Source: Proteus vulgaris (GTDB lineage: Bacteria; Pseudomonadota; Gammaproteobacteria; Enterobacterales; Enterobacteriaceae). Taken from it: a DNA stretch of 64,000 bases. Each line of letters starts with the position of its first letter. Within the stretch, counting starts at the first letter, position 1. Shown here one piece after another: positions 1 to 64,000 of this stretch. The stretch lies in contig NZ_CP137920.1 in NCBI RefSeq assembly GCF_033708015.1, forward strand, positions 372,001-436,000, written 5' to 3'. The translations under genes and the position numbers were made by a program. A model generated the notes under the pieces. It saw only the letters and a program-made list of their open reading frames with translations, did no database searches and had not been told where the DNA came from.

Positions 1-410
1 ATAAACGTTAAAGAGCAAAGATAGCGCAGCAATAATAGAGAGAAGTAATAAGAAGACATATTATTAAATAGCCTCTTCAATAATAAATAAGTTATATATT
101 AGTCGTAATATTTCAACACCATTTTATTAAAGAGTAAAACCTTCTTTATAGTAGTCGAACAGTCCTTTTATATTAGATAGTCGTAGCATTATTAAATTGT
201 TAAATAAGTTCCTTTATATTAGAGAGTAGTACCTTTGTTAAAGTAGTAAGCCCATTATATTAATAAGATACAGTATAAATAAAGAAGTACATTATATTAA
301 TAAAATATAATTACCCTCTTCCTCACACCAGGGAAGAAAAGGGCAGTGACATTATAAAAACAACTTATAGTCATTAAAATAAAACTAAGCCCTCAATTAG
401 TAGTACTATT
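1..410. other. AT-rich stretch without a gene, with degenerate short repeats
   Basis: No convincing coding region is seen. The sequence is extremely AT-rich and reuses the words TATATTAG and ATTATATTAATAA at about 92, 166, 211, 252 and 290, often next to GTAGT or GTCGTA. This resembles degraded non-coding island DNA. No function can be assigned. Confidence 0.5.
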
Positions 411-448
411 GGATCAAAACAACTAACCCGAGTTTTGATCCTTTTTTT
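411..448 (+). terminator. Rho-independent terminator
   Basis: A 10-bp perfect stem, GGATCAAAAC (411-420) with GTTTTGATCC (432-441), encloses an 11-nt loop and is followed by seven T (442-448). It would end a plus-strand transcript coming from left of the window; no gene for it is visible here. Confidence 0.8.
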
Positions 449-545
449 ATTTACCGTTATGTATTTTAAAATATATCGATTAAGTCAATTAGTTTTAACT
501 CATTTATATAATGATGATGTTATATTAAAAAAAGATAAGAAAAAA

Positions 546-589
546 TAGAAATAAGGTAATGAATAAATAGAAATAAGGTAATGAATAAA
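546..589. repeat. Tandem duplication of a 22-bp unit
   Basis: The 22-bp unit beginning TAGAAATAAGGTAATG occurs twice head to tail (546-567 and 568-589) with no mismatch. It looks like a recent slippage duplication in AT-rich non-coding DNA. Confidence 0.85.
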
Positions 590-699
590 TTTAGATAAAA
601 TAACAGCAAGATAATTGATCTATTGATACAGCATGATTAAAGTATTAATGGCAGATACCTGATGTAACTAATAACTCGTGTTTTATGATAGTTATAAAC

Positions 700-757
700 C
701 CTGACGGCTTCTCGCTCTAGGTGAGGATTTACGGTATTTTTTTCGCTAAATGCACTT
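700..757. mobile_element. Orphan left-end remnant related to the IS200/IS605 element at 3606-5386
   Basis: The segment with GATTTACGG, a T run and CGCTAAAT resembles the tnpA-side end of the complete element at about 5320-5388 (GGTTTACGG, a T run, CGCTAAAT). The flanking text differs, so this is a second, mostly deleted copy or a small derivative. No transposase gene is attached. It lies just upstream of the tRNA promoter. Confidence 0.45.
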
Positions 758-793
758 TTTTTCGCCAATCAAACTGAAAACTAACAATAATTG

Positions 794-821
794 TTGCGAG
801 GGTTCTTCACGCAAGTATAAT
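794..821 (+). promoter_or_regulatory. Sigma-70 promoter of tRNA-Leu
   Basis: TTGCGA (794-799) and a perfect TATAAT (816-821) are separated by 16 nt. The GC-rich stretch GGGCAGG follows at once, as in stable-RNA promoters under stringent control. The mature tRNA starts 27 nt downstream of the -10 box. Confidence 0.75.
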
Positions 822-848
822 GGGCAGGTTTTCCAAATACACTTCAGT

Positions 849-933
849 GCCGGAGTGGCGAAATTGGTAGACGCAGTTGATTCAAAATCAACCGCCTTCG
901 GGTGTGCCGGTTCGAGTCCGGCCTTCGGCACCA
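849..933 (+). tRNA. leuX: tRNA-Leu(CAA)
   Basis: This 85-nt class II tRNA is complete, with encoded CCA (931-933). The acceptor stem GCCGGAG pairs with CTTCGGC. The anticodon stem GTTGA/TCAAC encloses the loop TTCAAAA, giving anticodon CAA, which reads UUG. A long variable arm and the T loop TTCGAGT are present. The sequence closely follows enterobacterial leuX, a known integration site for genomic islands. An imperfect copy of its 3' end at 3063 supports that use here. Confidence 0.95.
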
Positions 934-973
934 AAAATCAGACGCTAAGAGCGTCTTTTTTTATGCCTGAAAT
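913..973. repeat. Direct repeat copy 1 (tRNA 3' end plus terminator), probable att site
   Basis: These 61 bases run from the T arm of tRNA-Leu through its terminator. They recur at 3063-3122 with a single base missing in the acceptor stem (TTCGCACC instead of TTCGGCACC). This is the usual footprint of tyrosine-integrase insertion into a tRNA 3' end. Confidence 0.8.
941..962 (+). terminator. Terminator of tRNA-Leu
   Basis: GACGCTAAGAGCGTC forms a short stem-loop followed by a run of T. The same hairpin is repeated at about 3090-3111 as part of the duplicated attachment sequence. Confidence 0.8.
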
Positions 974-1039
974 CTCAGTTTATCTAAGACTTTGTAACCC
1001 TCTGTCCTTTAAGGGCGGTTAGGATGCCAATGGTTTTTA

Positions 1040-1443
1040 GTGCGTGAAGATATCTTTGATATTGTTGCTGAAAAGCGAGAACAAATACAATCTCTTATGT
1101 TACCACCACCACAACAAGCTTTAGCGCAAGCGGCACTCACGTATCGCTATGGCTGTATGGTCAAGTAAAAGTTGGAAATATTACAATATTACCAAGTAAG
1201 GCTTGTCTTCACCCTTCAGGAACTTTTTATACAGAGGACGGAGATCCACGAATATCAGGTTTAGACTGGATTACTTTAGCTAGTTTACGAGATTCTGATA
1301 ACTCTATGATGAGTTACAGTGAAGTGGACGACAGCGTAGTTTCTGGCATCACCTTTTGGGGAATATTGACGATAATTAACTCTAGTTGTTTCCTTCACAA
1401 TGGAAACAACTGTTTATTATCACCGTTTACTACGGCAGGATGA
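1040..1443 (+). pseudogene. Remnant of a type VI effector-like protein, paralogue of the gene broken at 5387-6236
   Basis: Two reading frames are needed. The first encodes a segment starting VREDIFDIVAEKREQIQ and ends near 1166. From about 1150 another frame reads WLYGQVKVGNITILPSKAC, then GLDWITLASLRDSDNS, and stops at 1441. This second part aligns with LWQYGTTKIGNLRIIPSK and GLDWVTLASLRDTEST of the decayed PAAR effector at 5387-6236. The N-terminal PAAR region and the Cys-containing segment are missing. I read it as a truncated, frameshifted second copy of the effector C-terminal domain; the family's activity is unknown to me. Confidence 0.7.
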
Positions 1444-2106
1444 TTATTCATAATAATTATAGATAGAAGTCATTATTAGTTTTCTACTACTATTAGATCT
1501 TTCACTTAAAGTAGAACAAGTTAATGGATTTTTATTTATATCAAAATCAGTACACTCTACGTCTGTATTTGTTAATAATTTCATCATGTCATTCTTAGGT
1601 TGAATCAATTTATTAAATATTATATCCGTTAATTGATTTTTATTATTAAATTTAAAACGTTTTATAATTTCACCATTTTTTGTAACTGTATTTATTAGGT
1701 TGTTTTCGTAAGTGTAATTTATGTTATTTTTTAGATCTTTAATTATATTGCAACTTGAATCTAACAAATACATTTCTTCTTTAAACTTTCCTTTTATATC
1801 TTTGTTAAATACCAAGTTGTTATTTATTCTATATAATTTAACTCTATCCTCATTATTCTCATTTGTTTTCTTTATCATCTCTATAGCGTCAATACACCCA
1901 TTTGGAGATAGACTTAACCTAATGCCTTGAAATGGTAAGGATTCAGTATCATAATTGAATACTTGTACTGCACTTTCAATATTTCCTTTTATGGGTGAGA
2001 ATTCAAATATAGCAGCGTATGAAGCCATTTTATCTGAATATTCTTTATCATTTGCAAAAGAACCTAATGATATACTTATCAGTATAAAAAATAATATTTT
2101 TTTCAT
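1444..2106 (-). CDS. YnfC-like (UPF0257) secreted protein without a lipobox
   Basis: Of 220 residues, the first 20 form a signal peptide (MKKILFFILISISLG) with likely cleavage after SFA. The start at 2106 is chosen over one 24 bases upstream because the signal peptide begins there. The protein follows the layout of E. coli YnfC: an EFSPIKG segment near residue 35, GCIDAIEM in the middle, and a C-terminal CTDFDINKNPLTC with a final YNYYE. YnfC is a lipoprotein of unknown role, but no Cys follows the signal peptide here, so the product should be a soluble periplasmic protein. It lies between two copies of the tRNA-derived repeat, so it belongs to the island. The gene points against the effector remnant at 1040. 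Confidence 0.6.
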   Translation of the reverse strand: MKKILFFILISISLGSFANDKEYSDKMASYAAIFEFSPIKGNIESAVQVFNYDTESLPFQGIRLSLSPNGCIDAIEMIKKTNENNEDRVKLYRINNNLVFNKDIKGKFKEEMYLLDSSCNIIKDLKNNINYTYENNLINTVTKNGEIIKRFKFNNKNQLTDIIFNKLIQPKNDMMKLLTNTDVECTDFDINKNPLTCSTLSERSNSSRKLIMTSIYNYYE

Positions 2107-2249
2107 AATGCTAAATCCTTTTATGATCACAATAAATTGATTTTATCAGTAGCCATTTTTAACCACAATTTTTAAATATCTATCCTACAATGGATAAAAC
2201 ATTATTAATCGATTTTTGGAGGTATGGCTTTTAAGCCATTAAGATAAGT

Positions 2250-2627
2250 ATGAAAAAGATTTTTATTATCTGCATTTCATTGTTATTTACAGCGTGTACT
2301 TTAAATGCTGATATTACTCCCTATGGTAATTCTCTTCCAGATGCAAGGATTGGAATATTTTACACCAGTGAAATAAATATAACTGGGGGCGCTGTATCAA
2401 CTTTGGACTCGAATGGAAGAGAAAGATTTGTCGGCGAGATAATCCCATCAGATGTAGGATTAAGTTTAAAGTATTGCAACGATTCTCCAGCCCATAATTG
2501 TATAAAGATTCAAGGTATACCCGTAAAGTCAGGAATAGTTACTGTACGGGTATATGGTGGATTATTTGGCACTAACATAGCTACCGGCGGTGAATTCGAC
2601 AAAACTTATTCCATTAGGATAAAATAG
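2250..2627 (+). CDS. Small putative lipoprotein
   Basis: This 125-residue protein has a lipoprotein signal peptide: MKK, a hydrophobic stretch, then the lipobox LFTAC with Cys16. The mature part is predicted all-beta and reads like a single Ig-like or cadherin-like domain (EIIPSDVGLSLKY, then IKIQGIPVKSGIVTVRVYG). Two further Cys (about 79 and 87) may form a disulfide. I do not recognise a characterised family. A decayed paralogue follows at 2721-2951. Because effector remnants lie nearby, a role as a periplasmic immunity protein is possible but is only an inference. Confidence 0.6.
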   Translation: MKKIFIICISLLFTACTLNADITPYGNSLPDARIGIFYTSEINITGGAVSTLDSNGRERFVGEIIPSDVGLSLKYCNDSPAHNCIKIQGIPVKSGIVTVRVYGGLFGTNIATGGEFDKTYSIRIK

Positions 2628-2720
2628 ATTAATGAGTTGCACTGTAGCTTCACTAACATCTACAGATGTTATGTTATAGATTGATATCTTATAAAAAATC
2701 ATTGGATTGTTTGAACAGTC

Positions 2721-2951
2721 TTCTCACCGATGCAAACAATTTCTTTTCATATCACCCCCAGCAATTCTGAATTATCATGGAGCCCAATGATTGCATACCA
2801 CTCTCTGGGTAAAGTTCAAAAAGATATAGATTTCCATACAATTACTATATCAGAGATCCCATTAAAGAAGGAGGGTATCCAAATTAAGATATCAGGCTTT
2901 ACCTATGAAACCATATGTCTAGGAAAAGAGTTTAATAAACTTAAGAAATAA
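2721..2951 (+). pseudogene. Decayed paralogue of the lipoprotein at 2250
   Basis: No signal peptide remains. One frame reads SNSELSWSP, a second reads NDCIPLSG, and a third reads EIPLKKEGIQIKISGFTYET and then GKEFNK. This follows the C-terminal half of the intact neighbour (GIPVKSGIVTVRVYGGLFGT, then GGEFDKTY). At least two frameshifts are needed. It is best read as a tandem duplicate that has been lost. Confidence 0.5.
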
Positions 2952-3062
2952 AAGTCGATTAACCCATTTTTCAAACTCTATACTATTGAGTATATATTTA
3001 AGTATACAAAAAATTTCATATAAATTTATATCAAATAAAAACAATGCATTGCCTAATAAAAG

Positions 3063-3122
3063 CGAGTCCGGCCTTCGCACCAAAAATCAGACGCTAAGAG
3101 CGTCTTTTTTTATGCCTGAAAT
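3063..3122. repeat. Direct repeat copy 2, att-like tRNA-Leu 3' end
   Basis: These 60 bases match 913-973 except for one deleted G in the acceptor strand. They include the CCA and the hairpin terminator. The rest of a tRNA is absent, so this is an attachment-site scar and not a gene. It bounds a segment of about 2.1 kb. Confidence 0.8.
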
Positions 3123-3149
3123 TTAGGGCTTATGGTGTGTTTTCCTTCT

Positions 3150-3275
3150 GTCCACTCCCCCTGATATTTCACTTGCAGAAGCCCAGAGAGAAAAGAGATA
3201 CAGCCAGAAAGTTAATTGCTAATGGTTTTGATCCCTGCGAAAAACGTAAAGAAGTGAGAGAGGGTTGCCGAAACA
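3150..3275 (+). pseudogene. int: N-terminal remnant of a tyrosine integrase
   Basis: In two frames the text reads PDISLAEA and then REKRDTARKLIANGFDPCEK, which is the arm-binding (DUF4102) region of P4-type integrases (typically YPEISLAEAREKRDEARKLLANGIDP). No catalytic domain follows; an IS3-type remnant starts about ten bases later. Its place directly after the duplicated tRNA end is where such an integrase gene is expected. Confidence 0.7.
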
Positions 3276-3285
3276 GATTTGAGTC

Positions 3286-3587
3286 GATAATGGTCTTGAA
3301 CTCATTTCTGTTAACTTATTGAATTATTGTGAAGATAACCAAATTTCGCTGTGTCGTATTCAACCGGGAAAATCGCAACAAAATGGGGTTATCGAGTGTT
3401 TTAATGGTTTATTCCTTCGTGAATTTTTAATGTGGTATTTATTTGGATCGTAAAGCCAAGTTCGAAAATTAGCGTGGTTTGGGCTGCAAGGATATAACCA
3501 AAATCGAACTTACGAAAGTTTCAATCAGCCCCCATCGGAGGCCTATGGTAAACAGTTAGAAAACTCTATGTTGGTGTGTCTCAACTA
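3286..3587 (+). pseudogene. IS3-family transposase (OrfB) remnant
   Basis: The frame from 3286 reads DNGLELISVNLLNYCEDN, then RIQPGKSQQNGVIECFNG, the DDE-domain region containing the last catalytic Glu of IS3-family transposases. After an in-frame stop the text resumes in another frame with LAWFGLQGYNQNRTYESFNQ, the typical C-terminal YNxxRPHxSLxxxxP region. Only this 3' part is present, broken by a stop and a shift. Confidence 0.7.
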
Positions 3588-3653
3588 ACCCCACATTAAC
3601 AATATAATCTTTAGTGACTGCTCCCCGCCGTAAACGGCGAGGCTTCCCACTTC

Positions 3654-4826
3654 TCAGACCGCAACCCTCTGTACGACGGATTTACGCGGGTCTCCATGGG
3701 CTGAAACGACGAGTCCCGCCGCGTGTAATTCCAATATGCCCTTGTGTCGGATATTGATTGCCGCATTGATATCTCGGTCATGTTCAACTCCACATTCAGG
3801 GCATTGCCAGATACGCTTATGTAGTGGCATTTCTGACATTTTATGACCGCAACAATGACAGGTTTTCGAACTGGCAAACCATTGATCCAGTTTTACCAGA
3901 TGGACGCCTTTTTCTGCGGCTTTATATTCCAGCTTTGTGATAAAACCATGCCAGCCTGCATCACCGATAGCGCGAGCCAGACAGTGGTTTTTCATCATAT
4001 TCGCCGATTTCAGTGTCTCGACAATTACCGCTTGGTTTTCGTCAACAATTGCACGAGAGAGTTTGTGTTGAAAATCAGCACGGGCATTGGCTACCCGTTC
4101 GTGTACACCTGCAAGCTGTATTCGGGCTTTACGGCGATTAGCACTCCCTTTTTGCTTGCGAGATAAGGCTTTTTGTTTTCGACGTAGGTGACGGCTGGCA
4201 TTGATAAGGTGGCGCGGATTAGCAATCTTATTGCCGTCTGATTTGATGGCGTAATGACTCAGCCCCACATCAAGCCCCGTGATATTTGATATCAATGTTG
4301 GCTTTGCCGGTGCTTCTACCCCGTCATCACAGAGTAGTGACGCATAGTATTTTCCGGTTGCGCTGCGGCTCAGTGTGATACTTTTCAGCGCCCCCGTAAT
4401 TTCACGATGTAAACGCGCTTCAATCGGTGCGATTTTCGGGATTTTTATCGCGCCATCAATGACTTTGATCCCGACACAATGATAGCTAGATTGTCTGCCA
4501 TGCTTACTTTTAAACGTGGGAAAACGGGCTTTTAGTTTCGGATTAAAAAAGTTGGAGAAAGCCACGTCAAGGTTAATCACCGCCTGCTGCAATGCAATTG
4601 AATCATATTCTTTAAGCCACCCATATCTGCGGGATTTTTTCGCCACGGCAAGCAGCGGTTTAAGGTCTTTACGCGGGTTTAAATTTACGCCGTGCCGCTG
4701 GTAAGCGTCTTTCTTGATGTGCAGCGCTTTGTTGTACGCAAAACGAACCGCACCGAACTGAGCGTTGAGATATTCAGCCTGTTCTGGTGTTGGGTAGATG
4801 CGTACTTTTGTTGCTCTTAATATCAT
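3654..4826 (-). CDS. tnpB: TnpB, RNA-guided nuclease of an IS605-type element
   Basis: The 390-residue protein is full length. It has an N-terminal helical region (RATKVRIYPTPEQ), a RuvC-like nuclease split into GLDVGLSHYAIKSDG (Asp186), AVIVETLKSANM (Glu270) and HDRDINAAINI (Asp350/352), and a four-Cys zinc finger (CHCC at 323-326, CPEC at 342-345). All catalytic positions are intact, so the enzyme may be active. In this family TnpB cuts DNA guided by an omega RNA from the 3' end of its own gene and the element end, which here would be about 3800 down to 3590 on the minus strand. It diverges from tnpA with 53 bases between the starts. Confidence 0.92.
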   Translation of the reverse strand: MILRATKVRIYPTPEQAEYLNAQFGAVRFAYNKALHIKKDAYQRHGVNLNPRKDLKPLLAVAKKSRRYGWLKEYDSIALQQAVINLDVAFSNFFNPKLKARFPTFKSKHGRQSSYHCVGIKVIDGAIKIPKIAPIEARLHREITGALKSITLSRSATGKYYASLLCDDGVEAPAKPTLISNITGLDVGLSHYAIKSDGNKIANPRHLINASRHLRRKQKALSRKQKGSANRRKARIQLAGVHERVANARADFQHKLSRAIVDENQAVIVETLKSANMMKNHCLARAIGDAGWHGFITKLEYKAAEKGVHLVKLDQWFASSKTCHCCGHKMSEMPLHKRIWQCPECGVEHDRDINAAINIRHKGILELHAAGLVVSAHGDPRKSVVQRVAV

Positions 4827-4879
4827 CAGCGCTCATTGATATAATATTTTTATTTTAACATGTTAGGGCAATATATCAA

Positions 4880-5305
4880 TTGAGTAATCATGATGATTTA
4901 CTGGCGGGAACCCTCAGAAAGCGGCACAGTGTCAGTAAACTGGTCGTGCCTCTGATCTTTACGACAAAGTATCGACGTAAGCTATTTGACGGACAGATGA
5001 TCGCTCAACTGCGTGATGCATTTGACTCCGCTGCGGCAAAACTTGAATGCGAAATTATTGAGATGGACGGAGAGCCTGACCATGTGCATCTGCTGGTTGC
5101 TTACCCGCCAAAACTGGCGGTCAGTGTGATGGTCAACAATCTGAAATCAGTATCGTCGCGCCTGCTGCGCCAGCAAAACACACATTTACGGACACAAAGT
5201 AAAACGGGACTTTTGTGGTCAAGGTCGTACTTTGTCTGTAGCACCGGAGGGGCAACGATTGAAACACTCAGAGCCTACGTTCAGAGCCAGTCAACGCTTG
5301 ATTGA
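4880..5305 (+). CDS. tnpA: TnpA, HUH-Tyr (Y1) transposase
   Basis: The 141 residues match the usual IS200/IS605 TnpA length. The HUH motif is in EPDHVHLLVAYPP and the catalytic Tyr is in LRAYVQSQ near the C-terminus. The protein also has the family's FTTKYRRK strand. A TTG start is used; no in-frame ATG fits. One oddity is VVPLIF where relatives usually have a His before the strand (VHLIF). It would excise and insert the element as single-stranded DNA and set target choice together with the end hairpins. Confidence 0.88.
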   Translation: MSNHDDLLAGTLRKRHSVSKLVVPLIFTTKYRRKLFDGQMIAQLRDAFDSAAAKLECEIIEMDGEPDHVHLLVAYPPKLAVSVMVNNLKSVSSRLLRQQNTHLRTQSKTGLLWSRSYFVCSTGGATIETLRAYVQSQSTLD

Positions 5306-5386
5306 TCTTTAAAGCCCTGCAGGCCTTTCGCCTTATATCTCCGCCCGCACTGGGCGAGGGTTTACGGCGTTTTTCGCTAAATACTT

Positions 5387-6236
5387 TTTCATAACCTGCT
5401 TTTTCAAACCATTTTGCTAATACCCACCATGTGGTCGCGCCAGAAAGGGGGGAATCTATAGTATCAAAGCTAAGTATTGTGCTTTCTGTGTCTCTAAGGC
5501 TTGCTAATGTTACCCAATCAAGTCCTGAAATAACTGAGCCATAAGCATCATTGAAATGTCCATTAGGATTACGGCAACCTTTACTTGGTATTATTCTTAA
5601 GTTGCCAATCTTAGTTGTACCATATTGCCATAGTTCTTTTGCAGCTTGTTCATAGATATCAGGTCTATCTCTTAGCAGACAATAAAAAAATGCAGCAGAT
5701 CCACACAAGCTTGTTCCTCCTTGATTGGGATAATCAAAATGCTCCATTCGCTGAGGTAATTCAAACTTAAATAGGCTCTTTTCAAACGGATCTTTAGCAC
5801 TTCCTTGGGGTATTCTTTTGCAATAAATTGTCTTTCAGGCACAGTAAGTTGCAATTTAATGGTGTTATCACCTTCATTAGCTGGCTTTGTTTGCCCACTT
5901 GATTCGAAATAACAAGCTTGGTCAGACTGCTTTCTGTACGAGTGCTAGATTTTATTGATGGTTCGGTTACATAACAATCTTGAATAGAATTAATGAGTTT
6001 TGCTTTGCAAGGGCAGGCGCTAAAGCTGTCTAAGGTTCCTGCGATACGCGGTTATTTCCCAAAACATAACTAATACCACCCAGTATTTGGTAAGTTCCAG
6101 AGTGTTTACCACAGGTAACAAGATCGCCTTCGCGTGCTGCGGAGGAGCCATAAAACTTAAAAGTATCATCACCTGTTATTATTTGACCACCACAGGTTGT
6201 TTTATTACCTACTCGTAAAAAATATCCATTAGCCAT
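5387..6236 (-). pseudogene. Decayed PAAR-domain type VI secretion effector, cut by an insertion sequence
   Basis: Reading from 6236, the first 68 residues are a PAAR domain (GYFLRVGNKTTCGGQIITGD, then YVLGNNRVSQ), the sharp tip of the T6SS spike. A frameshift near 6040 leads to GTLDSFSACPCKAKLINS, the typical PAAR end. Two more shifts connect GQTKPANEGDNTIKLQL, VPERQFIAKEYPKEV and AKDPFEKSLFKFELPQRMEH. The C-terminal domain has NQGGTSLCGSAAFFY, reminiscent of a catalytic-Cys motif, then GLDWVTLASLRD. At about 5387 it runs into the IS end after AGYEKVF. It is non-functional. What the toxin domain did is not known to me; a cysteine-hydrolase fold is a guess. Confidence 0.8.
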
Positions 6237-6445
6237 ATAAATTCCCTTTTGACTTAAGTGAAATTACATTGTTGGCTAGATAAAGATAATTAACAAGTTA
6301 TTTTTAAGTATCTATTTGATTTTTAATTTTTTTATGTAGGCTGATATTTTCGAATAACATTATGGGAGGTAAAAATGATCAACAGGAAACGGTCTGATTG
6401 ACTATTTTTTGGACAATACTCTAATCTTATTCACCGCATTCTTAT

Positions 6446-6487
6446 TAAAAAATCCCCATATCAAATAACTAATTTTTAATATGGGGA
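6446..6487 (-). terminator. Terminator of the 6553-10417 operon
   Basis: TCCCCATAT (6453-6461) pairs with ATATGGGGA (6479-6487). On the minus strand the stem is followed by a run of T (A run at 6447-6452 on plus). It lies about 65 bases past the stop of the last gene of the operon. Confidence 0.75.
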
Positions 6488-6552
6488 AAGTAAATAATCA
6501 TCACTATTTAAATGTTTATATAAAAATACATTTAAATTGAGTAAATTATATT

Positions 6553-6837
6553 TTAGTCAGATCCTTCACTTTCTAAAATCAATTTACATGATATCCTATT
6601 GAGCTCAATGAATTCATTCCATGTGTATTGTTTATGATAATGCAATAGATATTGCCGATCGACTCGGCATATATCAGGGCGTTCATGATAAATTGAGCAT
6701 AGCATGGTTTTTTCATCATAATTCATGCAAATTCCATCACCTCTATCAAGAAACTGTGTTTCTTCAGCTTGATTGACATGACGACAACATGCTCCACATT
6801 TTTCACATGGAAATGAATGTGTAGTAGTTAATATCAT
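6553..6837 (-). CDS. YkgJ-like cysteine-cluster protein (last gene of a four-gene operon)
   Basis: A 94-residue protein with the CEKCGACCRH motif at the N-terminus and later Cys in GICMNYDEKTMLCSIYHERP and IDC-like positions. This is the pattern of the YkgJ/UPF0153 zinc- or iron-chelating family. The start codon overlaps the stop of the upstream HNH gene by four bases, so the two are probably translationally coupled. It may be a metal-binding partner or a modifier of its neighbour. The direct role of this family is not established. A terminator follows at 6446-6487. Confidence 0.75.
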   Translation of the reverse strand: MILTTTHSFPCEKCGACCRHVNQAEETQFLDRGDGICMNYDEKTMLCSIYHERPDICRVDRQYLLHYHKQYTWNEFIELNRISCKLILESEGSD

Positions 6838-8405
6838 AATGAATTTAACCAGCCACCAAATGCATTATCATCATTAGCATCGAATGGTAACTCTATGTTA
6901 TTGCGTTTAATTTCATTATTAAGAATTAATTTTCTTTCAAATTCTGAATTTGTGTTTTGTAGAGAAGTGACAAATTGCTGCATCTCTATAATATTGAAAT
7001 TAAATTCAAGCTTAGTTAATTCCTCTAAATATCTATCAAGTTCTCGATTAACATTCTGATAATATTCTAATGTTAATTCATATTTATCACGAAATTTATT
7101 TAAAAAATTCCATACTCGTTGCATCAATGCGCTATGCTCTAAAAAATAACACATTGTTAATGTTAATAACCCTGAAGACAATGCACCAATAAATAAGGCA
7201 ACATCATTACCAAATGGGAATGTAAGAATACCATTAAGCCAAGATGTTATTATCGAACCTAAAATAACAGAAATACTAGTAGAAATAATTTTAGTTGTTG
7301 CTTTTAATAACTCACCAAGTGGTAAATTATCTGGGTTAAAAAATATAAGTTTTAAAGCGGAAACTAAACTACTCCAAGACTCTCTAATTAATTTTCCTAT
7401 CAATTTTGTTGAGGTCAGAAAAATATTAAGCAATGTTGTCGTTACGCTAGCTAATAAGCCACCAAAAAAACCATTTTTAAACTCAGTGAAAAAATCTTTA
7501 AATCTAATTTTTAATCTTTCCCAAATATTGGCAACAACGTCACCAAGATCCTTTAAGAAAAAATCAAATTTAAAGTTTGATTTATGATTAGTGATAAGTT
7601 TAGGAATGGAATCTTTTAATTCAAACCATAGTTCAGCAAATATAATTCCCAGCATTTGCCTTGTACCCATTCGAAAACCAATATTTATTGCTGAAGAGGC
7701 TGTGCTAGAAAAAAATTTGCTACTGGTATAATACTTACTATCAATTTCAGCATCATATTTTTTTCTTGCTTTGGCATCTATAGCAACCATTTCTTCAAAA
7801 TTGGCTTTTTCTTTATTTTTAAGAGAGGTTAATCTTTTTCTTTCATTATCTGTTAGTTGTGCTTTTTTTTCTAAGGTATTAATTTCAGAATTTATTTCAG
7901 TCTGTTGGGTTTGTAACCTTAGGATAAAATCAGACATCGAATCTGCTTTTTTGGATTTATTTAATGTCTCATTTGTAAAAGTAAGATTATAATCTCTATT
8001 CGCTAAATCTTTACCATCAAGCTCAGCAAGAAGACGTGCAGGATCATTATGTATCTCGTGGGCAGCGATAATATGGTCTAGGTTAATTTTATCGTTTTGG
8101 TTAAAAGTCTCGCCAGTATAAGAATCTTTTAATTCCCCATTTAATTTATGCTGCTTTCCTTCTCTGTTTGTATTTATATAGTTCTGATGTTTATGATAAG
8201 CATCTTTGTCATATTTTTCACGATTTTCATAATTGGATTTTTCAGTATCCGTAGCCCAAATATTTTCTCTCACATTATGTGTTGTATCAACATCACCACC
8301 TTTTTTGTCTTTTAATAATAAAAAATCTAAACCAAAAGATGTTACAAGGCTTTGAACAATCGTATTATTAATTTCTTGTTGCCAATTATAATCTGTACGT
8401 TCCAT
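6834..8405 (-). CDS. HNH-like nuclease domain fused to a long membrane-associated region
   Basis: This protein has 523 residues. Residues 100-155 look like an HNH endonuclease: LDHIIAAHEI (Asp110-His111), DYNLTF (Asn140) and NETLNKSKK (Asn149 in the last His position, the HNN variant). A charged, coiled-coil-prone stretch spans about 165-225. From about 235 to 425 come several hydrophobic or amphipathic helices (GGLLASVTTTLLNIFL, IISTSISVILGSIITSWL, VALFIGALSSGLLTLTMCYF). A helical tail ends the protein. It is second to last in the operon, 56 bases after the glycine-zipper gene. I do not recognise a named family. A nuclease held at the membrane fits a defence or toxin role, but this is inference. 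Confidence 0.65.
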   Translation of the reverse strand: MERTDYNWQQEINNTIVQSLVTSFGLDFLLLKDKKGGDVDTTHNVRENIWATDTEKSNYENREKYDKDAYHKHQNYINTNREGKQHKLNGELKDSYTGETFNQNDKINLDHIIAAHEIHNDPARLLAELDGKDLANRDYNLTFTNETLNKSKKADSMSDFILRLQTQQTEINSEINTLEKKAQLTDNERKRLTSLKNKEKANFEEMVAIDAKARKKYDAEIDSKYYTSSKFFSSTASSAINIGFRMGTRQMLGIIFAELWFELKDSIPKLITNHKSNFKFDFFLKDLGDVVANIWERLKIRFKDFFTEFKNGFFGGLLASVTTTLLNIFLTSTKLIGKLIRESWSSLVSALKLIFFNPDNLPLGELLKATTKIISTSISVILGSIITSWLNGILTFPFGNDVALFIGALSSGLLTLTMCYFLEHSALMQRVWNFLNKFRDKYELTLEYYQNVNRELDRYLEELTKLEFNFNIIEMQQFVTSLQNTNSEFERKLILNNEIKRNNIELPFDANDDNAFGGWLNSL

Positions 8406-8461
8406 GATTTTGTACCTATAAATAGCAGCATAATTACTGCTATTTATTTTGAATTAAGCTC

Positions 8462-9538
8462 TTAAGATAATGTCGCGTTTTTTGCTATATTCAATTGCTT
8501 TTCTAAAGCATCTTGATTCAGTACTTGCAAGCCGTTACTATCAGTTTGAATTTGAATAACTCCATCAGTAATAACTGCTTCTTGCTTATCATTTAACTGC
8601 GGTTTAAAAAGTGGGGTAGTGATTAAGTGTGTCATGATTGCAGCTAATTTATAGCCATTTTCAATTGTTTTAATAATGTTTTCACTAACACCTTCTAAAT
8701 TAGCTCTTCCCATCGCTTTGTTTTGTTGCATTTTTTTATCGGTATCGATTAAATCCAACAGATAAGGCTCAAAAATTTTAAATTGGGCAGTCAGAACATC
8801 ATAGATTGAAACTACATATTCTTTTGTTTTGATTAAATGTTTTTGTGCTAATTCCATTTTTTTGACAGCTGAAGAGACTTCTGAACGAATTTTTTGTGCA
8901 TTATCTAATGCTTTTTCAGCGTGATTTGCATAAGCCCAGCCAGCGATTGCAAGAATAGGCGCGACAACTGCACCACCAAGCACCATTGCGCCACCTGCCA
9001 TGCCCCAACCGCCTGCTGCTAATGAGCCACCACCAATTGCAGCCATTGTTGCATTATAGGCTGCCGCTCCTGATAAAGCTGCAATAGGCGTTCCTGTTGA
9101 AGCCGCCGCAAATGCCATCACACCACCATATACAGCGAAACCAGCTGCGGCACTTGACGCACCAGCACCTACAACAGTACCTAAATATTCTGTTGCAGAA
9201 ATAGCTAAATTTTCAATTTTATTGATTTCATGACGTGGTATGGTGATGGAAATGTCATTTCCAGACTTATTAATTTTTTTCAAAATCTCTTGGGCTATTG
9301 TATTAAATTTATTGAAATCTTTACCTATTTGTAATTCAAGAGCACCCAATTTTTCTAAATGAATAGAGGTATTATTGTTTACACGATCAAGTTCTTCTTT
9401 TTTACTATCATATTTATCTTTAGCAGTTGATAAAATATCATCAGCTTCTGATTTTGTTTGATATCCATCATAAGCTTTCTTTCCGCCAAATGCAGCAGCA
9501 GCGATCGCAGCACCTGCAATAATAAATGGTATTGCCAT
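8462..9538 (-). CDS. Glycine-zipper membrane protein with coiled coils
   Basis: Layout of the 358 residues: a hydrophobic N-terminus (IPFIIAGAAIAAAAFGG), a coiled-coil-like region (about 30-95, KDKYDSKKEELDRVNNN), a long Gly/Ala-rich hydrophobic block (about 118-205, with GGGSLAAGGWGMAGGAMVLG), then another helical region and a polar tail. The block resembles glycine-zipper segments of membrane-inserting or oligomerising proteins. It lies 18 bases downstream of the WYL regulator and 56 upstream of the HNH gene, so the three likely act together. It could form a pore or a membrane anchor for the HNH partner. No characterised homologue is recognised. Confidence 0.65.
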   Translation of the reverse strand: MAIPFIIAGAAIAAAAFGGKKAYDGYQTKSEADDILSTAKDKYDSKKEELDRVNNNTSIHLEKLGALELQIGKDFNKFNTIAQEILKKINKSGNDISITIPRHEINKIENLAISATEYLGTVVGAGASSAAAGFAVYGGVMAFAAASTGTPIAALSGAAAYNATMAAIGGGSLAAGGWGMAGGAMVLGGAVVAPILAIAGWAYANHAEKALDNAQKIRSEVSSAVKKMELAQKHLIKTKEYVVSIYDVLTAQFKIFEPYLLDLIDTDKKMQQNKAMGRANLEGVSENIIKTIENGYKLAAIMTHLITTPLFKPQLNDKQEAVITDGVIQIQTDSNGLQVLNQDALEKQLNIAKNATLS

Positions 9539-9556
9539 AACCTATTCTCCAATTAT

Positions 9557-10417
9557 CTATAATTGATTAATATATTCTCGTAAACTCTCTTCAAATTTCA
9601 ACTTCAACCACTGCGGTTCTAATATCTTAATATTAGGAAGCCAATATTGAATAAGAGGTAAAATCTGTTTTTCACTCACTGCGGAGCAAGATATAGTTAA
9701 AAATTTGTTATCTTCATTCACTATTAATTGACTTGGTAAGATATCCCTTCTTTTAAAATAATGAGCAATAGAAGATGATACTGATATTAAAACATCAAAA
9801 TGTTCATTAGTCGTCCATGGATCTTTACTCTCAATGAGTATGTTTTTTATCTTTTTATCAGGTAAAAAAGTTTCTTTATCAATATCAAGCCATTCGATTC
9901 TATTGAGTGAAAATGATTTTAGTTTATCTTCTTCAGTGGCCTTTAAATACCAAATAGTATTGTGACAAATAAGCTTGTATGGGTTGATGATTCGATTTTT
10001 ACCCTTGTATAAAATCTTACATTTTCTTTTATTTTCAATGGCATATTTGATTGAATCATAGTGTTTTTTAAGATAGCTTTTGATCTTATGTTCAACACCA
10101 TTGAACTCAATAGATACACTTTCATTTTTTATTGTGCTCGGAATACTTTTTAAAAATGCTTGATTAAAGTCAGGCAAATATTTATCGATACCAAAAAATG
10201 AAATCATTTTGTAATATTCTACAACAGTGGAAAACCCATATTTCGAGTTTCCTTTGTGTTCTAAAATTAAACTCAATGAACCTAAATCTCGATAAATTGT
10301 GCGTTCGCTTACATTAAAGCGATTTGCAAGTTCATATTTATCGACTTCTCCATGTAAGTATGTATCTAGAATAATAGTTGCTAATCTTATTCCTTGATTC
10401 TTTTTATCATCATCCAT
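9557..10417 (-). CDS. WYL-domain transcriptional regulator
   Basis: The 286 residues begin with a DeoR-like winged helix (about 8-60, RFNVSERTIYRDLGSL). A WYL domain follows around 125-200 and contains a literal WYL (NTIWYLKATEEDKLKSFSLN), with the RI..PY segment ahead of it. A WCX-like tail reaches to residue 286. Such regulators bind nucleotide or nucleic-acid ligands and control many phage-defence loci (BrxR and CapW are examples). It is the first gene of a four-gene minus-strand operon, so autoregulation of that operon is likely. The AT-rich 560 bases upstream should hold promoter and operator. Confidence 0.82.
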   Translation of the reverse strand: MDDDKKNQGIRLATIILDTYLHGEVDKYELANRFNVSERTIYRDLGSLSLILEHKGNSKYGFSTVVEYYKMISFFGIDKYLPDFNQAFLKSIPSTIKNESVSIEFNGVEHKIKSYLKKHYDSIKYAIENKRKCKILYKGKNRIINPYKLICHNTIWYLKATEEDKLKSFSLNRIEWLDIDKETFLPDKKIKNILIESKDPWTTNEHFDVLISVSSSIAHYFKRRDILPSQLIVNEDNKFLTISCSAVSEKQILPLIQYWLPNIKILEPQWLKLKFEESLREYINQL

Positions 10418-10885
10418 TTTTGACTCAGAAATAATATAACGTTTAATTTTATTTGAAATTAATATACCAAATAGAATGACAAATGGTGTCAGTGGAAAGT
10501 AGTTTATTTTATAAGATAAATCTTAAAATCAGTGTTATTTAAATTAATGCTATGAATAACGATTATTTTCATACCTAATTCATGTGATGAAAAGAATAGA
10601 CGTTTATTTTAAAAAGTTAAGTTAATTACTTATATGTTTATTATATAGGTAAGTATAAATAACAACCAATGTACATAAATGATTGGTGTTTTTATATAAA
10701 ACAAAGTTTAATCTTATGGTTTTTAAATTTAATAAGTTGATTTATATCAATAAAATAATTTAAGAATTTAACTCGGTTAAATGAGAAATTTATGGCTTCA
10801 AGATAAAATGTATTTTTATAACTATCAGCATCAGTTAGAAAATGATACCTAATTAATAACTTATTTCCTGTGTTGCTAATAAAAA
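10418..10885. other. Non-coding, AT-rich upstream region of the WYL operon
   Basis: No ORF of convincing quality is seen. The sequence is very AT-rich with runs such as TTTAAATT and AATAAC. Promoter and operator of the WYL operon should be near 10420-10520, but I cannot assign boxes with confidence. The far end carries the terminator of the hsdR remnant. Confidence 0.4.
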
Positions 10886-10914
10886 AACGCCATTAAATTT
10901 GATTTAATGGCGTT
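10881..10914 (-). terminator. Terminator behind the hsdR remnant
   Basis: AACGCCATTAAAT (10886-10898) and ATTTAATGGCGTT (10902-10914) form a 13-bp perfect stem with a TTG loop. The A run on the left becomes the T run of a minus-strand terminator. Confidence 0.85.
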
Positions 10915-10980
10915 CAGACAGCTGACAAAGCCCTCACTTCCCTTTATGGCTAGCGGTTTTTTGTTTCTTAATTAAAGTGC

Positions 10981-11706
10981 TCATGATGATAAAGGGCGAC
11001 ATTCGTTGTCTGCTATGTCAACCATATCACTTAAGAGATCATCTGTTTTTGCAAAAATAAACTGCTTTAAAAACTGATCAATGCGAATATTTAATTTAAA
11101 TGGAGGTAAAGTGACACCATCTTGTTTTTCAAGGTAGATTTTAGCTTTTGCTTTATCTACGGTCGCTTTTAATGCATCGAAGCGACCAAAATTGTTAAGG
11201 TTTTTCTCAGTAACACTATCAGCCATTAATGCCATCAGTAATTCTTTATTTAAACCAAGTGCATTAACAACGGCACTTATTTGTGCATTCTCGGCGTTAT
11301 CTTTATAGGTATTGATATAGTCCCTAAAAGTATGACCTTCAATTAATTGCGCATCGCCACGTTGTAAGTCATGTAAGAAAAGTTTCGCGTATTTCTGTTC
11401 GTTTTGTGTCAGTGAGGCAAACGACTTATGCAGCTCGTTTAATGTGTTTTCAATACTTGCAACGTCTTGAGGATCATTAAGTTCTTTTAAATATTTATCA
11501 AAGCGACTATTCATATAGTCAGCGTCGATTTTCCCAGTATCTATTTCAGTTAAGTAACCGCTGATATCAAAAGGAACATCTCCACCATCAGAACCACTTC
11601 CATCCTCTTTACTGACTAACTCTTTATAACGAAGGACGAGGCTTAAATAGGTTTGTTCATCTATGGATAGTGTGACTTCATGTTCTTCATCGTTTTCAGT
11701 AGATGG
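10981..11706 (-). pseudogene. hsdR: 3' fragment of hsdR, type I restriction endonuclease
   Basis: The frame is open from 11706 to 10981 (about 241 residues), and a TAA precedes it. It reads DTGKIDADYMNSRFDKYLK, then HKSFASLTQNEQKYAKLFLH, then FGRFDALKATVDKAKAKIYL. This is the C-terminal helical region by which HsdR binds the methylase core. Full HsdR has about 1,000 residues; the nuclease and helicase domains are gone, and no hsdM or hsdS is near. An ATG at 11514 would give a 177-residue protein, but it is most likely a remnant. A terminator follows at 10881. Confidence 0.85.
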
Positions 11707-11867
11707 TTAACATGAATTTCTATACTATGGCACTGAACTTCACGGATGTTAAGTTAGAGATGGAGTGTATTATAACTGTCTATAATTAGGCGCTTACTTC
11801 AAATTCAAATAATTATAATTATCTTATCCTTTCAGCTCCGGCTCTCTTCCTAGTTTTGTTTTGATCC

Positions 11868-13655
11868 CTAGTGATTTTTTATTTTCCTATATAAAGTCGC
11901 AATACTGATACCTAAGATTTTTGCCGCTTTTTTCTTTCCTTCCAATGTGGTTCCTGTTTTTTCTAATATATTCATAATGGTTTGATACTCTGAGGTCAGG
12001 TTCTGCGTTTTGAGACATTCGTGTGTGTTTAACGATTGCGTTTTAGCTTTTGTATAAACCTCACTGCGTTTTTCTTTTTCTGATGTATCAGTATGTGTTG
12101 TTTCTACTAGGTAAGGAGGAAGATGACTAAGATTAAAATCAGCGGTATCACCTTGCATAACATACATATATTCAATCACATTACGTAGCTCTCTGATATT
12201 ACCCGGCCACTCATAAGAATATAAATAGTTAATAATAGAGTTAGGGATCTTCGTCGTAGGACGTTTATAGGTTAAAGCTAAATCATCAGCAAAAAACTGA
12301 GCGAGCTCTGCGATATCTTCTCGATGATCACGTAGGGCGGGCGTGTGAATAGGGACAACGTTAAGACGATAAAACAGATCTTCACGGAATTGCCCTTTAT
12401 TGACCATGTCGCGCAGATCTTTATTTGTGGCTGCAATAATACGTACATCGATATTAATCATATTGTTAGAGCCAACACGCGTAATGCTTTTTTCTTGAAG
12501 TACACGCAAAAGTTTGGCTTGTAAATGTAACGGCATATCGCCGATTTCATCAAGAAATAGGCTTCCACCGTGGGCTAATTCAAATTTACCAATGCGTCCT
12601 TTAGGATCTGCACCACTAAACGCGCCTCGCACATAACCAAAAAGCTCACTTTCTAACAGCTGTTCTGGAATAGCAGCACAGTTAATAGTAATAAATGGCT
12701 GCTTTGTCCGTAAACTCTGTTGGTGAATGGTATAGGCGACGACTTCTTTACCTGATCCACTTTCTCCAGTGATAAGTACGCTGGCGTGGCTAACCGCAAC
12801 TTTGCTTAACATGCTTTTTAATTGGAGCATATTGTGTGAGTTGCCAATTAAAGGGGAGTGCGGATTTTCATCAACAGATAAGGTATTTACCTGTGTCATA
12901 TAATCACGAGCATCATGGAAAATGACCATGGTGAGTTGGTCATTATCGACAGAAGAGAAGGTGATTTTTTTACAGAGCACATGATAACGCTGTTTATTTA
13001 AAATCAGCCAAGCCTCTTCATCGCCATAAAGAATATCGCCAGTCATATCGATATCAAGAGATTGCCCAATTAATTCACAATCAAAGAAACGTAGAGCAGA
13101 TAGGTTGGCATGCCAAATTTTACTTTGGCTATCGATGGCAATTACCCCTCTATCCATGACATCAATCAAGTTTCGAAAAGTACCAAATCGCTCTTGCTCT
13201 CTCAGCCTTTCAAGGCATTCAAAAACACGACTTGAAATCATCTCCGAAAACTGTTCGATAAAGGTGATAAAGGCTTGTTTTTGTTTCATCAAAAACATTT
13301 TCTGTTCTCGGTTAGAACAGATAATACCAATGACACCAATAACTTGGTTATTGAGAAAAATTGGCGCATTGAGATCAAGCTCTTCGGTACAAGTTAAGCG
13401 ATTTTGACATAGCTGACAGAGATCGTTTTCTTTTGGATCTTCAATGAGAATTGTTTTTTGGACTTGCAGTACATGGCGATAAATATACCCATTGCTAGAG
13501 ACATCTTGATTGAGCATATAGCGATAACGTCCCGTACCTGCAATACGAATTAAATTGTTATCAATAATTTCAACATCGGTACCGGTGATACCCGCAATGG
13601 CATCGGTGTACTTGCTGATTTCATCTTGCAGGGTACTGAGTAATGAGTGCATCAC
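11868..13655 (-). CDS. Sigma-54-dependent activator of the dpaL cluster
   Basis: This is a 595-residue enhancer-binding protein. The N-terminal sensory region (1-160) has a Cys cluster, [10 protein letters not shown] (Cys80, 83, 89), and a GAF-like strand pattern. A PAS-like domain spans about 160-255. The AAA+ domain has Walker A GESGSGKE (297-304) and the sigma-54 contact loop as GAFSGA (344-349) instead of the usual GAFTGA. It ends in a Fis-type helix-turn-helix ([19 protein letters not shown]). It faces dpaL across 361 bases that carry a -24/-12 promoter and TTATCA/TGATAA palindromes, so it very likely activates that operon. E. coli YgeV stands in an equivalent position. The inducing signal is unknown; the Cys cluster suggests redox or metal. 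Confidence 0.85.
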
Positions 13656-13670
13656 ATTCTCACCTTAAAA

Positions 13671-13700
13671 TTATCATAATTGATAATAAATTATCATTAT
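13671..13700. promoter_or_regulatory. Putative enhancer site 1 for the sigma-54 activator
   Basis: TTATCATAATTGATAA (13671-13686) is a palindrome of TTATCA and TGATAA half-sites, followed by another TTATCA at 13691. It sits about 235 bases upstream of the -24 box, a normal enhancer distance, and also directly upstream of the activator start, allowing autoregulation. Confidence 0.5.
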
Positions 13701-13781
13701 TCATTTAATGGGTTTAATTAAATTATTATTTATTAGTTAGTTATACGTTTTTTGTGTAAAGCTCACACAGTTTCTTATTAT

Positions 13782-13794
13782 TGATAATTTATCA
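13782..13794. promoter_or_regulatory. Putative enhancer site 2
   Basis: TGATAATTTATCA repeats the same half-sites with a 1-bp centre. Two palindromes of one type between the activator and its target suggest a shared binding motif. Confidence 0.5.
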
Positions 13795-13917
13795 TCTAAA
13801 TAAAACCGCCTAGATCACAGCTTTTCTGCATGATTAATCCCATATTTTAATCGTTTAAATAATAAAAATGTTTTAAATCAGTTAATTATATCTTTATTAA
13901 ATGCTTTTTGAGTGAGT

Positions 13918-13932
13918 TGGCATACATATTGC
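13918..13932 (+). promoter_or_regulatory. Sigma-54 (-24/-12) promoter of dpaL
   Basis: TGGCAT-N5-TTGC matches the consensus TGGCAY-N5-TTGC, with GG at 13919-13920 and GC at 13931-13932 spaced ten bases apart. The transcript should start near 13944, giving a leader of about 70 bases. Confidence 0.85.
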
Positions 13933-14016
13933 GATACAGGGGATAACCCTATGTATTCCGATTAATCGCGATATTGGGTTATCGCGAATTTTAAAGTGTG
14001 ATTAAGAGGTAATTCC

Positions 14017-15234
14017 ATGCAGGAGCAATTGCAGTACCTGATTAACCAAAGTTCATTTACGCGAAAACCAACCGCTGAGCTTGCCCCTTTTCGTTATGAA
14101 GAGTTAGCTAAAGCGTTAGATTTTCACCGAACTATTCCAGGATACGCACCTACACCGTTATTTCATTTACCCCATCTAGCCAAAACATTAGGAGTGGGTG
14201 AGTTATATCTCAAAGATGAATCTTTTCGTTTTGGTTTGAAAGCATTTAAAGCGTTAGGTGGTGCTTATGCGATGGCACGCCATATTGCTGATTTCCTCGA
14301 AATGGACATCAGTGAATTACCTTATGAGGTCATGATCAGTGATGAGATCAGAAAAAAGTTAAATGGTGTCACTTTTGCGACAACCACTGACGGGAATCAT
14401 GGACGTGGTGTTGCTTGGATGGCAAGACAGTTGAAGCAAAAAGCCGTGGTCTATATGCCAAAAGGATCGTCACAAGAACGTTTAGATGCCATCTTGCGTG
14501 AAGGTGCAGTCGCTGAAATCGTTGATATGAACTATGACGATGCCGTGAGAATGACGGCTGAAATGGCTGAAAAATATGGCTGGATTGTGGTTCAAGACAC
14601 GGCATGGGATGGCTATGAAGAGATCCCTCTTTGGATCATGCAGGGCTATGGCACGTTAATGCTGGAATCTCTTGCGCAATTACATGAAGTCCCCCCAACG
14701 CATATTTTTGTGCAAGCCGGAGTGGGCTCTTTTGCGGGTATGGTACAAGGCATGGTTACCGCCGCTTATGGCAAACAAGCACCCAAAGTGATTGTGGCTG
14801 AAGCGCGTATTGCCGACTGTTTATATCAATCTGCGGTATCAGGAAAAGCGGATGCAACGCCTGTTGGTGGGGATTTACAAACCGTTATGGCAGGGCTGGC
14901 TTGTGGTGAAGCCAATAGTATTGGGTGGAATTTATTACGTGATTATTCAGCGGCATTTTTCTCTTGCCCTGATGCCGTCGCAACGAGGGGAATGCGGATT
15001 TTAGGGAATCCTTTACCCGGTGATCCGCACATCATTTCTGGTGAATCTGGTGCCGTGACAACAGGCTTGCTCTCTATTTTGATGCAATCACCTGTTTATC
15101 ACAGTGCGAAGGAAGAACTGGGATTAGATGAAAATGCAAGAGTGCTTGTGATAAGCACTGAAGGTGACACCGATCCTGAACGTTATCGCGATATCGTGTG
15201 GGATGGCGAGTTACCTAGCTTCAAACAATTTTAA
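14017..15234 (+). CDS. dpaL: Diaminopropionate ammonia-lyase
   Basis: A 405-residue PLP enzyme that converts 2,3-diaminopropionate (D or L) to pyruvate and two ammonia. The PLP lysine motif is FGLKAFKALGGAYA (Lys78). TDGNHGRG (from about 124) and GGDLQTVMAGLACGE follow, as in E. coli YgeX. Length matches the family. The Shine-Dalgarno AAGAGGTAA precedes the ATG. It is the first gene of a four-gene run behind a sigma-54 promoter. The order dpaL then a YgeY-like hydrolase is that of the E. coli ygeX-ygeY pair. Confidence 0.93.
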   Translation: MQEQLQYLINQSSFTRKPTAELAPFRYEELAKALDFHRTIPGYAPTPLFHLPHLAKTLGVGELYLKDESFRFGLKAFKALGGAYAMARHIADFLEMDISELPYEVMISDEIRKKLNGVTFATTTDGNHGRGVAWMARQLKQKAVVYMPKGSSQERLDAILREGAVAEIVDMNYDDAVRMTAEMAEKYGWIVVQDTAWDGYEEIPLWIMQGYGTLMLESLAQLHEVPPTHIFVQAGVGSFAGMVQGMVTAAYGKQAPKVIVAEARIADCLYQSAVSGKADATPVGGDLQTVMAGLACGEANSIGWNLLRDYSAAFFSCPDAVATRGMRILGNPLPGDPHIISGESGAVTTGLLSILMQSPVYHSAKEELGLDENARVLVISTEGDTDPERYRDIVWDGELPSFKQF

Positions 15235-15264
15235 AAAACAAATAAGTCTTTTGGAGTGAACAGT

Positions 15265-16449
15265 ATGTTATCAGCAAACCGATTTGATCAAGTTATTAAG
15301 AATTGCCAATTATTAATCCAACAAAAAAGCTATTCAGGTGAAGAAGGTAATGTTGTTAAAGTCATAGAAGAGATGATGAAAAACTATGATTTTGACGATA
15401 TTCATATTGATAAATACGGCAATATTATTGGTGGAATTATAGGTCAACATCCAGGGAAAACCCTTATTTTTGATGGTCATATCGACACTGTGCCGGTTAG
15501 TGAGCGTGACTGGAAAGAAAAGCCTTATGGCGGAGAAATAAAAGACGGCAAGATTTATGGTCGTGGCACCAGTGATATGAAAGGCGCCGTTGCTGCGATG
15601 ATTTCAGCGATCGGTTTTTATGGTCAAGATAATCAGCGTAACTTTGCTGGTCGTATTTATGTCTCTTGTATTGTGCATGAAGAGTGTTTTGAAGGTGTTG
15701 CCGCAAGACTCGTTTCTGAGCGCTATAAACCAGACTATGTCGTGATTGGGGAAGCTTCCGAATTAAACCTCAAAATTGGACAACGTGGTCGTGCTGAAAT
15801 TGTTGTTGAAACCTTTGGTAAACCTGCTCACTCCGCCAATCCAGATGCCGGGATCAACTCTGTTTATAAAATGGCAAAACTGATCGAGAAGATCAGAACC
15901 TTAACCCCCTCAGTTCATCCCGTCTTAGGAAAAGGGATCTTAGAACTCACAGATATTAAATCATCACCTTATCCGGGCGCTTCGGTTGTGCCTGAATATT
16001 GTCGTGCTACTTATGATCGCCGTTTATTAGTGGGTGAAACGAAAGAAGCCGTGCTCGCACCATTACAAAAAGCTATTGATGAACTCGCCTCTCAAGATGC
16101 TGATTTTAAAGCTAAAGTTTCTTATGCCTACGGCACTGAAAAATGTTACACCGGCGCCACTATTGAAGGTGAGCGCTTCTTCCCTGGGTGGGTATTAGAA
16201 GAGAGTGATCCTTATGTACAAAGCGTTTTAAAAGGGCTGCATGAGTCCGGCTTTAAACCGACGGTCACACAATACTCTTTCTGTACTAACGGTAGCCACT
16301 ATGCCGGTGAAGCGGGTATTAAAACCATTGGTTTTGGCCCATCTCGCGAAAACTTAGCACACACCATTGATGAATATATTGAAATTGAACAGTTAAAAGG
16401 TGCTGCGAGTGGTTATTACAGCATTATGAACAGCCTTTATCACCTTTAA
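15265..16449 (+). CDS. YgeY-like M20 peptidase/deacetylase
   Basis: A 394-residue zinc hydrolase of the M20 family. It shows FDGHIDTVP (metal His and Asp), GRGTSDMKGAVAA (metal Asp), HEECFEG (catalytic and metal Glu) and the lid domain with GRAEIVVETFGKPAHSANP. Start 15265 is preferred over GTG 15256 because the GGAG lies at the right distance. E. coli YgeY is the nearest relative in context. Its exact substrate is not settled. It probably frees an amino acid from an acyl or dipeptide form for the lyase encoded just upstream (30 bases before). Confidence 0.85.
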   Translation: MLSANRFDQVIKNCQLLIQQKSYSGEEGNVVKVIEEMMKNYDFDDIHIDKYGNIIGGIIGQHPGKTLIFDGHIDTVPVSERDWKEKPYGGEIKDGKIYGRGTSDMKGAVAAMISAIGFYGQDNQRNFAGRIYVSCIVHEECFEGVAARLVSERYKPDYVVIGEASELNLKIGQRGRAEIVVETFGKPAHSANPDAGINSVYKMAKLIEKIRTLTPSVHPVLGKGILELTDIKSSPYPGASVVPEYCRATYDRRLLVGETKEAVLAPLQKAIDELASQDADFKAKVSYAYGTEKCYTGATIEGERFFPGWVLEESDPYVQSVLKGLHESGFKPTVTQYSFCTNGSHYAGEAGIKTIGFGPSRENLAHTIDEYIEIEQLKGAASGYYSIMNSLYHL

Positions 16450-16521
16450 GTCTTACGAAATAAATCCTTACTAGAAGAGTATCTGGTGAAACTGTCAGAT
16501 GCTCTTTGGAGAAATAACAGA

Positions 16522-18108
16522 ATGAAAACAATATTTAAAAACGCCACTGTTATTGATGGAACAGGGGCAAGTGCATTTCAAGCTGATGTTGTGGTTAATG
16601 AAGGTAAAATAATAAAAATCGGTCAGTTTGAGGCGAAAGTGAATGATCAGATTATTGATGCCACAGGAAAAATAGTTTGTCCCGGTTTTATTGATACTCA
16701 CACTCACTCTGATCTTTCTGCTCTGTTAAATCCCGCTTTATCCGCCAAAATCCGTCAAGGGATCACCACTGAATTGTTAGGGCAAGATGGTGTCGCGTTA
16801 GCGCCATTACCAGAACAATATATCTCAGCATGGCGTAAAAATATTGCGGGGTTAGATGGTGATTCTGACCGCATTGATTGGCATTTTAAAAATACCGAAG
16901 GTTACTTAGGTATGTTAGAAGCGAGAGGCTCTGCAACGAATCTTGCTTACCTTGTTCCTCATGGCAACATTCGGATGGAAGCGATGGGATTAGAAGGTAA
17001 TCCGTCTACTCGTGAAGATGTCGCCAAGATGTGTGAGATCTTAGAGCGTGAGTTAAAAGCAGGGGCATTTGGCTTATCAACAGGACTGATTTATATGCCT
17101 TGTGCCTTTGGTGATACCGCTGAAATGATCGAACTTTGTAAGGTCACTGCAAAACATAATGGTATTTTTGTTGTTCACCAGCGTAGTGAAGCCGACGATA
17201 TTATTGAATCAACTCAAGAACTTATTGATATTGCTAAAGCATCGGGTGTTTGGTTGCATATTTCCCATATGAAGGTTTGCGGTAAGAAAAACTGGGGATT
17301 AATCGATGAAATGCTAGGTATGTTAGAGCAAGCACAGAAAGAGGGCATTCGTATCTCTTTTGACCAATATCCGTATGTCGCAGGCAGCACCATGCTTGGG
17401 GTGATTTTACCGCCTTGGGTTCACGCAGGAGGTACAGAGAAATTATTAGAACGCTTAGCTTCTCCTGAGCTGCGTAAAAAGATGATTGAAGATATCGAAA
17501 AAGGCATTCCAGGTTGGGATAACTTTATTGATTTTGCGGGGTTAGAAAATATTTATGTGACGAGCTCTAAAACAGAAAAAAACCAAGATGCCGTTGGTCT
17601 TAGTCTTGTAGAGCTAGGCAAATTAAGAGGTAAAGATCCGTATAACGCAACCTTCGACCTGCTATATGAAGAAGAAAATGCAGTAGGAATGGTGGATTTT
17701 TATGGCACAGAAGAACACGTTATCAAATTCTTATGTCGCCCCGAACAAAACGTATGTACTGATGGATTAATGGGAGCCGGTAAGCCTCATCCCCGTGTAT
17801 TTGGTGCATTCCCTCGTGTTTTAGGGAAATACGTCAGAGAAGAAAAATGCCTTACATGGGAACAAGCTATCCGCAAAATGACAGGTAAACCTGCTGAAGT
17901 TCTTCGATTAACGGACAGAGGATTAATTAAAGAGGGATATGCCGCAGATATTGTGATGTTTGACCCTGAAACCATTATTGATAAAGGCACGTTTGTTGAA
18001 CCAAACCAATATCCCGAAGGGATCGATTTAGTGATGGTTAATGGCCGTATCGCATTAGTTAATGGGATCGAAAGTTACGCCTGTAGTGGCCATGTTTTAA
18101 GAGCATAA
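16522..18108 (+). CDS. N-acyl-D-amino-acid deacylase family amidohydrolase
   Basis: This 528-residue amidohydrolase has the metal-binding DTHTHSDLS near residue 60, a HISHMKVCGKKNW segment near 250 and the small beta-sandwich built from both ends (TVIDGTG near the start, GYAADIVMFDPETI near the end). This layout fits D-aminoacylases, which release D-amino acids from N-acyl forms. The start at 16522 has TTGGAG ten bases ahead; the upstream extension is not likely coding. Third gene of the dpaL run. With DpaL accepting the D isomer, the operon may degrade acylated D-diaminopropionate or related D-amino acids. Confidence 0.82.
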   Translation: MKTIFKNATVIDGTGASAFQADVVVNEGKIIKIGQFEAKVNDQIIDATGKIVCPGFIDTHTHSDLSALLNPALSAKIRQGITTELLGQDGVALAPLPEQYISAWRKNIAGLDGDSDRIDWHFKNTEGYLGMLEARGSATNLAYLVPHGNIRMEAMGLEGNPSTREDVAKMCEILERELKAGAFGLSTGLIYMPCAFGDTAEMIELCKVTAKHNGIFVVHQRSEADDIIESTQELIDIAKASGVWLHISHMKVCGKKNWGLIDEMLGMLEQAQKEGIRISFDQYPYVAGSTMLGVILPPWVHAGGTEKLLERLASPELRKKMIEDIEKGIPGWDNFIDFAGLENIYVTSSKTEKNQDAVGLSLVELGKLRGKDPYNATFDLLYEEENAVGMVDFYGTEEHVIKFLCRPEQNVCTDGLMGAGKPHPRVFGAFPRVLGKYVREEKCLTWEQAIRKMTGKPAEVLRLTDRGLIKEGYAADIVMFDPETIIDKGTFVEPNQYPEGIDLVMVNGRIALVNGIESYACSGHVLRA

Positions 18109-18203
18109 CCACACAATAACGCTCTTAAACGTTAAATCTTATCTCTGTTTATCACGGTTGTTCTTCAACCGTGATGGTTTTCCCTTACCTGAGGAACAGG
18201 AAA

Positions 18204-19478
18204 ATGAGTTCAAATATTATTCCAGACCTTCAACAGAAAAAAACATGGAAAGCTCGTTACACCGTTTTATCCTTAATTTGGTTAGCTTGGTTACTTTCAT
18301 TCTTAGATAGAATGGTAATGAGTGTTTCATTACCTTTTATTGGGCGTGATCTTAATCTTGATACCACACAACAAGGCTTAATAATCAGTGCGTTCTTTGT
18401 CGGTTATGCCGCATTCCAAATACCGGGGGGGTTTTTAGCTGACCGCTTTGGTGCTCGTAAAATTATGGCTATCGGGATTGCATGGTGGTCAGTTTTCACC
18501 AGCTTAACGGGGATGGTATTTACATTACCGTTAATGTTAGCGGTGCGCTTCTTATTTGGTATTGGTGAAGGCTGTTTCCCATCCGCTTCTTGGAAAATGA
18601 TCTCAACGTATTTCCCATCGAAAGAGCGTGGTCGTGCAACAGCAATTCAATCAACCGTAAATACCTTAGGACCAGCATTAGCGGTTATTGTTGCGGCGAG
18701 TATTATCGGTGCTTTTGGCTGGCATATGGTGTTTATTGTTTTAGGTATTCCTGGTCTATTAATTGCAGCCGGTATTTATTTCTTCACGCGTGATAATCCT
18801 AAAGATCACCCAAGTATTACTCAACAAGATCTCGATGAGTTAGCCGCAGATGGCACATTATCGGATAAACCCGCTGAAGCAGTGCCTTTTAAAGATGTTT
18901 TAAAAATGCCCGTATTGTGGCAAATGGCAGCAATTTGGTTTCTGTTTGATATTACCTTTTGGGGATTCTCAACATGGTTACCCAGTTATTTAATTACTGT
19001 TCGTGAATTCTCTTTGGCGAAAACAGGTGTAATGGCGGCTATTCCATTCTTATTTGGTGCGGGTGGTACATTATTAGGGGGCTATGTTTCTGATAAATGT
19101 AAATCACAGCGTAAATGGTTATATATGATCACCGCAGTGATTGCAGCAGGCTTCTTATATATGACATATACCGTTGAAAGTGCTGATATGGCTGTTGTAT
19201 ATCAGTGTATTTCCGCACTATTTATGTTTTTCGCTATGGCAATGTTTTGGGGTATTTTAATGGATACTATCCCAAATAAAATTATGGGACGTGCTTCAGG
19301 GATTGTTAATTTCGGCGGTCAAATGGCGGGTGTTGTTTCCGCACCGGTTATGGGGTTCTTAATCAAAGCCAGTGGCGGTAGTTATGACAGTGCATTTATG
19401 TTTATGATAATTGCATTAGTCGCCTCTGCTGTTGTGACGTTTACGGTTAAAATGAAAAACACACCCGCACAAGCTTAA
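18204..19478 (+). CDS. MFS transporter (anion:cation symporter type)
   Basis: A 424-residue, 12-helix transporter. The loop between helices 2 and 3 carries GGFLADRFGARKIM, and RFLFGIGEGCFPSASWKMIS is the family-typical helix 4, as in galactonate, glucarate and phthalate permeases. The start 18204 has AGGAACAGG in front. It closes the dpaL operon and would bring in the acylated or free amino-acid substrate. The substrate cannot be read from sequence. Confidence 0.85.
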   Translation: MSSNIIPDLQQKKTWKARYTVLSLIWLAWLLSFLDRMVMSVSLPFIGRDLNLDTTQQGLIISAFFVGYAAFQIPGGFLADRFGARKIMAIGIAWWSVFTSLTGMVFTLPLMLAVRFLFGIGEGCFPSASWKMISTYFPSKERGRATAIQSTVNTLGPALAVIVAASIIGAFGWHMVFIVLGIPGLLIAAGIYFFTRDNPKDHPSITQQDLDELAADGTLSDKPAEAVPFKDVLKMPVLWQMAAIWFLFDITFWGFSTWLPSYLITVREFSLAKTGVMAAIPFLFGAGGTLLGGYVSDKCKSQRKWLYMITAVIAAGFLYMTYTVESADMAVVYQCISALFMFFAMAMFWGILMDTIPNKIMGRASGIVNFGGQMAGVVSAPVMGFLIKASGGSYDSAFMFMIIALVASAVVTFTVKMKNTPAQA

Positions 19479-19650
19479 TTAATCAGTATCAATAACGTTT
19501 ATATTTAAATAAGTGTGATCTTATTAAAACAAATAAGATTAATTAAATAAAATAACGGTATTAACTGTAAGATTTATTTATTAAAACTCATTATACGCTT
19601 ATGGATTTTTTAATTTAAAAAATCTTATTGTAGGGTGCTTTTGTCCTAAA

Positions 19651-19680
19651 AAAGCCACGATGAAAGATCGTGGCTTTGCT
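19651..19680. terminator. Bidirectional terminator between the MFS gene and prfH
   Basis: AAAGCCACGAT (19651-19661) pairs with ATCGTGGCTTT (19667-19677), with A on the left and T on the right. It serves the two convergent operons. Confidence 0.85.
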
Positions 19681-19698
19681 TTTATTAGATTAATTACA

Positions 19699-20310
19699 TT
19701 ATTTGTTTATAAGCACAAAGTCGCTACCACTAAAACAGAGTGTGGCATCACCACGAATAACTCGGTGATGGGCAATATGGCGTTGGCTATTTAATGAAGC
19801 ATGTTGTTTCATCATATAAGCCTCTAAATGCCATGCAATAAGTTGCTTAGCGAGTTTTTTATTCGCGTGCTGGCTACGTTCAGATTGCACTTTTACACTA
19901 ATGCCTGTGGCAATATGCGTTGCTCTGACAGCTGATTCGGTTTTGTTAACATGCTGACCTCCAGGGCCATTTGAACGCATGGTTTCAAAGACAATTTCTT
20001 TGTCATTAATTTCATCAGGTTGTTCAAAACAAGCAACACCAATAAACCAGTTTTTACGCTTATGTCGTGGTCGTAACGTGCTTGCACATTGCCATTGTAT
20101 AGATCCTGCCCATTGTTGTGCGATAGCCTGTGCATCCGCACCTTCAAGAGACACTAACGCTGATTTTAAACCATGGCGTGAAGGTTCTTTTTCAAGCACG
20201 GTGACGTTCACTTGTCGTTTAGTAGTGGATTTCAAAAAGTAATTTAACGCTTTTTCAACCGCCAAACAGCACTCTTCAGGGCCTTGTGCAGAGGTGAATT
20301 GTAATAACAT
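19699..20310 (-). CDS. prfH: Peptide chain release factor H
   Basis: The 203-residue protein contains GPGGQHVNKTESAVR with the hydrolytic GGQ at 117-119, and lacks the codon-recognition domain of RF1 and RF2. PrfH is known to release peptides from ribosomes whose 16S decoding centre is cut, so that the RtcB-type ligase can seal the break. Its start overlaps the stop of rtcB2 by one base (coupled). Many strains carry a broken prfH; this copy is complete. Confidence 0.93.
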   Translation of the reverse strand: MLLQFTSAQGPEECCLAVEKALNYFLKSTTKRQVNVTVLEKEPSRHGLKSALVSLEGADAQAIAQQWAGSIQWQCASTLRPRHKRKNWFIGVACFEQPDEINDKEIVFETMRSNGPGGQHVNKTESAVRATHIATGISVKVQSERSQHANKKLAKQLIAWHLEAYMMKQHASLNSQRHIAHHRVIRGDATLCFSGSDFVLINK

Positions 20311-21446
20311 TACGCCATCTCTCCACTTGTTTTATAGGTGATCACGGGTTTTAAACGAGCGATAACTTCGATTAATCCAATACTCACCATACTTTCAATC
20401 ACTGTCTCAATCGATTTATAAGATTGCGGGGCTTCTTCATAAATCAGTTGTTTATTGGCACAAATAATACGGCTACCTAATGCCGTTCGTGAAAGTTGTA
20501 AAGGGGTAAAACGGTGTGACAATCGACCTTTGCACTCTGTACGCATCCATTTTCTACCTGCACCATGAGGGAGTGAATGGAGGCTTAATTCAGACACAAT
20601 GGGCTTAACAATATAGCTATAATCACCGCGAGAACCTGGGATCACCACGATATCGTGATGCGCGGGTGTTGCACCTTTGCGATGTAACCAACCTTGTTGA
20701 CCATGTAATTCACAAGGCTCTACAAGATTATGATTTACATCAGAAATAACTTCACCTTGAGTGCGAATTTGGCGCATCATTCTTTCACCAATAAGGCGAC
20801 GATTAATTTTTGCATAATCCAGTGCATTATTGTGAGCTTGCAAATATTTATTTGCATCTTCGGTGTTAGCCACAAGTCCTTTATGACCAAATTGTTCGGT
20901 ATGGGCACGTAAGATAGATTGCCCAAAACCTCTCGATCCGCTGTGAACTAATAGCAATAACTGTTTTTTATTGATACCACTTTCAACGAAAAGTGTTTCA
21001 TTAAGCACTTGGTCAATTTGTTGGAATTCAGCAAAGTGATTCCCCCCACCAATAGAGCCTAAAGAGCCAGCGAATGGGTGGTTTTGCATTTCAGTGGATA
21101 GATGCGCTTCTAGCCATTCTGAAGGTGCGATATCACGCATTTCACTCAGCTGTTTTTCGGCTTTATCTAAGTTGAGTTTGCTGTTTTTAAATTCAGTTTG
21201 AAAGAGTGTCATGCCACAGCCAATATCATTTCCGACTAAGGCAGGGTAAAAACGATTAACAGAAAAAAAGGCTGCACCAATAGGATAACCACGACCTGGA
21301 TGTAGGTCTGGCATACCTGCGACATAAGCCATATCAGGAAGTTGAGCCGTTGTTTCTAGTTGTTGGATTGCTTTGCTTTCAATCCAAGTATTATCCGATG
21401 CGATATAACAAACGCGATCAGATAAATAATGAACACACTTGTCCAT
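20310..21446 (-). CDS. rtcB2: RtcB2-type RNA ligase (partner of PrfH)
   Basis: A 378-residue RtcB family GTP/Mn-dependent RNA ligase. It has GMPDLHPGRGYPIGAAF, VGNDIGCGM (metal Cys), GSIGGGNHFAEF (metal His), VHSGSRGFG and the guanylylated His in SLPHGAGRKW. Start 21446 begins MDKCVHYLSD like other RtcB2 proteins; 21458 is an alternative. RtcB joins 3'-phosphate or cyclic-phosphate ends to 5'-OH. With PrfH it repairs toxin-cut 16S rRNA. Unlike rtcBA, no RtcR activator or RtcA is present. A short leader ORF with a perfect ribosome-binding site lies upstream. Confidence 0.92.
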   Translation of the reverse strand: MDKCVHYLSDRVCYIASDNTWIESKAIQQLETTAQLPDMAYVAGMPDLHPGRGYPIGAAFFSVNRFYPALVGNDIGCGMTLFQTEFKNSKLNLDKAEKQLSEMRDIAPSEWLEAHLSTEMQNHPFAGSLGSIGGGNHFAEFQQIDQVLNETLFVESGINKKQLLLLVHSGSRGFGQSILRAHTEQFGHKGLVANTEDANKYLQAHNNALDYAKINRRLIGERMMRQIRTQGEVISDVNHNLVEPCELHGQQGWLHRKGATPAHHDIVVIPGSRGDYSYIVKPIVSELSLHSLPHGAGRKWMRTECKGRLSHRFTPLQLSRTALGSRIICANKQLIYEEAPQSYKSIETVIESMVSIGLIEVIARLKPVITYKTSGEMA

Positions 21447-21518
21447 ATACCAATCCATATAATGTAAAGGATAAAAAAATAAATTGATTGGCGGACAGCA
21501 AAAAGAAGGAAAAAAGGA

Positions 21519-21566
21519 TTACTTCTGAGATTGTCCGCAAAGGGTATTCATATTTGTTGTTGTCAT
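21519..21566 (-). CDS. Putative 15-codon leader ORF of the rtcB2-prfH operon
   Basis: The minus strand reads AAGGAGGTATCCC then ATG, a full anti-16S Shine-Dalgarno. It encodes MTTTNMNTLCGQSQK and stops at 21519. It lies 73 bases before the rtcB2 start, whose own ribosome-binding site is weak. GCGGACA and TGTCCGC (21532-21538 and 21491-21497 on plus) form an inverted repeat that spans the ORF end, so translation of the ORF could change the RNA fold. The product is not recognised; this may be a regulatory leader or chance. Confidence 0.4.
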   Translation of the reverse strand: MTTTNMNTLCGQSQK

Positions 21567-21759
21567 GGGATACCTCCTTGCAGCGATGTAAAATGGGTGA
21601 GAAATATTAAATCGCGGGCATAGTAACCACTTTTTTTTGTTTTAGCAATGAAAAAGTGGTGTGGTTTTCTTTATTTTAAAAAAAGAATAAATAGATTTTA
21701 TTTAATTTAAAACTGGTTTTCTTTTATTATTTATTTTAGTTAGCTTTCTATTATTTAAT

Positions 21760-22536
21760 TTAATAAATTATTTTTACTGAGCTTTTTCTGCAATAATCTT
21801 CATAATCATCCGTTAATTTTCTATCTGTAATGATAACGTCAAACTGAGCTAAATCGCCCATATTGCCTGTCGCTGTTTCATCAAAAAAGTGATATTTGGT
21901 GAGTAAGATCTTACGAATAGATTTATCCATCGCTTTTTTCTTCATATAAAGATCGTCGATGTTATAACAGGTAACGCCAAAATCGAGATGAACCCCTTCG
22001 GCTGAAATAAAGGCTTTTTTGGGATTGATGCTATCCAGATAAGAAGGTTGAGTCGGATTGTAGAATGAGTCACTTTTAGGGCGATATTCTCCTCCGCAGA
22101 GTAATACAGTGGCATTTTTTTTCTGGCTTAATGCTAAAAATACGCGATGAGAATAACAGATCCCTGTGAAATGCAGATTATCGGGGATAAGTTCAATCAG
22201 CGCGGGAATAAGCTGCCCATTATCGAAAAAAAGAACATCGCCGTCAGATACCATACCTGCAGCAAGATTAGGAATATGAAGTTCTGCCGTTTGATCTGGC
22301 GTAATAATATCAGAGGATGTTGAGATTAACCCTGAATGAGGCTGGGCTAATGCAACAATGTAGCCACCTAGTAATGACATTGGAAAAGGGTTTTCAGCGT
22401 CAGAACTTAAGTCGCGCCGAATTGTCATTTCAGAAACTTCAAGGATCCTCGCGGCGTCTTTAAGATGAATGCGACCTGAGCGTTTTATACATTCACTGAG
22501 GCGGCGCAAACGTTCGTGCTGTTTGGTCTCTATCAC
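21760..22536 (-). CDS. deoQ: DeoR-family repressor of the deoxyribose genes (DeoQ-like)
   Basis: A 258-residue regulator with an N-terminal DeoR helix-turn-helix (residues 5-55, GRIHLKDAARILEVSEMTIRR) and a sugar-phosphate-sensing domain with DGDVLFFDNG and ISAEGVHLDFGVTCYN. It lies 55 bases behind deoC on the same strand and next to divergent deoK. In Salmonella DeoQ represses deoxyribose use (deoKPX), and this is the expected role here. Likely effector is deoxyribose-5-phosphate. Confidence 0.75.
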   Translation of the reverse strand: MIETKQHERLRRLSECIKRSGRIHLKDAARILEVSEMTIRRDLSSDAENPFPMSLLGGYIVALAQPHSGLISTSSDIITPDQTAELHIPNLAAGMVSDGDVLFFDNGQLIPALIELIPDNLHFTGICYSHRVFLALSQKKNATVLLCGGEYRPKSDSFYNPTQPSYLDSINPKKAFISAEGVHLDFGVTCYNIDDLYMKKKAMDKSIRKILLTKYHFFDETATGNMGDLAQFDVIITDRKLTDDYEDYCRKSSVKIIY

Positions 22537-22591
22537 CGAAGGATCCTTGTATTATCGAGTAGCGTACTCCAAGAAAATAGACGCTAAATAA

Positions 22592-23260
22592 TTAGTAAGT
22601 TGATTCAGGTGCATCTGAATCTGTTGCGATAGCGACACTTGCACTAGCGCCAATACGTGTTGCACCTGCTTTGATCATGTTTAATGCGGTTTGGCGATCG
22701 CGAACACCACCTGATGCTTTCACGCCGACTTCATCACCAACGGTTTTGCGCATTAAAGCGACATGATGTTCCGTTGCGCCCATTGTACTGTATCCTGTTG
22801 ATGTTTTCACAAAATCAACGCGGATCTCACGACACATTTCACAAACTAAACGTACTTCGTCGTCAGTTAATAAGCAAGTTTCTAAAATAACTTTCAGAGT
22901 TGTATTACCGCAAGCTGCTTTTACTGCTTCAATATCTTGTTTTACGAAGTCTAAACGACCACTTTTTAACATGCCGATATTGATAACCATATCGACTTCT
23001 TGTGCCCCTTGACGAATAGCTTCAGCCGCTTCAAATGCTTTTGTTGCAGTTAAACCTGCACCAAATGGGAAATCGATAACACAACATACTTTGACATCAC
23101 TTCCTTCAAGGCAAGTTCTTGCTAAAGGGATGTAAGAAGTGTTAATACAAACAGAGAAGAAACCGTGTTCAACGGCTTCAGCACACAATTTCTTGATTTG
23201 TGCTTCAGTTGTATCTGCTGCAAGAAGGGTATGATCGATATAATTAGCTAATGGACGCAT
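22592..23260 (-). CDS. deoC: Deoxyribose-phosphate aldolase
   Basis: This 222-residue DERA cleaves deoxyribose-5-phosphate to glyceraldehyde-3-phosphate and acetaldehyde. The Schiff-base Lys152 is in [10 protein letters not shown] and the second Lys181 in [11 protein letters not shown]. Start 23260 ([11 protein letters not shown]) has AAGGAA in front; an ATG 36 bases earlier gives an extra tail unlike the family. It is short (about 220 residues), the DeoC type common outside E. coli. It sits in a deoxyribose cluster, not with deoABD. Confidence 0.93.
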
Positions 23261-23330
23261 AGTATATTCCTTGATAAGAAGATTGTTATTTATCACTCAT
23301 GTTAGTTTGGCAACATATTAGTGCTGTTTT

Positions 23331-23382
23331 AACATGATAACAATCACAAATGATATTTAAATAACATGATATTGTTATACAT
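23331..23382. promoter_or_regulatory. Operator-like repeats between deoC and deoK
   Basis: AACATGATA occurs at 23331-23339 and again at 23363-23371, 32 bases (about three helical turns) apart. ATGATAACAAT (23334-23344) and ATTGTTATACAT (23371-23382) form an inverted repeat. This central position suits the DeoQ-like repressor acting on both divergent genes. Confidence 0.5.
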
Positions 23383-23439
23383 CTATCATAATGTCACTAT
23401 TTTAACATTTATAAATTTTACATAAGAGTAAGAGGCGCT

Positions 23440-24360
23440 ATGGATATCGCAGTGATTGGTTCAAATATGGTGGATTTGATCACCTATATAGATAGGATGC
23501 CAAAAGAGGGGGAAACCCTTGAGGCGCCAGCATTTAAAATGGGTTGTGGCGGTAAAGGAGCGAATCAAGCGGTTGCTGCTGCTAAATTAAATTCAAAAGT
23601 GATGATGTTAACAAAGGTTGGCGATGATATTTTCGCGGATAACACCATCATGAATTTAGGATCTTATGGCATTAATACACGCTATGTTGAAAAAGTACCC
23701 GGTACAACAAGTGGCGTTGCACCTATTTTTGTGACTTCTCAATCATCAAATAGCATTTTAATTGTTAAAGGTGCGAATCAGCATTTGTCACCCGAAGATA
23801 TTGATAGAGCAGCAGATAGTCTAAAAAAATGCAAAATAATCGTCCTGCAATTAGAGATCCCGCTTGAAACGGTCTATCACGCTATTGCGTTCGGTAACAA
23901 ACACCATATTCCTGTGTTATTTAATCCAGCACCAGCGTCAAAAGCATTAGATCTTAAGATTGCGGCTCGTTGTGACTTTTTTGTTCCGAATGAAACAGAA
24001 CTTGAAATTTTGACGGGGATGCCAATCACTACAATGGATGAAATTCGCGAAGCCGCATGTTCTTTATTACAAAAAGGCTTTAAGAATGTCATCGTTACAT
24101 TAGGTGAAAAAGGGGCATTATGGATGAATGGTGAGATTGAAAAATACATTCCTGCCATCGACGTTGATGCCATAGATACCAGTGGTGCAGGCGATGCCTT
24201 TATTGGTTGTTTCTCCCATTATTATGTTCATACCAATAATATTGAAGAGGCGTTAAATAAAGCCGTGATGTTTTCTGGTTTAAGTGTTGCCGGAAAAGGC
24301 ACACAATCTTCTTACCCTAGTATTGAAGAGTTTGGGCAGTTTTTAGCGCAAGCGAAGTAG
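23440..24360 (+). CDS. deoK: Deoxyribokinase
   Basis: A 306-residue PfkB-family kinase, close to Salmonella DeoK in its N-terminus (MDIAVIGSNMVDLITY) and in the GCGGKGANQAVAAAKLNSKV motif. The catalytic DTSGAGDAF motif is at 246-254 with Asp252. It phosphorylates deoxyribose to deoxyribose-5-phosphate for DeoC. The gene is divergent from deoC-deoQ. No deoP permease or deoX is adjacent. Confidence 0.88.
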   Translation: MDIAVIGSNMVDLITYIDRMPKEGETLEAPAFKMGCGGKGANQAVAAAKLNSKVMMLTKVGDDIFADNTIMNLGSYGINTRYVEKVPGTTSGVAPIFVTSQSSNSILIVKGANQHLSPEDIDRAADSLKKCKIIVLQLEIPLETVYHAIAFGNKHHIPVLFNPAPASKALDLKIAARCDFFVPNETELEILTGMPITTMDEIREAACSLLQKGFKNVIVTLGEKGALWMNGEIEKYIPAIDVDAIDTSGAGDAFIGCFSHYYVHTNNIEEALNKAVMFSGLSVAGKGTQSSYPSIEEFGQFLAQAK

Positions 24361-24500
24361 TACACTTCTGCACTATCCTCTCTTTATATTCCACTTGTTA
24401 TCTTATTTAGGTGACCAGTGGAATTCATTTTAAATCAATAGATTACTCTATTTTTATAATCACTATTGAATGTCTGACAAAGAAAAAAGGCTTAACTTAA

Positions 24501-24516
24501 TGTGATTGATTTCACA
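24501..24516. promoter_or_regulatory. CRP site upstream of murQ
   Basis: TGTGATTGATTTCACA is a perfect TGTGA-N6-TCACA. It fits catabolite control of MurNAc use, as known for E. coli murQP. Confidence 0.75.
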
Positions 24517-24535
24517 AAGTAGTGACAAATACAAT

Positions 24536-24582
24536 TGAAATGTAATTTCACTGGATGTATTTTTAATTGAAATTTAGTTTCA
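24536..24582. promoter_or_regulatory. Twin operator, probably for MurR
   Basis: TGAAATGTAATTTCA (24536-24550) and TGAAATTTAGTTTCA (24568-24582) are both TGAAA-N5-TTTCA palindromes, 32 bases apart. The second ends 14 bases before murQ. The RpiR-type repressor encoded downstream is the likely binder. Confidence 0.65.
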
Positions 24583-24595
24583 TAAGGTTGTTGTG

Positions 24596-25510
24596 ATGAA
24601 AGAAGATGCATTAAGCGAATGTCTTAAGAATGAAAGCAATCAAGAAACGACACAGTTTTCTGAATCAAGCGCTTTAGAGTTGGTTACGTTCATCAATAGT
24701 GCAGATATGACGGTTGCCAATGCAGTGAAAAAAGAATTACCTGCTATTGCTAAAGCGGTAGAAAAAATTACTGAGCGTTTGCAAAAAGGGGGACGTATTT
24801 TTTATGTTGGTGCCGGAACAAGTGGGCGATTAGCGGTACTCGATAGTGCCGAATGCCCTCCTACTTTTGGTGTCTCTCCTACATTAGTGCAGGCGATTAT
24901 TGCAGGCGGTCATGATGCAATGCTAAAAGCGGTTGAAAATATTGAAGATAGCCAAGACGCGGCAATTGAAGAGCTTCAACGTCGTGACGTTAGTGATAAC
25001 GATGTGGTTATTGGCATTGCGGCAAGCGGTCGTACGCCTTTCACTGTTGCCGCTTTGCAATATGGCAAAAAGTTAAAAGCATTGACAGTATCTATTACTA
25101 CACGTGGCAAAAGTATGATGAGTGAAATTGCTGACTTATCTATTGCGCCAGATGTGGGGGCAGAGGTGTTAACAGGCTCCACAAGAATGAAAAGCGGTAC
25201 GGCTCAAAAAATGATTTTGGGTATGTTAAGCACGAGTGTCATGACTAAACTAGGAAAAGTGCATAAAAACCTGATGGTCGATGTCATTGCAAGTAATGAG
25301 AAATTGCAACGTCGTGCTGAAGGAATTGTCAGCGAAGTGTGTGGCGTTTCACATGAAAAAGCCAGAACGCTATTACAAATGGTCAATTACCATCCTAGAA
25401 AAGCCATTTTAATGTATGAACTCCATCTGAGTGTGGAGAAAGTGAATCAAATTACACAGCAATATCCTTATTGTTCGCTACAACAGCAACTTGCCCTATT
25501 TAACGAATAA
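24596..25510 (+). CDS. murQ: N-acetylmuramic acid 6-phosphate etherase
   Basis: The 304-residue protein carries a SIS domain (YVGAGTSGRLAVLDSAECPPTFG, then GSTRMKSGTAQK) and a C-terminal helical region. It cleaves the lactyl ether of MurNAc-6P to GlcNAc-6P and D-lactate, in peptidoglycan recycling or MurNAc use. A GTG three bases upstream is a possible start, but the spacing of AAGG favours the ATG. First gene of murQ-murP-murR, with a CRP site and a twin operator upstream. Confidence 0.94.
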   Translation: MKEDALSECLKNESNQETTQFSESSALELVTFINSADMTVANAVKKELPAIAKAVEKITERLQKGGRIFYVGAGTSGRLAVLDSAECPPTFGVSPTLVQAIIAGGHDAMLKAVENIEDSQDAAIEELQRRDVSDNDVVIGIAASGRTPFTVAALQYGKKLKALTVSITTRGKSMMSEIADLSIAPDVGAEVLTGSTRMKSGTAQKMILGMLSTSVMTKLGKVHKNLMVDVIASNEKLQRRAEGIVSEVCGVSHEKARTLLQMVNYHPRKAILMYELHLSVEKVNQITQQYPYCSLQQQLALFNE

Positions 25511-25549
25511 CAATATGAGTAAACACTTCAAACTTTAGCAGGCACACAT

Positions 25550-26914
25550 ATGGCTAATAAAATAGAACATCTCGACACGTTAGCAATAGAAATAGAAAAA
25601 CACGCTGGTGGATTTCAAAATGTGGCAACCCTAACACATTGTATGACTCGTATTCGACTGATTTTAAAAGACAGTTCGTTATTTAATGCAGATGCTTTAA
25701 AACAAGTCGAAGGTGTTAAAGGTGTTGTATTTAATGGCGAACAGCATCAAGTTATTGTAGGAATGGGAACGGCGGCAAAAGTGTATTCCATCATGAATAA
25801 GCGTATGCAAAACAGTTCAGCAAGTCGTGAAGAAGAGCCTACGTCAACCCCCGTGAAAAAAGGCTTCTCCATTCGTCGTATGCTAAATACATTAGCCGCT
25901 ATTTTTGTGCCGACAATTCCTGCTTTAATTGGTTGCGGTTTGATTATGGGGTTAATTAATATTATCCGCTTAGTCGCACCGGGTTTAGTTGAACAATTCC
26001 CTGAGCTATTTAAATTATTCAAATTAATAGGCAGTACGGTATTTGCGTATCTCTCTATTATGATTGGGATAAATACCGCTAAAGAATTGGGCGCGTCAAC
26101 ATCGATTGGTGCGGTAATGGCGGGATTATTAGCCATGCCTGGACTTGCTGATATCACTTTATTTGGTGAGAAATTACAGCCAAACAGTGGTGGGATCTTT
26201 GCCGTATTAATGGTGGTTGTGTTTTCGTCAAAATTAGAATTATGGTTTCGTAGTATTGTTAAAGAGAGTCTCGATCTTATCTTAACGCCATTTGTGACGA
26301 TTTTAGTCTCTTCTCTTGTGGCGATTATGATATTCCAACCGATCGGTCATTATCTTAATCAGTTATTAGCACAAGGCGTATCATTATCACTTTTAAATCA
26401 AGGTAGTGGCGCAGTTGTAACCGGTGCGGCGTTAGGGGGAAGTTTCTTATTTTTACTCTTAACGGGACTGCATCAAGGATTAATTCCTATTCATACTGAA
26501 ATCTTAAATACATTTGGCTTAAATTATTTGTTCCCTATTTTAGCCATGGGCGGGATGGGGCAAGTAGGCTCTTGTTTTTGGGTTTATCTACGTACTAAAA
26601 ATCAACGTTTAAAGAAAACATTAATGGGCGCATTGCCTGTGGGTATTTTCGGTGTTGGTGAGCCTTTATTATTTGGTGTGTCCCTTCCATTAGGAAAACC
26701 TTTTGTTGCGGGATGTATTGGTGGGGCAGCGGGTGGTGCATTAATGGCATATTTCCAAGTAGGGATCATTATTCCATTTGGTACAGCTGGGTTATCATTA
26801 ATTCCGTTAGTCGGTGATGGGCAAATTATTAAGTTCCTGATCGCAGTATTAGGTGCATGGATTGTCGGTTTTATTGCCAGCATGCTAATGGGATTTACGG
26901 ATCCAGAGAAATAA
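25550..26914 (+). CDS. murP: PTS MurNAc-specific EIIBC component
   Basis: A 454-residue PTS permease. The EIIB domain is N-terminal with the phosphorylated Cys31 in THCMTRIR. The membrane EIIC domain starts near residue 105 (about ten helices, with GVGEPLLFGVSLPLGKPF). No EIIA domain is present; E. coli MurP likewise borrows EIIA from the glucose system. It imports and phosphorylates MurNAc for MurQ. Confidence 0.9.
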   Translation: MANKIEHLDTLAIEIEKHAGGFQNVATLTHCMTRIRLILKDSSLFNADALKQVEGVKGVVFNGEQHQVIVGMGTAAKVYSIMNKRMQNSSASREEEPTSTPVKKGFSIRRMLNTLAAIFVPTIPALIGCGLIMGLINIIRLVAPGLVEQFPELFKLFKLIGSTVFAYLSIMIGINTAKELGASTSIGAVMAGLLAMPGLADITLFGEKLQPNSGGIFAVLMVVVFSSKLELWFRSIVKESLDLILTPFVTILVSSLVAIMIFQPIGHYLNQLLAQGVSLSLLNQGSGAVVTGAALGGSFLFLLLTGLHQGLIPIHTEILNTFGLNYLFPILAMGGMGQVGSCFWVYLRTKNQRLKKTLMGALPVGIFGVGEPLLFGVSLPLGKPFVAGCIGGAAGGALMAYFQVGIIIPFGTAGLSLIPLVGDGQIIKFLIAVLGAWIVGFIASMLMGFTDPEK

Positions 26915-26938
26915 GTCAGAAATAAAAAGGATAACAGA

Positions 26939-27790
26939 ATGTCGACACTGACCAAAAAGCTTGAAAGTTTGCTAATACAGGGTAAAGGCACAGAACAACG
27001 TATTGCTCATTATCTATTAGAGAATAGTGAGAACATTGCCAGTATGAATGCGGCTGATCTGGCACTTAAAGCGGGTGTCAGTAGTGCTTCTGTTATTCGT
27101 TTCTCTCGCCAAATGGGATATCGAGGCTATCCAGAATTTAAAATTGATTACCTTTCAGAAGAAAAACAACAAAAAAGCAGTGGCGATATTCTCTATGGTA
27201 ATCTCGCGAAAATAGACTCGACAGAATTAATTATTTCCAAAACAGGGCATCTGTTTACTAGTGCTATTTTGGATTCATTAGCGTTGTTAGATCCCAATAC
27301 CATTGATGTATTAGCTGAAAAAATGGTATCAGCAAAACGCATTGTATTGTTTGGTATTGGCGCATCATCTATTGTGGCGAGTGATATCTTTCATAAATTA
27401 ATTCGTGTAAATAAAAACACATTATTTAGTCCAGATCTTCATGCTCAATTAGCTTATTCCGCCAATTTATCTGTTGATGATATTGCCATTGCTGTTACTG
27501 CTAGAGGGAATACGACGGATATTAATCGAATGTTGAAGTCCGCAAAAAATGAAGGTTGTTTAACCGTCGCATTAACGCGTTTCGGACAAGATGAAGCCAC
27601 TCGATTATCAGATTATATATTGCCTTATTTCTATGACGAACAACATTCTCAGTTAGGGGTGATTACACCACAAGTTTTACAGATGGTGGCTTTTGATGTG
27701 CTGTTTTTTAAATACATGACATTAGCGAGTGAGTCAGCAGAAAAAGCATTATTAAAAGGGCGAGAAGCTGTTATGCAAGGAAATCAATAA
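26939..27790 (+). CDS. murR: RpiR-family repressor of the mur genes
   Basis: The 283 residues comprise an HTH_6 domain (1-77, AADLALKAGVSSASVIRFSRQMGYRG) and a SIS domain (about 120-250). It lies 24 bases after murP on the same strand, whereas E. coli murR is divergent from murQ. It probably binds the two TGAAA-N5-TTTCA palindromes and senses MurNAc-6P. Confidence 0.85.
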   Translation: MSTLTKKLESLLIQGKGTEQRIAHYLLENSENIASMNAADLALKAGVSSASVIRFSRQMGYRGYPEFKIDYLSEEKQQKSSGDILYGNLAKIDSTELIISKTGHLFTSAILDSLALLDPNTIDVLAEKMVSAKRIVLFGIGASSIVASDIFHKLIRVNKNTLFSPDLHAQLAYSANLSVDDIAIAVTARGNTTDINRMLKSAKNEGCLTVALTRFGQDEATRLSDYILPYFYDEQHSQLGVITPQVLQMVAFDVLFFKYMTLASESAEKALLKGREAVMQGNQ

Positions 27791-28578
27791 TGTTACTTAT
27801 CACCACATTAGCGGTGGGAGCGGCTATTGGTTTAATTATAAGTACGACAGGAGTAGGCGGCGGTGTTATTGTTTTACCTGTATTGACCTATTTCTTTGGT
27901 ATGAATGCGTTAATGGCAGTGGCTACTGCCAATTTATTATCGATGTTGATGAAAGTCACTTCCTCTTATATGCATTTTCGCCTTGGAAACATTCCTTTTA
28001 AAAGGGCGATGATTGTATTAGGAATAATGCTACCAAGTACTTTTTTAGCCAGTGTTTTGGTTAACTATTTAGGTTCGTTAGCGCAGTATCAGCAGCAAGT
28101 CGAATGGGGCATTAATGCGCTTGTTGTCGGCGCTATTGTTTTTTCTTTGTTTCTCTTTGTACAGAGAATGTTTTTCTCATTACCTCCCGTTGTGATTGAA
28201 AATACAGCGTTAGCGCCTTTAAATATAAAAGCACTATTACTTCCTGCGATTGCAGCAGGTGTTGTTTTAGGGGCGACGGGGGTGGGCGGTGGTGTCGTGG
28301 TATTACCGTTATTGCTACGTTATGCGAACCTTTCTATTAAGCAAGCCATTGGTACTTCTATATTTACCACAACATTGTTATCAGGATCTTCAGCACTGGC
28401 CTATATGCAAGATGGACATACAGACATTCATTTAGCACTGTTGTTATTCTTAGGCTCGCTCATCTCTATTCCGCTATCTAAGTGGCTGTTGACTAGAATG
28501 CCTGACAGGATGTTTCAGTATGCCACTTTGATTTTAATTATTTGTAGTGCTGTAATGATGCTGATTAAATTATTCTAG
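27790..28578 (+). CDS. TauE/SafE-family transporter coupled to murR
   Basis: A 262-residue, roughly 8-helix protein with the internal repeat of the family: STTGVGGGVIVLPVL near residue 20 and GATGVGGGVVVLPLL near 155. Such proteins are proposed to export sulfite or organic anions. The start overlaps the murR stop (TAATG), so it belongs to the mur operon. A link to MurNAc is not established. Exporting the D-lactate made by MurQ would make sense, but this is a guess. Confidence 0.75.
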   Translation: MLLITTLAVGAAIGLIISTTGVGGGVIVLPVLTYFFGMNALMAVATANLLSMLMKVTSSYMHFRLGNIPFKRAMIVLGIMLPSTFLASVLVNYLGSLAQYQQQVEWGINALVVGAIVFSLFLFVQRMFFSLPPVVIENTALAPLNIKALLLPAIAAGVVLGATGVGGGVVVLPLLLRYANLSIKQAIGTSIFTTTLLSGSSALAYMQDGHTDIHLALLLFLGSLISIPLSKWLLTRMPDRMFQYATLILIICSAVMMLIKLF

Positions 28579-28878
28579 TATTAAAATGTATCATGAATGT
28601 TAATTGTAAAAATATTATTTAAATAATAACTCAATAAAAATAAATTATATTGGCTATTTTTCAATTACCTTCTTAATTTAATCGATATCATTATTAATAT
28701 AAAAATAAGTGTCTATTTTTTATATTTTGTTAATGGAATGTATTGTTGGTGATTTATTTTTACTGATGCATGGTTTTTATTGTAAATAGATAATTGAGAT
28801 GATAGTCACATTAATGTCAATTTCTATATGTTTCACTGTAACCCTCATTTAATACCTATAAGTGAAGGTACTAGTATT
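28579..28878. other. Non-coding region before the SpeFL-like leader
   Basis: AT-rich, with no ORF. It should hold the promoter of the leader and ornithine carbamoyltransferase operon. I see no clear ArgR box or FNR site. Confidence 0.4.
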
Positions 28879-28980
28879 ATGGAAAATAATAATAGAAAAA
28901 CACCTCATATTAGACGTATTGCCCACATTATGATGTATAAACAACGTCAATGCTTCCATTTCTCCGTTTTTAACGGATAA
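28879..28980 (+). CDS. speFL: SpeFL-like ornithine-sensing leader peptide (33 aa)
   Basis: The 33-codon ORF begins MENNNRKTPHIRRIAHIM and ends QRQCFHFSVFNG. It aligns without gaps to E. coli SpeFL (MENNSRTMPHIRRTTHIM at its start). Shared positions include His10, Ile11, Arg12, Arg13, His16, Ile17, Met18, Arg23, Phe26, Phe28, Phe31 and Asn32; it ends one residue short. SpeFL captures ornithine in the ribosome, stalls at its stop codon and lets the downstream mRNA be made. GAAGG lies ten bases ahead of the ATG. Here the gene lies 137 bases before ornithine carbamoyltransferase, not speF. The HIRRxxHIM sensor part is the best conserved. Confidence 0.88.
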   Translation: MENNNRKTPHIRRIAHIMMYKQRQCFHFSVFNG

Positions 28981-29017
28981 TCACTTTTTCTATTTTTTAG
29001 AAATATAAAGCATGTTT

Positions 29018-29039
29018 CTTAATAACCTAGGTTATTGAG
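29018..29039 (+). promoter_or_regulatory. Leader hairpin between speFL-like ORF and arcB
   Basis: CTTAATAACC (29018-29027) pairs with GGTTATTGAG (29030-29039), ten pairs with a two-base turn. No proper T run follows. It may be a pause or switch structure of the leader RNA. Confidence 0.5.
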
Positions 29040-29117
29040 GATGGCTCTCTATTATTTTTAATAACAAACTATTTTTCAACTCTATTATTATCAAAATAAT
29101 TAGGAGATAGGATTATT

Positions 29118-30110
29118 ATGTCTATTAATATTAAAGGTAGAAGTTTTTTAAAATTACTCGATTTTTCATCTGCTGAAATTCAATATTTATTAAAGCTGTC
29201 TAAACATTTTAAATCATTAAAAATGGCAGGTATTCCGCACCGCTCTTTGGAAGGCAAAAATATCGTTTTATTATTTGAAAAAACCTCAACACGCACACGT
29301 TGTGCCTTTGAAGTTGCGGGTTATGATTTAGGGATGGGGGTGACTTATCTTGATCCGGGCTCATCACAAATGGGGAAAAAAGAGTCTATTGAAGATACTG
29401 CGCGCGTGTTAGGGCGTTTCTATGATGGTATTGAATATCGTGGTTTTGATCAGTCATTAGTTGAAGAATTGGCGGAGAAATCAGGAGTACCAGTATGGAA
29501 TGGTCTTACCGATAAATTTCATCCCACTCAGATGTTGGCGGATATGCTTACCGTTGAAGAAAATTTTGGTCATTTAAAAGGGCTTAAGCTGACTTTCTTT
29601 GGTGATGCCCGTAATAACGTTGCTAACTCTTTAATGGTCGTTTGTGCCAAATTAGGCCTACATTTTACGGCATGTGGTCCCGCCTCTTTAATGCCAGAAG
29701 AACAACTTGTAAAGGCGTGTCGTATCATCGCGGCTGAAAACGAAGGTTCTATCACATTAACAGAAGATATTGAGAAAGGGGCAAAGGACGCTGATGTTCT
29801 CTATACCGATATTTGGGTTTCAATGGGTGAGCCTGATAGTGTTTGGGATGAACGCATTCGTTTACTAAAAGCTTATCAAGTCAATGAATCTATGATGAAA
29901 ATGGCAAATCCTCACGCTATTTTCTTACACTGTTTACCTTCATTCCATGACCGCTTAACCACGATTGGTGAAGATATTTATCAAAAATTTGGCTTGAGTG
30001 AAATGGAAGTGGCAGACGGTGTTTTCGAGTCTCGCCAATCAAAAGTTTTCGATCAGGCTGAAAATCGTATGCACACCATTAAAGCTGTTATGTTTGCGAC
30101 TTTAAGCTAA
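29118..30110 (+). CDS. arcB: Ornithine carbamoyltransferase, probably catabolic
   Basis: A 330-residue enzyme with the carbamoyl-phosphate loop STRTR at 57-61, the HPTQ segment near 132 and HCLPSFHD near 270 (usual HCLPAFHD). It interconverts ornithine plus carbamoyl phosphate and citrulline. Its place with carbamate kinase and an amino-acid antiporter argues for the catabolic or fermentative route. No arginine deiminase (arcA) is in the window, and a SpeFL-like ornithine sensor stands upstream. The direction of flux is therefore uncertain. Confidence 0.9.
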
Positions 30111-30125
30111 AGCAAGGAGTTAACA

Positions 30126-31073
30126 ATGCCAAAGAAGGTATTTATTGCTTTAGGGGGAAATGCACTGGGCAGTACGCCACTAGAGCAGAAGCAGATAGTA
30201 CGAAAAACCGCAAAGCCTATTGTGGATCTGGTTGAGAAAGGTTATCAAGTCATTATTGGTCATGGAAATGGTCCACAAGTTGGGATGATCAATTTAGCTA
30301 TGGATTATGCATCTCAACAGAACATCGGCACGCCTTATATGCCTTTTGCTGAATGTGGTGCCATGAGCCAAGGTTATATTGGCTATCATCTACAACAAGC
30401 TATTAATGACGAGTTATGGGCGAGAAATCTGAATAAAAATCATGGTTGTGCAACCATTGTGACCCAAGTGGTTGTTGATAAAAACGATCCTGCTTTTTTA
30501 TCACCGACAAAACCGATTGGCGCTTTTTATACCCAACAGCAAGCGGAGGCTATTCAAAAAGAGCACGGTTTTCAGTTTATGGAAGATGCAGGGCGTGGAT
30601 ATCGCCGAGTGATCCCATCACCTCAACCGTTAGAAATTGTAGAATCACCGATTATTAAACAGTTAGTTGAACGTAATATTGTGGTTATTACTGTTGGTGG
30701 CGGTGGTATTCCCGTTATTCGAAAAGGGGATGTATTAGAAGGTATTGATGCCGTTATTGATAAAGACAACTCTAGCTCAAAATTAGCCGTAGAATTAAAA
30801 GCAGATATTTTATTAATATTAACAGCGGTTGATAAAGTTGCTATTAATTTTAATAAGCCAGAGCAAATGAATTTAGATAACTTAACGCTTTCTCAAGCTC
30901 AGGAATATATTTCTCAAGGGCAATTTGCTAAAGGAAGTATGTTACCTAAAGTTGAAGCTTGCCTTAATTTTCTAAAAGAGAGTGATAAAGGTGTACAAGC
31001 TGTTATTACTTCTTTAGAGAATGCATTATCTGCTTTAGAAGGAAAAACAGGTACAACAATTATTTCTGATTAA
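30126..31073 (+). CDS. arcC: Carbamate kinase
   Basis: The 315-residue kinase has ALGGNALG at the N-terminus, GHGNGPQVG, and VGGGGIPV with the following loop GIDAVIDKDNSS. It makes ATP from carbamoyl phosphate and ADP, releasing carbamate (ammonia and CO2). It lies 15 bases after arcB with AAGGAG in front, so the two are co-transcribed. Confidence 0.93.
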   Translation: MPKKVFIALGGNALGSTPLEQKQIVRKTAKPIVDLVEKGYQVIIGHGNGPQVGMINLAMDYASQQNIGTPYMPFAECGAMSQGYIGYHLQQAINDELWARNLNKNHGCATIVTQVVVDKNDPAFLSPTKPIGAFYTQQQAEAIQKEHGFQFMEDAGRGYRRVIPSPQPLEIVESPIIKQLVERNIVVITVGGGGIPVIRKGDVLEGIDAVIDKDNSSSKLAVELKADILLILTAVDKVAINFNKPEQMNLDNLTLSQAQEYISQGQFAKGSMLPKVEACLNFLKESDKGVQAVITSLENALSALEGKTGTTIISD

Positions 31074-31111
31074 TATCATATTTATTATTCTAAATTTAAT
31101 TCTAATAATAG

Positions 31112-31147
31112 ACTCTGCCAGATAAATATTATTTTTACTGGCAGAGT
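31112..31147 (+). promoter_or_regulatory. Intergenic hairpin before the antiporter gene
   Basis: ACTCTGCCAG (31112-31121) and CTGGCAGAGT (31138-31147) form a 10-bp stem with a 16-nt AT-rich loop. There is no T run after it. It may set relative expression or stability between arcC and the antiporter gene. Confidence 0.5.
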
Positions 31148-31174
31148 AACCTCTTATTTAAGTCGAGGACGCTT

Positions 31175-32686
31175 ATGAAACTTAAAAAGTTTGCGTTTCC
31201 GACCGCATTTACTATTTTATTTGCAATTACAGTAATTGTGGTTGGCTTAACGTGGATTATTCCAGCAGGAGAATATCAACGATTAAGTTATAACTCCGCG
31301 GATCCATCATTAGTGGTTGCGAAAATAGATGGTTCTCATGACGTGTTACCTGCAACTCAAGCGACATTAAATGATTTAAATGTCTCTATTGAGATTAATA
31401 AATTTACCGATGGGACAATTAAAAAACCGATAGCGATACCCGGAACATATGAACGAGTAGCACAGCAACCTAAAGGGATAATGGATATAACCGAGAGTAT
31501 GGTGAAAGGAACGATAGAAGGGGCTGACGTTATTGTTTTTATTCTTGTTTTGGGAGGACTTATTGGTGTTGTTAATAAAACAGGTGCATTCAATGCGGGT
31601 TTAACAGCGCTAGCGAATCGAACAAAAGGTAAAGAATTTTTAGTGGTATTTGGTGTTACGATTATATTATCCATTGGCGGGACAAGCTGCGGGATTGAAG
31701 AAGAAGCCGTTGCCTTCTATCCCATATTAGTGCCTATATTCTTAATTTTGGGTTATGACGCTATTGTGTGTGTCGGTGCTATTTTCCTTGCCTCTTCAAT
31801 GGGGGCTGGGTTTTCAACGGTAAACCCTTTTTCAGTTGTTATTGCATCAAATGCTTCGGGGATCAGTTTTATTGAAGGGATTGGTTTTCGTACTATTGGG
31901 TTGGTGATTGGTACGATAGGTGTTTTGGTTTATTTATATTGGTATTGCAAGAAGATCAAAAAAGATCCAACTTTCTCTTACAACTATGAAAATGCGGAAA
32001 GTTTTAAACAGCGCTTTTTAAATGATTACGATCCTAATGAAATATTGGAATTTTCGTGGCGTCGTAAAGTGATCCTCTGCTTATTTGTTGCTGCTTTTCC
32101 TATTATGGTTTGGGGTGTTATGGACATGGGCTGGTGGTTTCCACAAATGGCCGCTCTTTTCCTTGGTATCGCAATCATTATCATTTTCCTCTCAGGATTA
32201 AAAGAAAAAACAGCCATTGACGGATTTATTCACGGGGCATCTGAATTAGTTGGTGTTTCACTAATTATTGGTTTAGCACGAGGTGTCAACCTTGTGATGG
32301 AACAAGGCAAAATTGCTGACACTATCCTTGAATTTATGTCTCATATGGTAGCAGGAATGCCACCAAGCCTATTCTTATTAGCACAACTCGTTGTCTTTAT
32401 TTGTTTAGGTTTCATTGTGCCTTCCTCTTCAGGCCTTGCTGTGTTAGCAATGCCAATTATGGCGCCATTAGCTGATGCGGTCGGTGTTCCTCGTTATATG
32501 GTGGTATCAGCATATAACTGGGGGCAATATATCATGTTGTTCTTAGCGCCTACTGGACTGGTGTTAGCGACATTACAAATGTTAGATATCGCTTATAACA
32601 AATGGCTTAAATTTATTATGCCGATGGTGATATTTATGTTTGTACTTTCGGCAACACTATTATTGGTTCAAGTGGCTTTTTTATAA
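31175..32686 (+). CDS. YfcC/ArcD-like amino-acid antiporter
   Basis: A 503-residue membrane protein with about 12 helices. It has a large loop after helix 1 (WIIPAGEYQRL) and GGTSCGIEEEAVAFYPI, which is typical of the YfcC family of basic amino-acid antiporters. With arcB and arcC upstream it likely exchanges ornithine for arginine or citrulline. Start 31175 has GAGG nine bases ahead. Its specificity cannot be read from the sequence. Confidence 0.8.
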   Translation: MKLKKFAFPTAFTILFAITVIVVGLTWIIPAGEYQRLSYNSADPSLVVAKIDGSHDVLPATQATLNDLNVSIEINKFTDGTIKKPIAIPGTYERVAQQPKGIMDITESMVKGTIEGADVIVFILVLGGLIGVVNKTGAFNAGLTALANRTKGKEFLVVFGVTIILSIGGTSCGIEEEAVAFYPILVPIFLILGYDAIVCVGAIFLASSMGAGFSTVNPFSVVIASNASGISFIEGIGFRTIGLVIGTIGVLVYLYWYCKKIKKDPTFSYNYENAESFKQRFLNDYDPNEILEFSWRRKVILCLFVAAFPIMVWGVMDMGWWFPQMAALFLGIAIIIIFLSGLKEKTAIDGFIHGASELVGVSLIIGLARGVNLVMEQGKIADTILEFMSHMVAGMPPSLFLLAQLVVFICLGFIVPSSSGLAVLAMPIMAPLADAVGVPRYMVVSAYNWGQYIMLFLAPTGLVLATLQMLDIAYNKWLKFIMPMVIFMFVLSATLLLVQVAFL

Positions 32687-32927
32687 AATTGAGTTGATGT
32701 GTTTATGTTGAAATACGAGTTTTGGTTATTCTGTAATTTAAAATTAATCTAGATTTTTATGCTGCGATCGGGGATATTTTTTGATTTTCATGAGAAGTGA
32801 TCTAGCTCTCGTTTTTAGTGGTGATAAAAAATAAACCGAAAAAAAAGGTTGTTAATTTGTAGAAGTTATGTTTTTTTAAATACAGATAACACGTAAACAC
32901 ATCATTAAATTAATTGATAGGTAACCC

Positions 32928-33026
32928 ATGATCATCACTACTCTACTACAAAGCCTACGACTAACAGCGCACATCGCGGCTGTGGTTGTCGTGCGTGTGG
33001 TGGTGGTCGTCGGCAAAGCGCCGTAA
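32928..33026 (+). CDS. ivbL: ilvBN operon leader peptide
   Basis: The 32-residue peptide has ten Val, nine of them in AAVVVVRVVVVVGKAP, and four Leu near the start (TTLLQSLRL). It closely matches E. coli IvbL. When charged Val-tRNA or Leu-tRNA is short, the ribosome stalls here and the terminator at 33052-33090 does not form. Confidence 0.93.
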   Translation: MIITTLLQSLRLTAHIAAVVVVRVVVVVGKAP

Positions 33027-33051
33027 CGGGTCCGAATCAACACAGTTTCGA

Positions 33052-33090
33052 AACCCCGCCGGCGCATTAACCGGGCGGGGTTTTTCTTTT
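33052..33090 (+). terminator. Attenuator of ilvBN
   Basis: AACCCCGCC (33052-33060) pairs with GGCGGGGTT (33074-33082), followed by TTTTTCTTTT. It stands 26 bases after the ivbL stop and 45 before ilvB. Confidence 0.9.
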
Positions 33091-33134
33091 CTACCTGCCC
33101 ATCAAGTCCGGCTTAGCACAAAGGACAGATAAAA

Positions 33135-34832
33135 ATGGGTGATCAACAAGAAAACGCCACAACAAGTAGAACGTTTACTGGTGCGCAATTAATCGTTTAT
33201 TTATTGGAACGGCAAGGCATCACGACAGTTGCAGGGATCCCTGGTGGTGCAGCGCTTCCGTTATATGATGCTTTAAGCCAAAGCCAATCTATTCGACATA
33301 TCTTAACTCGCCATGAACAAGGTGCGGGTTTTATTGCACAAGGTATTGCTCGTGCTAATGGTAAACCTGCGGTTTGTATCGCTTCGAGTGGGCCTGGTGC
33401 AACAAACTTAGTAACAGCCATTGCTGATGCTAAGCTTGATTCAATTCCTTTAGTTTGTATTACAGGTCAGGTATCTTCAGCGATGATTGGAACGGATGCT
33501 TTCCAAGAAGTTGATACCTATGGCATGTCTATTCCAATTACAAAACATAACTATTTAGTTCGTGATATTGCTGAGTTACCTGAAATTATTTGTGATGCAT
33601 TCCGTTTAGCGATGTCAGGAAGACCGGGGCCTGTTTGGGTTGACGTACCAAAAGATATTCAGCAAGCCACAATTACATTAGAAGCGTTACCGCCTATTCC
33701 ACAAAAAGATCCCGTTCCCGCATTTAATACGGATTTAGTGATACAAGCGGCGCAAATGATTAATCAGGCTAAAACACCTGTTTTATATTTAGGTGGGGGG
33801 ATCATTAGCTCTGAAGCCTGTAAGGAAGCAATTGAATTAGCAGAGAAAAATAATCTACCCACAACAATGACTTTAATGGGTTTAGGATTAATGCCACCTT
33901 CGCATCCATTGTACTTAGGGATGTTGGGTATGCATGCGACTCGTAGTACCAACTTTATTTTAGAAGAAGCGGATCTCTTGATTGTATTAGGGGCTCGATT
34001 TGACGATCGTGCCATCGGCAAAGCGGAGAAATTTTGCCCTAATGCCAAAATTATTCATGTTGATATTGATCGCGCTGAAATTAGTAAGATCAAACGCCCA
34101 GATATCGCGATCCACGCTGATGCGAAATCAGTGTTATCACTGTTATTGCCATTGATTAATACAAACAAACGTAATGAATGGATAGAACGTGTTACGACAC
34201 TGAAACAAGAGTACCCGTTAGAGATGAAAAATGCTGAAAATATCCTAAGTGGTTATGGCATTGTATTAGCGGCGGCAAACTGTGTTGATGATGAAGCGAT
34301 TATTACAACAGACGTAGGACAACATCAGATGTGGGTCGCACAAGCATACCCGTTAAATCGACCTCGACAGTGGTTAACATCAGGCGGTTTAGGTACGATG
34401 GGCTTTGGTTTACCCGCTGCGATTGGTGCTGCATTAGCTGAGCCCAGTAAGAAAATCCTCTGCTTCTCTGGGGATGGTAGCATTATGATGAATATTCAAG
34501 AACTTGCTACGGCGGCTGAGCATCAATTAGATATCAAAATTATTTTGATAAATAATCAGGCATTGGGATTGGTTCACCAGCAACAAACGCTGTTTTTTGA
34601 AGAGCGTATTTATGCTGCAGCTTACCCTTATCAAACAGATTTTATTCGTATCGCACAAGGTTTTGGTTTAGATACCTGTGACTTAAATCAGGAAGCGGAT
34701 CCTGCGAGTGCATTAAAAGCAGCAATTGAAAAACCAGGTCCGTGTTTAATTCATGTAATGATTGATATTCATGAAAAAGTATTTCCAATGGTACCGCCAG
34801 GGGCGGCAAATATTGAGATGATAGGAGCTTAA
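33135..34832 (+). CDS. ilvB: Acetolactate synthase I large subunit
   Basis: A 565-residue ThDP- and FAD-dependent enzyme making acetolactate or acetohydroxybutyrate for Val, Leu and Ile. The catalytic Glu61 is in LTRHEQGAGFIAQG. The ThDP-Mg motif is GDGSIMMNIQELATAAEHQL. The middle FAD region reads GARFDDRAIGK. It is controlled by the ivbL attenuator and is followed four bases later by ilvN. Confidence 0.95.
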   Translation: MGDQQENATTSRTFTGAQLIVYLLERQGITTVAGIPGGAALPLYDALSQSQSIRHILTRHEQGAGFIAQGIARANGKPAVCIASSGPGATNLVTAIADAKLDSIPLVCITGQVSSAMIGTDAFQEVDTYGMSIPITKHNYLVRDIAELPEIICDAFRLAMSGRPGPVWVDVPKDIQQATITLEALPPIPQKDPVPAFNTDLVIQAAQMINQAKTPVLYLGGGIISSEACKEAIELAEKNNLPTTMTLMGLGLMPPSHPLYLGMLGMHATRSTNFILEEADLLIVLGARFDDRAIGKAEKFCPNAKIIHVDIDRAEISKIKRPDIAIHADAKSVLSLLLPLINTNKRNEWIERVTTLKQEYPLEMKNAENILSGYGIVLAAANCVDDEAIITTDVGQHQMWVAQAYPLNRPRQWLTSGGLGTMGFGLPAAIGAALAEPSKKILCFSGDGSIMMNIQELATAAEHQLDIKIILINNQALGLVHQQQTLFFEERIYAAAYPYQTDFIRIAQGFGLDTCDLNQEADPASALKAAIEKPGPCLIHVMIDIHEKVFPMVPPGAANIEMIGA

Positions 34833-34835
34833 TTT

Positions 34836-35120
34836 ATGTCACAACAATCACAACCTATCGCGCTGGAATTGATTGTTCGCAACCATCCCGGTGTTATGAC
34901 CCATATTTGTGGACTCTTTGCTCGCCGTGCATTTAACGTCGATGGTATTTTATGTTTACCGATGAAAAATAGCGATAAAAGCCGTATCTGGCTATTAGTG
35001 CAAAAAGATGATCGCCTAATGCAGATGGTGAGCCAGGTAGAAAAGCTTGAAGACGTAAAAGAAGTGCGATTCAGCGATGATTTACGTGTTTTTGAACAAA
35101 TGGAAAGTTATTTAAATTAA
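34836..35120 (+). CDS. ilvN: Acetolactate synthase I small subunit
   Basis: The 94-residue regulatory subunit has one ACT domain ([20 protein letters not shown], then [12 protein letters not shown]). It binds valine and gives feedback control to IlvB. Length equals that of E. coli IlvN. Confidence 0.95.
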
Positions 35121-35127
35121 TACAGAT

Positions 35128-35165
35128 TGGCTCTCTCTTTAATCATTAAGAGAGAGCCAGAATTT
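35128..35165 (+). terminator. Terminator of ilvBN
   Basis: TGGCTCTCTCTT (35128-35139) and AAGAGAGAGCCA (35148-35159) form a 12-bp stem. The T run is weak (GAATTTTAT). Confidence 0.65.
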
Positions 35166-35190
35166 TATGAGTGTATAAATTTATTCTGTT

Positions 35191-36087
35191 TTAGCGGTGA
35201 TTTTCTTCAAGATGTTGTCTGTCCTCACATTCCATCTGTAACGTAATATGGTTGATATGGAATTGCTCACGAAGTTGTTGCTCAAGGTGAATTCTAAGTT
35301 CTTCATGATTGGCATTAGGTTGATAAACGATGTGCCCACTTAAAATAAGTTTACTTTGTGTGAGTGCCCATAAATGCAAATCATGAGAGCCTACAACATC
35401 AGGGTTATTATTAATTGTTTCAGTAACCTGAATAAGATCGATACCGCGAGGCACGCCTTCAAGTAAAATATTCAGACATTCTTTAAGTAATACCCAAGTT
35501 CGTGGGAAAACCATAAAACCGATTAACACGGCAATAATAGAGTCAACAAGCTCCCAACCTGTAAACCAAATAATGATCGCACCAATAATTACGCCAATTG
35601 AGCCCAGCATATCAGCCCAAACTTCTAAGTAAGCTCCTTTTACATTAAGGCTTTCATCCTTTGTGCTGGTGAGTAATTTCATTGAAATCCAATTAACCAC
35701 AAGACCTATTAACGCGATGATAAGCATACCAACAGATTGAATATCTGGAGGAGAAGATAAGCGTTTATAGGCTTCATATAAAATATAGAAAGCGACTGCC
35801 ATTAAAATAAGTGCATTCATGGTTGCCGCTAATATTTCAAAGCGTGCATAACCATAAGTTCTAAAAACATCAGCGGCTTTTCTACCTGCATGAATAGCGA
35901 TCAGTGCAAGTAAAAGCGCGAAAGCATCCGTCATCATATGCATGGCATCGGAAATTAATGCCAAGCTACCCGTTAAATAACCACCAATAAATTCGACTAA
36001 CATAAATGATGATGTTAAGCCGAATGCAATTAATAATCGCGATTCAGGTAGTGTTTTTACGTCCGCATGTTCATGATTTCCACTCAT
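35191..36087 (-). CDS. zitB: CDF-family zinc exporter (ZitB-like)
   Basis: A 298-residue, six-helix cation diffusion facilitator. Metal residues are in ISDAMHMMTDAFAL (helix 2) and EVWADMLGSIGV (helix 5). A cytosolic domain with His-rich segments follows, and the last residues are ECEDRQHLEENHR. It exchanges Zn2+ for protons and lowers cytosolic zinc. Length and order fit E. coli ZitB (313). Confidence 0.82.
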   Translation of the reverse strand: MSGNHEHADVKTLPESRLLIAFGLTSSFMLVEFIGGYLTGSLALISDAMHMMTDAFALLLALIAIHAGRKAADVFRTYGYARFEILAATMNALILMAVAFYILYEAYKRLSSPPDIQSVGMLIIALIGLVVNWISMKLLTSTKDESLNVKGAYLEVWADMLGSIGVIIGAIIIWFTGWELVDSIIAVLIGFMVFPRTWVLLKECLNILLEGVPRGIDLIQVTETINNNPDVVGSHDLHLWALTQSKLILSGHIVYQPNANHEELRIHLEQQLREQFHINHITLQMECEDRQHLEENHR

Positions 36088-36298
36088 TGAAGTTCCTTAT
36101 TATCCGAATAGCATTAATAAAAACATAGCTGAAAATAAAGAAAAATAAATTAGATAAAGAGAGGATTTCTAGACAACTTAAAGCGAATATGAAGACATTA
36201 AATGAAGGGTATTGATAATTAAGTTCACACGATAATTAAAACCAGTTAAATGATTTACTAATTATCGTGCGAGTGATAAAGCTAGGGCGGTAAATTGA

Positions 36299-36883
36299 TT
36301 AAGGGCGATGATGGTAATGCTGTTGATTTGGGCTAGACATGATCACAGAGGCTCGTAAATGCCCTTCCACACAAATATAAGAGTGGGGCGCATTACCATG
36401 AAAAGCGTAAAAATCACCCGTTTCTAATAAAACCGTTTCGTCGTTATCAAAACGCATCATTAATTTACCAGAATAAACCATGATATGTTCTTGCGTTCCA
36501 TCTGCGTGAGCGGGACTGTTAATAATGGCACCATGCTTCATTTCGATATGCCAAATTTCAGTAATATTGCCGATGCCAATACGAAATTTAAATTCCTGAG
36601 CATAATCACCAACGATAGGTTTATGTCGTTCTAAACGAGGGTACTCTTCACGCGTAAAACTAAATAAATCTCCCAAAGGAAAGCCAAGTGCTATCGCAAT
36701 AGCCTCTAAGGTATCGATTCTGGGATTAGAATCACCGGATTCTAATTTTGACAATGCAGCCTTGGATATTCCCGATTTTCTTGATAACTCATTGAGTGAC
36801 AAGTTTCGAGATTGCCTTAATTGTTTGACTTTATTACCAAGGTATTCATTCGTTTTTTTAGGAGGTTGTGGGTTCATTGCCAA
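36299..36883 (-). CDS. XRE-cupin transcriptional regulator
   Basis: The 194-residue protein joins an N-terminal helix-turn-helix (about 14-70, LSLNELSRKSGISKAALSKL) to a C-terminal cupin (about 100-185, HIMVYSGKLMMRFDN). Such regulators sense small ligands. It is divergent from the TauE/SafE gene at 37062 and may control it. The ligand is unknown. Confidence 0.82.
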   Translation of the reverse strand: MAMNPQPPKKTNEYLGNKVKQLRQSRNLSLNELSRKSGISKAALSKLESGDSNPRIDTLEAIAIALGFPLGDLFSFTREEYPRLERHKPIVGDYAQEFKFRIGIGNITEIWHIEMKHGAIINSPAHADGTQEHIMVYSGKLMMRFDNDETVLLETGDFYAFHGNAPHSYICVEGHLRASVIMSSPNQQHYHHRP

Positions 36884-37061
36884 TTCAAAATATCGTTAGT
36901 TTAAAAGTGTCATTTCGACTAGATAATAGCACTAATTAACCGTATTCGGAAAAATGAGATCCTGTTTCTGCTGTATTTTGTGAATAGTCTTACGATCACT
37001 ATTCGATTTTTAATAATTACGCTAATATCCTTCATTAAATGATAATTATTCAAGGATTATT

Positions 37062-37808
37062 ATGCTGGACTTGCTCAGTTGGTCTGATCTTTTTATTTGC
37101 CTACTTACCTTATTTTTTGCTTATGTCATTTTCGGTATGGCGGGATTTGGCTCTGCGTTAATTGCGGGTCCTGTATTAGCACTTTATTTGCCTCTTTCAA
37201 TGATAGTGCCTTTATTGGCATTAATTGATTTAAGTGCTGCCATAGTGAATGTCTTAAGAGATGGAAAACAAGCTGATTTTAAAGAGATACGCTATCTTAT
37301 TCCGCTGATTATTATTGGTAGTCTTGTTGGCGCAACGATTTTATTAACGACACGACCAGATTTACTTTCTCTTCTTTTAGGTATCTTTGCCACTTGCTAT
37401 GCAATTTACGCCCTGTTTTGGAAAAAACAAGAAAATCAATTTTCCCAACGCTTGGTTTATCCTTTTGGGTTAATTGGTGGTGTGTTTAGTGCGTTGTTTG
37501 GCAGTGGGGGCTTTTTATATGCGATCTATTTATCAGGTCGAATTGCAGATAAAAACAAATTTCGCATTACACAAACCACATTGATTGGTTTTAGCACACT
37601 AACACGAGTGGTGATTTTCTTATTTGCCGGTATTTATTGGCAATGGGATATTCTTCAGTTAGCTGTTATTTTCTTGCCTGCTATGCTTGCTGGTGTATGG
37701 TTAGGGCGAAATTTGACATTACGGATGTCAAAAGCGCGATTTATGAGTGTGATTTATACCATTGTATTGGCATCAGGTGCTGTGCTTATCTATCGTTATT
37801 TTTCTTAA
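37062..37808 (+). CDS. TauE/SafE-family permease
   Basis: A 248-residue, 7-8 helix protein with the family repeats GMAGFGSALIAGPVLALYLP and FGLIGGVFSALFGSGGFLYA. Family members are linked to sulfite, sulfoacetate or taurine export. It shares a divergent promoter region with an XRE-cupin regulator. It is not closely related to the TauE gene at 27790. Confidence 0.8.
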   Translation: MLDLLSWSDLFICLLTLFFAYVIFGMAGFGSALIAGPVLALYLPLSMIVPLLALIDLSAAIVNVLRDGKQADFKEIRYLIPLIIIGSLVGATILLTTRPDLLSLLLGIFATCYAIYALFWKKQENQFSQRLVYPFGLIGGVFSALFGSGGFLYAIYLSGRIADKNKFRITQTTLIGFSTLTRVVIFLFAGIYWQWDILQLAVIFLPAMLAGVWLGRNLTLRMSKARFMSVIYTIVLASGAVLIYRYFS

Positions 37809-37853
37809 GCGTTGTAGGACAACGGCTGATGAAGTGAGAATATTATGAAAGGT

Positions 37854-37886
37854 AAAGATCTTTGTGAGCCAAACGGAGATCTTTCT
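37854..37886 (+). terminator. Possible terminator after the TauE gene
   Basis: AAAGATCT (37854-37861) and AGATCTTT (37877-37884) form a stem with a 15-nt loop, then CTCTG. Weak, no long T run. Confidence 0.4.
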
Positions 37887-38008
37887 CTGATTAACGTTAC
37901 TTTTTAAGCATGTTTATCTATTTCTTATCTCCTATAATACAACAATATTTTATTTAACCACCTTCCTTTTATTACAGAGGTTTCTGTTATTCGCAGAAAC
38001 AAAATAAC

Positions 38009-39196
38009 ATGTCATATCAAAATTATCGTCAATCTGAAGTTTTTGCGATAACAACTATCACGGTAAGTATTGGCGTTATCGGGATTGTTATCGGATTAAC
38101 TATTCCTATGGTTGCACTACGCCTTAATTTAGCGGGTATTAGTGAATCTATCATTGGACTTATTTCTGCCGCACCCGCTATTGGGATGTTAATTATTTCA
38201 CCTTTTGCTCGACGTATTGTGCAATGGATTGGTAAACGCTTTGCCATGCTATTAGCAACCCTTGTTTCAGCAATCAGCTTATTACCCTTAATGGGAAGCC
38301 TACCTCTAGAGTTGCTATTTCCGTTACGATTAATCACGGGTATTGCCAGTGGTGTGATGATTTGTTTAGGTGAAACGTGGATTAATGAACTTTCGCCCGA
38401 TAATAAACGTGGGCGGATTTTAGCGGTATATACCACGGTATTTACGATCAGCCAGTTATTAGGTCCTTCGATAATTGCGCTTTATGGCGTCGCAGATAAG
38501 ACACCTATTTTAATGAGTGTTTTTATTCATATTATCTCTATTGTTCTGTTTTTAATGATGGATCAGAAAACAGGAGATAAATTGCCGAAAGATACGCAAG
38601 AGCCTAATTTTTCTATTATTCGTTTTGTCAAAGTTGCTCCTGCGATCTGTGGTGGCATTATTTTCTTTGCTTTTTTTGATGGCACCGTACTTTCTATGTT
38701 TCCTATTTATGGTCTAAGCATGGGACACACTGAAGCGATTGCTGCAATGATGATAAGTGCTATTTTAGCAGGTGACGCTATTATGCAAATGCCATTTGGC
38801 TGGCTTGCTGATCATATGAACAGAACACGGCTATATCGAATTTGTGGGGTAGTGACTTTACTTGCCAGCTTATTATTACCTATCACAATGTCTCATACAT
38901 TTTTGATTTGGCCTTTATTACTGCTACTGGGTGCAACAGCGGGGGCGATATATACCATTGCGTTGGTACAAATAGGGCAATATTTTTCAGGTAATGATCT
39001 TATGGTCGCTAATGCGTCAGCTGCGATGTTATGGGGGATCGGTAATTTAGCAGGGCCTTTGCTGGCTGGTGCGATGTCAGAAATTTCTTCATCTTCACTA
39101 CCATTCTTATTGGTTGCTATGACGGGGTTATTTTTAGTTTCAACGATGGAACGTTGGAATCTAGGTATTGAAACACTCAATAGTCACTCATCTTAG
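38009..39196 (+). CDS. MFS transporter (YcaD-like)
   Basis: A 395-residue, 12-helix transporter with ETWINELSPDNKRGRILAVYT after helix 4 and QMPFGWLADHMNRTRLYRI between helices 8 and 9, as in the YcaD-like group. The substrate is unknown. The ribosome-binding site is unusual: AGAGG lies 28 bases ahead, with a 7-bp hairpin (37980-37986 with 37994-38000) between it and the ATG. Confidence 0.8.
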   Translation: MSYQNYRQSEVFAITTITVSIGVIGIVIGLTIPMVALRLNLAGISESIIGLISAAPAIGMLIISPFARRIVQWIGKRFAMLLATLVSAISLLPLMGSLPLELLFPLRLITGIASGVMICLGETWINELSPDNKRGRILAVYTTVFTISQLLGPSIIALYGVADKTPILMSVFIHIISIVLFLMMDQKTGDKLPKDTQEPNFSIIRFVKVAPAICGGIIFFAFFDGTVLSMFPIYGLSMGHTEAIAAMMISAILAGDAIMQMPFGWLADHMNRTRLYRICGVVTLLASLLLPITMSHTFLIWPLLLLLGATAGAIYTIALVQIGQYFSGNDLMVANASAAMLWGIGNLAGPLLAGAMSEISSSSLPFLLVAMTGLFLVSTMERWNLGIETLNSHSS

Positions 39197-39632
39197 TATT
39201 TTCTATCGTATTTCATTTAGGGTGATAGGAATGCGATAGAGAAGCGTCTCTGTTCTCGATTTCTAAATATTAAGATCTTACCTTATTGTTTTTTTTATAA
39301 ATGATTATAATTATATCCCGTTATTATACTTAATTTAAAACTTATTAAGAATAATCTAGAAATGCTTATATAAAACGGAAAATTATTTGCTAAAACAGTG
39401 CTAACTCATCTAACGTTAGAAGTAGAAGATGACATTATCTTCAGATAAAAATAACGAATACTGCAAACCATTAATCGCCACACATTGGGAATGAGAGGTA
39501 TAATTTATCTAGGCAACTTATTAAAATTGCTAATAGTAGATAGATATACCTAGTTATTATTTGATTTGAAATAAATTCAATTAATTAAGATATTTTCATT
39601 TCACTTAATACTATTGTTTTAGGAATTAATGA
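39197..39632. other. Gene-free stretch before the toxin gene
   Basis: No ORF of quality. It is AT-rich and has CTATCG with CGATAG about 30 bases apart after the MFS stop, which could be a weak terminator. The promoter of the toxin-immunity pair should lie near its right end. Confidence 0.4.
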
Positions 39633-40225
39633 ATGCCGGAATATTTTATTCATAGACGAAGAGAAGAAGATAAAGGAAAAACGACAGCAGGAGGTCAGGT
39701 AACTCCTGTTTCTGTTTCCATAGCGTCAGCTAAACTTTTCATGGAAGCGCGTTCACTATCCTATGCGTCGCCTAAATCCATCATATTACCTAAACCTATC
39801 TTTAAACCTACCCCCGTGCCTTATCAACGTGTCCTCAATGCCGTTAAAGATGTTGCGATTGCCTCTCGATGGGGAGTTTTAGGCCTACTTTTTCACTCTG
39901 AGCCTGCTGGGGATCCGAATAAAGACCAACTTTTCATTAGAAAATTTATGAAGTTGATCATATTCCGTCACAAGCCGCAGTTAGACTTTATTTAAAAAAG
40001 TTAAATCCAAAAATATCGGAAAAAGATTTAAAGATAGAATTAGAGGATGATACTAAGCTACGTCGAAAAGAGTATGACAGTCAGGATCTTAAAGAAGCGG
40101 TTGAGCGAAATTGGGAAGCAGATCGACGATGTTTAAAAGCAGAATATAACGTATCAGATGAACAGTTGGATAAGGTTTTAGCAGAATTACACCGATTAAA
40201 TAGAGCGAAAGGATTATACCAATGA
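39633..40225 (+). pseudogene. Frameshifted nuclease-type toxin gene paired with a DUF6392 immunity gene
   Basis: The first frame (39633-39995) reads MPEYFIHRRREEDKGK up to DPNKDQLFIRK, then leaves the sense frame. The -1 frame continues with YEVDHIPSQAAVRLYLKK up to [11 protein letters not shown], stopping at 40223-40225. One extra A in the A run at 39941-39944 would restore a 197-residue protein. The DHIPS region resembles HNH-type toxin tips found on pyocins and other polymorphic toxins. The stop overlaps the immunity start (ATGA). It may be inactivated, translated by a ribosomal slip on AAA, or contain a sequencing error. Confidence 0.7.
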
Positions 40226-40731
40226 GTGTAAATATTGAAGCCTTAGTGCTGCGATTAGGGGATACTTATGATGAACTTTATGACGATGGACTCATTCCGT
40301 ATAAAACCAAACCACAAGGGAATTCTGGGGATGATGAAGTCACCCTAAGGATGACCAAAGAGTCTATTTTTTTATCTTTTAAAAACCCATCAAAAGAGTT
40401 AGAACAAATTACACTAACACTGATCCCTGAAAATATGAAAAATGGCTGGGTATTCCCCAATAAGATCCCCTTTGGATTAGAGCAAGTCATGACTGACCAA
40501 TGGTTCTATAAACATATTGGTAATCCGATTAGGCAGGCTCCTGAAAGAACAGTTTTAGGTAACTTTATAGGTAAATCAGAAGTATTTACATTAAACAAAA
40601 TGACCAACTCAAACCAAAAAATTTCTATTTTGGTTAACTATCACCCCGAAATGAAAGGCTTTGCTAAAAAAATTACCTTTGAATTATTAGAGGATTTAGA
40701 AACACGTTGGAAACCTAATCACTTCAAATAA
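40222..40731 (+). CDS. DUF6392 family immunity protein
   Basis: A 169-residue protein with the start [20 protein letters not shown], then [15 protein letters not shown] and [11 protein letters not shown]. This is the pattern of DUF6392 proteins found next to pyocin- or colicin-like nuclease toxins. It would bind and block the toxin encoded immediately upstream, whose stop overlaps its start. It appears intact although the toxin frame is broken, as for a protecting orphan. Confidence 0.75.
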
Positions 40732-41014
40732 TCCCTTTTATGTTAAACGGACGAGTTAGTTAAAGTTGTCCGTTTATCCATACTCACGTCGTTCAAAACG
40801 ATTTAAGGTTTGCTCATCCAGAGTGACTAAAACATCGAATTAAAATTGTTGAAAGAGGCTTAACTTGACCTAACGTAGCTAAATTAGCGAACAAAAAAAG
40901 TGGCACCAGTTTCCTTCTTTTCCTCTTTTTCTTTTTTTATGACTTTACATTATCTTTTTATGACATTTTTATTAAAAATGTATTTTTTCGCTTGATTCTT
41001 ACCCTAAAAGCACC

Positions 41015-41139
41015 AGATAATCGTTTGCGTCAAATTCTCTCACTCAATCCACACGAAAAACCAAACGTTTGCTTTTGACTCCCTCTTAAGATTTCTTATT
41101 AACAAGAGGTCATTTTAATTGATACGTAATCGTTTTCGT
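41015..41139. promoter_or_regulatory. Three PurR-like operators upstream of the adenine permease
   Basis: Measured against AnGnAAnCGnTTGCnT: AGATAATCGTTTGCGT (41015-41030), AACCAAACGTTTGCTT (41059-41074) and ACGTAATCGTTTTCGT (41124-41139) each differ at one conserved base. The last is 41 bases ahead of the start codon. Confidence 0.65.
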
Positions 41140-41179
41140 TTTTTTGGAGAGTGAACCGTTTTTATGTCAGAGGAATGTA

Positions 41180-42526
41180 ATGTCTGCTAATCAATCAGCA
41201 ACCACCGGTAAACTGGATAGCTATTTTAAACTTACAGCTCGCGGTACAACTGTTCGCAAAGAAATGATCGCCGGTTTGACGACATTTTTGGCGATGGTGT
41301 ATTCCGTGATTGTTGTTCCTAGCATGTTAGGACAAGCCGGTTTTCCACATACCGCGGTTTTTATCGCAACCTGTTTAGTCGCGGGATTAGGCTCTCTTCT
41401 AATGGGATTGTGGGCAAATCTTCCTATGGCAATTGGTTGTGCGATTTCATTAACCGCATTTACTGCTTTTAGCTTAGTTTTGGGACAAAACATCTCTGTA
41501 CCCGTTGCATTAGGTGCCGTATTTTTAATGGGATGTTTATTCACCGTTTTCTCATTAACGGGCATTCGTACTTGGATCTTAAAAAATATTCCAATTGGTA
41601 TCGCACATGGTGCGGGAATAGGGATAGGGCTTTTTCTACTTTTAATCGCAGCAAACAGTGTTGGATTAGTGATTAAAAACCCATTTGATGGTTTACCTGT
41701 TGCAATGGGGAAATTTACATCATTCTCTGTTCTGATGTCACTTGCTGGATTAGCGGCTATTTTCGGATTAGAAAAGCGTAAAGTACCGGGTGGTGTGCTA
41801 TTAGTCATTGTCGCTATTTCAATTATTGGTCTTATTTTTGATCCTAATGTGAAATATCAAGGCATCTTTAAAATGCCTCAATTAGGTGAAGATGGGCTTT
41901 CTTTACTGCTTGCAATGGATATTAAAGGTGCCTTACAACCTTTAGTGTTACCAAGTGTTCTTGCGTTAGTGATGACGGCTATTTTTGATGCCACAGGGAC
42001 TATCCGTGCTGTTGCGGGTCAAGCAAACTTATTAGATAAACGCGGGCAAATTATTAATGGCGGAAAAGCGCTGACGTCTGACTCTGTCAGTAGTATTTTT
42101 GCGGGTGTTATAGGTGCTGCACCTGCTGCGGTTTATGTTGAATCAGCCGCAGGAACAGCCGCTGGTGGTAAAACAGGATTAACCGCAACAGTGGTTGGTA
42201 TTTTATTTTTACTGATCTTGTTCTTATCGCCTCTCTCTTATTTAGTTCCAGCTTATGCAACAGCACCCGCGTTAATGTATGTGGGTTTATTGATGCTAGG
42301 TAATGTCACTAAGTTAGATTTTAGTGATTTTGTGGATGCTATGTCAGGTATGGTGTGTGCTGTATTTATTGTTTTAACGTGTAATATCGTCACTGGGATT
42401 ATGCTAGGTTTCGGCTGTTTGGTCATTGGCCGTGTCTTTGCTGGTGAATGGCGTAAACTCAATATGGGTACAGTATTAATTACACTTGCGCTAGTGGCAT
42501 TTTATGCGGGTGAGTGGGCAATTTAA
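41180..42526 (+). CDS. adeP: Adenine permease (NCS2/AzgA family)
   Basis: The 448-residue, roughly 12-14 helix protein matches E. coli AdeP/AdeQ through much of its length, for example [36 protein letters not shown] and [16 protein letters not shown]. It imports adenine with protons. Start 41180 (MSANQS) with AGAGG ahead is used instead of the longer frame from 41144. Three PurR-like boxes precede it, and a terminator follows at 42549. Confidence 0.9.
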
Positions 42527-42548
42527 TTTAAATAATCGGTTTTAAACA

Positions 42549-42584
42549 CAAAAGGCGGAATATATTTTTATTCCGCCTTTTTGC
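42549..42584 (+). terminator. Terminator of adeP
   Basis: AAAGGCGGAA (42551-42560) and TTCCGCCTTT (42571-42580) with a 10-nt loop, then TTGC. Strong, could work in both directions. Confidence 0.85.
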
Positions 42585-42653
42585 TATTTATTTATCTACT
42601 TTTATTCGCTATTGTCGAAATTAAGTCTAGTGATTAATTTTTTGGTAGCATAT

Positions 42654-43157
42654 ATGCAAGAAATAAAAATACGTCATGGTGAACCTGACGACGCATCAGC
42701 CATTCAACAGCTATATACACATCCTGATTTATATATTTGTACTTGCCAATTTCCTTATCCTTCAGTCACGATGTGGAAAAAAAGATTACTTGAATTTTCA
42801 GAACAAAATATCCCTCATTTTGTTGCTACCATTGATGATCAAGTTGCGGGACATTTAGCACTAATCATCGATAATCATCCTCGTCGTCGTCATATTGTGA
42901 GTTTTGGTATTGGTGTTGGTGCTGAATATTCCGGAAAAGGTGTCGGAAAATTACTTATCAATACAGCAATTGATTATGCTTTCAATTGGTTAGCCGCCAC
43001 ACGATTAGAATTAGAAGTGTATTCAGACAATGAAAGAGGCTTGCATCTGTATAAGAAATTAGGTTTTGAAGTCGAAGGGGTACGCCGTAAAGCCGCTTTT
43101 AGAGAGGGTAAATATTGTGATGTTGTTATGATGTCGATGTTAAGAACAATTGAATAA
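42654..43157 (+). CDS. GNAT acetyltransferase (YhhY-like)
   Basis: A 167-residue N-acetyltransferase with the acetyl-CoA loop VGAEYSGKGVGKLL and the C-terminal YKKLGFEVEGVRRKAAFREG. The order of motifs (IRHGEPDD at the start, HPRRRHIVSFGIGV) follows E. coli YhhY, which acetylates some amino acids. Start 42654 is chosen over TTG 42612. Confidence 0.8.
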   Translation: MQEIKIRHGEPDDASAIQQLYTHPDLYICTCQFPYPSVTMWKKRLLEFSEQNIPHFVATIDDQVAGHLALIIDNHPRRRHIVSFGIGVGAEYSGKGVGKLLINTAIDYAFNWLAATRLELEVYSDNERGLHLYKKLGFEVEGVRRKAAFREGKYCDVVMMSMLRTIE

Positions 43158-43556
43158 TCATTAGCATGGCGAGTGAGTCTTCAAATTTAATTTCTATTGT
43201 TATTTATCTATTATTTTTATTTAGTTACTTAACGTTTTGCATTTTTATACAGTCTATTAGATTGCTTAGGCTGAAAAAGAGAAATAAAAACGTATGCTTT
43301 CTATAATTAATGCCGTTAATAAATAAAGAGTAATAAATTGCGTACAATGTGCGATGTTAGATACGATTAATCTTAATTTTTAAATATTCTCACAGAGTCT
43401 GTGTGGGATCTGTTTAAAATAAGCATAGATGCATAGATAAAGAAAGGTATGATGCGCGAATTTAACATAATAAATTTCTTTATCATTGGGTAGATTTTCC
43501 TTTTATAAGGGAAAGATGGCAGGTTTTCAGGATAAAAATAGGCATGTAAGGGTAAC
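43158..43556. other. Gene-free stretch before the Na+/H+ antiporter
   Basis: AT-rich without a credible ORF on either strand. I see no strong terminator or recognisable operator. Confidence 0.4.
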
Positions 43557-45206
43557 ATGGAAATTTTCTTTACTATTTTAATTTTAATACTGGTGGTTTC
43601 AGTTTCGGGAGTTATCACAAAGTTAATTCCCTTTCGTGTTCCGTTACCATTAATACAGATCGTGATAGGGGCTTTATTGGCATGGCCTCAGTTTGGTTTA
43701 CATGTCACTTTTGATCCTGAATTGTTCCTCGTTCTATTGATCCCGCCTTTACTTTTTGTTGATGGTTGGAAAACACCGACACGAGAATTTATCCAAAATG
43801 GGCGTGAGATTTTTATTCTTGTGCTTGTTTTAGTTATGGTGACAGTTGTTGGCATCGGTTATCTAATTTATTGGATGATGCCAAGTATCCCTCTTATTTC
43901 AGCATTCGCATTGGCAGCCGTACTTTCGCCAACAGATGCGGTTGCGCTCTCATCTATTGTTGGTAAAGGGCGAATACCTAAGCGAATAATGGGTATCTTA
44001 GAGGGTGAAGCCTTAATGAATGATGCATCGGGTCTAGTTGCCTTGAAATTTGCGGTTGCTGTGGCAATGGGAACGATGGTGTTTACTGTTGGTGGTGCAA
44101 CCCTTGAATTCTTCAAAGTCGCTGTTGGAGGATTACTGGCAGGTATCGGTGTCACCTTAGTTTACAGTAAATCTTTACGGTTGATGAGTCGTTGGAGCGG
44201 AGACGATCCAGCGACACAAATCGTCTTTATGTTGCTGCTGCCTTTTGCTTCTTATCTTATTGCAGAACATATTGGCTTTTCAGGCATTTTAGCGGCGGTT
44301 GCTGCGGGTATGACTATCAGTAAATCAGGTGTTATCAGAAATGCACCTCTTGCGATGCGTTTACGTGCTGATAGCGTGTGGTCAATGCTTGAGTTTGTCT
44401 TTAATGGTCTTGTCTTTATTATGCTTGGCTTGCAACTTCCTATTATTTGGACAAGCTCTGTTATTCAAGCCGATCTCGACCCTGAAGTTGAAGTCTGGAT
44501 GTTGTTTGCGGCAGTTTTCGTTATCTACTTTGCACTGTTGCTCTTGCGATTTACGTGGTTATGGCTAATGAAGAAAATGAGTCGGATCTTTATGAAAAAG
44601 CATCCTCTTGATTTCGCTAATTATACAACGCGTGAATTGTGGTTATCGTCATTCGCTGGTGTTCGTGGTGCTATCACGCTTGCCGGTGCGCTTTCTATTC
44701 CACTCTTTTTAACTGATGGCAGTACTTTCCCAGGGCGTTATCAAATTATCTTTATTGCAGCTGGTGTTATTTTATTGTCGATTTTAGTGGGGATTATTTC
44801 ACTTCCTTTCCTATTAAAAGGTGTGAAGGCAACTGACAAAGAAGCCGATAAAAATGAAGTTCGCTATGCACGTAAAGTGATGGCAGAAGTGGCAATTGTG
44901 AGTCTGAATAAAATGGAAGAGCGCTTAGCTGCAAGTACTGAAGAGCAGTTAGATGCGGAAGAAATTAATGAAGTTGCTTCGCGTGTCACGGGGTATTTAA
45001 GACGCCGTACCGCAGATCAAGATGAAATGATCCATAACGCGTTAGAAGAAGATCTCGAAAGGCGTTTTCGTTTAACAGCACTACGCGCTGAGCGTGGTGA
45101 ACTTTACCATCTAAGAGCGACGCGAAAAATCAGTAATGAAACGCTCCAATTATTGCTACATGAATTGGATTTAATGGAAGCGTTATTAGTAGAGAAAGAT
45201 AGTTAA
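43557..45206 (+). CDS. yjcE: Na+/H+ antiporter (CPA1, YjcE-like)
   Basis: A 549-residue antiporter. About 12 helices come first, with AVLSPTDAVALSSIVGKGRIPK and GEALMNDASGLVALKF carrying the ion-site Asp residues. A cytosolic tail from about 425 is rich in Glu and Arg (EEDLERRFRLTALRAERGEL). It follows E. coli YjcE throughout. It exports Na+ (or K+) for protons at the inner membrane. Two bases separate it from bioP, so the two may be co-transcribed. Confidence 0.88.
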   Translation: MEIFFTILILILVVSVSGVITKLIPFRVPLPLIQIVIGALLAWPQFGLHVTFDPELFLVLLIPPLLFVDGWKTPTREFIQNGREIFILVLVLVMVTVVGIGYLIYWMMPSIPLISAFALAAVLSPTDAVALSSIVGKGRIPKRIMGILEGEALMNDASGLVALKFAVAVAMGTMVFTVGGATLEFFKVAVGGLLAGIGVTLVYSKSLRLMSRWSGDDPATQIVFMLLLPFASYLIAEHIGFSGILAAVAAGMTISKSGVIRNAPLAMRLRADSVWSMLEFVFNGLVFIMLGLQLPIIWTSSVIQADLDPEVEVWMLFAAVFVIYFALLLLRFTWLWLMKKMSRIFMKKHPLDFANYTTRELWLSSFAGVRGAITLAGALSIPLFLTDGSTFPGRYQIIFIAAGVILLSILVGIISLPFLLKGVKATDKEADKNEVRYARKVMAEVAIVSLNKMEERLAASTEEQLDAEEINEVASRVTGYLRRRTADQDEMIHNALEEDLERRFRLTALRAERGELYHLRATRKISNETLQLLLHELDLMEALLVEKDS

Positions 45207-45208
45207 TT

Positions 45209-46081
45209 ATGTGGCTGCTCGTTATTACAACACTGTTATGGGCAGCCTCTTTTAGCCTGATTGGCGAGTATCTCGCGGGTCAGGTTGATAGCTGGCTTTC
45301 TGTTTTGATCCGCGTTTCTTTGGCCGCGTTGGTTTTTTTACCCTTTTTACGTTGGAAAGGCATTCGCTTTAGGGTCATTGTGCTTTATATGCTGGTGGGG
45401 GCTTGCCAACTCGGTATTATGTATCTGTTTGTCTTCCATGCTTATAACTATTTAACCGTCGCAGAGTTTTTATTATTTACGGTATTAACACCACTTTACG
45501 TCACGTTAATTTATGATTTATTAGAACGTCAAAGGTTACGTTGGGGTTATGCCTTTAGTTCATTATTAGCCGTGTTAGGGGCTGCGATTATTCGTTATGA
45601 CCATTTAAGTGATGATTTTTGGTATGGATTATTATTAGTACAATTGGCTAATATGTTCTTTGCTATGGGGCAGGTGGGTTATAAACGATTAATGGAAGTG
45701 CATCCTATCCCACAACATCATGCATTCTCTTGGTTTTATCTTGGTGCTGTTGCCGTTTCGCTGATTGGCGCATTGTGTTTTGCCGATTGGCAGAAAATAC
45801 CAACGACATCGCTACAATGGGGTGTTTTATTCTGGTTAGGAATTGGCGCTTCTGGAATAGGGTATTTCATGTGGAACTATGGTGCCACACAAGTTGATGC
45901 TGGAACCTTAGCGATTATGAATAACATGATGGTTCCAGCGGGGTTATTAGTGAATTTTTCTATTTGGCAGCAACATCCAAATTGGCCAAGTTTCATCATA
46001 GGCGCAAGCCTGATTGTTGCATCACTTTGGATCCACCGACGCTGGATACGCCGACCTGCTTTACAAAAGGAAGATTGTTAA
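45209..46081 (+). CDS. bioP: Biotin transporter (YigM/BioP), EamA family
   Basis: A 290-residue, ten-helix protein made of two EamA repeats. It matches E. coli YigM closely ([38 protein letters not shown]). YigM takes up biotin. As in E. coli it is next to metR. The last 86 bases overlap the 3' end of metR on the other strand. Confidence 0.88.
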
Positions 46082-46949
46082 CAGCATGTTGGCCTGATAA
46101 ACGAATAAACTCTCGAATTGCTGGTTGATGTTGCTCTCCACTGCGGTTAGCTGCATATAACCGGCTCCATAATCCCTCACCTAATGTTTTTGTCACAACT
46201 AATCCTTGTTTTTCAAAATTCTCAACCGCCCAATGAGGTAATGCAGCAATCCCCATACCAGCAGCAACCATTTGAATTAGCAACAATGTGTTATCGACAT
46301 GTTTAAAATGAGGAGTGATCCCCGCAGGTTGTAAGAAATGACGCCATACATCAAAGCGCTCTCTTTGTACGGGATAAATAAATAAGGTTTCTGCAATTAA
46401 ATCCTGTGGCTGAATATGTAAGCGATTGGCAAGAGGATGCTCTGGCGATAAAACTAATTTCACTTCATAGTCAAATAACGGGGTGTAGTGCAAACGCGCG
46501 TCATCTAAGATATCTGAGGTGAGTACGACATCTAATTCACGTTGTAATAATGCAGGTTGTGGATCGAACGTAACACCCGAATGAAAATCAACAGTCACTT
46601 CAGGCCATGTTTGACGATATAGCTGTAAGGCAGGGGTTAACCATTGAATACAACTATGGCACTCAATAGCGATATTTAAATTTGAATTACCCGGCTCATT
46701 ACACGCTTCAATGGCTCTACGAACGATAGGCAATACTTCCTCTGCTAATTTTACAAGGATTTCTCCTTGTGAAGTAAAGCGCAGGGGCTGACTTTTACGC
46801 ACAAAAATTCGATAACCAAGGCGATGTTCTAATTCACTAAATTGATGTGAAAGAGCAGATTGCGTCTGATGTAATTGATTTGCGGCGTTAGCAAGCGAGC
46901 CTGTGTGCTTCAAAGCTAAGATCGTTTTTAAATGTTTTATTTCTATCAT
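45996..46949 (-). CDS. metR: LysR-type activator MetR
   Basis: The 317 residues contain an N-terminal winged helix (1-60, [20 protein letters not shown]) and a LysR substrate domain. MetR uses homocysteine as coactivator for metE and other methionine genes. It is divergent from metE across 106 bases. Its 3' end overlaps bioP by 86 bases, so the two 3' ends are convergent. Confidence 0.92.
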
Positions 46950-46961
46950 GAGAAACCTTCA
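46949..46961. promoter_or_regulatory. MetR box next to metR
   Basis: TGAGAAACCTTCA differs at one base from TGAA-N5-TTCA. It overlaps the first base of metR and suits autoregulation and metE activation. Confidence 0.6.
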
Positions 46962-47021
46962 CGTTGTTGATGAAAAATTTGCGCTTGTGATTTATACACT
47001 ACCTGTAGATTATGGATGTGT

Positions 47022-47037
47022 AAACATCTAGACGGCT
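47022..47037. promoter_or_regulatory. MetJ operator (two met boxes) before metE
   Basis: AAACATCT and AGACGGCT are adjacent and match AGACGTCT at six and seven of eight positions. They end 18 bases before the metE start, in line with methionine repression. Confidence 0.6.
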
Positions 47038-47055
47038 AAAAATAGGATTTTAATG

Positions 47056-49329
47056 ATGACAATTCGCAATCACACACTCGGTTTCCCTCGTATTGGCTTA
47101 GATAGAGAGCTAAAAAAGGCGCAAGAAAACTATTGGGCAGGTAAGATTTCACAGGAAGAATTAGTGGCTGTGGGTAAAACACTTCGTGCTCGCCATTGGC
47201 AACAACAAGCAGATGCGGGTGTTGAATTATTACCCGTCGGTGATTTTGCTTGGTATGACCAAGTGTTAGGAACAAGCTTACTGTTAGGTAACGTACCGCC
47301 TCGTCACCGTAATGAAGAGGGTTCACTTGATCTTGATACTCTATTCAGAGTTGCGCGTGGTAGAGCGCCGTCAGGTAAATCAGTCGCCGCATCTGAAATG
47401 ACGAAATGGTTTAATACGAACTATCACTATATCGTGCCTGAATTTCAACAAGGACAGTCATTTACCTTTGCATGGAAAGCGCTACTAGAAGAAGTTGATG
47501 AAGCATTAGCGCTAGGTCATAAAATAAAACCGGTTTTACTGGGTCCAGTAACTTACTTGTGGCTAGGTAAAGTAAAAGGTCCTGAGTTTGATAGATTAAC
47601 GCTTCTAAAAGATATTTTACCTATCTATCAACAAGTTATTGCAGCATTAAAAGAAAGAGGTATTGAATGGGTGCAAATCGATGAGCCTGCATTGGTTCTG
47701 GATTTACCTGTTGAATGGCAAAATGCGTATCAAACAGCTTATCAAGCATTAACGGGACAAGTTAAATTACTGCTGACGACCTATTTTGATGGGATTTCTC
47801 ATCATCTCGATATTATTAAATGCTTACCTGTTAACGGGCTTCATGTTGATATTTCTGCTGGTCAAGATGATTTGCAGCACTTACACCAAACATTACCCAA
47901 AGATTGGGTGCTGTCATTAGGTGCCATTAATGGTCGAAATGTTTGGAAAGCAGATTTAAGTGCACGTTATCAGCAAGTGCTCACGTTAAAAGATAAACGT
48001 CCTTTGTGGATCGGAACTTCCTGTTCATTACTGCATAGCCCAATTGATTTAAATGCAGAGACGAAACTTGATGAGGAAGTCAAAAGCTGGTTTGCTTTTG
48101 CAGTGCAAAAATGTGAAGAAGTGGCTTTGTTAGCTAAGGCATTGAATGCCCAAGACGGTGAGTATGATGAACAATTAACACAGTACAGTGCGCCAATTCG
48201 TCAACGTCAGCACTCTACTCGTGTACATAATGCCGCAGTTGAAGCTCGTTTACAGGCAATTGAAGCGCAAGACTGTGAAAGAAATTCACCTTATACTCAA
48301 CGCGCAGAAGTACAACGTACTCGGTTTAATCTGCCATTATGGCCAACGACTACGATCGGCTCATTCCCACAAACAACAGAAATTCGTACTGTCCGTTTAG
48401 ATTTTAAGAAAGGGCGTATCGATACCGCTGCCTATCGCACAAATATCAGTGAACATATTAAGCAAGCAATATTGGAGCAAGAAAACCTAGGTCTTGATGT
48501 ATTAGTCCATGGCGAAGCAGAACGTAATGACATGGTGGAGTATTTTGGTGAGCATTTTGATGGGTATGTGTTTACACAAAATGGCTGGGTACAAAGTTAT
48601 GGCTCACGTTGTGTAAAACCACCAGTAATTATCGGTGACATTAGTCGCCCAGCCCCTATTACCGTGGATTGGGCAACTTACGCGCAGTCGTTAACAGATA
48701 AGCCAGTCAAAGGTATGTTAACAGGACCTGTGACAATTTTATGTTGGTCGTTCCCTCGTGAAGATGTCACGCGTGAGACGATTGCAAAACAGATTGCGTT
48801 AGCACTGCGTGATGAAGTGGATGATTTACAAAAAGCAGGTATTGGTATTATTCAAATTGACGAACCCGCATTACGTGAAGGATTACCACTGCGTCGTAAT
48901 GAATGGCAGGCTTACCTTGATTGGGCAGTCGATGCCTTTAAATTAAGTGCTGCTATTGCCGATGATGAAACACAAATCCACACGCATATGTGTTATTGCG
49001 AGTTTAATGACATTATGGATTCTATTGCAGCATTGGATGCAGATGTTATTACTATTGAAACTTCGCGTTCAGATATGGAGCTTTTAGAGGCTTTCGAACA
49101 CTTTGATTATCCTAATGAAATTGGACCTGGTGTTTATGATATTCACTCACCTAATGTACCCAATGTGGAATGGATCGTCGGTTTATTAAGAAAAGCACAA
49201 TCTCGAATTCCTGCGGCGCGTTTATGGGTGAATCCAGATTGTGGATTAAAAACACGAGGTTGGACTGAAACACGTGCTGCATTAGCGAATATGGTTGAAG
49301 CAGCTAAATATTTACGTCAAAACGTATAA
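47056..49329 (+). CDS. metE: Cobalamin-independent methionine synthase
   Basis: The 757-residue enzyme moves the methyl group of methyl-tetrahydropteroyl-triglutamate to homocysteine. N-terminus [13 protein letters not shown] and the C-terminal catalytic half ([38 protein letters not shown]) keep the zinc-binding His and Cys residues. ATG 47056 lies eight bases from AGGA and matches E. coli MTILNHT; 47053 is also possible. MetR and MetJ sites precede it, and a terminator follows at 49354. Confidence 0.95.
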
Positions 49330-49353
49330 TAATATTTAAATAATATATTTTAG

Positions 49354-49400
49354 TAGCCTGTTATTTTGATGTTATCAATATAATAGGCTATTTTTTTCTT
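49354..49400 (+). terminator. Terminator of metE
   Basis: TAGCCT (49354-49359) and AGGCTA (49385-49390), extended by weaker A-T pairs, followed by a run of seven T. Confidence 0.75.
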
Positions 49401-49497
49401 ATTAATCAAAAATGATTATTAATAGGTAAATAAAAATAAGAGATAATCTTATTATTGATATTTTTTAATATTGTTATACTGCACAAAACTTAATTTT

Positions 49498-50325
49498 ATG
49501 GATATAGATATTGTGCAAAATGGTATTCACCTGTCAGAAAAAATATTAAATGCATTTCCTACTCGAGCCTTAACATTATCTCCATTAAAAGGGGATGGTG
49601 GTTTATTCCGTACATTATTTTTAGTGATTGTCATGTTAGGGATGACAGTATTTAGTGCTTATCAAATTCCTAATGTTGTTTATGATTATCAAATTAGTAA
49701 AAATCCAGTGTTTATTAATGCCGATGTTGATGGCTCTTGTCGTTCAAAACTCTTTATTTTAACTAATTGTAGTGTTGACTTACGGTATGAGGGTAACGAG
49801 GTTTCACGTAATTTTACTTTTCTTGATTTTGGCAATAAAGATATATTGGTTGAACCCGTCGCGGATGGAAACGATCTGACTAAAATGACCGTTGATGTGG
49901 CAATTGATAATATTTGGTTACGCCTGATTAGTGCATTCGTTTTTACTGCATTATTTGCTTTTTGTGTGTTCTTTTTTATTTATCGTCAAATGATCAGCAA
50001 TAAAGTTAAAAAAGCATTGCTTTCGGTAGGAACCAAGCCTTTAAAATTAACGGCAATTCCCGCTAAAGTTGTTGTCAGTAATAAACAATTTATTGCTACC
50101 TATAAAACGAATGTTGCCGGAAAAGAGACTTCAATTACTTATTCAGGTAATAAGAAAACGCCACCAATTACATTAGAAATGGAAGGTAAAACTTATGTTT
50201 TGGCGGTGTATGAGCCCCAACAAAGTATTCCTTATGTATTAGATGTTCCTTTAGCGCGAATTCAAGCAACAGAAGAAGAAAAACAACGTTTTCATGAGGC
50301 ATTGATTGAGGAAGGTATTCTCTAA
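49498..50325 (+). CDS. Putative inner-membrane protein of unknown function
   Basis: A 275-residue protein with two membrane segments, about 39-58 (TLFLVIVMLGMTVFSAYQI) and about 143-165 (LISAFVFTALFAFCVFFFIY). Between them is a periplasmic domain of about 85 residues with two Cys (CRSKLFILTNC) that could form a disulfide. After the second helix a cytosolic beta-rich domain of about 110 residues follows. Start 49498 is chosen because the upstream TTG adds an unlikely tail. I do not recognise a family. It is alone between metE and the yidB-like gene. Confidence 0.65.
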   Translation: MDIDIVQNGIHLSEKILNAFPTRALTLSPLKGDGGLFRTLFLVIVMLGMTVFSAYQIPNVVYDYQISKNPVFINADVDGSCRSKLFILTNCSVDLRYEGNEVSRNFTFLDFGNKDILVEPVADGNDLTKMTVDVAIDNIWLRLISAFVFTALFAFCVFFFIYRQMISNKVKKALLSVGTKPLKLTAIPAKVVVSNKQFIATYKTNVAGKETSITYSGNKKTPPITLEMEGKTYVLAVYEPQQSIPYVLDVPLARIQATEEEKQRFHEALIEEGIL

Positions 50326-50432
50326 TTACGCTTTAATGCGGTGATTAGGTCATTGATTATAGCGATAAAGATGGCTATTGCGCTTGATTGAATAAGATAC
50401 AATAGAGCCCTAGCCATCGATCAATCTATTGA

Positions 50433-50825
50433 TTAGCCACCAAAGATTTTTGCTTTAAGCATATCCATACCGGCACTCATTAAATCTAACTCTTTGGGAA
50501 TAACACCTTCAGGGGTGAGTTTATCAACCAATTTTGGCAAATAATGTGCTGCCATATCAGAGGCTTCGGCGGTATTCATATTTATCTTTGCAGCCAATTC
50601 ATTAATCACTGGGGATGAAAAAACCTGTACGATCTGCTCTGCATTAATGGGTAAATTACTGCCTGTGCCAATCCAAGATTGGATCAAATCGCTTAATCCC
50701 GCACTGTTAAACTGTTTAACCAAGCCTTCAATTCCCCCTTGGGTTTCTACCCATTCGAGTACTGTTTTGAATTGATTAATTTTCTCACCACCCAACAGGC
50801 TTGCGATTTGGTTAAATAAGCTCAT
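50433..50825 (-). CDS. YidB-like DUF937 protein
   Basis: The 130 residues begin MSLFNQIASLLGGEK and include the family's QGGIEGLVKQFNSAGLSDLIQSWIG. DUF937 proteins are small, helical and of unknown role. It resembles E. coli YidB in length and pattern. Confidence 0.75.
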   Translation of the reverse strand: MSLFNQIASLLGGEKINQFKTVLEWVETQGGIEGLVKQFNSAGLSDLIQSWIGTGSNLPINAEQIVQVFSSPVINELAAKINMNTAEASDMAAHYLPKLVDKLTPEGVIPKELDLMSAGMDMLKAKIFGG

Positions 50826-51026
50826 GCTTGCTCCGATAACTATTAACGTAGTATTACGTTATACTGAGATGTTAATTTTAAAGGCGAGTAGTGTACGTGA
50901 AGTCATTATTTTCATCTATACTCAAGTGATATTTATCCGACTAAGTAAGAAGAGAAAGAAGGATTTTATTACTCCAGTCACGATACCGAGAATGTTGCCA
51001 CAGTGTAGCTATTCGATATTCCTGTT

Positions 51027-51042
51027 TGTGATAACTGTCACA
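51027..51042. promoter_or_regulatory. CRP site 1 of udp
   Basis: TGTGATAACTGTCACA is a perfect TGTGA-N6-TCACA site. In E. coli, udp has two CRP sites with CytR bound in between; the distance to site 2 (52 bases) suits this. Confidence 0.8.
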
Positions 51043-51078
51043 TTTTTATGAAATTGTTACTTTTTTTGGTGCCTTGTG

Positions 51079-51094
51079 AGTGATTATGATCACT
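51079..51094. promoter_or_regulatory. CRP site 2 of udp
   Basis: AGTGATTATGATCACT has GTGA-N6-TCAC. It is 75 bases from the start codon and close to the promoter. Confidence 0.7.
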
Positions 51095-51168
51095 AAAAAG
51101 GTCTGGAAAACTGATACAGTAACTTTTAATTTAATGATCATTGGTTTTGTCCCATTGAGGAGTCCGAT

Positions 51169-51927
51169 ATGTCTGATGTATTTCACTTAGGTTTAACCAA
51201 AAATGACCTACAGGGTGCCACTTTAGCAATTGTTCCAGGTGATCCTAAGCGTGTTGAAAAAATTGCAAAATTAATGGATAACCCAGTTCATCTGGCTTCT
51301 TTACGTGAATACACGTCATGGCGTGGTGAAATTGATGGCAAAGCTGTCATTGTTTGCTCAACAGGTATTGGTGGCCCATCTACCTCTATCGCGGTTGAAG
51401 AATTAGCACAGTTAGGTATTCGCACTTTCTTGCGTATTGGTACAACGGGTGCAATTCAAGAGCATATCAATGTAGGTGATATTCTTGTGACGACTGCTGC
51501 GGTTCGTTTAGATGGCGCAAGTTTACATTTCGCACCAATGGAATTCCCTGCGGTTTCTGATTTTGAATGTATGAACGCACTGTACAAAGCCGCTAAAGAC
51601 AATGGCTCAACTGTACACGTAGGGGTTACTGCATCTTCCGATACATTCTACCCAGGGCAAGAACGTTACGACACCTATACTGGTCGCGTTGTTCGCCGTT
51701 TCAAAGGCTCGATGAAAGAGTGGCAAGAAATGGGCGTAATGAACTATGAAATGGAGTCAGCCACATTATTGACAATGTGTGCAAGCCAAGGTTTACGTGC
51801 GGGTATGGTTGCAGGTGTTATCGTAAACCGTACTCAGCAAGAGATCCCAGATGCAGAATTACTGAAGAAAACTGAAAATAATGCGTTAGGTATCGTTATT
51901 GAAGCCGCGCGTATTTTAATGAAATAA
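51169..51927 (+). CDS. udp: Uridine phosphorylase
   Basis: A 252-residue nucleoside phosphorylase that splits uridine (and deoxyuridine or thymidine) with phosphate. It has [26 protein letters not shown], the RIGTTGAIQ phosphate loop and the substrate site [11 protein letters not shown]. It is likely under CRP/CytR control. A terminator follows at 51947-51982. Confidence 0.95.
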
Positions 51928-51946
51928 GTTTTTTTTAATCAAATAT

Positions 51947-51982
51947 AAAAGCCTTTAATACCTTGGTATTAAGGGCTTTTTT
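51947..51982 (+). terminator. Terminator of udp
   Basis: AAAAGCCTTTAATACC and GGTATTAAGGGCTTTT form a 16-bp stem (one G-U) with a two-base turn, then TT. Confidence 0.85.
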
Positions 51983-52074
51983 GTATGGTAATTCATCAAG
52001 TCAATGTGTTAACAGTCGCTGATTTCTGTTAAGGTCTTTGAAGTCTTAACAATACAACAATGAGAAGAGGCATT

Positions 52075-52857
52075 ATGACTGATATCTTACAAGCACATCC
52101 TTCTGTGTTGCCTTTAGTCGGCGGAATTAACTTTCGTGATTTAGGCGGTAAAAAATTGAGTAACGGTGGTATTATTAAACCTGGAATGCTCTTTCGCTCT
52201 GGTTCACTTGATCGATTAACCAATACAGACCAATCTCTGCTCATTGATAAAAATCTTTTTCAAATCATTGATTATCGTGATACTGGCGAAATCGTTGATA
52301 AACCAGACCGTGTCTGGGACGGTGCGCAATATTATCATGCCCCTGCAAACCCACTATCTAAAGAAGTTTCTGCAAACCTTGAAAAACTGACACCTGAAAT
52401 ACTTGAGCAATTTGATGCAAAAGCCTTTATGTTTCAGTTATATAGATTATTACCTATTAATAATCCTGCCTATAAACAATTAGCTATGTTATTAAAGCAA
52501 CCAGATAAAGGGGGGATTGTGCAACACTGTGCGGTAGGTAAAGACAGAACAGGTGTTGGTTCTGCTTTAGTGCTATTTGCGCTTGGTGCATCTTTAGATA
52601 TGGTGATGGAAGATTATCTGCTTACCAATGAAACATTAGCCCCTTATCGCGCTTATCTTTTAGAAGAACATGCCAAAACAATGAGTGATACCATTGTTGA
52701 TAAATTTGCCTATGTTTATTCAGTACAAGAAGAGTTTCTGCAAACAGCATTGGCGAGTATTAATCAGCATTACGGTAATGTGGATACGTGGCTAGAAAAA
52801 GATATCGGTTTAGATGCTTCTAGCCGAGATGCCTTACAAAATTATTTTCTTGAATAA
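52075..52857 (+). CDS. Protein-tyrosine-phosphatase-like enzyme
   Basis: A 260-residue protein of the Y_phosphatase3 type. It has NFRDLGGKKLSNGGIIKPGM at the N-terminus and the catalytic loop HCAVGKDRTGVGSAL near residue 155 (CX5R). It may act on phosphotyrosine, phosphoinositides or other phosphates. Start 52075 fits GAGG closely in front and the family's beginning; 52060 is an alternative. It stands alone after udp. Confidence 0.8.
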   Translation: MTDILQAHPSVLPLVGGINFRDLGGKKLSNGGIIKPGMLFRSGSLDRLTNTDQSLLIDKNLFQIIDYRDTGEIVDKPDRVWDGAQYYHAPANPLSKEVSANLEKLTPEILEQFDAKAFMFQLYRLLPINNPAYKQLAMLLKQPDKGGIVQHCAVGKDRTGVGSALVLFALGASLDMVMEDYLLTNETLAPYRAYLLEEHAKTMSDTIVDKFAYVYSVQEEFLQTALASINQHYGNVDTWLEKDIGLDASSRDALQNYFLE

Positions 52858-52928
52858 TAAAGTGATTTATATTCGGTTAATCAAAGTCTTTTATTTTACT
52901 TAGGTTAACCGAATTTAAGGTCTCTATT

Positions 52929-53459
52929 TTGACAGTACAAGACATTATTCATACCATCACTCTCTTTGTAAAAGAGCACGAAATCTGGGCTATTCCGATC
53001 GTGTTCTTTCTTGCTTTTGGTGAATCACTCGCGTTTATCTCTTTGCTGATCCCAGCCACGGTTATTTTATTGGGATTAGGTGCCTTAATTGGTGAGAGTG
53101 GTCTGTTTTTCTGGCCGATTTGGCTTGCTGCTGCGTTAGGCGCTTTCTTTGGTGATTGGATCTCGTACTGGATAGGGTTTCACTATAAAGAGGGTGTGAA
53201 AAATTTGTGGCCAATTTCACGTTCGCCACAAACATTAGTTAGAGGTCATCAATTCTTTAATCGTTGGGGAATTTGGGGCGTGTTTATTGGACGATTTTTT
53301 GGTCCTTTCCGTGCAATTGTCCCGTTAGTGGCCGGTATTTGTGCGATGCCACAACGTTATTTTCAAATTGCTAATTTAACATCAGCCATGATTTGGGCAT
53401 TTGGTATTTTGGCGCCCGGTGCTTTTGGTTTGCAATGGCTTGCGAAATGGATGGGATAA
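52929..53459 (+). CDS. DedA-family membrane protein
   Basis: The 176-residue protein has four or five membrane segments and the family motifs GESLAFISLLIPATVIL, GDWISYWIGFH and GRFFGPFRAIVPLVAG. DedA proteins are needed for envelope homeostasis and include undecaprenyl-phosphate carriers. A TTG start with TAAGG at proper distance is used. Substrate not certain. Confidence 0.8.
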   Translation: MTVQDIIHTITLFVKEHEIWAIPIVFFLAFGESLAFISLLIPATVILLGLGALIGESGLFFWPIWLAAALGAFFGDWISYWIGFHYKEGVKNLWPISRSPQTLVRGHQFFNRWGIWGVFIGRFFGPFRAIVPLVAGICAMPQRYFQIANLTSAMIWAFGILAPGAFGLQWLAKWMG

Positions 53460-53561
53460 CTGCGTCCTTTATCGCAAATCAAGTCATGATGTAAATTGTT
53501 ACTAGACAATATTGCCTATGCGTTTTAACGTAGCCCGCTGGAAAGTAAAAAGGTCACTTTA

Positions 53562-54902
53562 GTGGATATTCAGTTGTTATATGGGATCATTGGTTTATTA
53601 GGTGGCGTACTTGTTGGTGGCGCGCTGGTTTGGTGGTCTATCCAACAACGTTTATCTGATAAAGAAGCGATGCTACGTGAAAATCATACACAGCTTGCTA
53701 TTGCACAAGAAAAAGCGGCGATTATTCCCTCTCTACAACAACATATAGAACAGCTTGAGCAAGAACTACGTTCTCAAAGAGAAATTATAACTTCTCAGGA
53801 AGCTGAATTAAGAGAAGTGACAACACGTTGGGAAGAAAGTCGGTTATCTGCAGAAGAAAAACAGCGATTATTAATTAATAGTGAGCAACGACTTGCAACA
53901 CAGTTTGAGAATTTAGCTAATCGTATTTTCGAACAGAGTGGGCGTAAAGCCGAAGAATTAAATCGCCAAGGATTAACACATTTACTTTCACCATTTCGTG
54001 AACAACTCGAAAGCTTTCGGCGACAAGTTCAAGATGGTTTTGGGCAAGAAGCCAGAGAGCGACATACCTTGGTTCATGAAATTCGTCAGCTCCAACAATT
54101 GAATGTAAAAATGGCACAAGAAGCCGTTAATTTAACCAATGCCCTAAAAGGGGATAATAAAGTTCAAGGTAACTGGGGCGAAACGGTACTTGCGCGTATA
54201 TTAGAGTCTTCAGGATTACGTGAAGGCCATGAGTTTGAAACACAGGTAAGTATTCGTCATGAAAATGGTAGTCGTTATCAGCCTGATGTGATTGTGCATC
54301 TACCTCATGGTAGAGATGTTATTATCGACGCTAAAATGTCGCTGGTGGCATATGAAAAGTATTTTAGTAGTGATAATGATAATGAACGTAAACAAGCGCT
54401 TTATGCGCATGTGAACTCAATTAAAACGCATATTAAAGGATTGAGTGTAAAAGATTATCATAAACTACCAGGTGTAACGTCATTAGACTATGTTTTAATG
54501 TTTATACCTATTGAGCCCGCTTATCTTGTTGCAATTGGGCATTCTCCAGACTTGCTAGAAGAAGCATTAAAAAACAATATTATGTTAGTTGGGCCATCTA
54601 CTTTACTTGTTGCTTTGCGTACAATAGCCGCATTGTGGCGTTATGAATATCAAAGCCAAAATGCGCAAGAAATTGCAGACAGAGCGGCTAAAATGTATGA
54701 CAAATTAAGACTTTTCGTTGATGATATGCAAGGACTTGGACATAGTATTCAAAAAGCGCAGTCTGGCTATCTATTAGCGATGAAAAAACTCTCTGAAGGT
54801 CGTGGAAACCTTATCAGTCAAGCGGAAAGCTTTAAATCCTTAGGGGTTGAGATAAAAAAAACGATTGATAATGATCTCATCGAAAAATCAGCATCTGATT
54901 GA
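53562..54902 (+). CDS. rmuC: DNA recombination protein RmuC
   Basis: A 446-residue protein with one N-terminal membrane helix (LLYGIIGLLGGVLVGGALVWW), a coiled coil (about 25-140) and a nuclease-like domain (about 190-380, with QGNWGETVLARILE, DVIIDAKMSLVAYE and YVLMFIPIEPAYL). The DAK core resembles PD-(D/E)xK nucleases. RmuC limits recombination at inverted repeats. GTG start with AAAAGG ahead. In E. coli (yigN) it also precedes ubiE. Confidence 0.88.
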   Translation: MDIQLLYGIIGLLGGVLVGGALVWWSIQQRLSDKEAMLRENHTQLAIAQEKAAIIPSLQQHIEQLEQELRSQREIITSQEAELREVTTRWEESRLSAEEKQRLLINSEQRLATQFENLANRIFEQSGRKAEELNRQGLTHLLSPFREQLESFRRQVQDGFGQEARERHTLVHEIRQLQQLNVKMAQEAVNLTNALKGDNKVQGNWGETVLARILESSGLREGHEFETQVSIRHENGSRYQPDVIVHLPHGRDVIIDAKMSLVAYEKYFSSDNDNERKQALYAHVNSIKTHIKGLSVKDYHKLPGVTSLDYVLMFIPIEPAYLVAIGHSPDLLEEALKNNIMLVGPSTLLVALRTIAALWRYEYQSQNAQEIADRAAKMYDKLRLFVDDMQGLGHSIQKAQSGYLLAMKKLSEGRGNLISQAESFKSLGVEIKKTIDNDLIEKSASD

Positions 54903-54985
54903 TTTGATAAAATAAAGAGATACAAACCTCTAAAAACGACCAGTACTGAATTTACTAAATTTTGATTAATTAGCGGGCAAATAAT

Positions 54986-55741
54986 ATGACTCAACAAACT
55001 AAGGAAACAACAGATTTTGGTTTCCAAACCGTTGACAAAGATGATAAACAAACCATGGTTGCAAGGGTTTTTCACTCTGTCGCGTCTAAGTATGATTTAA
55101 TGAATGACTTAATGTCTTTCGGTGTTCATCGTATTTGGAAACGTTATACCATTGAAGCAAGCGGTGTAAGACGTAACCAACGTGTTCTTGATCTTGCGGG
55201 GGGAACAGGTGATTTAACCGCTAAATTCTCTCGTCTCGTGGGCGAAAATGGGGAAGTTGTTTTAGCGGATATCAATGACTCAATGTTAAAAATGGGGCGT
55301 GAAAAGCTACGCGATCACGGTATTGTGGGTAATGTTAACTATGTACAGGCGAATGCTGAAGAGTTACCTTTCCCTGATAACCATTTTGATTGTATCACTA
55401 TCTCTTTTGGCTTACGCAATGTGACCGATAAAGCAAAAGCGCTACGTTCAATGTTTCGTGTATTAAAGCCAGGTGGACGTCTGCTGGTGCTGGAATTCTC
55501 TAAACCTGTTCTTGAGCCTTTAAGCAAGATTTATGATGCTTACTCTTTCCATATTCTACCGAGAATTGGTCAAGTGATTGTGAATGATGCTGATAGTTAC
55601 CGTTATTTAACGGAGTCAATTCGTATGCATCCAGACCAAGAAACATTAAAAGGTATGATGGAAGAAGCTGGATTTGATCAAGTTACCTATACCAATATGA
55701 CTGGAGGTATAGTTGCATTACACAAAGGATTTAAATTCTGA
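54986..55741 (+). CDS. ubiE: Ubiquinone/menaquinone C-methyltransferase
   Basis: A 251-residue class I methyltransferase with the SAM motif [35 protein letters not shown] and [12 protein letters not shown]. It methylates DDMQH2 and demethylmenaquinone. First gene of ubiE-ubiJ-ubiB. Confidence 0.95.
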
Positions 55742-55742
55742 G

Positions 55743-56384
55743 ATGGAAAAAGCCACTTTTTCTCATGATATTGCTTCTCAAGTTCTGTATCCGTTGCTAA
55801 CAGCATCAATGGAGACAGCACTTAATCACGTTTTATATCAGGAAAATGTGCTTAAACCTGCCCGCAATCGCCTTGCGGGCAAAGTGTTGGCGCTTTCTAT
55901 CAATGAGTTTCCTCGTTCCATCTACTTAGTCTTTAGCGAGCAACAAGTTGATGTATTAAGCCAGTGGGATGATGAAACTGATTGTTTGATAAAAACAAAA
56001 CTATTAACGCTGATTAAGCTTCGTGACCGTCAAAAAATGTCAGAACTCATCAATCGTGGTGATATCATAATTGATGGTGATATGCAGGTTATTCAAAATT
56101 GGTCTGCATTATTAGATATGGCGCAATGGGATCCCGCACAATATTTAGCACCTTATATTGGTGATATAGCGGCGCAAAGCTTGACTGTTGTTGCAGGAAA
56201 GGGTGTTCAGTTGTTTTCTTCCCTTTTAAGTCACCAAAAAGAGTATTTACGTGACACATTAATTGAAGAGTGGAAAACTGCGCCTAGTGCATTAGAAACA
56301 GTCCATTTTTATGATGAAATAGAAGAACTTGCACAGCAAACCGCCGAACTAGAAAAACGGTTAGGCACATTGGAGAAAAAATAA
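55743..56384 (+). CDS. ubiJ: Ubiquinone biosynthesis accessory factor UbiJ
   Basis: A 213-residue protein with an SCP2-like lipid-binding fold ([47 protein letters not shown]) and a C-terminal coil ([19 protein letters not shown]). UbiJ holds ubiquinone intermediates for the Ubi enzyme complex. Start 55743 is one base after the ubiE stop. The 56384 overlap (TAATG) couples it to ubiB. Confidence 0.9.
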
Positions 56385-58021
56385 TGCTCCTTAGTGAGTT
56401 AAAGCGCCTCTATCATATTATTCAGGTATTTTTATCTTATGGGCTTGATGAGTTAATTCCTAAACATCGGATTACTTTACCTGCAAGATTAGGATGCCGA
56501 GCACTGTTTTGGATCAAAAATAAACATCCAGAAAAACCATTAGGTGAACGCTTACGACTCGCATTGCAAACATTAGGTCCTGTTTGGATTAAATTAGGCC
56601 AAATGTTATCAACTCGACGTGATCTTTTCCCTCCTCAAATCGCTGATCAGCTCGCTTTATTGCAAGATAAAGTTGCTCCTTTTGATGGTAAGAAAGCACG
56701 ACAATATATTGAAACTTCATTCGGTGGCCCTATCGATCAATGGTTTGATGACTTTGATGAAACGCCTCTCGCTTCCGCTTCTATTGCACAGGTTCACACT
56801 GCAAAATTAAAAGAAAACGGCAAAGAAGTAGTACTCAAGGTTATTCGCCCCGATATTCAACCGGTGATCAAAGCGGATATCCGTTTGATGTATCGTTTGG
56901 CAAATCTATTACCGTTTTTACCTGATGGCCGCCGTTTACGACCCAAAGAGGTGATCCGCGAATACGAAAAAACATTACTTGATGAGCTAAATTTACTGCG
57001 TGAAGCTGCAAATGCGATTCAACTACGCCGTAATTTTGAAAATAGCTCTATGTTGTATATTCCAGAAGTGTATTCAGATTATTGTCATGAAAACGTGATG
57101 GTCATGGAGCGTATTTATGGTATCCCGGTTTCTGATATTGAAGCGTTGAATGCACAAAAGACGAATATGAAGCTTCTTGCTGAGCGTGGCGTAAAAGTTT
57201 TTTTCACTCAGGTATTTAGAGACAGCTTTTTCCATGCTGATATGCATCCTGGTAATGTGTTTATTAGCTATGATCACCCTGAGAATCCCTATTATATCGG
57301 TATTGATTGCGGTATCGTTGGCTCATTAAATAAAGAAGATAAACGCTATTTGGCTGAAAACTTCTTAGCTTTCTTTAACCGTGATTATCGAAAAGTTGCA
57401 GAATTACATGTTGATTCAGGCTGGGTGCCAGCCGATACCAATGTGGAAGATTTTGAATTTGCAATCCGCACTGTATGTGAACCGATTTTTGAAAAACCAC
57501 TTTCTGAGATCTCATTTGGGCATGTGCTACTTAATCTTTTCAATACAGCGCGTCGCTTCAATATGGAAGTACAACCACAGTTAGTTTTACTTCAAAAAAC
57601 ATTGCTTTATGTTGAAGGGCTTGGACGCCAGTTATATCCACAATTGGATTTATGGAAAACGGCAAAACCTTTCTTAGAAGATTGGTTGCATAGTCAAATT
57701 GGTATTACGGCATTAGTGAATGGCATAAAGAGCAAAGCGCCTTACTGGATTGAAAAAATGCCAGAGATACCAGAGTTGGTTTATGATAGTCTGAAGCAAC
57801 ATAAAAATATGAAGTTAACGCTAGATAAATTGACGGAACAAATAGGTTCACAAAGAGTCAAACAGAGACAGTCTCTATTTTTATTGGGTATAGGTACAAC
57901 ACTGTTTTTATGCGGTAGCCTGTTTTTTGTTTCTGGTTTTAAAACATTATTTAGTGTTTTTATCAGTTTAGGTCTTCTTGCATGGATTTTGGGTTGGTTT
58001 AGATCTGGTAATGCACAATAA
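56384..58021 (+). CDS. ubiB: Ubiquinone biosynthesis kinase-like protein UbiB
   Basis: A 545-residue atypical kinase/ATPase of the ABC1/ADCK family. It has the KxGQ motif ([17 protein letters not shown]), AS-rich loop [17 protein letters not shown], catalytic-loop segment [12 protein letters not shown] and two C-terminal membrane helices. It supports coenzyme Q production. Confidence 0.93.
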
Positions 58022-58146
58022 AAACACATCAAAGTTTGTCTTTGAGCAAGTTAAAAGATGAATTCGAGATTCCCGAAAATTGAATTCGTTGTATATAATG
58101 GGCACTGTTATTAAGTATAACCCCGAAAATAGTTGAGGAACATAAA

Positions 58147-58416
58147 ATGGGCGGTATTAGCATTTGGCAATTACTCATCATCGCTGTCATCGTTGTCTTA
58201 TTATTTGGTACAAATAAACTGCGCTCATTGGGCTCAGATTTAGGTGCATCAGTAAAAGGCTTTAAAAAAGCGATTGGTGATGAAGCCGCAGATAAAGACA
58301 CCAACAACGCTGAAAAAACAAATAACGACGCAGATTTTGATACTAAAAATTTAGCGCAGAAGACTTCAACAGAAGAGAAGTCTACAACTGAGAGCAAAAA
58401 CAAAGAGCAGGTGTAA
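58147..58416 (+). CDS. tatA: Sec-independent translocase subunit TatA
   Basis: An 89-residue protein. The N-terminal helix ([19 protein letters not shown]) is followed by a hinge and an amphipathic helix ([20 protein letters not shown]), then an acidic polar tail. It forms the pore ring of the Tat system for folded proteins. Operon tatABC, three bases before tatB. Confidence 0.93.
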
Positions 58417-58419
58417 ACC

Positions 58420-58935
58420 GTGTTTGACATTGGTTTTAGTCAGCTGCTACTGGTCATGGTGATTGGTCTTGTTTTTCTGGGGCCAGAACGTTTGCCCGTA
58501 GCAGTAAAAACAATTGCTGGCTGGGTAAGGGCGCTACGCTCTTTGGCTGCGAATGTACAAAATGAACTGACTCAAGAACTAAAACTTCAAGAACTTCAAG
58601 AGAGCTTGAAAAAAGTTGAAGAGAAAGCGAATTTGCAAACATTATCGCCAGAGCTGAAAGCGTCTATGGATGAGTTAAAAGAGGCTGCACAGTCTTTAAA
58701 ACAAACTTATCAAGCACCTACAACGCCAGACTCCACGAAAGAGCAGTCTGTAAAAACCGACTCTACGGAACCTTCACCCTCTGATTTAGCCGCACTTGCT
58801 GAAGCTGATGAAGTTAATGATGATGCTAATCGCCATAAACCTGTGGCAGACAGTGTTACAAAGACAGAAGTTCCTGTTACTCAGCCAGTAACAATAGAGA
58901 AAAAAACAACTGATCAGGTCAATGGTGAGCATTAA
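58420..58935 (+). CDS. tatB: Twin-arginine translocase subunit TatB
   Basis: A 171-residue protein with GTG start: helix [20 protein letters not shown], amphipathic part ([20 protein letters not shown]) and a long, charged, Thr- and Ser-rich tail. It helps TatC to receive twin-arginine signals. Confidence 0.93.
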
Positions 58936-58938
58936 AAC

Positions 58939-59718
58939 ATGGCAGTAAATGATACCCAACCGCTGATCAGCCATTTAATAGAATTACGCAAGCGTTTGAT
59001 GTATAGCTTGGTGTCAGTTCTTGTGGTTTTTTTAGCGCTGGTTTATTTTTCTAACGATATCTATCAATTAGTCTCGGCTCCATTACTTGAAAAGTTGCCA
59101 CAAGGGTCAAATATGAGTGCGACGGATGTTGCCTCTACATTTTTGACTCCGATTAAATTGACAATCATGGTATCCGTTTTTGCTTCTGTACCTGTCATTC
59201 TTTATCAGGTATGGGCTTTCATCGCACCAGCATTGTATAAACACGAACGCCGCTTAATGCTGCCATTACTTGTTTCAAGTACAGTATTATTCTATCTCGG
59301 TATGGCGTTTGCTTATTTTGTTGTGTTTCCTCTCGCGTTTGGTTTCTTTGTTAATACAACCCCTGAAGGGGTTAATTTCATTCCAGATATCAGTAAATAT
59401 TTAAGTTTCGTCATGACGCTATTTATGGCGTTTGGTGCCGCTTTTGAAGTACCAATTGCGATTATTTTACTGTGCTGGAGTGGTGTAACAACACCTGATG
59501 CGTTAAAGAAAAAACGTCCTTATATTCTTGTGGGTGCCTTTGTCGTTGGTATGGTATTGACACCACCAGATGTTTTTTCTCAAACCTTATTAGCAATACC
59601 TATGTACTTACTGTTTGAAATCGGTGTCATGGTATCGCGCTTCTATGTAGGTAAGGGAAGAAGAACAGAGGATGAAGAAGCTGAGGATGCAGAAACAGAA
59701 GCAGAACAGCAAAAATAA
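58939..59718 (+). CDS. tatC: Twin-arginine translocase subunit TatC
   Basis: The 259-residue protein has six membrane helices and starts [20 protein letters not shown], the signal-peptide binding face. [14 protein letters not shown] and [20 protein letters not shown] are typical. The acidic tail ([16 protein letters not shown]) is longer than usual. In E. coli tatD follows; here a terminator and convergent rfaH come next. Confidence 0.94.
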
Positions 59719-59750
59719 TTTTAGGGACACACTCCTGAAATAATATGATA

Positions 59751-59780
59751 TTAACCCAGCGATAGCTGGGTTAACTTTTT
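59751..59780. terminator. Bidirectional terminator between tatC and rfaH
   Basis: TTAACCCAGC (59751-59760), loop GATA, GCTGGGTTAA (59765-59774), then CTTTTTC. A 10-bp perfect stem. Confidence 0.85.
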
Positions 59781-60281
59781 CTAACGTGGCTCTTTTTTAA
59801 ATTCTCTATTACTTACCGATTTTTTCACTTCGCTGTTTAAGATATTTAAAAGCAAAATTGAGCGAGCATCGCCATCTGGCTCTTGATAGATGGCTTGTAT
59901 TCCTTGGAAAATACCTTCTGTAATTAACACGCTATCACCACTATGAGGTACATTCTCTTCACTATAAGTGAGAGAAGAAAGCTGAGGTATTTGTAGTGTA
60001 TCAATCACATCTTGAGGAACAGTGACAGGATATTGCCCAAACCGTACAAACGAGTTTACTCCACGCGTTGAGTTAATGGTCGTGGTATGGATCACTTCAG
60101 GATCAAATTCGATAAAAAGGTAATTAGGAAAAAGCGGTTCTGTTACGGTAGTGCGCTTTCCTCTTAATACTTTTTCTAGGGTAACCATTGGTGTAAAACA
60201 GCCCACTTGCTGACGTTCTAAGTGTTCGATAGCTCGAGAAATTTGACCTCGTTTGCAATACAGCAAGTACCAATTTTTCAT
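59781..60281 (-). CDS. rfaH: Transcription antiterminator RfaH
   Basis: A 166-residue NusG paralogue. The NGN domain starts [40 protein letters not shown] follows, then [13 protein letters not shown]-like domain comes after about residue 105 ([18 protein letters not shown]). RfaH binds ops DNA and boosts long operons for LPS, capsule and toxins. Confidence 0.92.
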
Positions 60282-60522
60282 AATAGAGACAATAGGTTAG
60301 TTAAATTTAATTTAAGCGATGATAGCAAATTTATCATTAAGGTAACAGCTATCTATCAGGGATTAAATAAAAAATAGAGTAACGTAGTTTTATACTGAAA
60401 AAAGAACAGAAAAGCTGTGCTTATACGCAATAAAAGAGCTTGTTTTTGTTACTTTTAATTGGATCTCGGATAGAGGTAACAAGTTGACAAAAAAGTAATG
60501 GTAAAAACAAGAAAAAGCTCTC

Positions 60523-60536
60523 AAGATAATTATCTT
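60523..60536. promoter_or_regulatory. Palindrome before pepE
   Basis: AAGATAATTATCTT is a 14-bp perfect palindrome 35 bases upstream of the pepE start, downstream of a TTGACA (60484-60489). It could be an operator. The binder is unknown. Confidence 0.35.
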
Positions 60537-60570
60537 AGAATTTTGCTCATAATTATAAAGAGGTTCTGTA

Positions 60571-61296
60571 ATGGAAGTTTTTTTATTAAGTAACGGAAAA
60601 ATTGCCGGGGATCCACGTTGGTTAAGCTATGCAAAAGATAATATCGATAGCATGATTAAAAAGCGCGGTATTCGTTCTGCTGTATTAATTGCTTATGCTG
60701 TTATTCGCTCCGATCATGATCAACGTGCTCGTGATTTATCAGACGTATTAGGTATTGAAGTGACTTGTATTGAACATTTTGATTCAGAAGTTGATGCAAT
60801 CAATAATGCAGAATGTATTTTAGTCAGCGGTGGTAATACTTGGTTATTAAACCAAATGCTACACGAGAAAGGATTAGTTGTTCCAATTCAACGCGCAGTA
60901 CGTGAGCGTAATATTCCATATATTGGTTGGAGTGCTGGTTGTAACGTCGCAACACCAACAATTCGTACCACTAATGATATGCCAGTACGTTCCTCGGTTA
61001 TTATGCCTTCATTAGGCCTATTTCCTGTTCAAATCAACCCACATTACATTGATGCTTCTATCAGTGGTCATATGGGTGAAACTCGCGATGAACGTATTGC
61101 AGAGTTTTGTGCAATTAACCCTGAAGAGATTGTTGTAGCTATCCGTGAAGGGAGCTACTTATATATTCAAGGTGAAGAATTACATTATTACAGTGCTAAA
61201 AATGAAGGTTTTAAAATCTTCCAACATGGAAAAACATTCCCTGAACAGTTTGATACTAAATTGCTTTCAGAGTGGGTTCCATTCCGCTGTTTATAA
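60571..61296 (+). CDS. pepE: Dipeptidase E (alpha-aspartyl dipeptidase)
   Basis: A 241-residue S51 peptidase that cleaves Asp-X dipeptides. The nucleophile Ser is in YIGWSAGCNVATPTIRTTND, and VSGGNTWLLNQML and FPVQINPHYIDA carry the other active-site parts. Somewhat longer than E. coli PepE (229). AGAGG stands in front of the start. A terminator follows (61366-61387). Confidence 0.9.
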   Translation: MEVFLLSNGKIAGDPRWLSYAKDNIDSMIKKRGIRSAVLIAYAVIRSDHDQRARDLSDVLGIEVTCIEHFDSEVDAINNAECILVSGGNTWLLNQMLHEKGLVVPIQRAVRERNIPYIGWSAGCNVATPTIRTTNDMPVRSSVIMPSLGLFPVQINPHYIDASISGHMGETRDERIAEFCAINPEEIVVAIREGSYLYIQGEELHYYSAKNEGFKIFQHGKTFPEQFDTKLLSEWVPFRCL

Positions 61297-61365
61297 GTAT
61301 AGTGAACGCAACTAAATAAAAAGCATTGCATTTTAGTGAGTTATGCGTTTAGCTTATAGCGTCTC

Positions 61366-61391
61366 AAAGAGGGCATTAGCCCTCTTTTCTT
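61366..61391 (+). terminator. Terminator of pepE
   Basis: AAAGAGGGC (61366-61374) pairs with GCCCTCTTT (61379-61387) over a four-base loop, followed by TCTTTC. Confidence 0.75.
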
Positions 61392-61413
61392 TCACTCACT
61401 GGCTCGTAAGATT

Positions 61414-62886
61414 ATGATGAAATACCGCGATTTAAGAGATTTTCTTTCATTATTAGAAGAAAAAGGTGAATTAAAACGTATCACCTATGAAATAGATCCC
61501 TACCTTGAAATGACCGAAATAGCGGACCGAACTTTACGTGCCGGTGGGCCAGCGCTGTTGTTTGAAAACCCTAAAGGGTATGATATGCCCGTGCTTTGTA
61601 ACTTATTTGGTACACCAGAACGTGTGGCGATGGGAATGGGGCAAGATGATGTTAAAGCTTTACACGAAGTTGGAAAGTTATTAGCTTTTCTAAAAGAGCC
61701 TGACCCTCCGAAAGGCTTTCGTGATCTTTTTGATAAGTTACCTAAGTTTAAGCAAGTGTTAAATATGCCAACAAAACGCTTGAGTAAAGCCCCTTGTCAG
61801 GAGGTGGTTTTAACAGGTGATGATGTTGATTTAACGAAGATCCCTGTTATGCATTGTTGGCCTGAAGATGCAGCACCGCTGATTACTTGGGGGTTAACAG
61901 TGACCCGAGGCCCATTGAAAGAGCGCCAAAATCTGGGTATTTACCGCCAGCAAGTGCTAGGTAAAAACAAAGTGATTATGCGCTGGTTATCGCATCGTGG
62001 TGGAGCGTTAGATTTTCAAGAGTGGTGCCAAAAACATCCCGGTGAACGATTCCCTGTTTCCGTAGCATTAGGAGCCGATCCAGCCACTATCTTAGGCGCT
62101 GTAACACCTGTACCAGATACCTTATCTGAATATGCATTCGCTGGCTTATTACGAGGTAATAAATCAGAAGTTGTAAAATGTCTTTCAAATGATCTTGAAG
62201 TGCCTGCAAGCGCTGAGATTATCCTTGAAGGTTACATTGAACCCGGCGAATTAGCCCCAGAAGGGCCATATGGTGATCACACAGGATATTATAATGAGAT
62301 TGACGCTTTCCCTGTGTTTACCATTACGCATTTAACGCGCCGTAAAGATGCCATTTATCATTCAACATATACAGGTCGCCCACCTGATGAGCCCGCAGTA
62401 TTAGGTGTTGCGTTGAATGAAGTCCTTGTCCCGATATTACAAAAACAGTTTCCTGAAATTGTTGATTTTTATCTACCTCCTGAAGGGTGTTCTTACCGTT
62501 TAGCTGTTGTGACAATGAAGAAACAGTATGCGGGTCATGCAAAACGCGTCATGATGGGGGTTTGGTCTTATCTACGGCAATTTATGTACACCAAATTTGT
62601 GATTGTTTGCGATGATGATGTCAATGCAAGAGATTGGAAAGATGTCATTTGGGCAATCACGACCAGAATGGATCCTGCGAGAGATACCATTATGATGGAA
62701 AATACGCCTATTGATTATCTCGACTTCGCTTCACCTGTTTCAGGATTAGGATCAAAAATGGGTCTTGATGCGACTAACAAATGGCCAGGTGAGACAGATA
62801 GAGAATGGGGTAGACCTATTGTGATGTCTGATGACGTTAAGCAACGAGTCGATACTATTTGGGAACAGCTCGATATTCTTAAATAA
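61414..62886 (+). CDS. ubiD: 4-hydroxy-3-polyprenylbenzoate decarboxylase
   Basis: A 490-residue prFMN-dependent decarboxylase of ubiquinone synthesis. It aligns with E. coli UbiD nearly end to end ([64 protein letters not shown]). The Glu-rich loop around EGPYGDHTG holds the active-site acid. It is followed 15 bases later by fre, as in E. coli. Confidence 0.95.
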
Positions 62887-62901
62887 TAACAGAGGAACAA
62901 C

Positions 62902-63603
62902 ATGGCAATACTGAATTGTAAAGTCTCACTTGTTGAGCCGATGACAGATACGGTTTATCGGGTGAGATTATTACCTGATGGCGAATTTGATTTTCAGGCT
63001 GGGCAATATCTTTTAGCCGTTATGGATGAACGTGATAAGCGTCCTTTTTCTATTGCATCTATACCTGAAAACAAAGACTTTATTGAACTTCATATTGGTG
63101 CGTCTGAACTCAATCTTTATGCGATGGCAGTGCTTGATGTGATCTTAGAAAAACAGCAGCTTACCATTGATATTCCTCATGGGAATGCGTGGTTTAAAAA
63201 AGAGAGTCAACGTCCTCTATTATTAATTGCTGGCGGTACAGGATTTTCTTATACCCACTCAATTTTATTGGCCGCATTAGCTGAAAATCCACAGCGACCA
63301 ATTACGATTTATTGGGGGGGAAGAGAGCGCGTTCACCTCTATGATCTTAATGAATTACAAGAATTGTCAGAATTACATCCATCTTTAACGGTTGTTCCTG
63401 TGGTCGAGCAACCCGATGAGACTTGGCGAGGCCGAAAAGGGACGGTATTAACGGCAATAAGCGAAGATTTTGGTGATTTATCAGAATATGATATTTACAT
63501 CGCAGGACGTTTTGAGATGGCTAAAATCGCTAGAGATCGTTTTTGTAATGAACGCAATGCAGATAAAACACGCCTATTTAGCGATGCTTTTGAATTTATC
63601 TGA
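62902..63603 (+). CDS. fre: NAD(P)H-flavin reductase
   Basis: The 233-residue enzyme reduces free flavins with NAD(P)[11 protein letters not shown] binds the flavin and [15 protein letters not shown] the nicotinamide nucleotide. Its product supplies reduced flavin for ferric reductases and, indirectly, for prFMN enzymes such as UbiD. GAGGAAC precedes the ATG. Confidence 0.93.
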
Positions 63604-63650
63604 TAAAACGAGAGTACTCTGCTATTTGCTAATTATTTCTTTTTAAACCA

Positions 63651-63677
63651 TAAAAAAAACCCGCCCCTGACGGCGGG
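63651..63677 (-). terminator. Terminator between fre and fadA
   Basis: CCCGCC (63660-63665) and GGCGGG (63672-63677) with an A run on the left, which gives a T run on the minus strand: the end of the fadBA message. Confidence 0.8.
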
Positions 63678-63749
63678 AAAATGGTTTCTAACCATGCAAT
63701 CGAAAAGAATGCTTTTCTAATAATAGAACGTGGATACATAGAATACGTA

Positions 63750-64000
<251 letters not shown>

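Follow-up and report, generated by a model that had tools for sequence, protein, structure and literature searches.

A SpeFL-family leader peptide before an arcB-arcC-antiporter operon in Proteus: probable retargeting of an ornithine-responsive arrest peptide

In Proteus vulgaris and most of the Proteus genomes examined, a leader peptide of the SpeFL family stands directly before arcB, arcC and a putative antiporter gene. We consider it probable that a SpeFL arrest peptide has been retargeted from ornithine decarboxylase to this operon, where arrest at termination induced by ornithine would relieve a Rho-type attenuation; the ornithine response, the stalling and the involvement of Rho are what we infer from known SpeFL systems. 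The Pfam PF10940 score, the coding constraint on the leader, the strict co-occurrence of leader and arcB, and the conserved elements of the leader RNA support this reading. It points to the reuse of a ribosome-based metabolite sensor in a second pathway. The preliminary description had interpreted the locus as an ornithine sensor driving arcB. The SpeFL-family leader before an ornithine carbamoyltransferase gene instead of speF and the altered peptide end both stood, the pair proves to be conserved (16 of the 20 Proteus genomes), and ornithine sensing, stalling and the driving of arcB are retained here as parts of a model.

Identity and start of the leader reading frame

The window, which is the whole 64,000-nucleotide stretch of P. 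vulgaris (host) DNA that was analysed, carries on its forward strand a leader ORF of 33 codons plus UAA (28879..28980; ATG at 28879, TAA at 28978-28980), identified by translation, alignment, substitution count and Pfam. Its product is MENNNRKTPHIRRIAHIMMYKQRQCFHFSVFNG. The feature as first delimited runs on to 29117, the last base before arcB. The peptide matches PF10940 (SpeFL) with 32.8 bits against a cut-off of 25 (E 5.9e-8), while SpeFL of E. coli K-12 itself reaches only 23.8 bits. Thus, what had been called SpeFL-like is by its sequence a member of the SpeFL family. The gap-free alignment to E. coli SpeFL that had been claimed is also right: the leader is 55% identical over 33 residues to the K-12 peptide (NC_000913), which is the chain in PDB entries 6tbv and 6tc3, and retains HIRRxxHIM, R23, F26, F28, F31 and N32. 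The same sensor core and residues are present in all 16 Proteus copies that precede arcB (arc type). In an alignment of 15 SpeFL rows (three of the arc type and 12 others, E. coli included), the leader keeps every invariant column, namely M1, E2, N3, N4, H10, I11, R12, R13, H16, I17, M18, R23, F26 and F28; F28 and N32 are not universal among more distant speF leaders. The exact motif pattern occurs once in the whole host genome and not at all in a backwards control, which together with a PF10940 score above the gathering cut-off makes a chance origin of the leader unlikely. Apart from this leader, exact-motif and profile searches detected, at their sensitivities, no SpeFL in the genome of the host.

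The start at 28879 is preceded by a Shine-Dalgarno-like GAAGG (28864..28868, forward strand), which reads GGAGG in the P. hauseri row (L112). A longer in-frame start, ATG at 28828, was rejected, as the extension is absent in the P. hauseri-like locus L112 and in L121.

A shorter end of the peptide

In every one of the 16 arc-type loci, the stop is UAA and its distance from His10 is 24 codons. Elsewhere this distance is 25 codons in 17 of 19 family-level and 20 of 29 order-level loci (two sets with 5 genomes in common), the remainder lying at 30-35 codons, and it is 26 codons in P. mirabilis. The arc-type end is therefore the shortest among the SpeFL loci examined and falls one codon before the commonest SpeFL end, in agreement with the altered effector end noticed earlier. 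Gly33 and UAA are unchanged in 16/16 genomes, and codon 33 is seen as GGA, GGG, GGC and GGT. As longer ends are tolerated, SpeFL length is not strictly fixed across the family; it is fixed among the arc-type leaders. If arrest occurs at termination, as is described for SpeFL in the available part of PMC8429421, Gly33 would occupy the P site. Stalling at the stop of the arc-type leader may, given the shorter end, be changed or lost.

Two further observations concern SpeFL ends in general. In the relatives at L185-L192, L195, L019 and L024, the end is 30-35 codons away from His10 and exceeds the usual position by five to ten codons; one may ask whether such peptides arrest during elongation. UGA serves as the SpeFL stop in one of 48 family- and order-level loci, a raw count in which 5 genomes appear twice; such scarcity might be consistent with release factor 1 being blocked, but the stop of Salmonella orf34 is given as UGA in the accessible text of PMC6386406.

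Constraint on the leader reading frame

Among the 16 arc-type Proteus genomes, 15 distinct leader ORF sequences encode just three peptides, which differ at residue 15 alone (A, T or V). The 21 distinct substitutions comprise 19 silent changes and two nonsynonymous ones, both in codon 15. Random placement gave a mean of 15.2 nonsynonymous changes, and none of 20,000 randomisations was as low as two; owing to the shared ancestry of the sequences, this result is no strict probability. Between the window and P. hauseri, the leader ORF shows 13 differences (11 silent and two in codon 15, Ala to Thr), and the 95 nt 3′ of the leader stop have no detectable match between the two. This pattern of substitution indicates that the leader reading frame is constrained.

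Distribution in Proteus and beyond

The exact SpeFL motif was found in 17 of 20 Proteus genomes, and in 16 of them, host included, the leader precedes arcB. An arcB gene of 97-100% identity is present in exactly these 16 genomes and is absent from the other four (G126, G082, G131 and G132); by arcB, the closest named relatives of the host are Proteus faecis (99%) and P. hauseri (97%). In 16/16 cases arcC lies 3′ of arcB and is followed by the start of the antiporter gene, and the distance from leader stop to arcB is 134-137 nt, being 137 nt in the host. Conservation of the ORF among relatives, proposed earlier as a check, is thus borne out, with codon 15 as the single variable position of the peptide.

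In the genomes that lack arcB, only a short interval separates the TauE-like gene from the ilvBN region: similarity to the window stops at 28563-28628 and restarts at 32554-32795, and leader, arcB and arcC are missing from the site in all four. Two antiporter fragments remain there in G131 (L168, about 6020-6340), so this genome has lost the cassette. G082, G131 and G132 have neither the leader-arcB pair nor SpeFL-speF. G126, which is P. mirabilis-like, has a canonical SpeFL with speF next; its peptide is identical to that of P. mirabilis strain H110 (L233), whose leader is followed by speF and a PotE-like gene. G126 also bears a further speFL copy, degenerate and interrupted by an in-frame stop (L157, about 6210-6320), and a speF-like start from 6633, and the single decarboxylase-domain match of this genome lies elsewhere. 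Comparison of P. hauseri with the window gives 85% identity for arcB, 81% for arcC, 85% for the antiporter and 84% for ilvB, and only 77% for the TauE-like gene. As the cassette has diverged about as much as neighbouring ilvB, it looks as if it had been inherited since the common ancestor.

In the samples examined outside Proteus, SpeFL was always found with speF. In the family-level sample, for which the exact motif was demanded, 20 of 119 genomes have it; 19 of these are not Proteus, and speF is next in 19/19 (in G028 it matches in two pieces). A profile search of the order-level sample gave matches at E up to 0.01 in 36 of 394 genomes. Thirty of them are SpeFL with the HIRR core, i.e., the host and 29 others, and speF is next in 29/29; the weak matches in the remaining six genomes, and an additional one in G170, lack HIRR and precede neither speF nor arcB. 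The two samples, each a part of a larger group, overlap by 5 genomes, so that 43 distinct non-Proteus genomes carry SpeFL, with speF next to it in 43/43. In the class-level sample, 4 of 369 genomes gave a match, and only that of the host is genuine; the three weak matches outside the order lack the motif. Nine plasmid records have a SpeFL match, two of them chromosome-sized P. mirabilis records, and the downstream genes were read in L233 alone. In G019, SpeFL-speF is preceded at a distance of about 1 kb by the terminal part of a gene for an ornithine carbamoyltransferase (L009, 7-402; 59% identity with ArcB).

The survey of SpeFL homologues and the genes after them, which had been suggested at the outset, gives this division: arcB in 16/16 arc-type Proteus genomes, and speF in 43/43 non-Proteus genomes and G126. 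Having speF as the next gene is a feature of the context, not of the peptide. In these comparisons, the target and the end of the host leader differ from those of all other SpeFL examples examined. In a literature search that covered few subscription papers, no description of SpeFL preceding arcB was found; such loci may be included in the main SpeFL paper (Nat Microbiol 2020).

The arcB-arcC-antiporter operon

That the leader stands before arcB, arcC and an antiporter gene, as originally claimed, is confirmed by three profile matches on the forward strand. ArcB (ornithine carbamoyltransferase, 29118..30110) scores 416 bits with TIGR00658 (cut-off 281) and 267 with the putrescine model, below its cut-off of 500. 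ArcC (carbamate kinase, 30126..31073) scores 378 bits with TIGR00746 (cut-off 358). The third product (31175..32686) is a YfcC/DcuC-family transporter, probably an antiporter, with 484 bits for PF03606 (cut-off 23); against PRK11588 (basic amino acid antiporter YfcC) it reaches 267 bits, below the cut-off of 500.

Regarding origin, ArcB is closest to enzymes of Bacillota and Actinomycetota. Among 80 relatives kept of at least 581 confirmed, two are from Proteus and 78 are 70-76% identical; the titles of these 78 name Bacillota, Actinomycetota or a spirochaete or are unspecific, and no proteobacterium appears in any of them. When 27 chosen rows were placed in a tree, Proteus ArcB joined the Bacillota/Actinomycetota group and was split at 100/100 from the second Proteus enzyme and from the ArcB of family f9; the tree is midpoint-rooted, carries a long-branch warning and leaves out the host's own distant PyrB-like row. 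ArcB, as placed by this tree, groups with Bacillota and Actinomycetota and not with the gammaproteobacterial enzymes compared. The best relatives of the antiporter in the order-level sample are found in family f9 (65-69%) and in f25 and f12 (65-66%), and the operon may be a mosaic. ArcB matches occur in 554 plasmid records, and the best among the matches listed is about 60% identical.

A search for arginine deiminase (TIGR01078) gave 0 matches in the host genome, with a control that found the enzyme in 3 of 14 known genomes, one of them over the cut-off; on this ground the operon is not an arginine deiminase pathway. A second ornithine carbamoyltransferase is encoded in the host genome. With modest confidence we favour the direction from citrulline to ornithine with a gain of ATP over the reverse, and this is the weakest step of the explanation. 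The "ornithine-using pathway" of the preliminary description may accordingly use ornithine or produce it, since no arginine deiminase was found and the operon might work in either direction between citrulline and ornithine. The host decarboxylase is 68.6% identical to SpeF and 62.0% to SpeC, the next gene lies on the other strand, and the enzyme could be either SpeC or SpeF. P. vulgaris has an ODC-negative phenotype, on which a literature search found no paper.

Further downstream is a Val-rich, IvbL-like leader of the ilvB operon (32928-33026; 31.8 bits with PF08049, cut-off 25, and below the NCBIfam cut-off). A strong hairpin with a U-run follows 3′ of it at about 33050-33084, before the acetolactate synthase genes. 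This region looks like a classical attenuator adjoining the SpeFL leader.

Upstream region and leader RNA

A tentative CRP-like site, TGAGA-N6-TCACA (28795..28810, forward strand), resembles what we take to be the CRP consensus. It was noticed after the fact within the conserved upstream block of the 16-genome alignment and shows base changes in several rows (e.g., L111 and L122). No promoter was identified in the leader region, where six promoter-like sites stand against 6.2 expected from shuffles.

The excess of C over G is greatest at 28910..28999 (forward strand), i.e., over the final part of the leader ORF and slightly past it, with C/G of 14/8 at 28910-28969 and 13/5 at 28940-28999. This C-rich, G-poor stretch is a rut-like candidate, and its place resembles that of the CU-rich Rho candidate before the orf34 stop of Salmonella, as far as described in the available part of PMC6386406. 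Farther 3′, the covarying hairpin P1 (29018..29039, forward strand) has 10 pairs, four of which are changed on both sides, and 98.1% of its cells are paired. A second predicted hairpin (29080..29106, forward strand) covers the Shine-Dalgarno sequence of arcB (AGGAG, 29102-29106); nine of its 10 pairs never vary, and hence it draws no support from covariation. The two hairpins together have four pairs and 16 cells changed on both sides, all within P1, compared with 2.0 pairs and 6.3 cells in shuffles and 0-1 pairs and 0-4 cells in slid controls. Further pair types in the leader RNA show no excess (12 vs. 12.0 in shuffles), and the sequence running from the leader stop into arcB does not fold clearly better than chance would give (z -1.41; 17 of 200 shuffles did at least as well). 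A consensus scan found no intrinsic terminator in the leader, and Rfam at gathering scores found no known RNA family there, its one tRNA hit lying elsewhere in the window.

The possibility that a stalled ribosome simply frees the arcB Shine-Dalgarno sequence finds no support in the folding model, which leaves this sequence 0.19 to 0.25 unpaired with or without a ribosome at the stop. As arrest alone does not open the site in the model, it seems likelier that the leader would act on transcription than on initiation.

Proposed mechanism and alternatives

The available part of PMC8429421 describes an ornithine-dependent termination arrest by SpeFL. In Salmonella, according to the accessible text of PMC6386406, translation of orf34 prevents Rho termination and ornithine raises speF-lacZ expression. 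By analogy, the HIRRxxHIM sensor and the ribosome tunnel would hold ornithine while the leader is translated, and the effector residues F26, F28, F31 and N32 would prevent the peptide from being released at the UAA that follows Gly33, one codon before the usual place. The stalled ribosome would then cover the C-rich stretch at the ORF end, Rho would not terminate, and arcB, arcC and the antiporter gene would be transcribed. Their products would interconvert citrulline and ornithine with carbamate kinase and membrane exchange, most likely from citrulline to ornithine with formation of ATP. If that direction holds, ornithine would reinforce the expression of the operon, as we propose.

Other readings give the same peptide a different role. 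Arg12 and Arg13 could report the supply of arginyl-tRNA, as proposed for Salmonella orf34, so that arcB would be raised when arginine is short. Codons 12-13 are AGA CGT in 16/16 arc-type leaders, such a mode has been reported for Salmonella speF in the available part of PMC6386406, and an ornithine carbamoyltransferase can also serve arginine synthesis. Arginine-codon attenuation is nevertheless unlikely here, given the second ornithine carbamoyltransferase of the genome, a carbamate kinase and a transporter that point to catabolism, and a constraint that covers the whole peptide and not just its arginine codons. We likewise regard as improbable an arrest peptide whose ligand has changed to citrulline, arginine or another amino acid, or whose stalling has become independent of a ligand. 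Y20, K21, Q22, Q24, H27, S29, V30 and G33, along with the shorter end, are fixed in 16/16 arc-type leaders and unseen in the 12 other alignment rows, as if the peptide had been re-tuned; yet the sensor motif and the alignment-invariant residues are unchanged, and Q22, S29 and V30 recur in distant speF leaders and so need not mean a new ligand.

That the leader is a functionless passenger which arrived with the DNA is very hard to credit. Leader and operon share one pattern of presence and absence, as would also be expected of a passenger, but nearly all changes in the ORF are silent, while in P. hauseri the 95 nt 3′ of its stop no longer give a detectable match. Retargeting of an ornithine-responsive SpeFL thus remains the preferred explanation. 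A broader and more tentative proposal, somewhat less than an even chance in our estimate, is that SpeFL is a portable module: it would have been captured by an operon with a Bacillota-type arcB, its stop shifted by a single codon, and the pair retained during much of the evolution of the genus, with ornithine, possibly the operon's own product, switching on a citrulline/ornithine pathway by positive feedback.

Implications

Most of the known ligand-sensing arrest peptides have been described with a single target operon. A SpeFL with a changed target and a changed end, nearly unchanged in most Proteus genomes examined, amounts to a natural experiment. It can help to tell the parts of the peptide that read ornithine from those that stop the ribosome, and to show how much displacement of the stop codon is tolerated. 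A further prediction is that Proteus has a citrulline/ornithine operon under the control of ornithine.

Comparison with known systems

TnaC, the leader of tnaAB, allows escape from Rho. It resembles SpeFL in that termination is arrested by a free amino acid, as far as described in the available part of PMC8429421, and differs from the host leader in its unrelated sequence and its ligand, tryptophan. The arginine deiminase pathway (arcABCD) shares ornithine carbamoyltransferase and carbamate kinase with the host operon, which differs from it in that no TIGR01078 match was found in the genome. The gene order arcB-arcC-antiporter recurs at nine loci of family f9, which we would guess to be Pasteurellaceae; ArcB is about 55% and ArcC 39-42% identical to the host proteins there, and no SpeFL was found at any of the nine, one chance match of 11.2 bits aside.

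Within the genus, the SpeFL of P. mirabilis (L233, H110; identical in G126) shares Ile14 and Cys25 with the arc type. Unlike the latter, it has 35 codons, stands before speF and a PotE-like gene, and bears H22, D27, L30 and A33. The nearest described relatives are SpeFL of E. coli and Orf34 of Salmonella (PF10940, formerly DUF2618; structures 6tbv and 6tc3), the leaders of speF-potE, which have in common with the host leader the sensor motif and R23, F26, F28, F31 and N32, a short leader ORF before an ornithine enzyme and a C-rich patch at the ORF end. The host leader is set apart from them by its target, arcB-arcC-antiporter, and by being one codon shorter with a Gly33-UAA end, and the distance from the stop to the next gene is 257 nt to speF in E. 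coli compared with 134-137 nt to arcB in the arc type.
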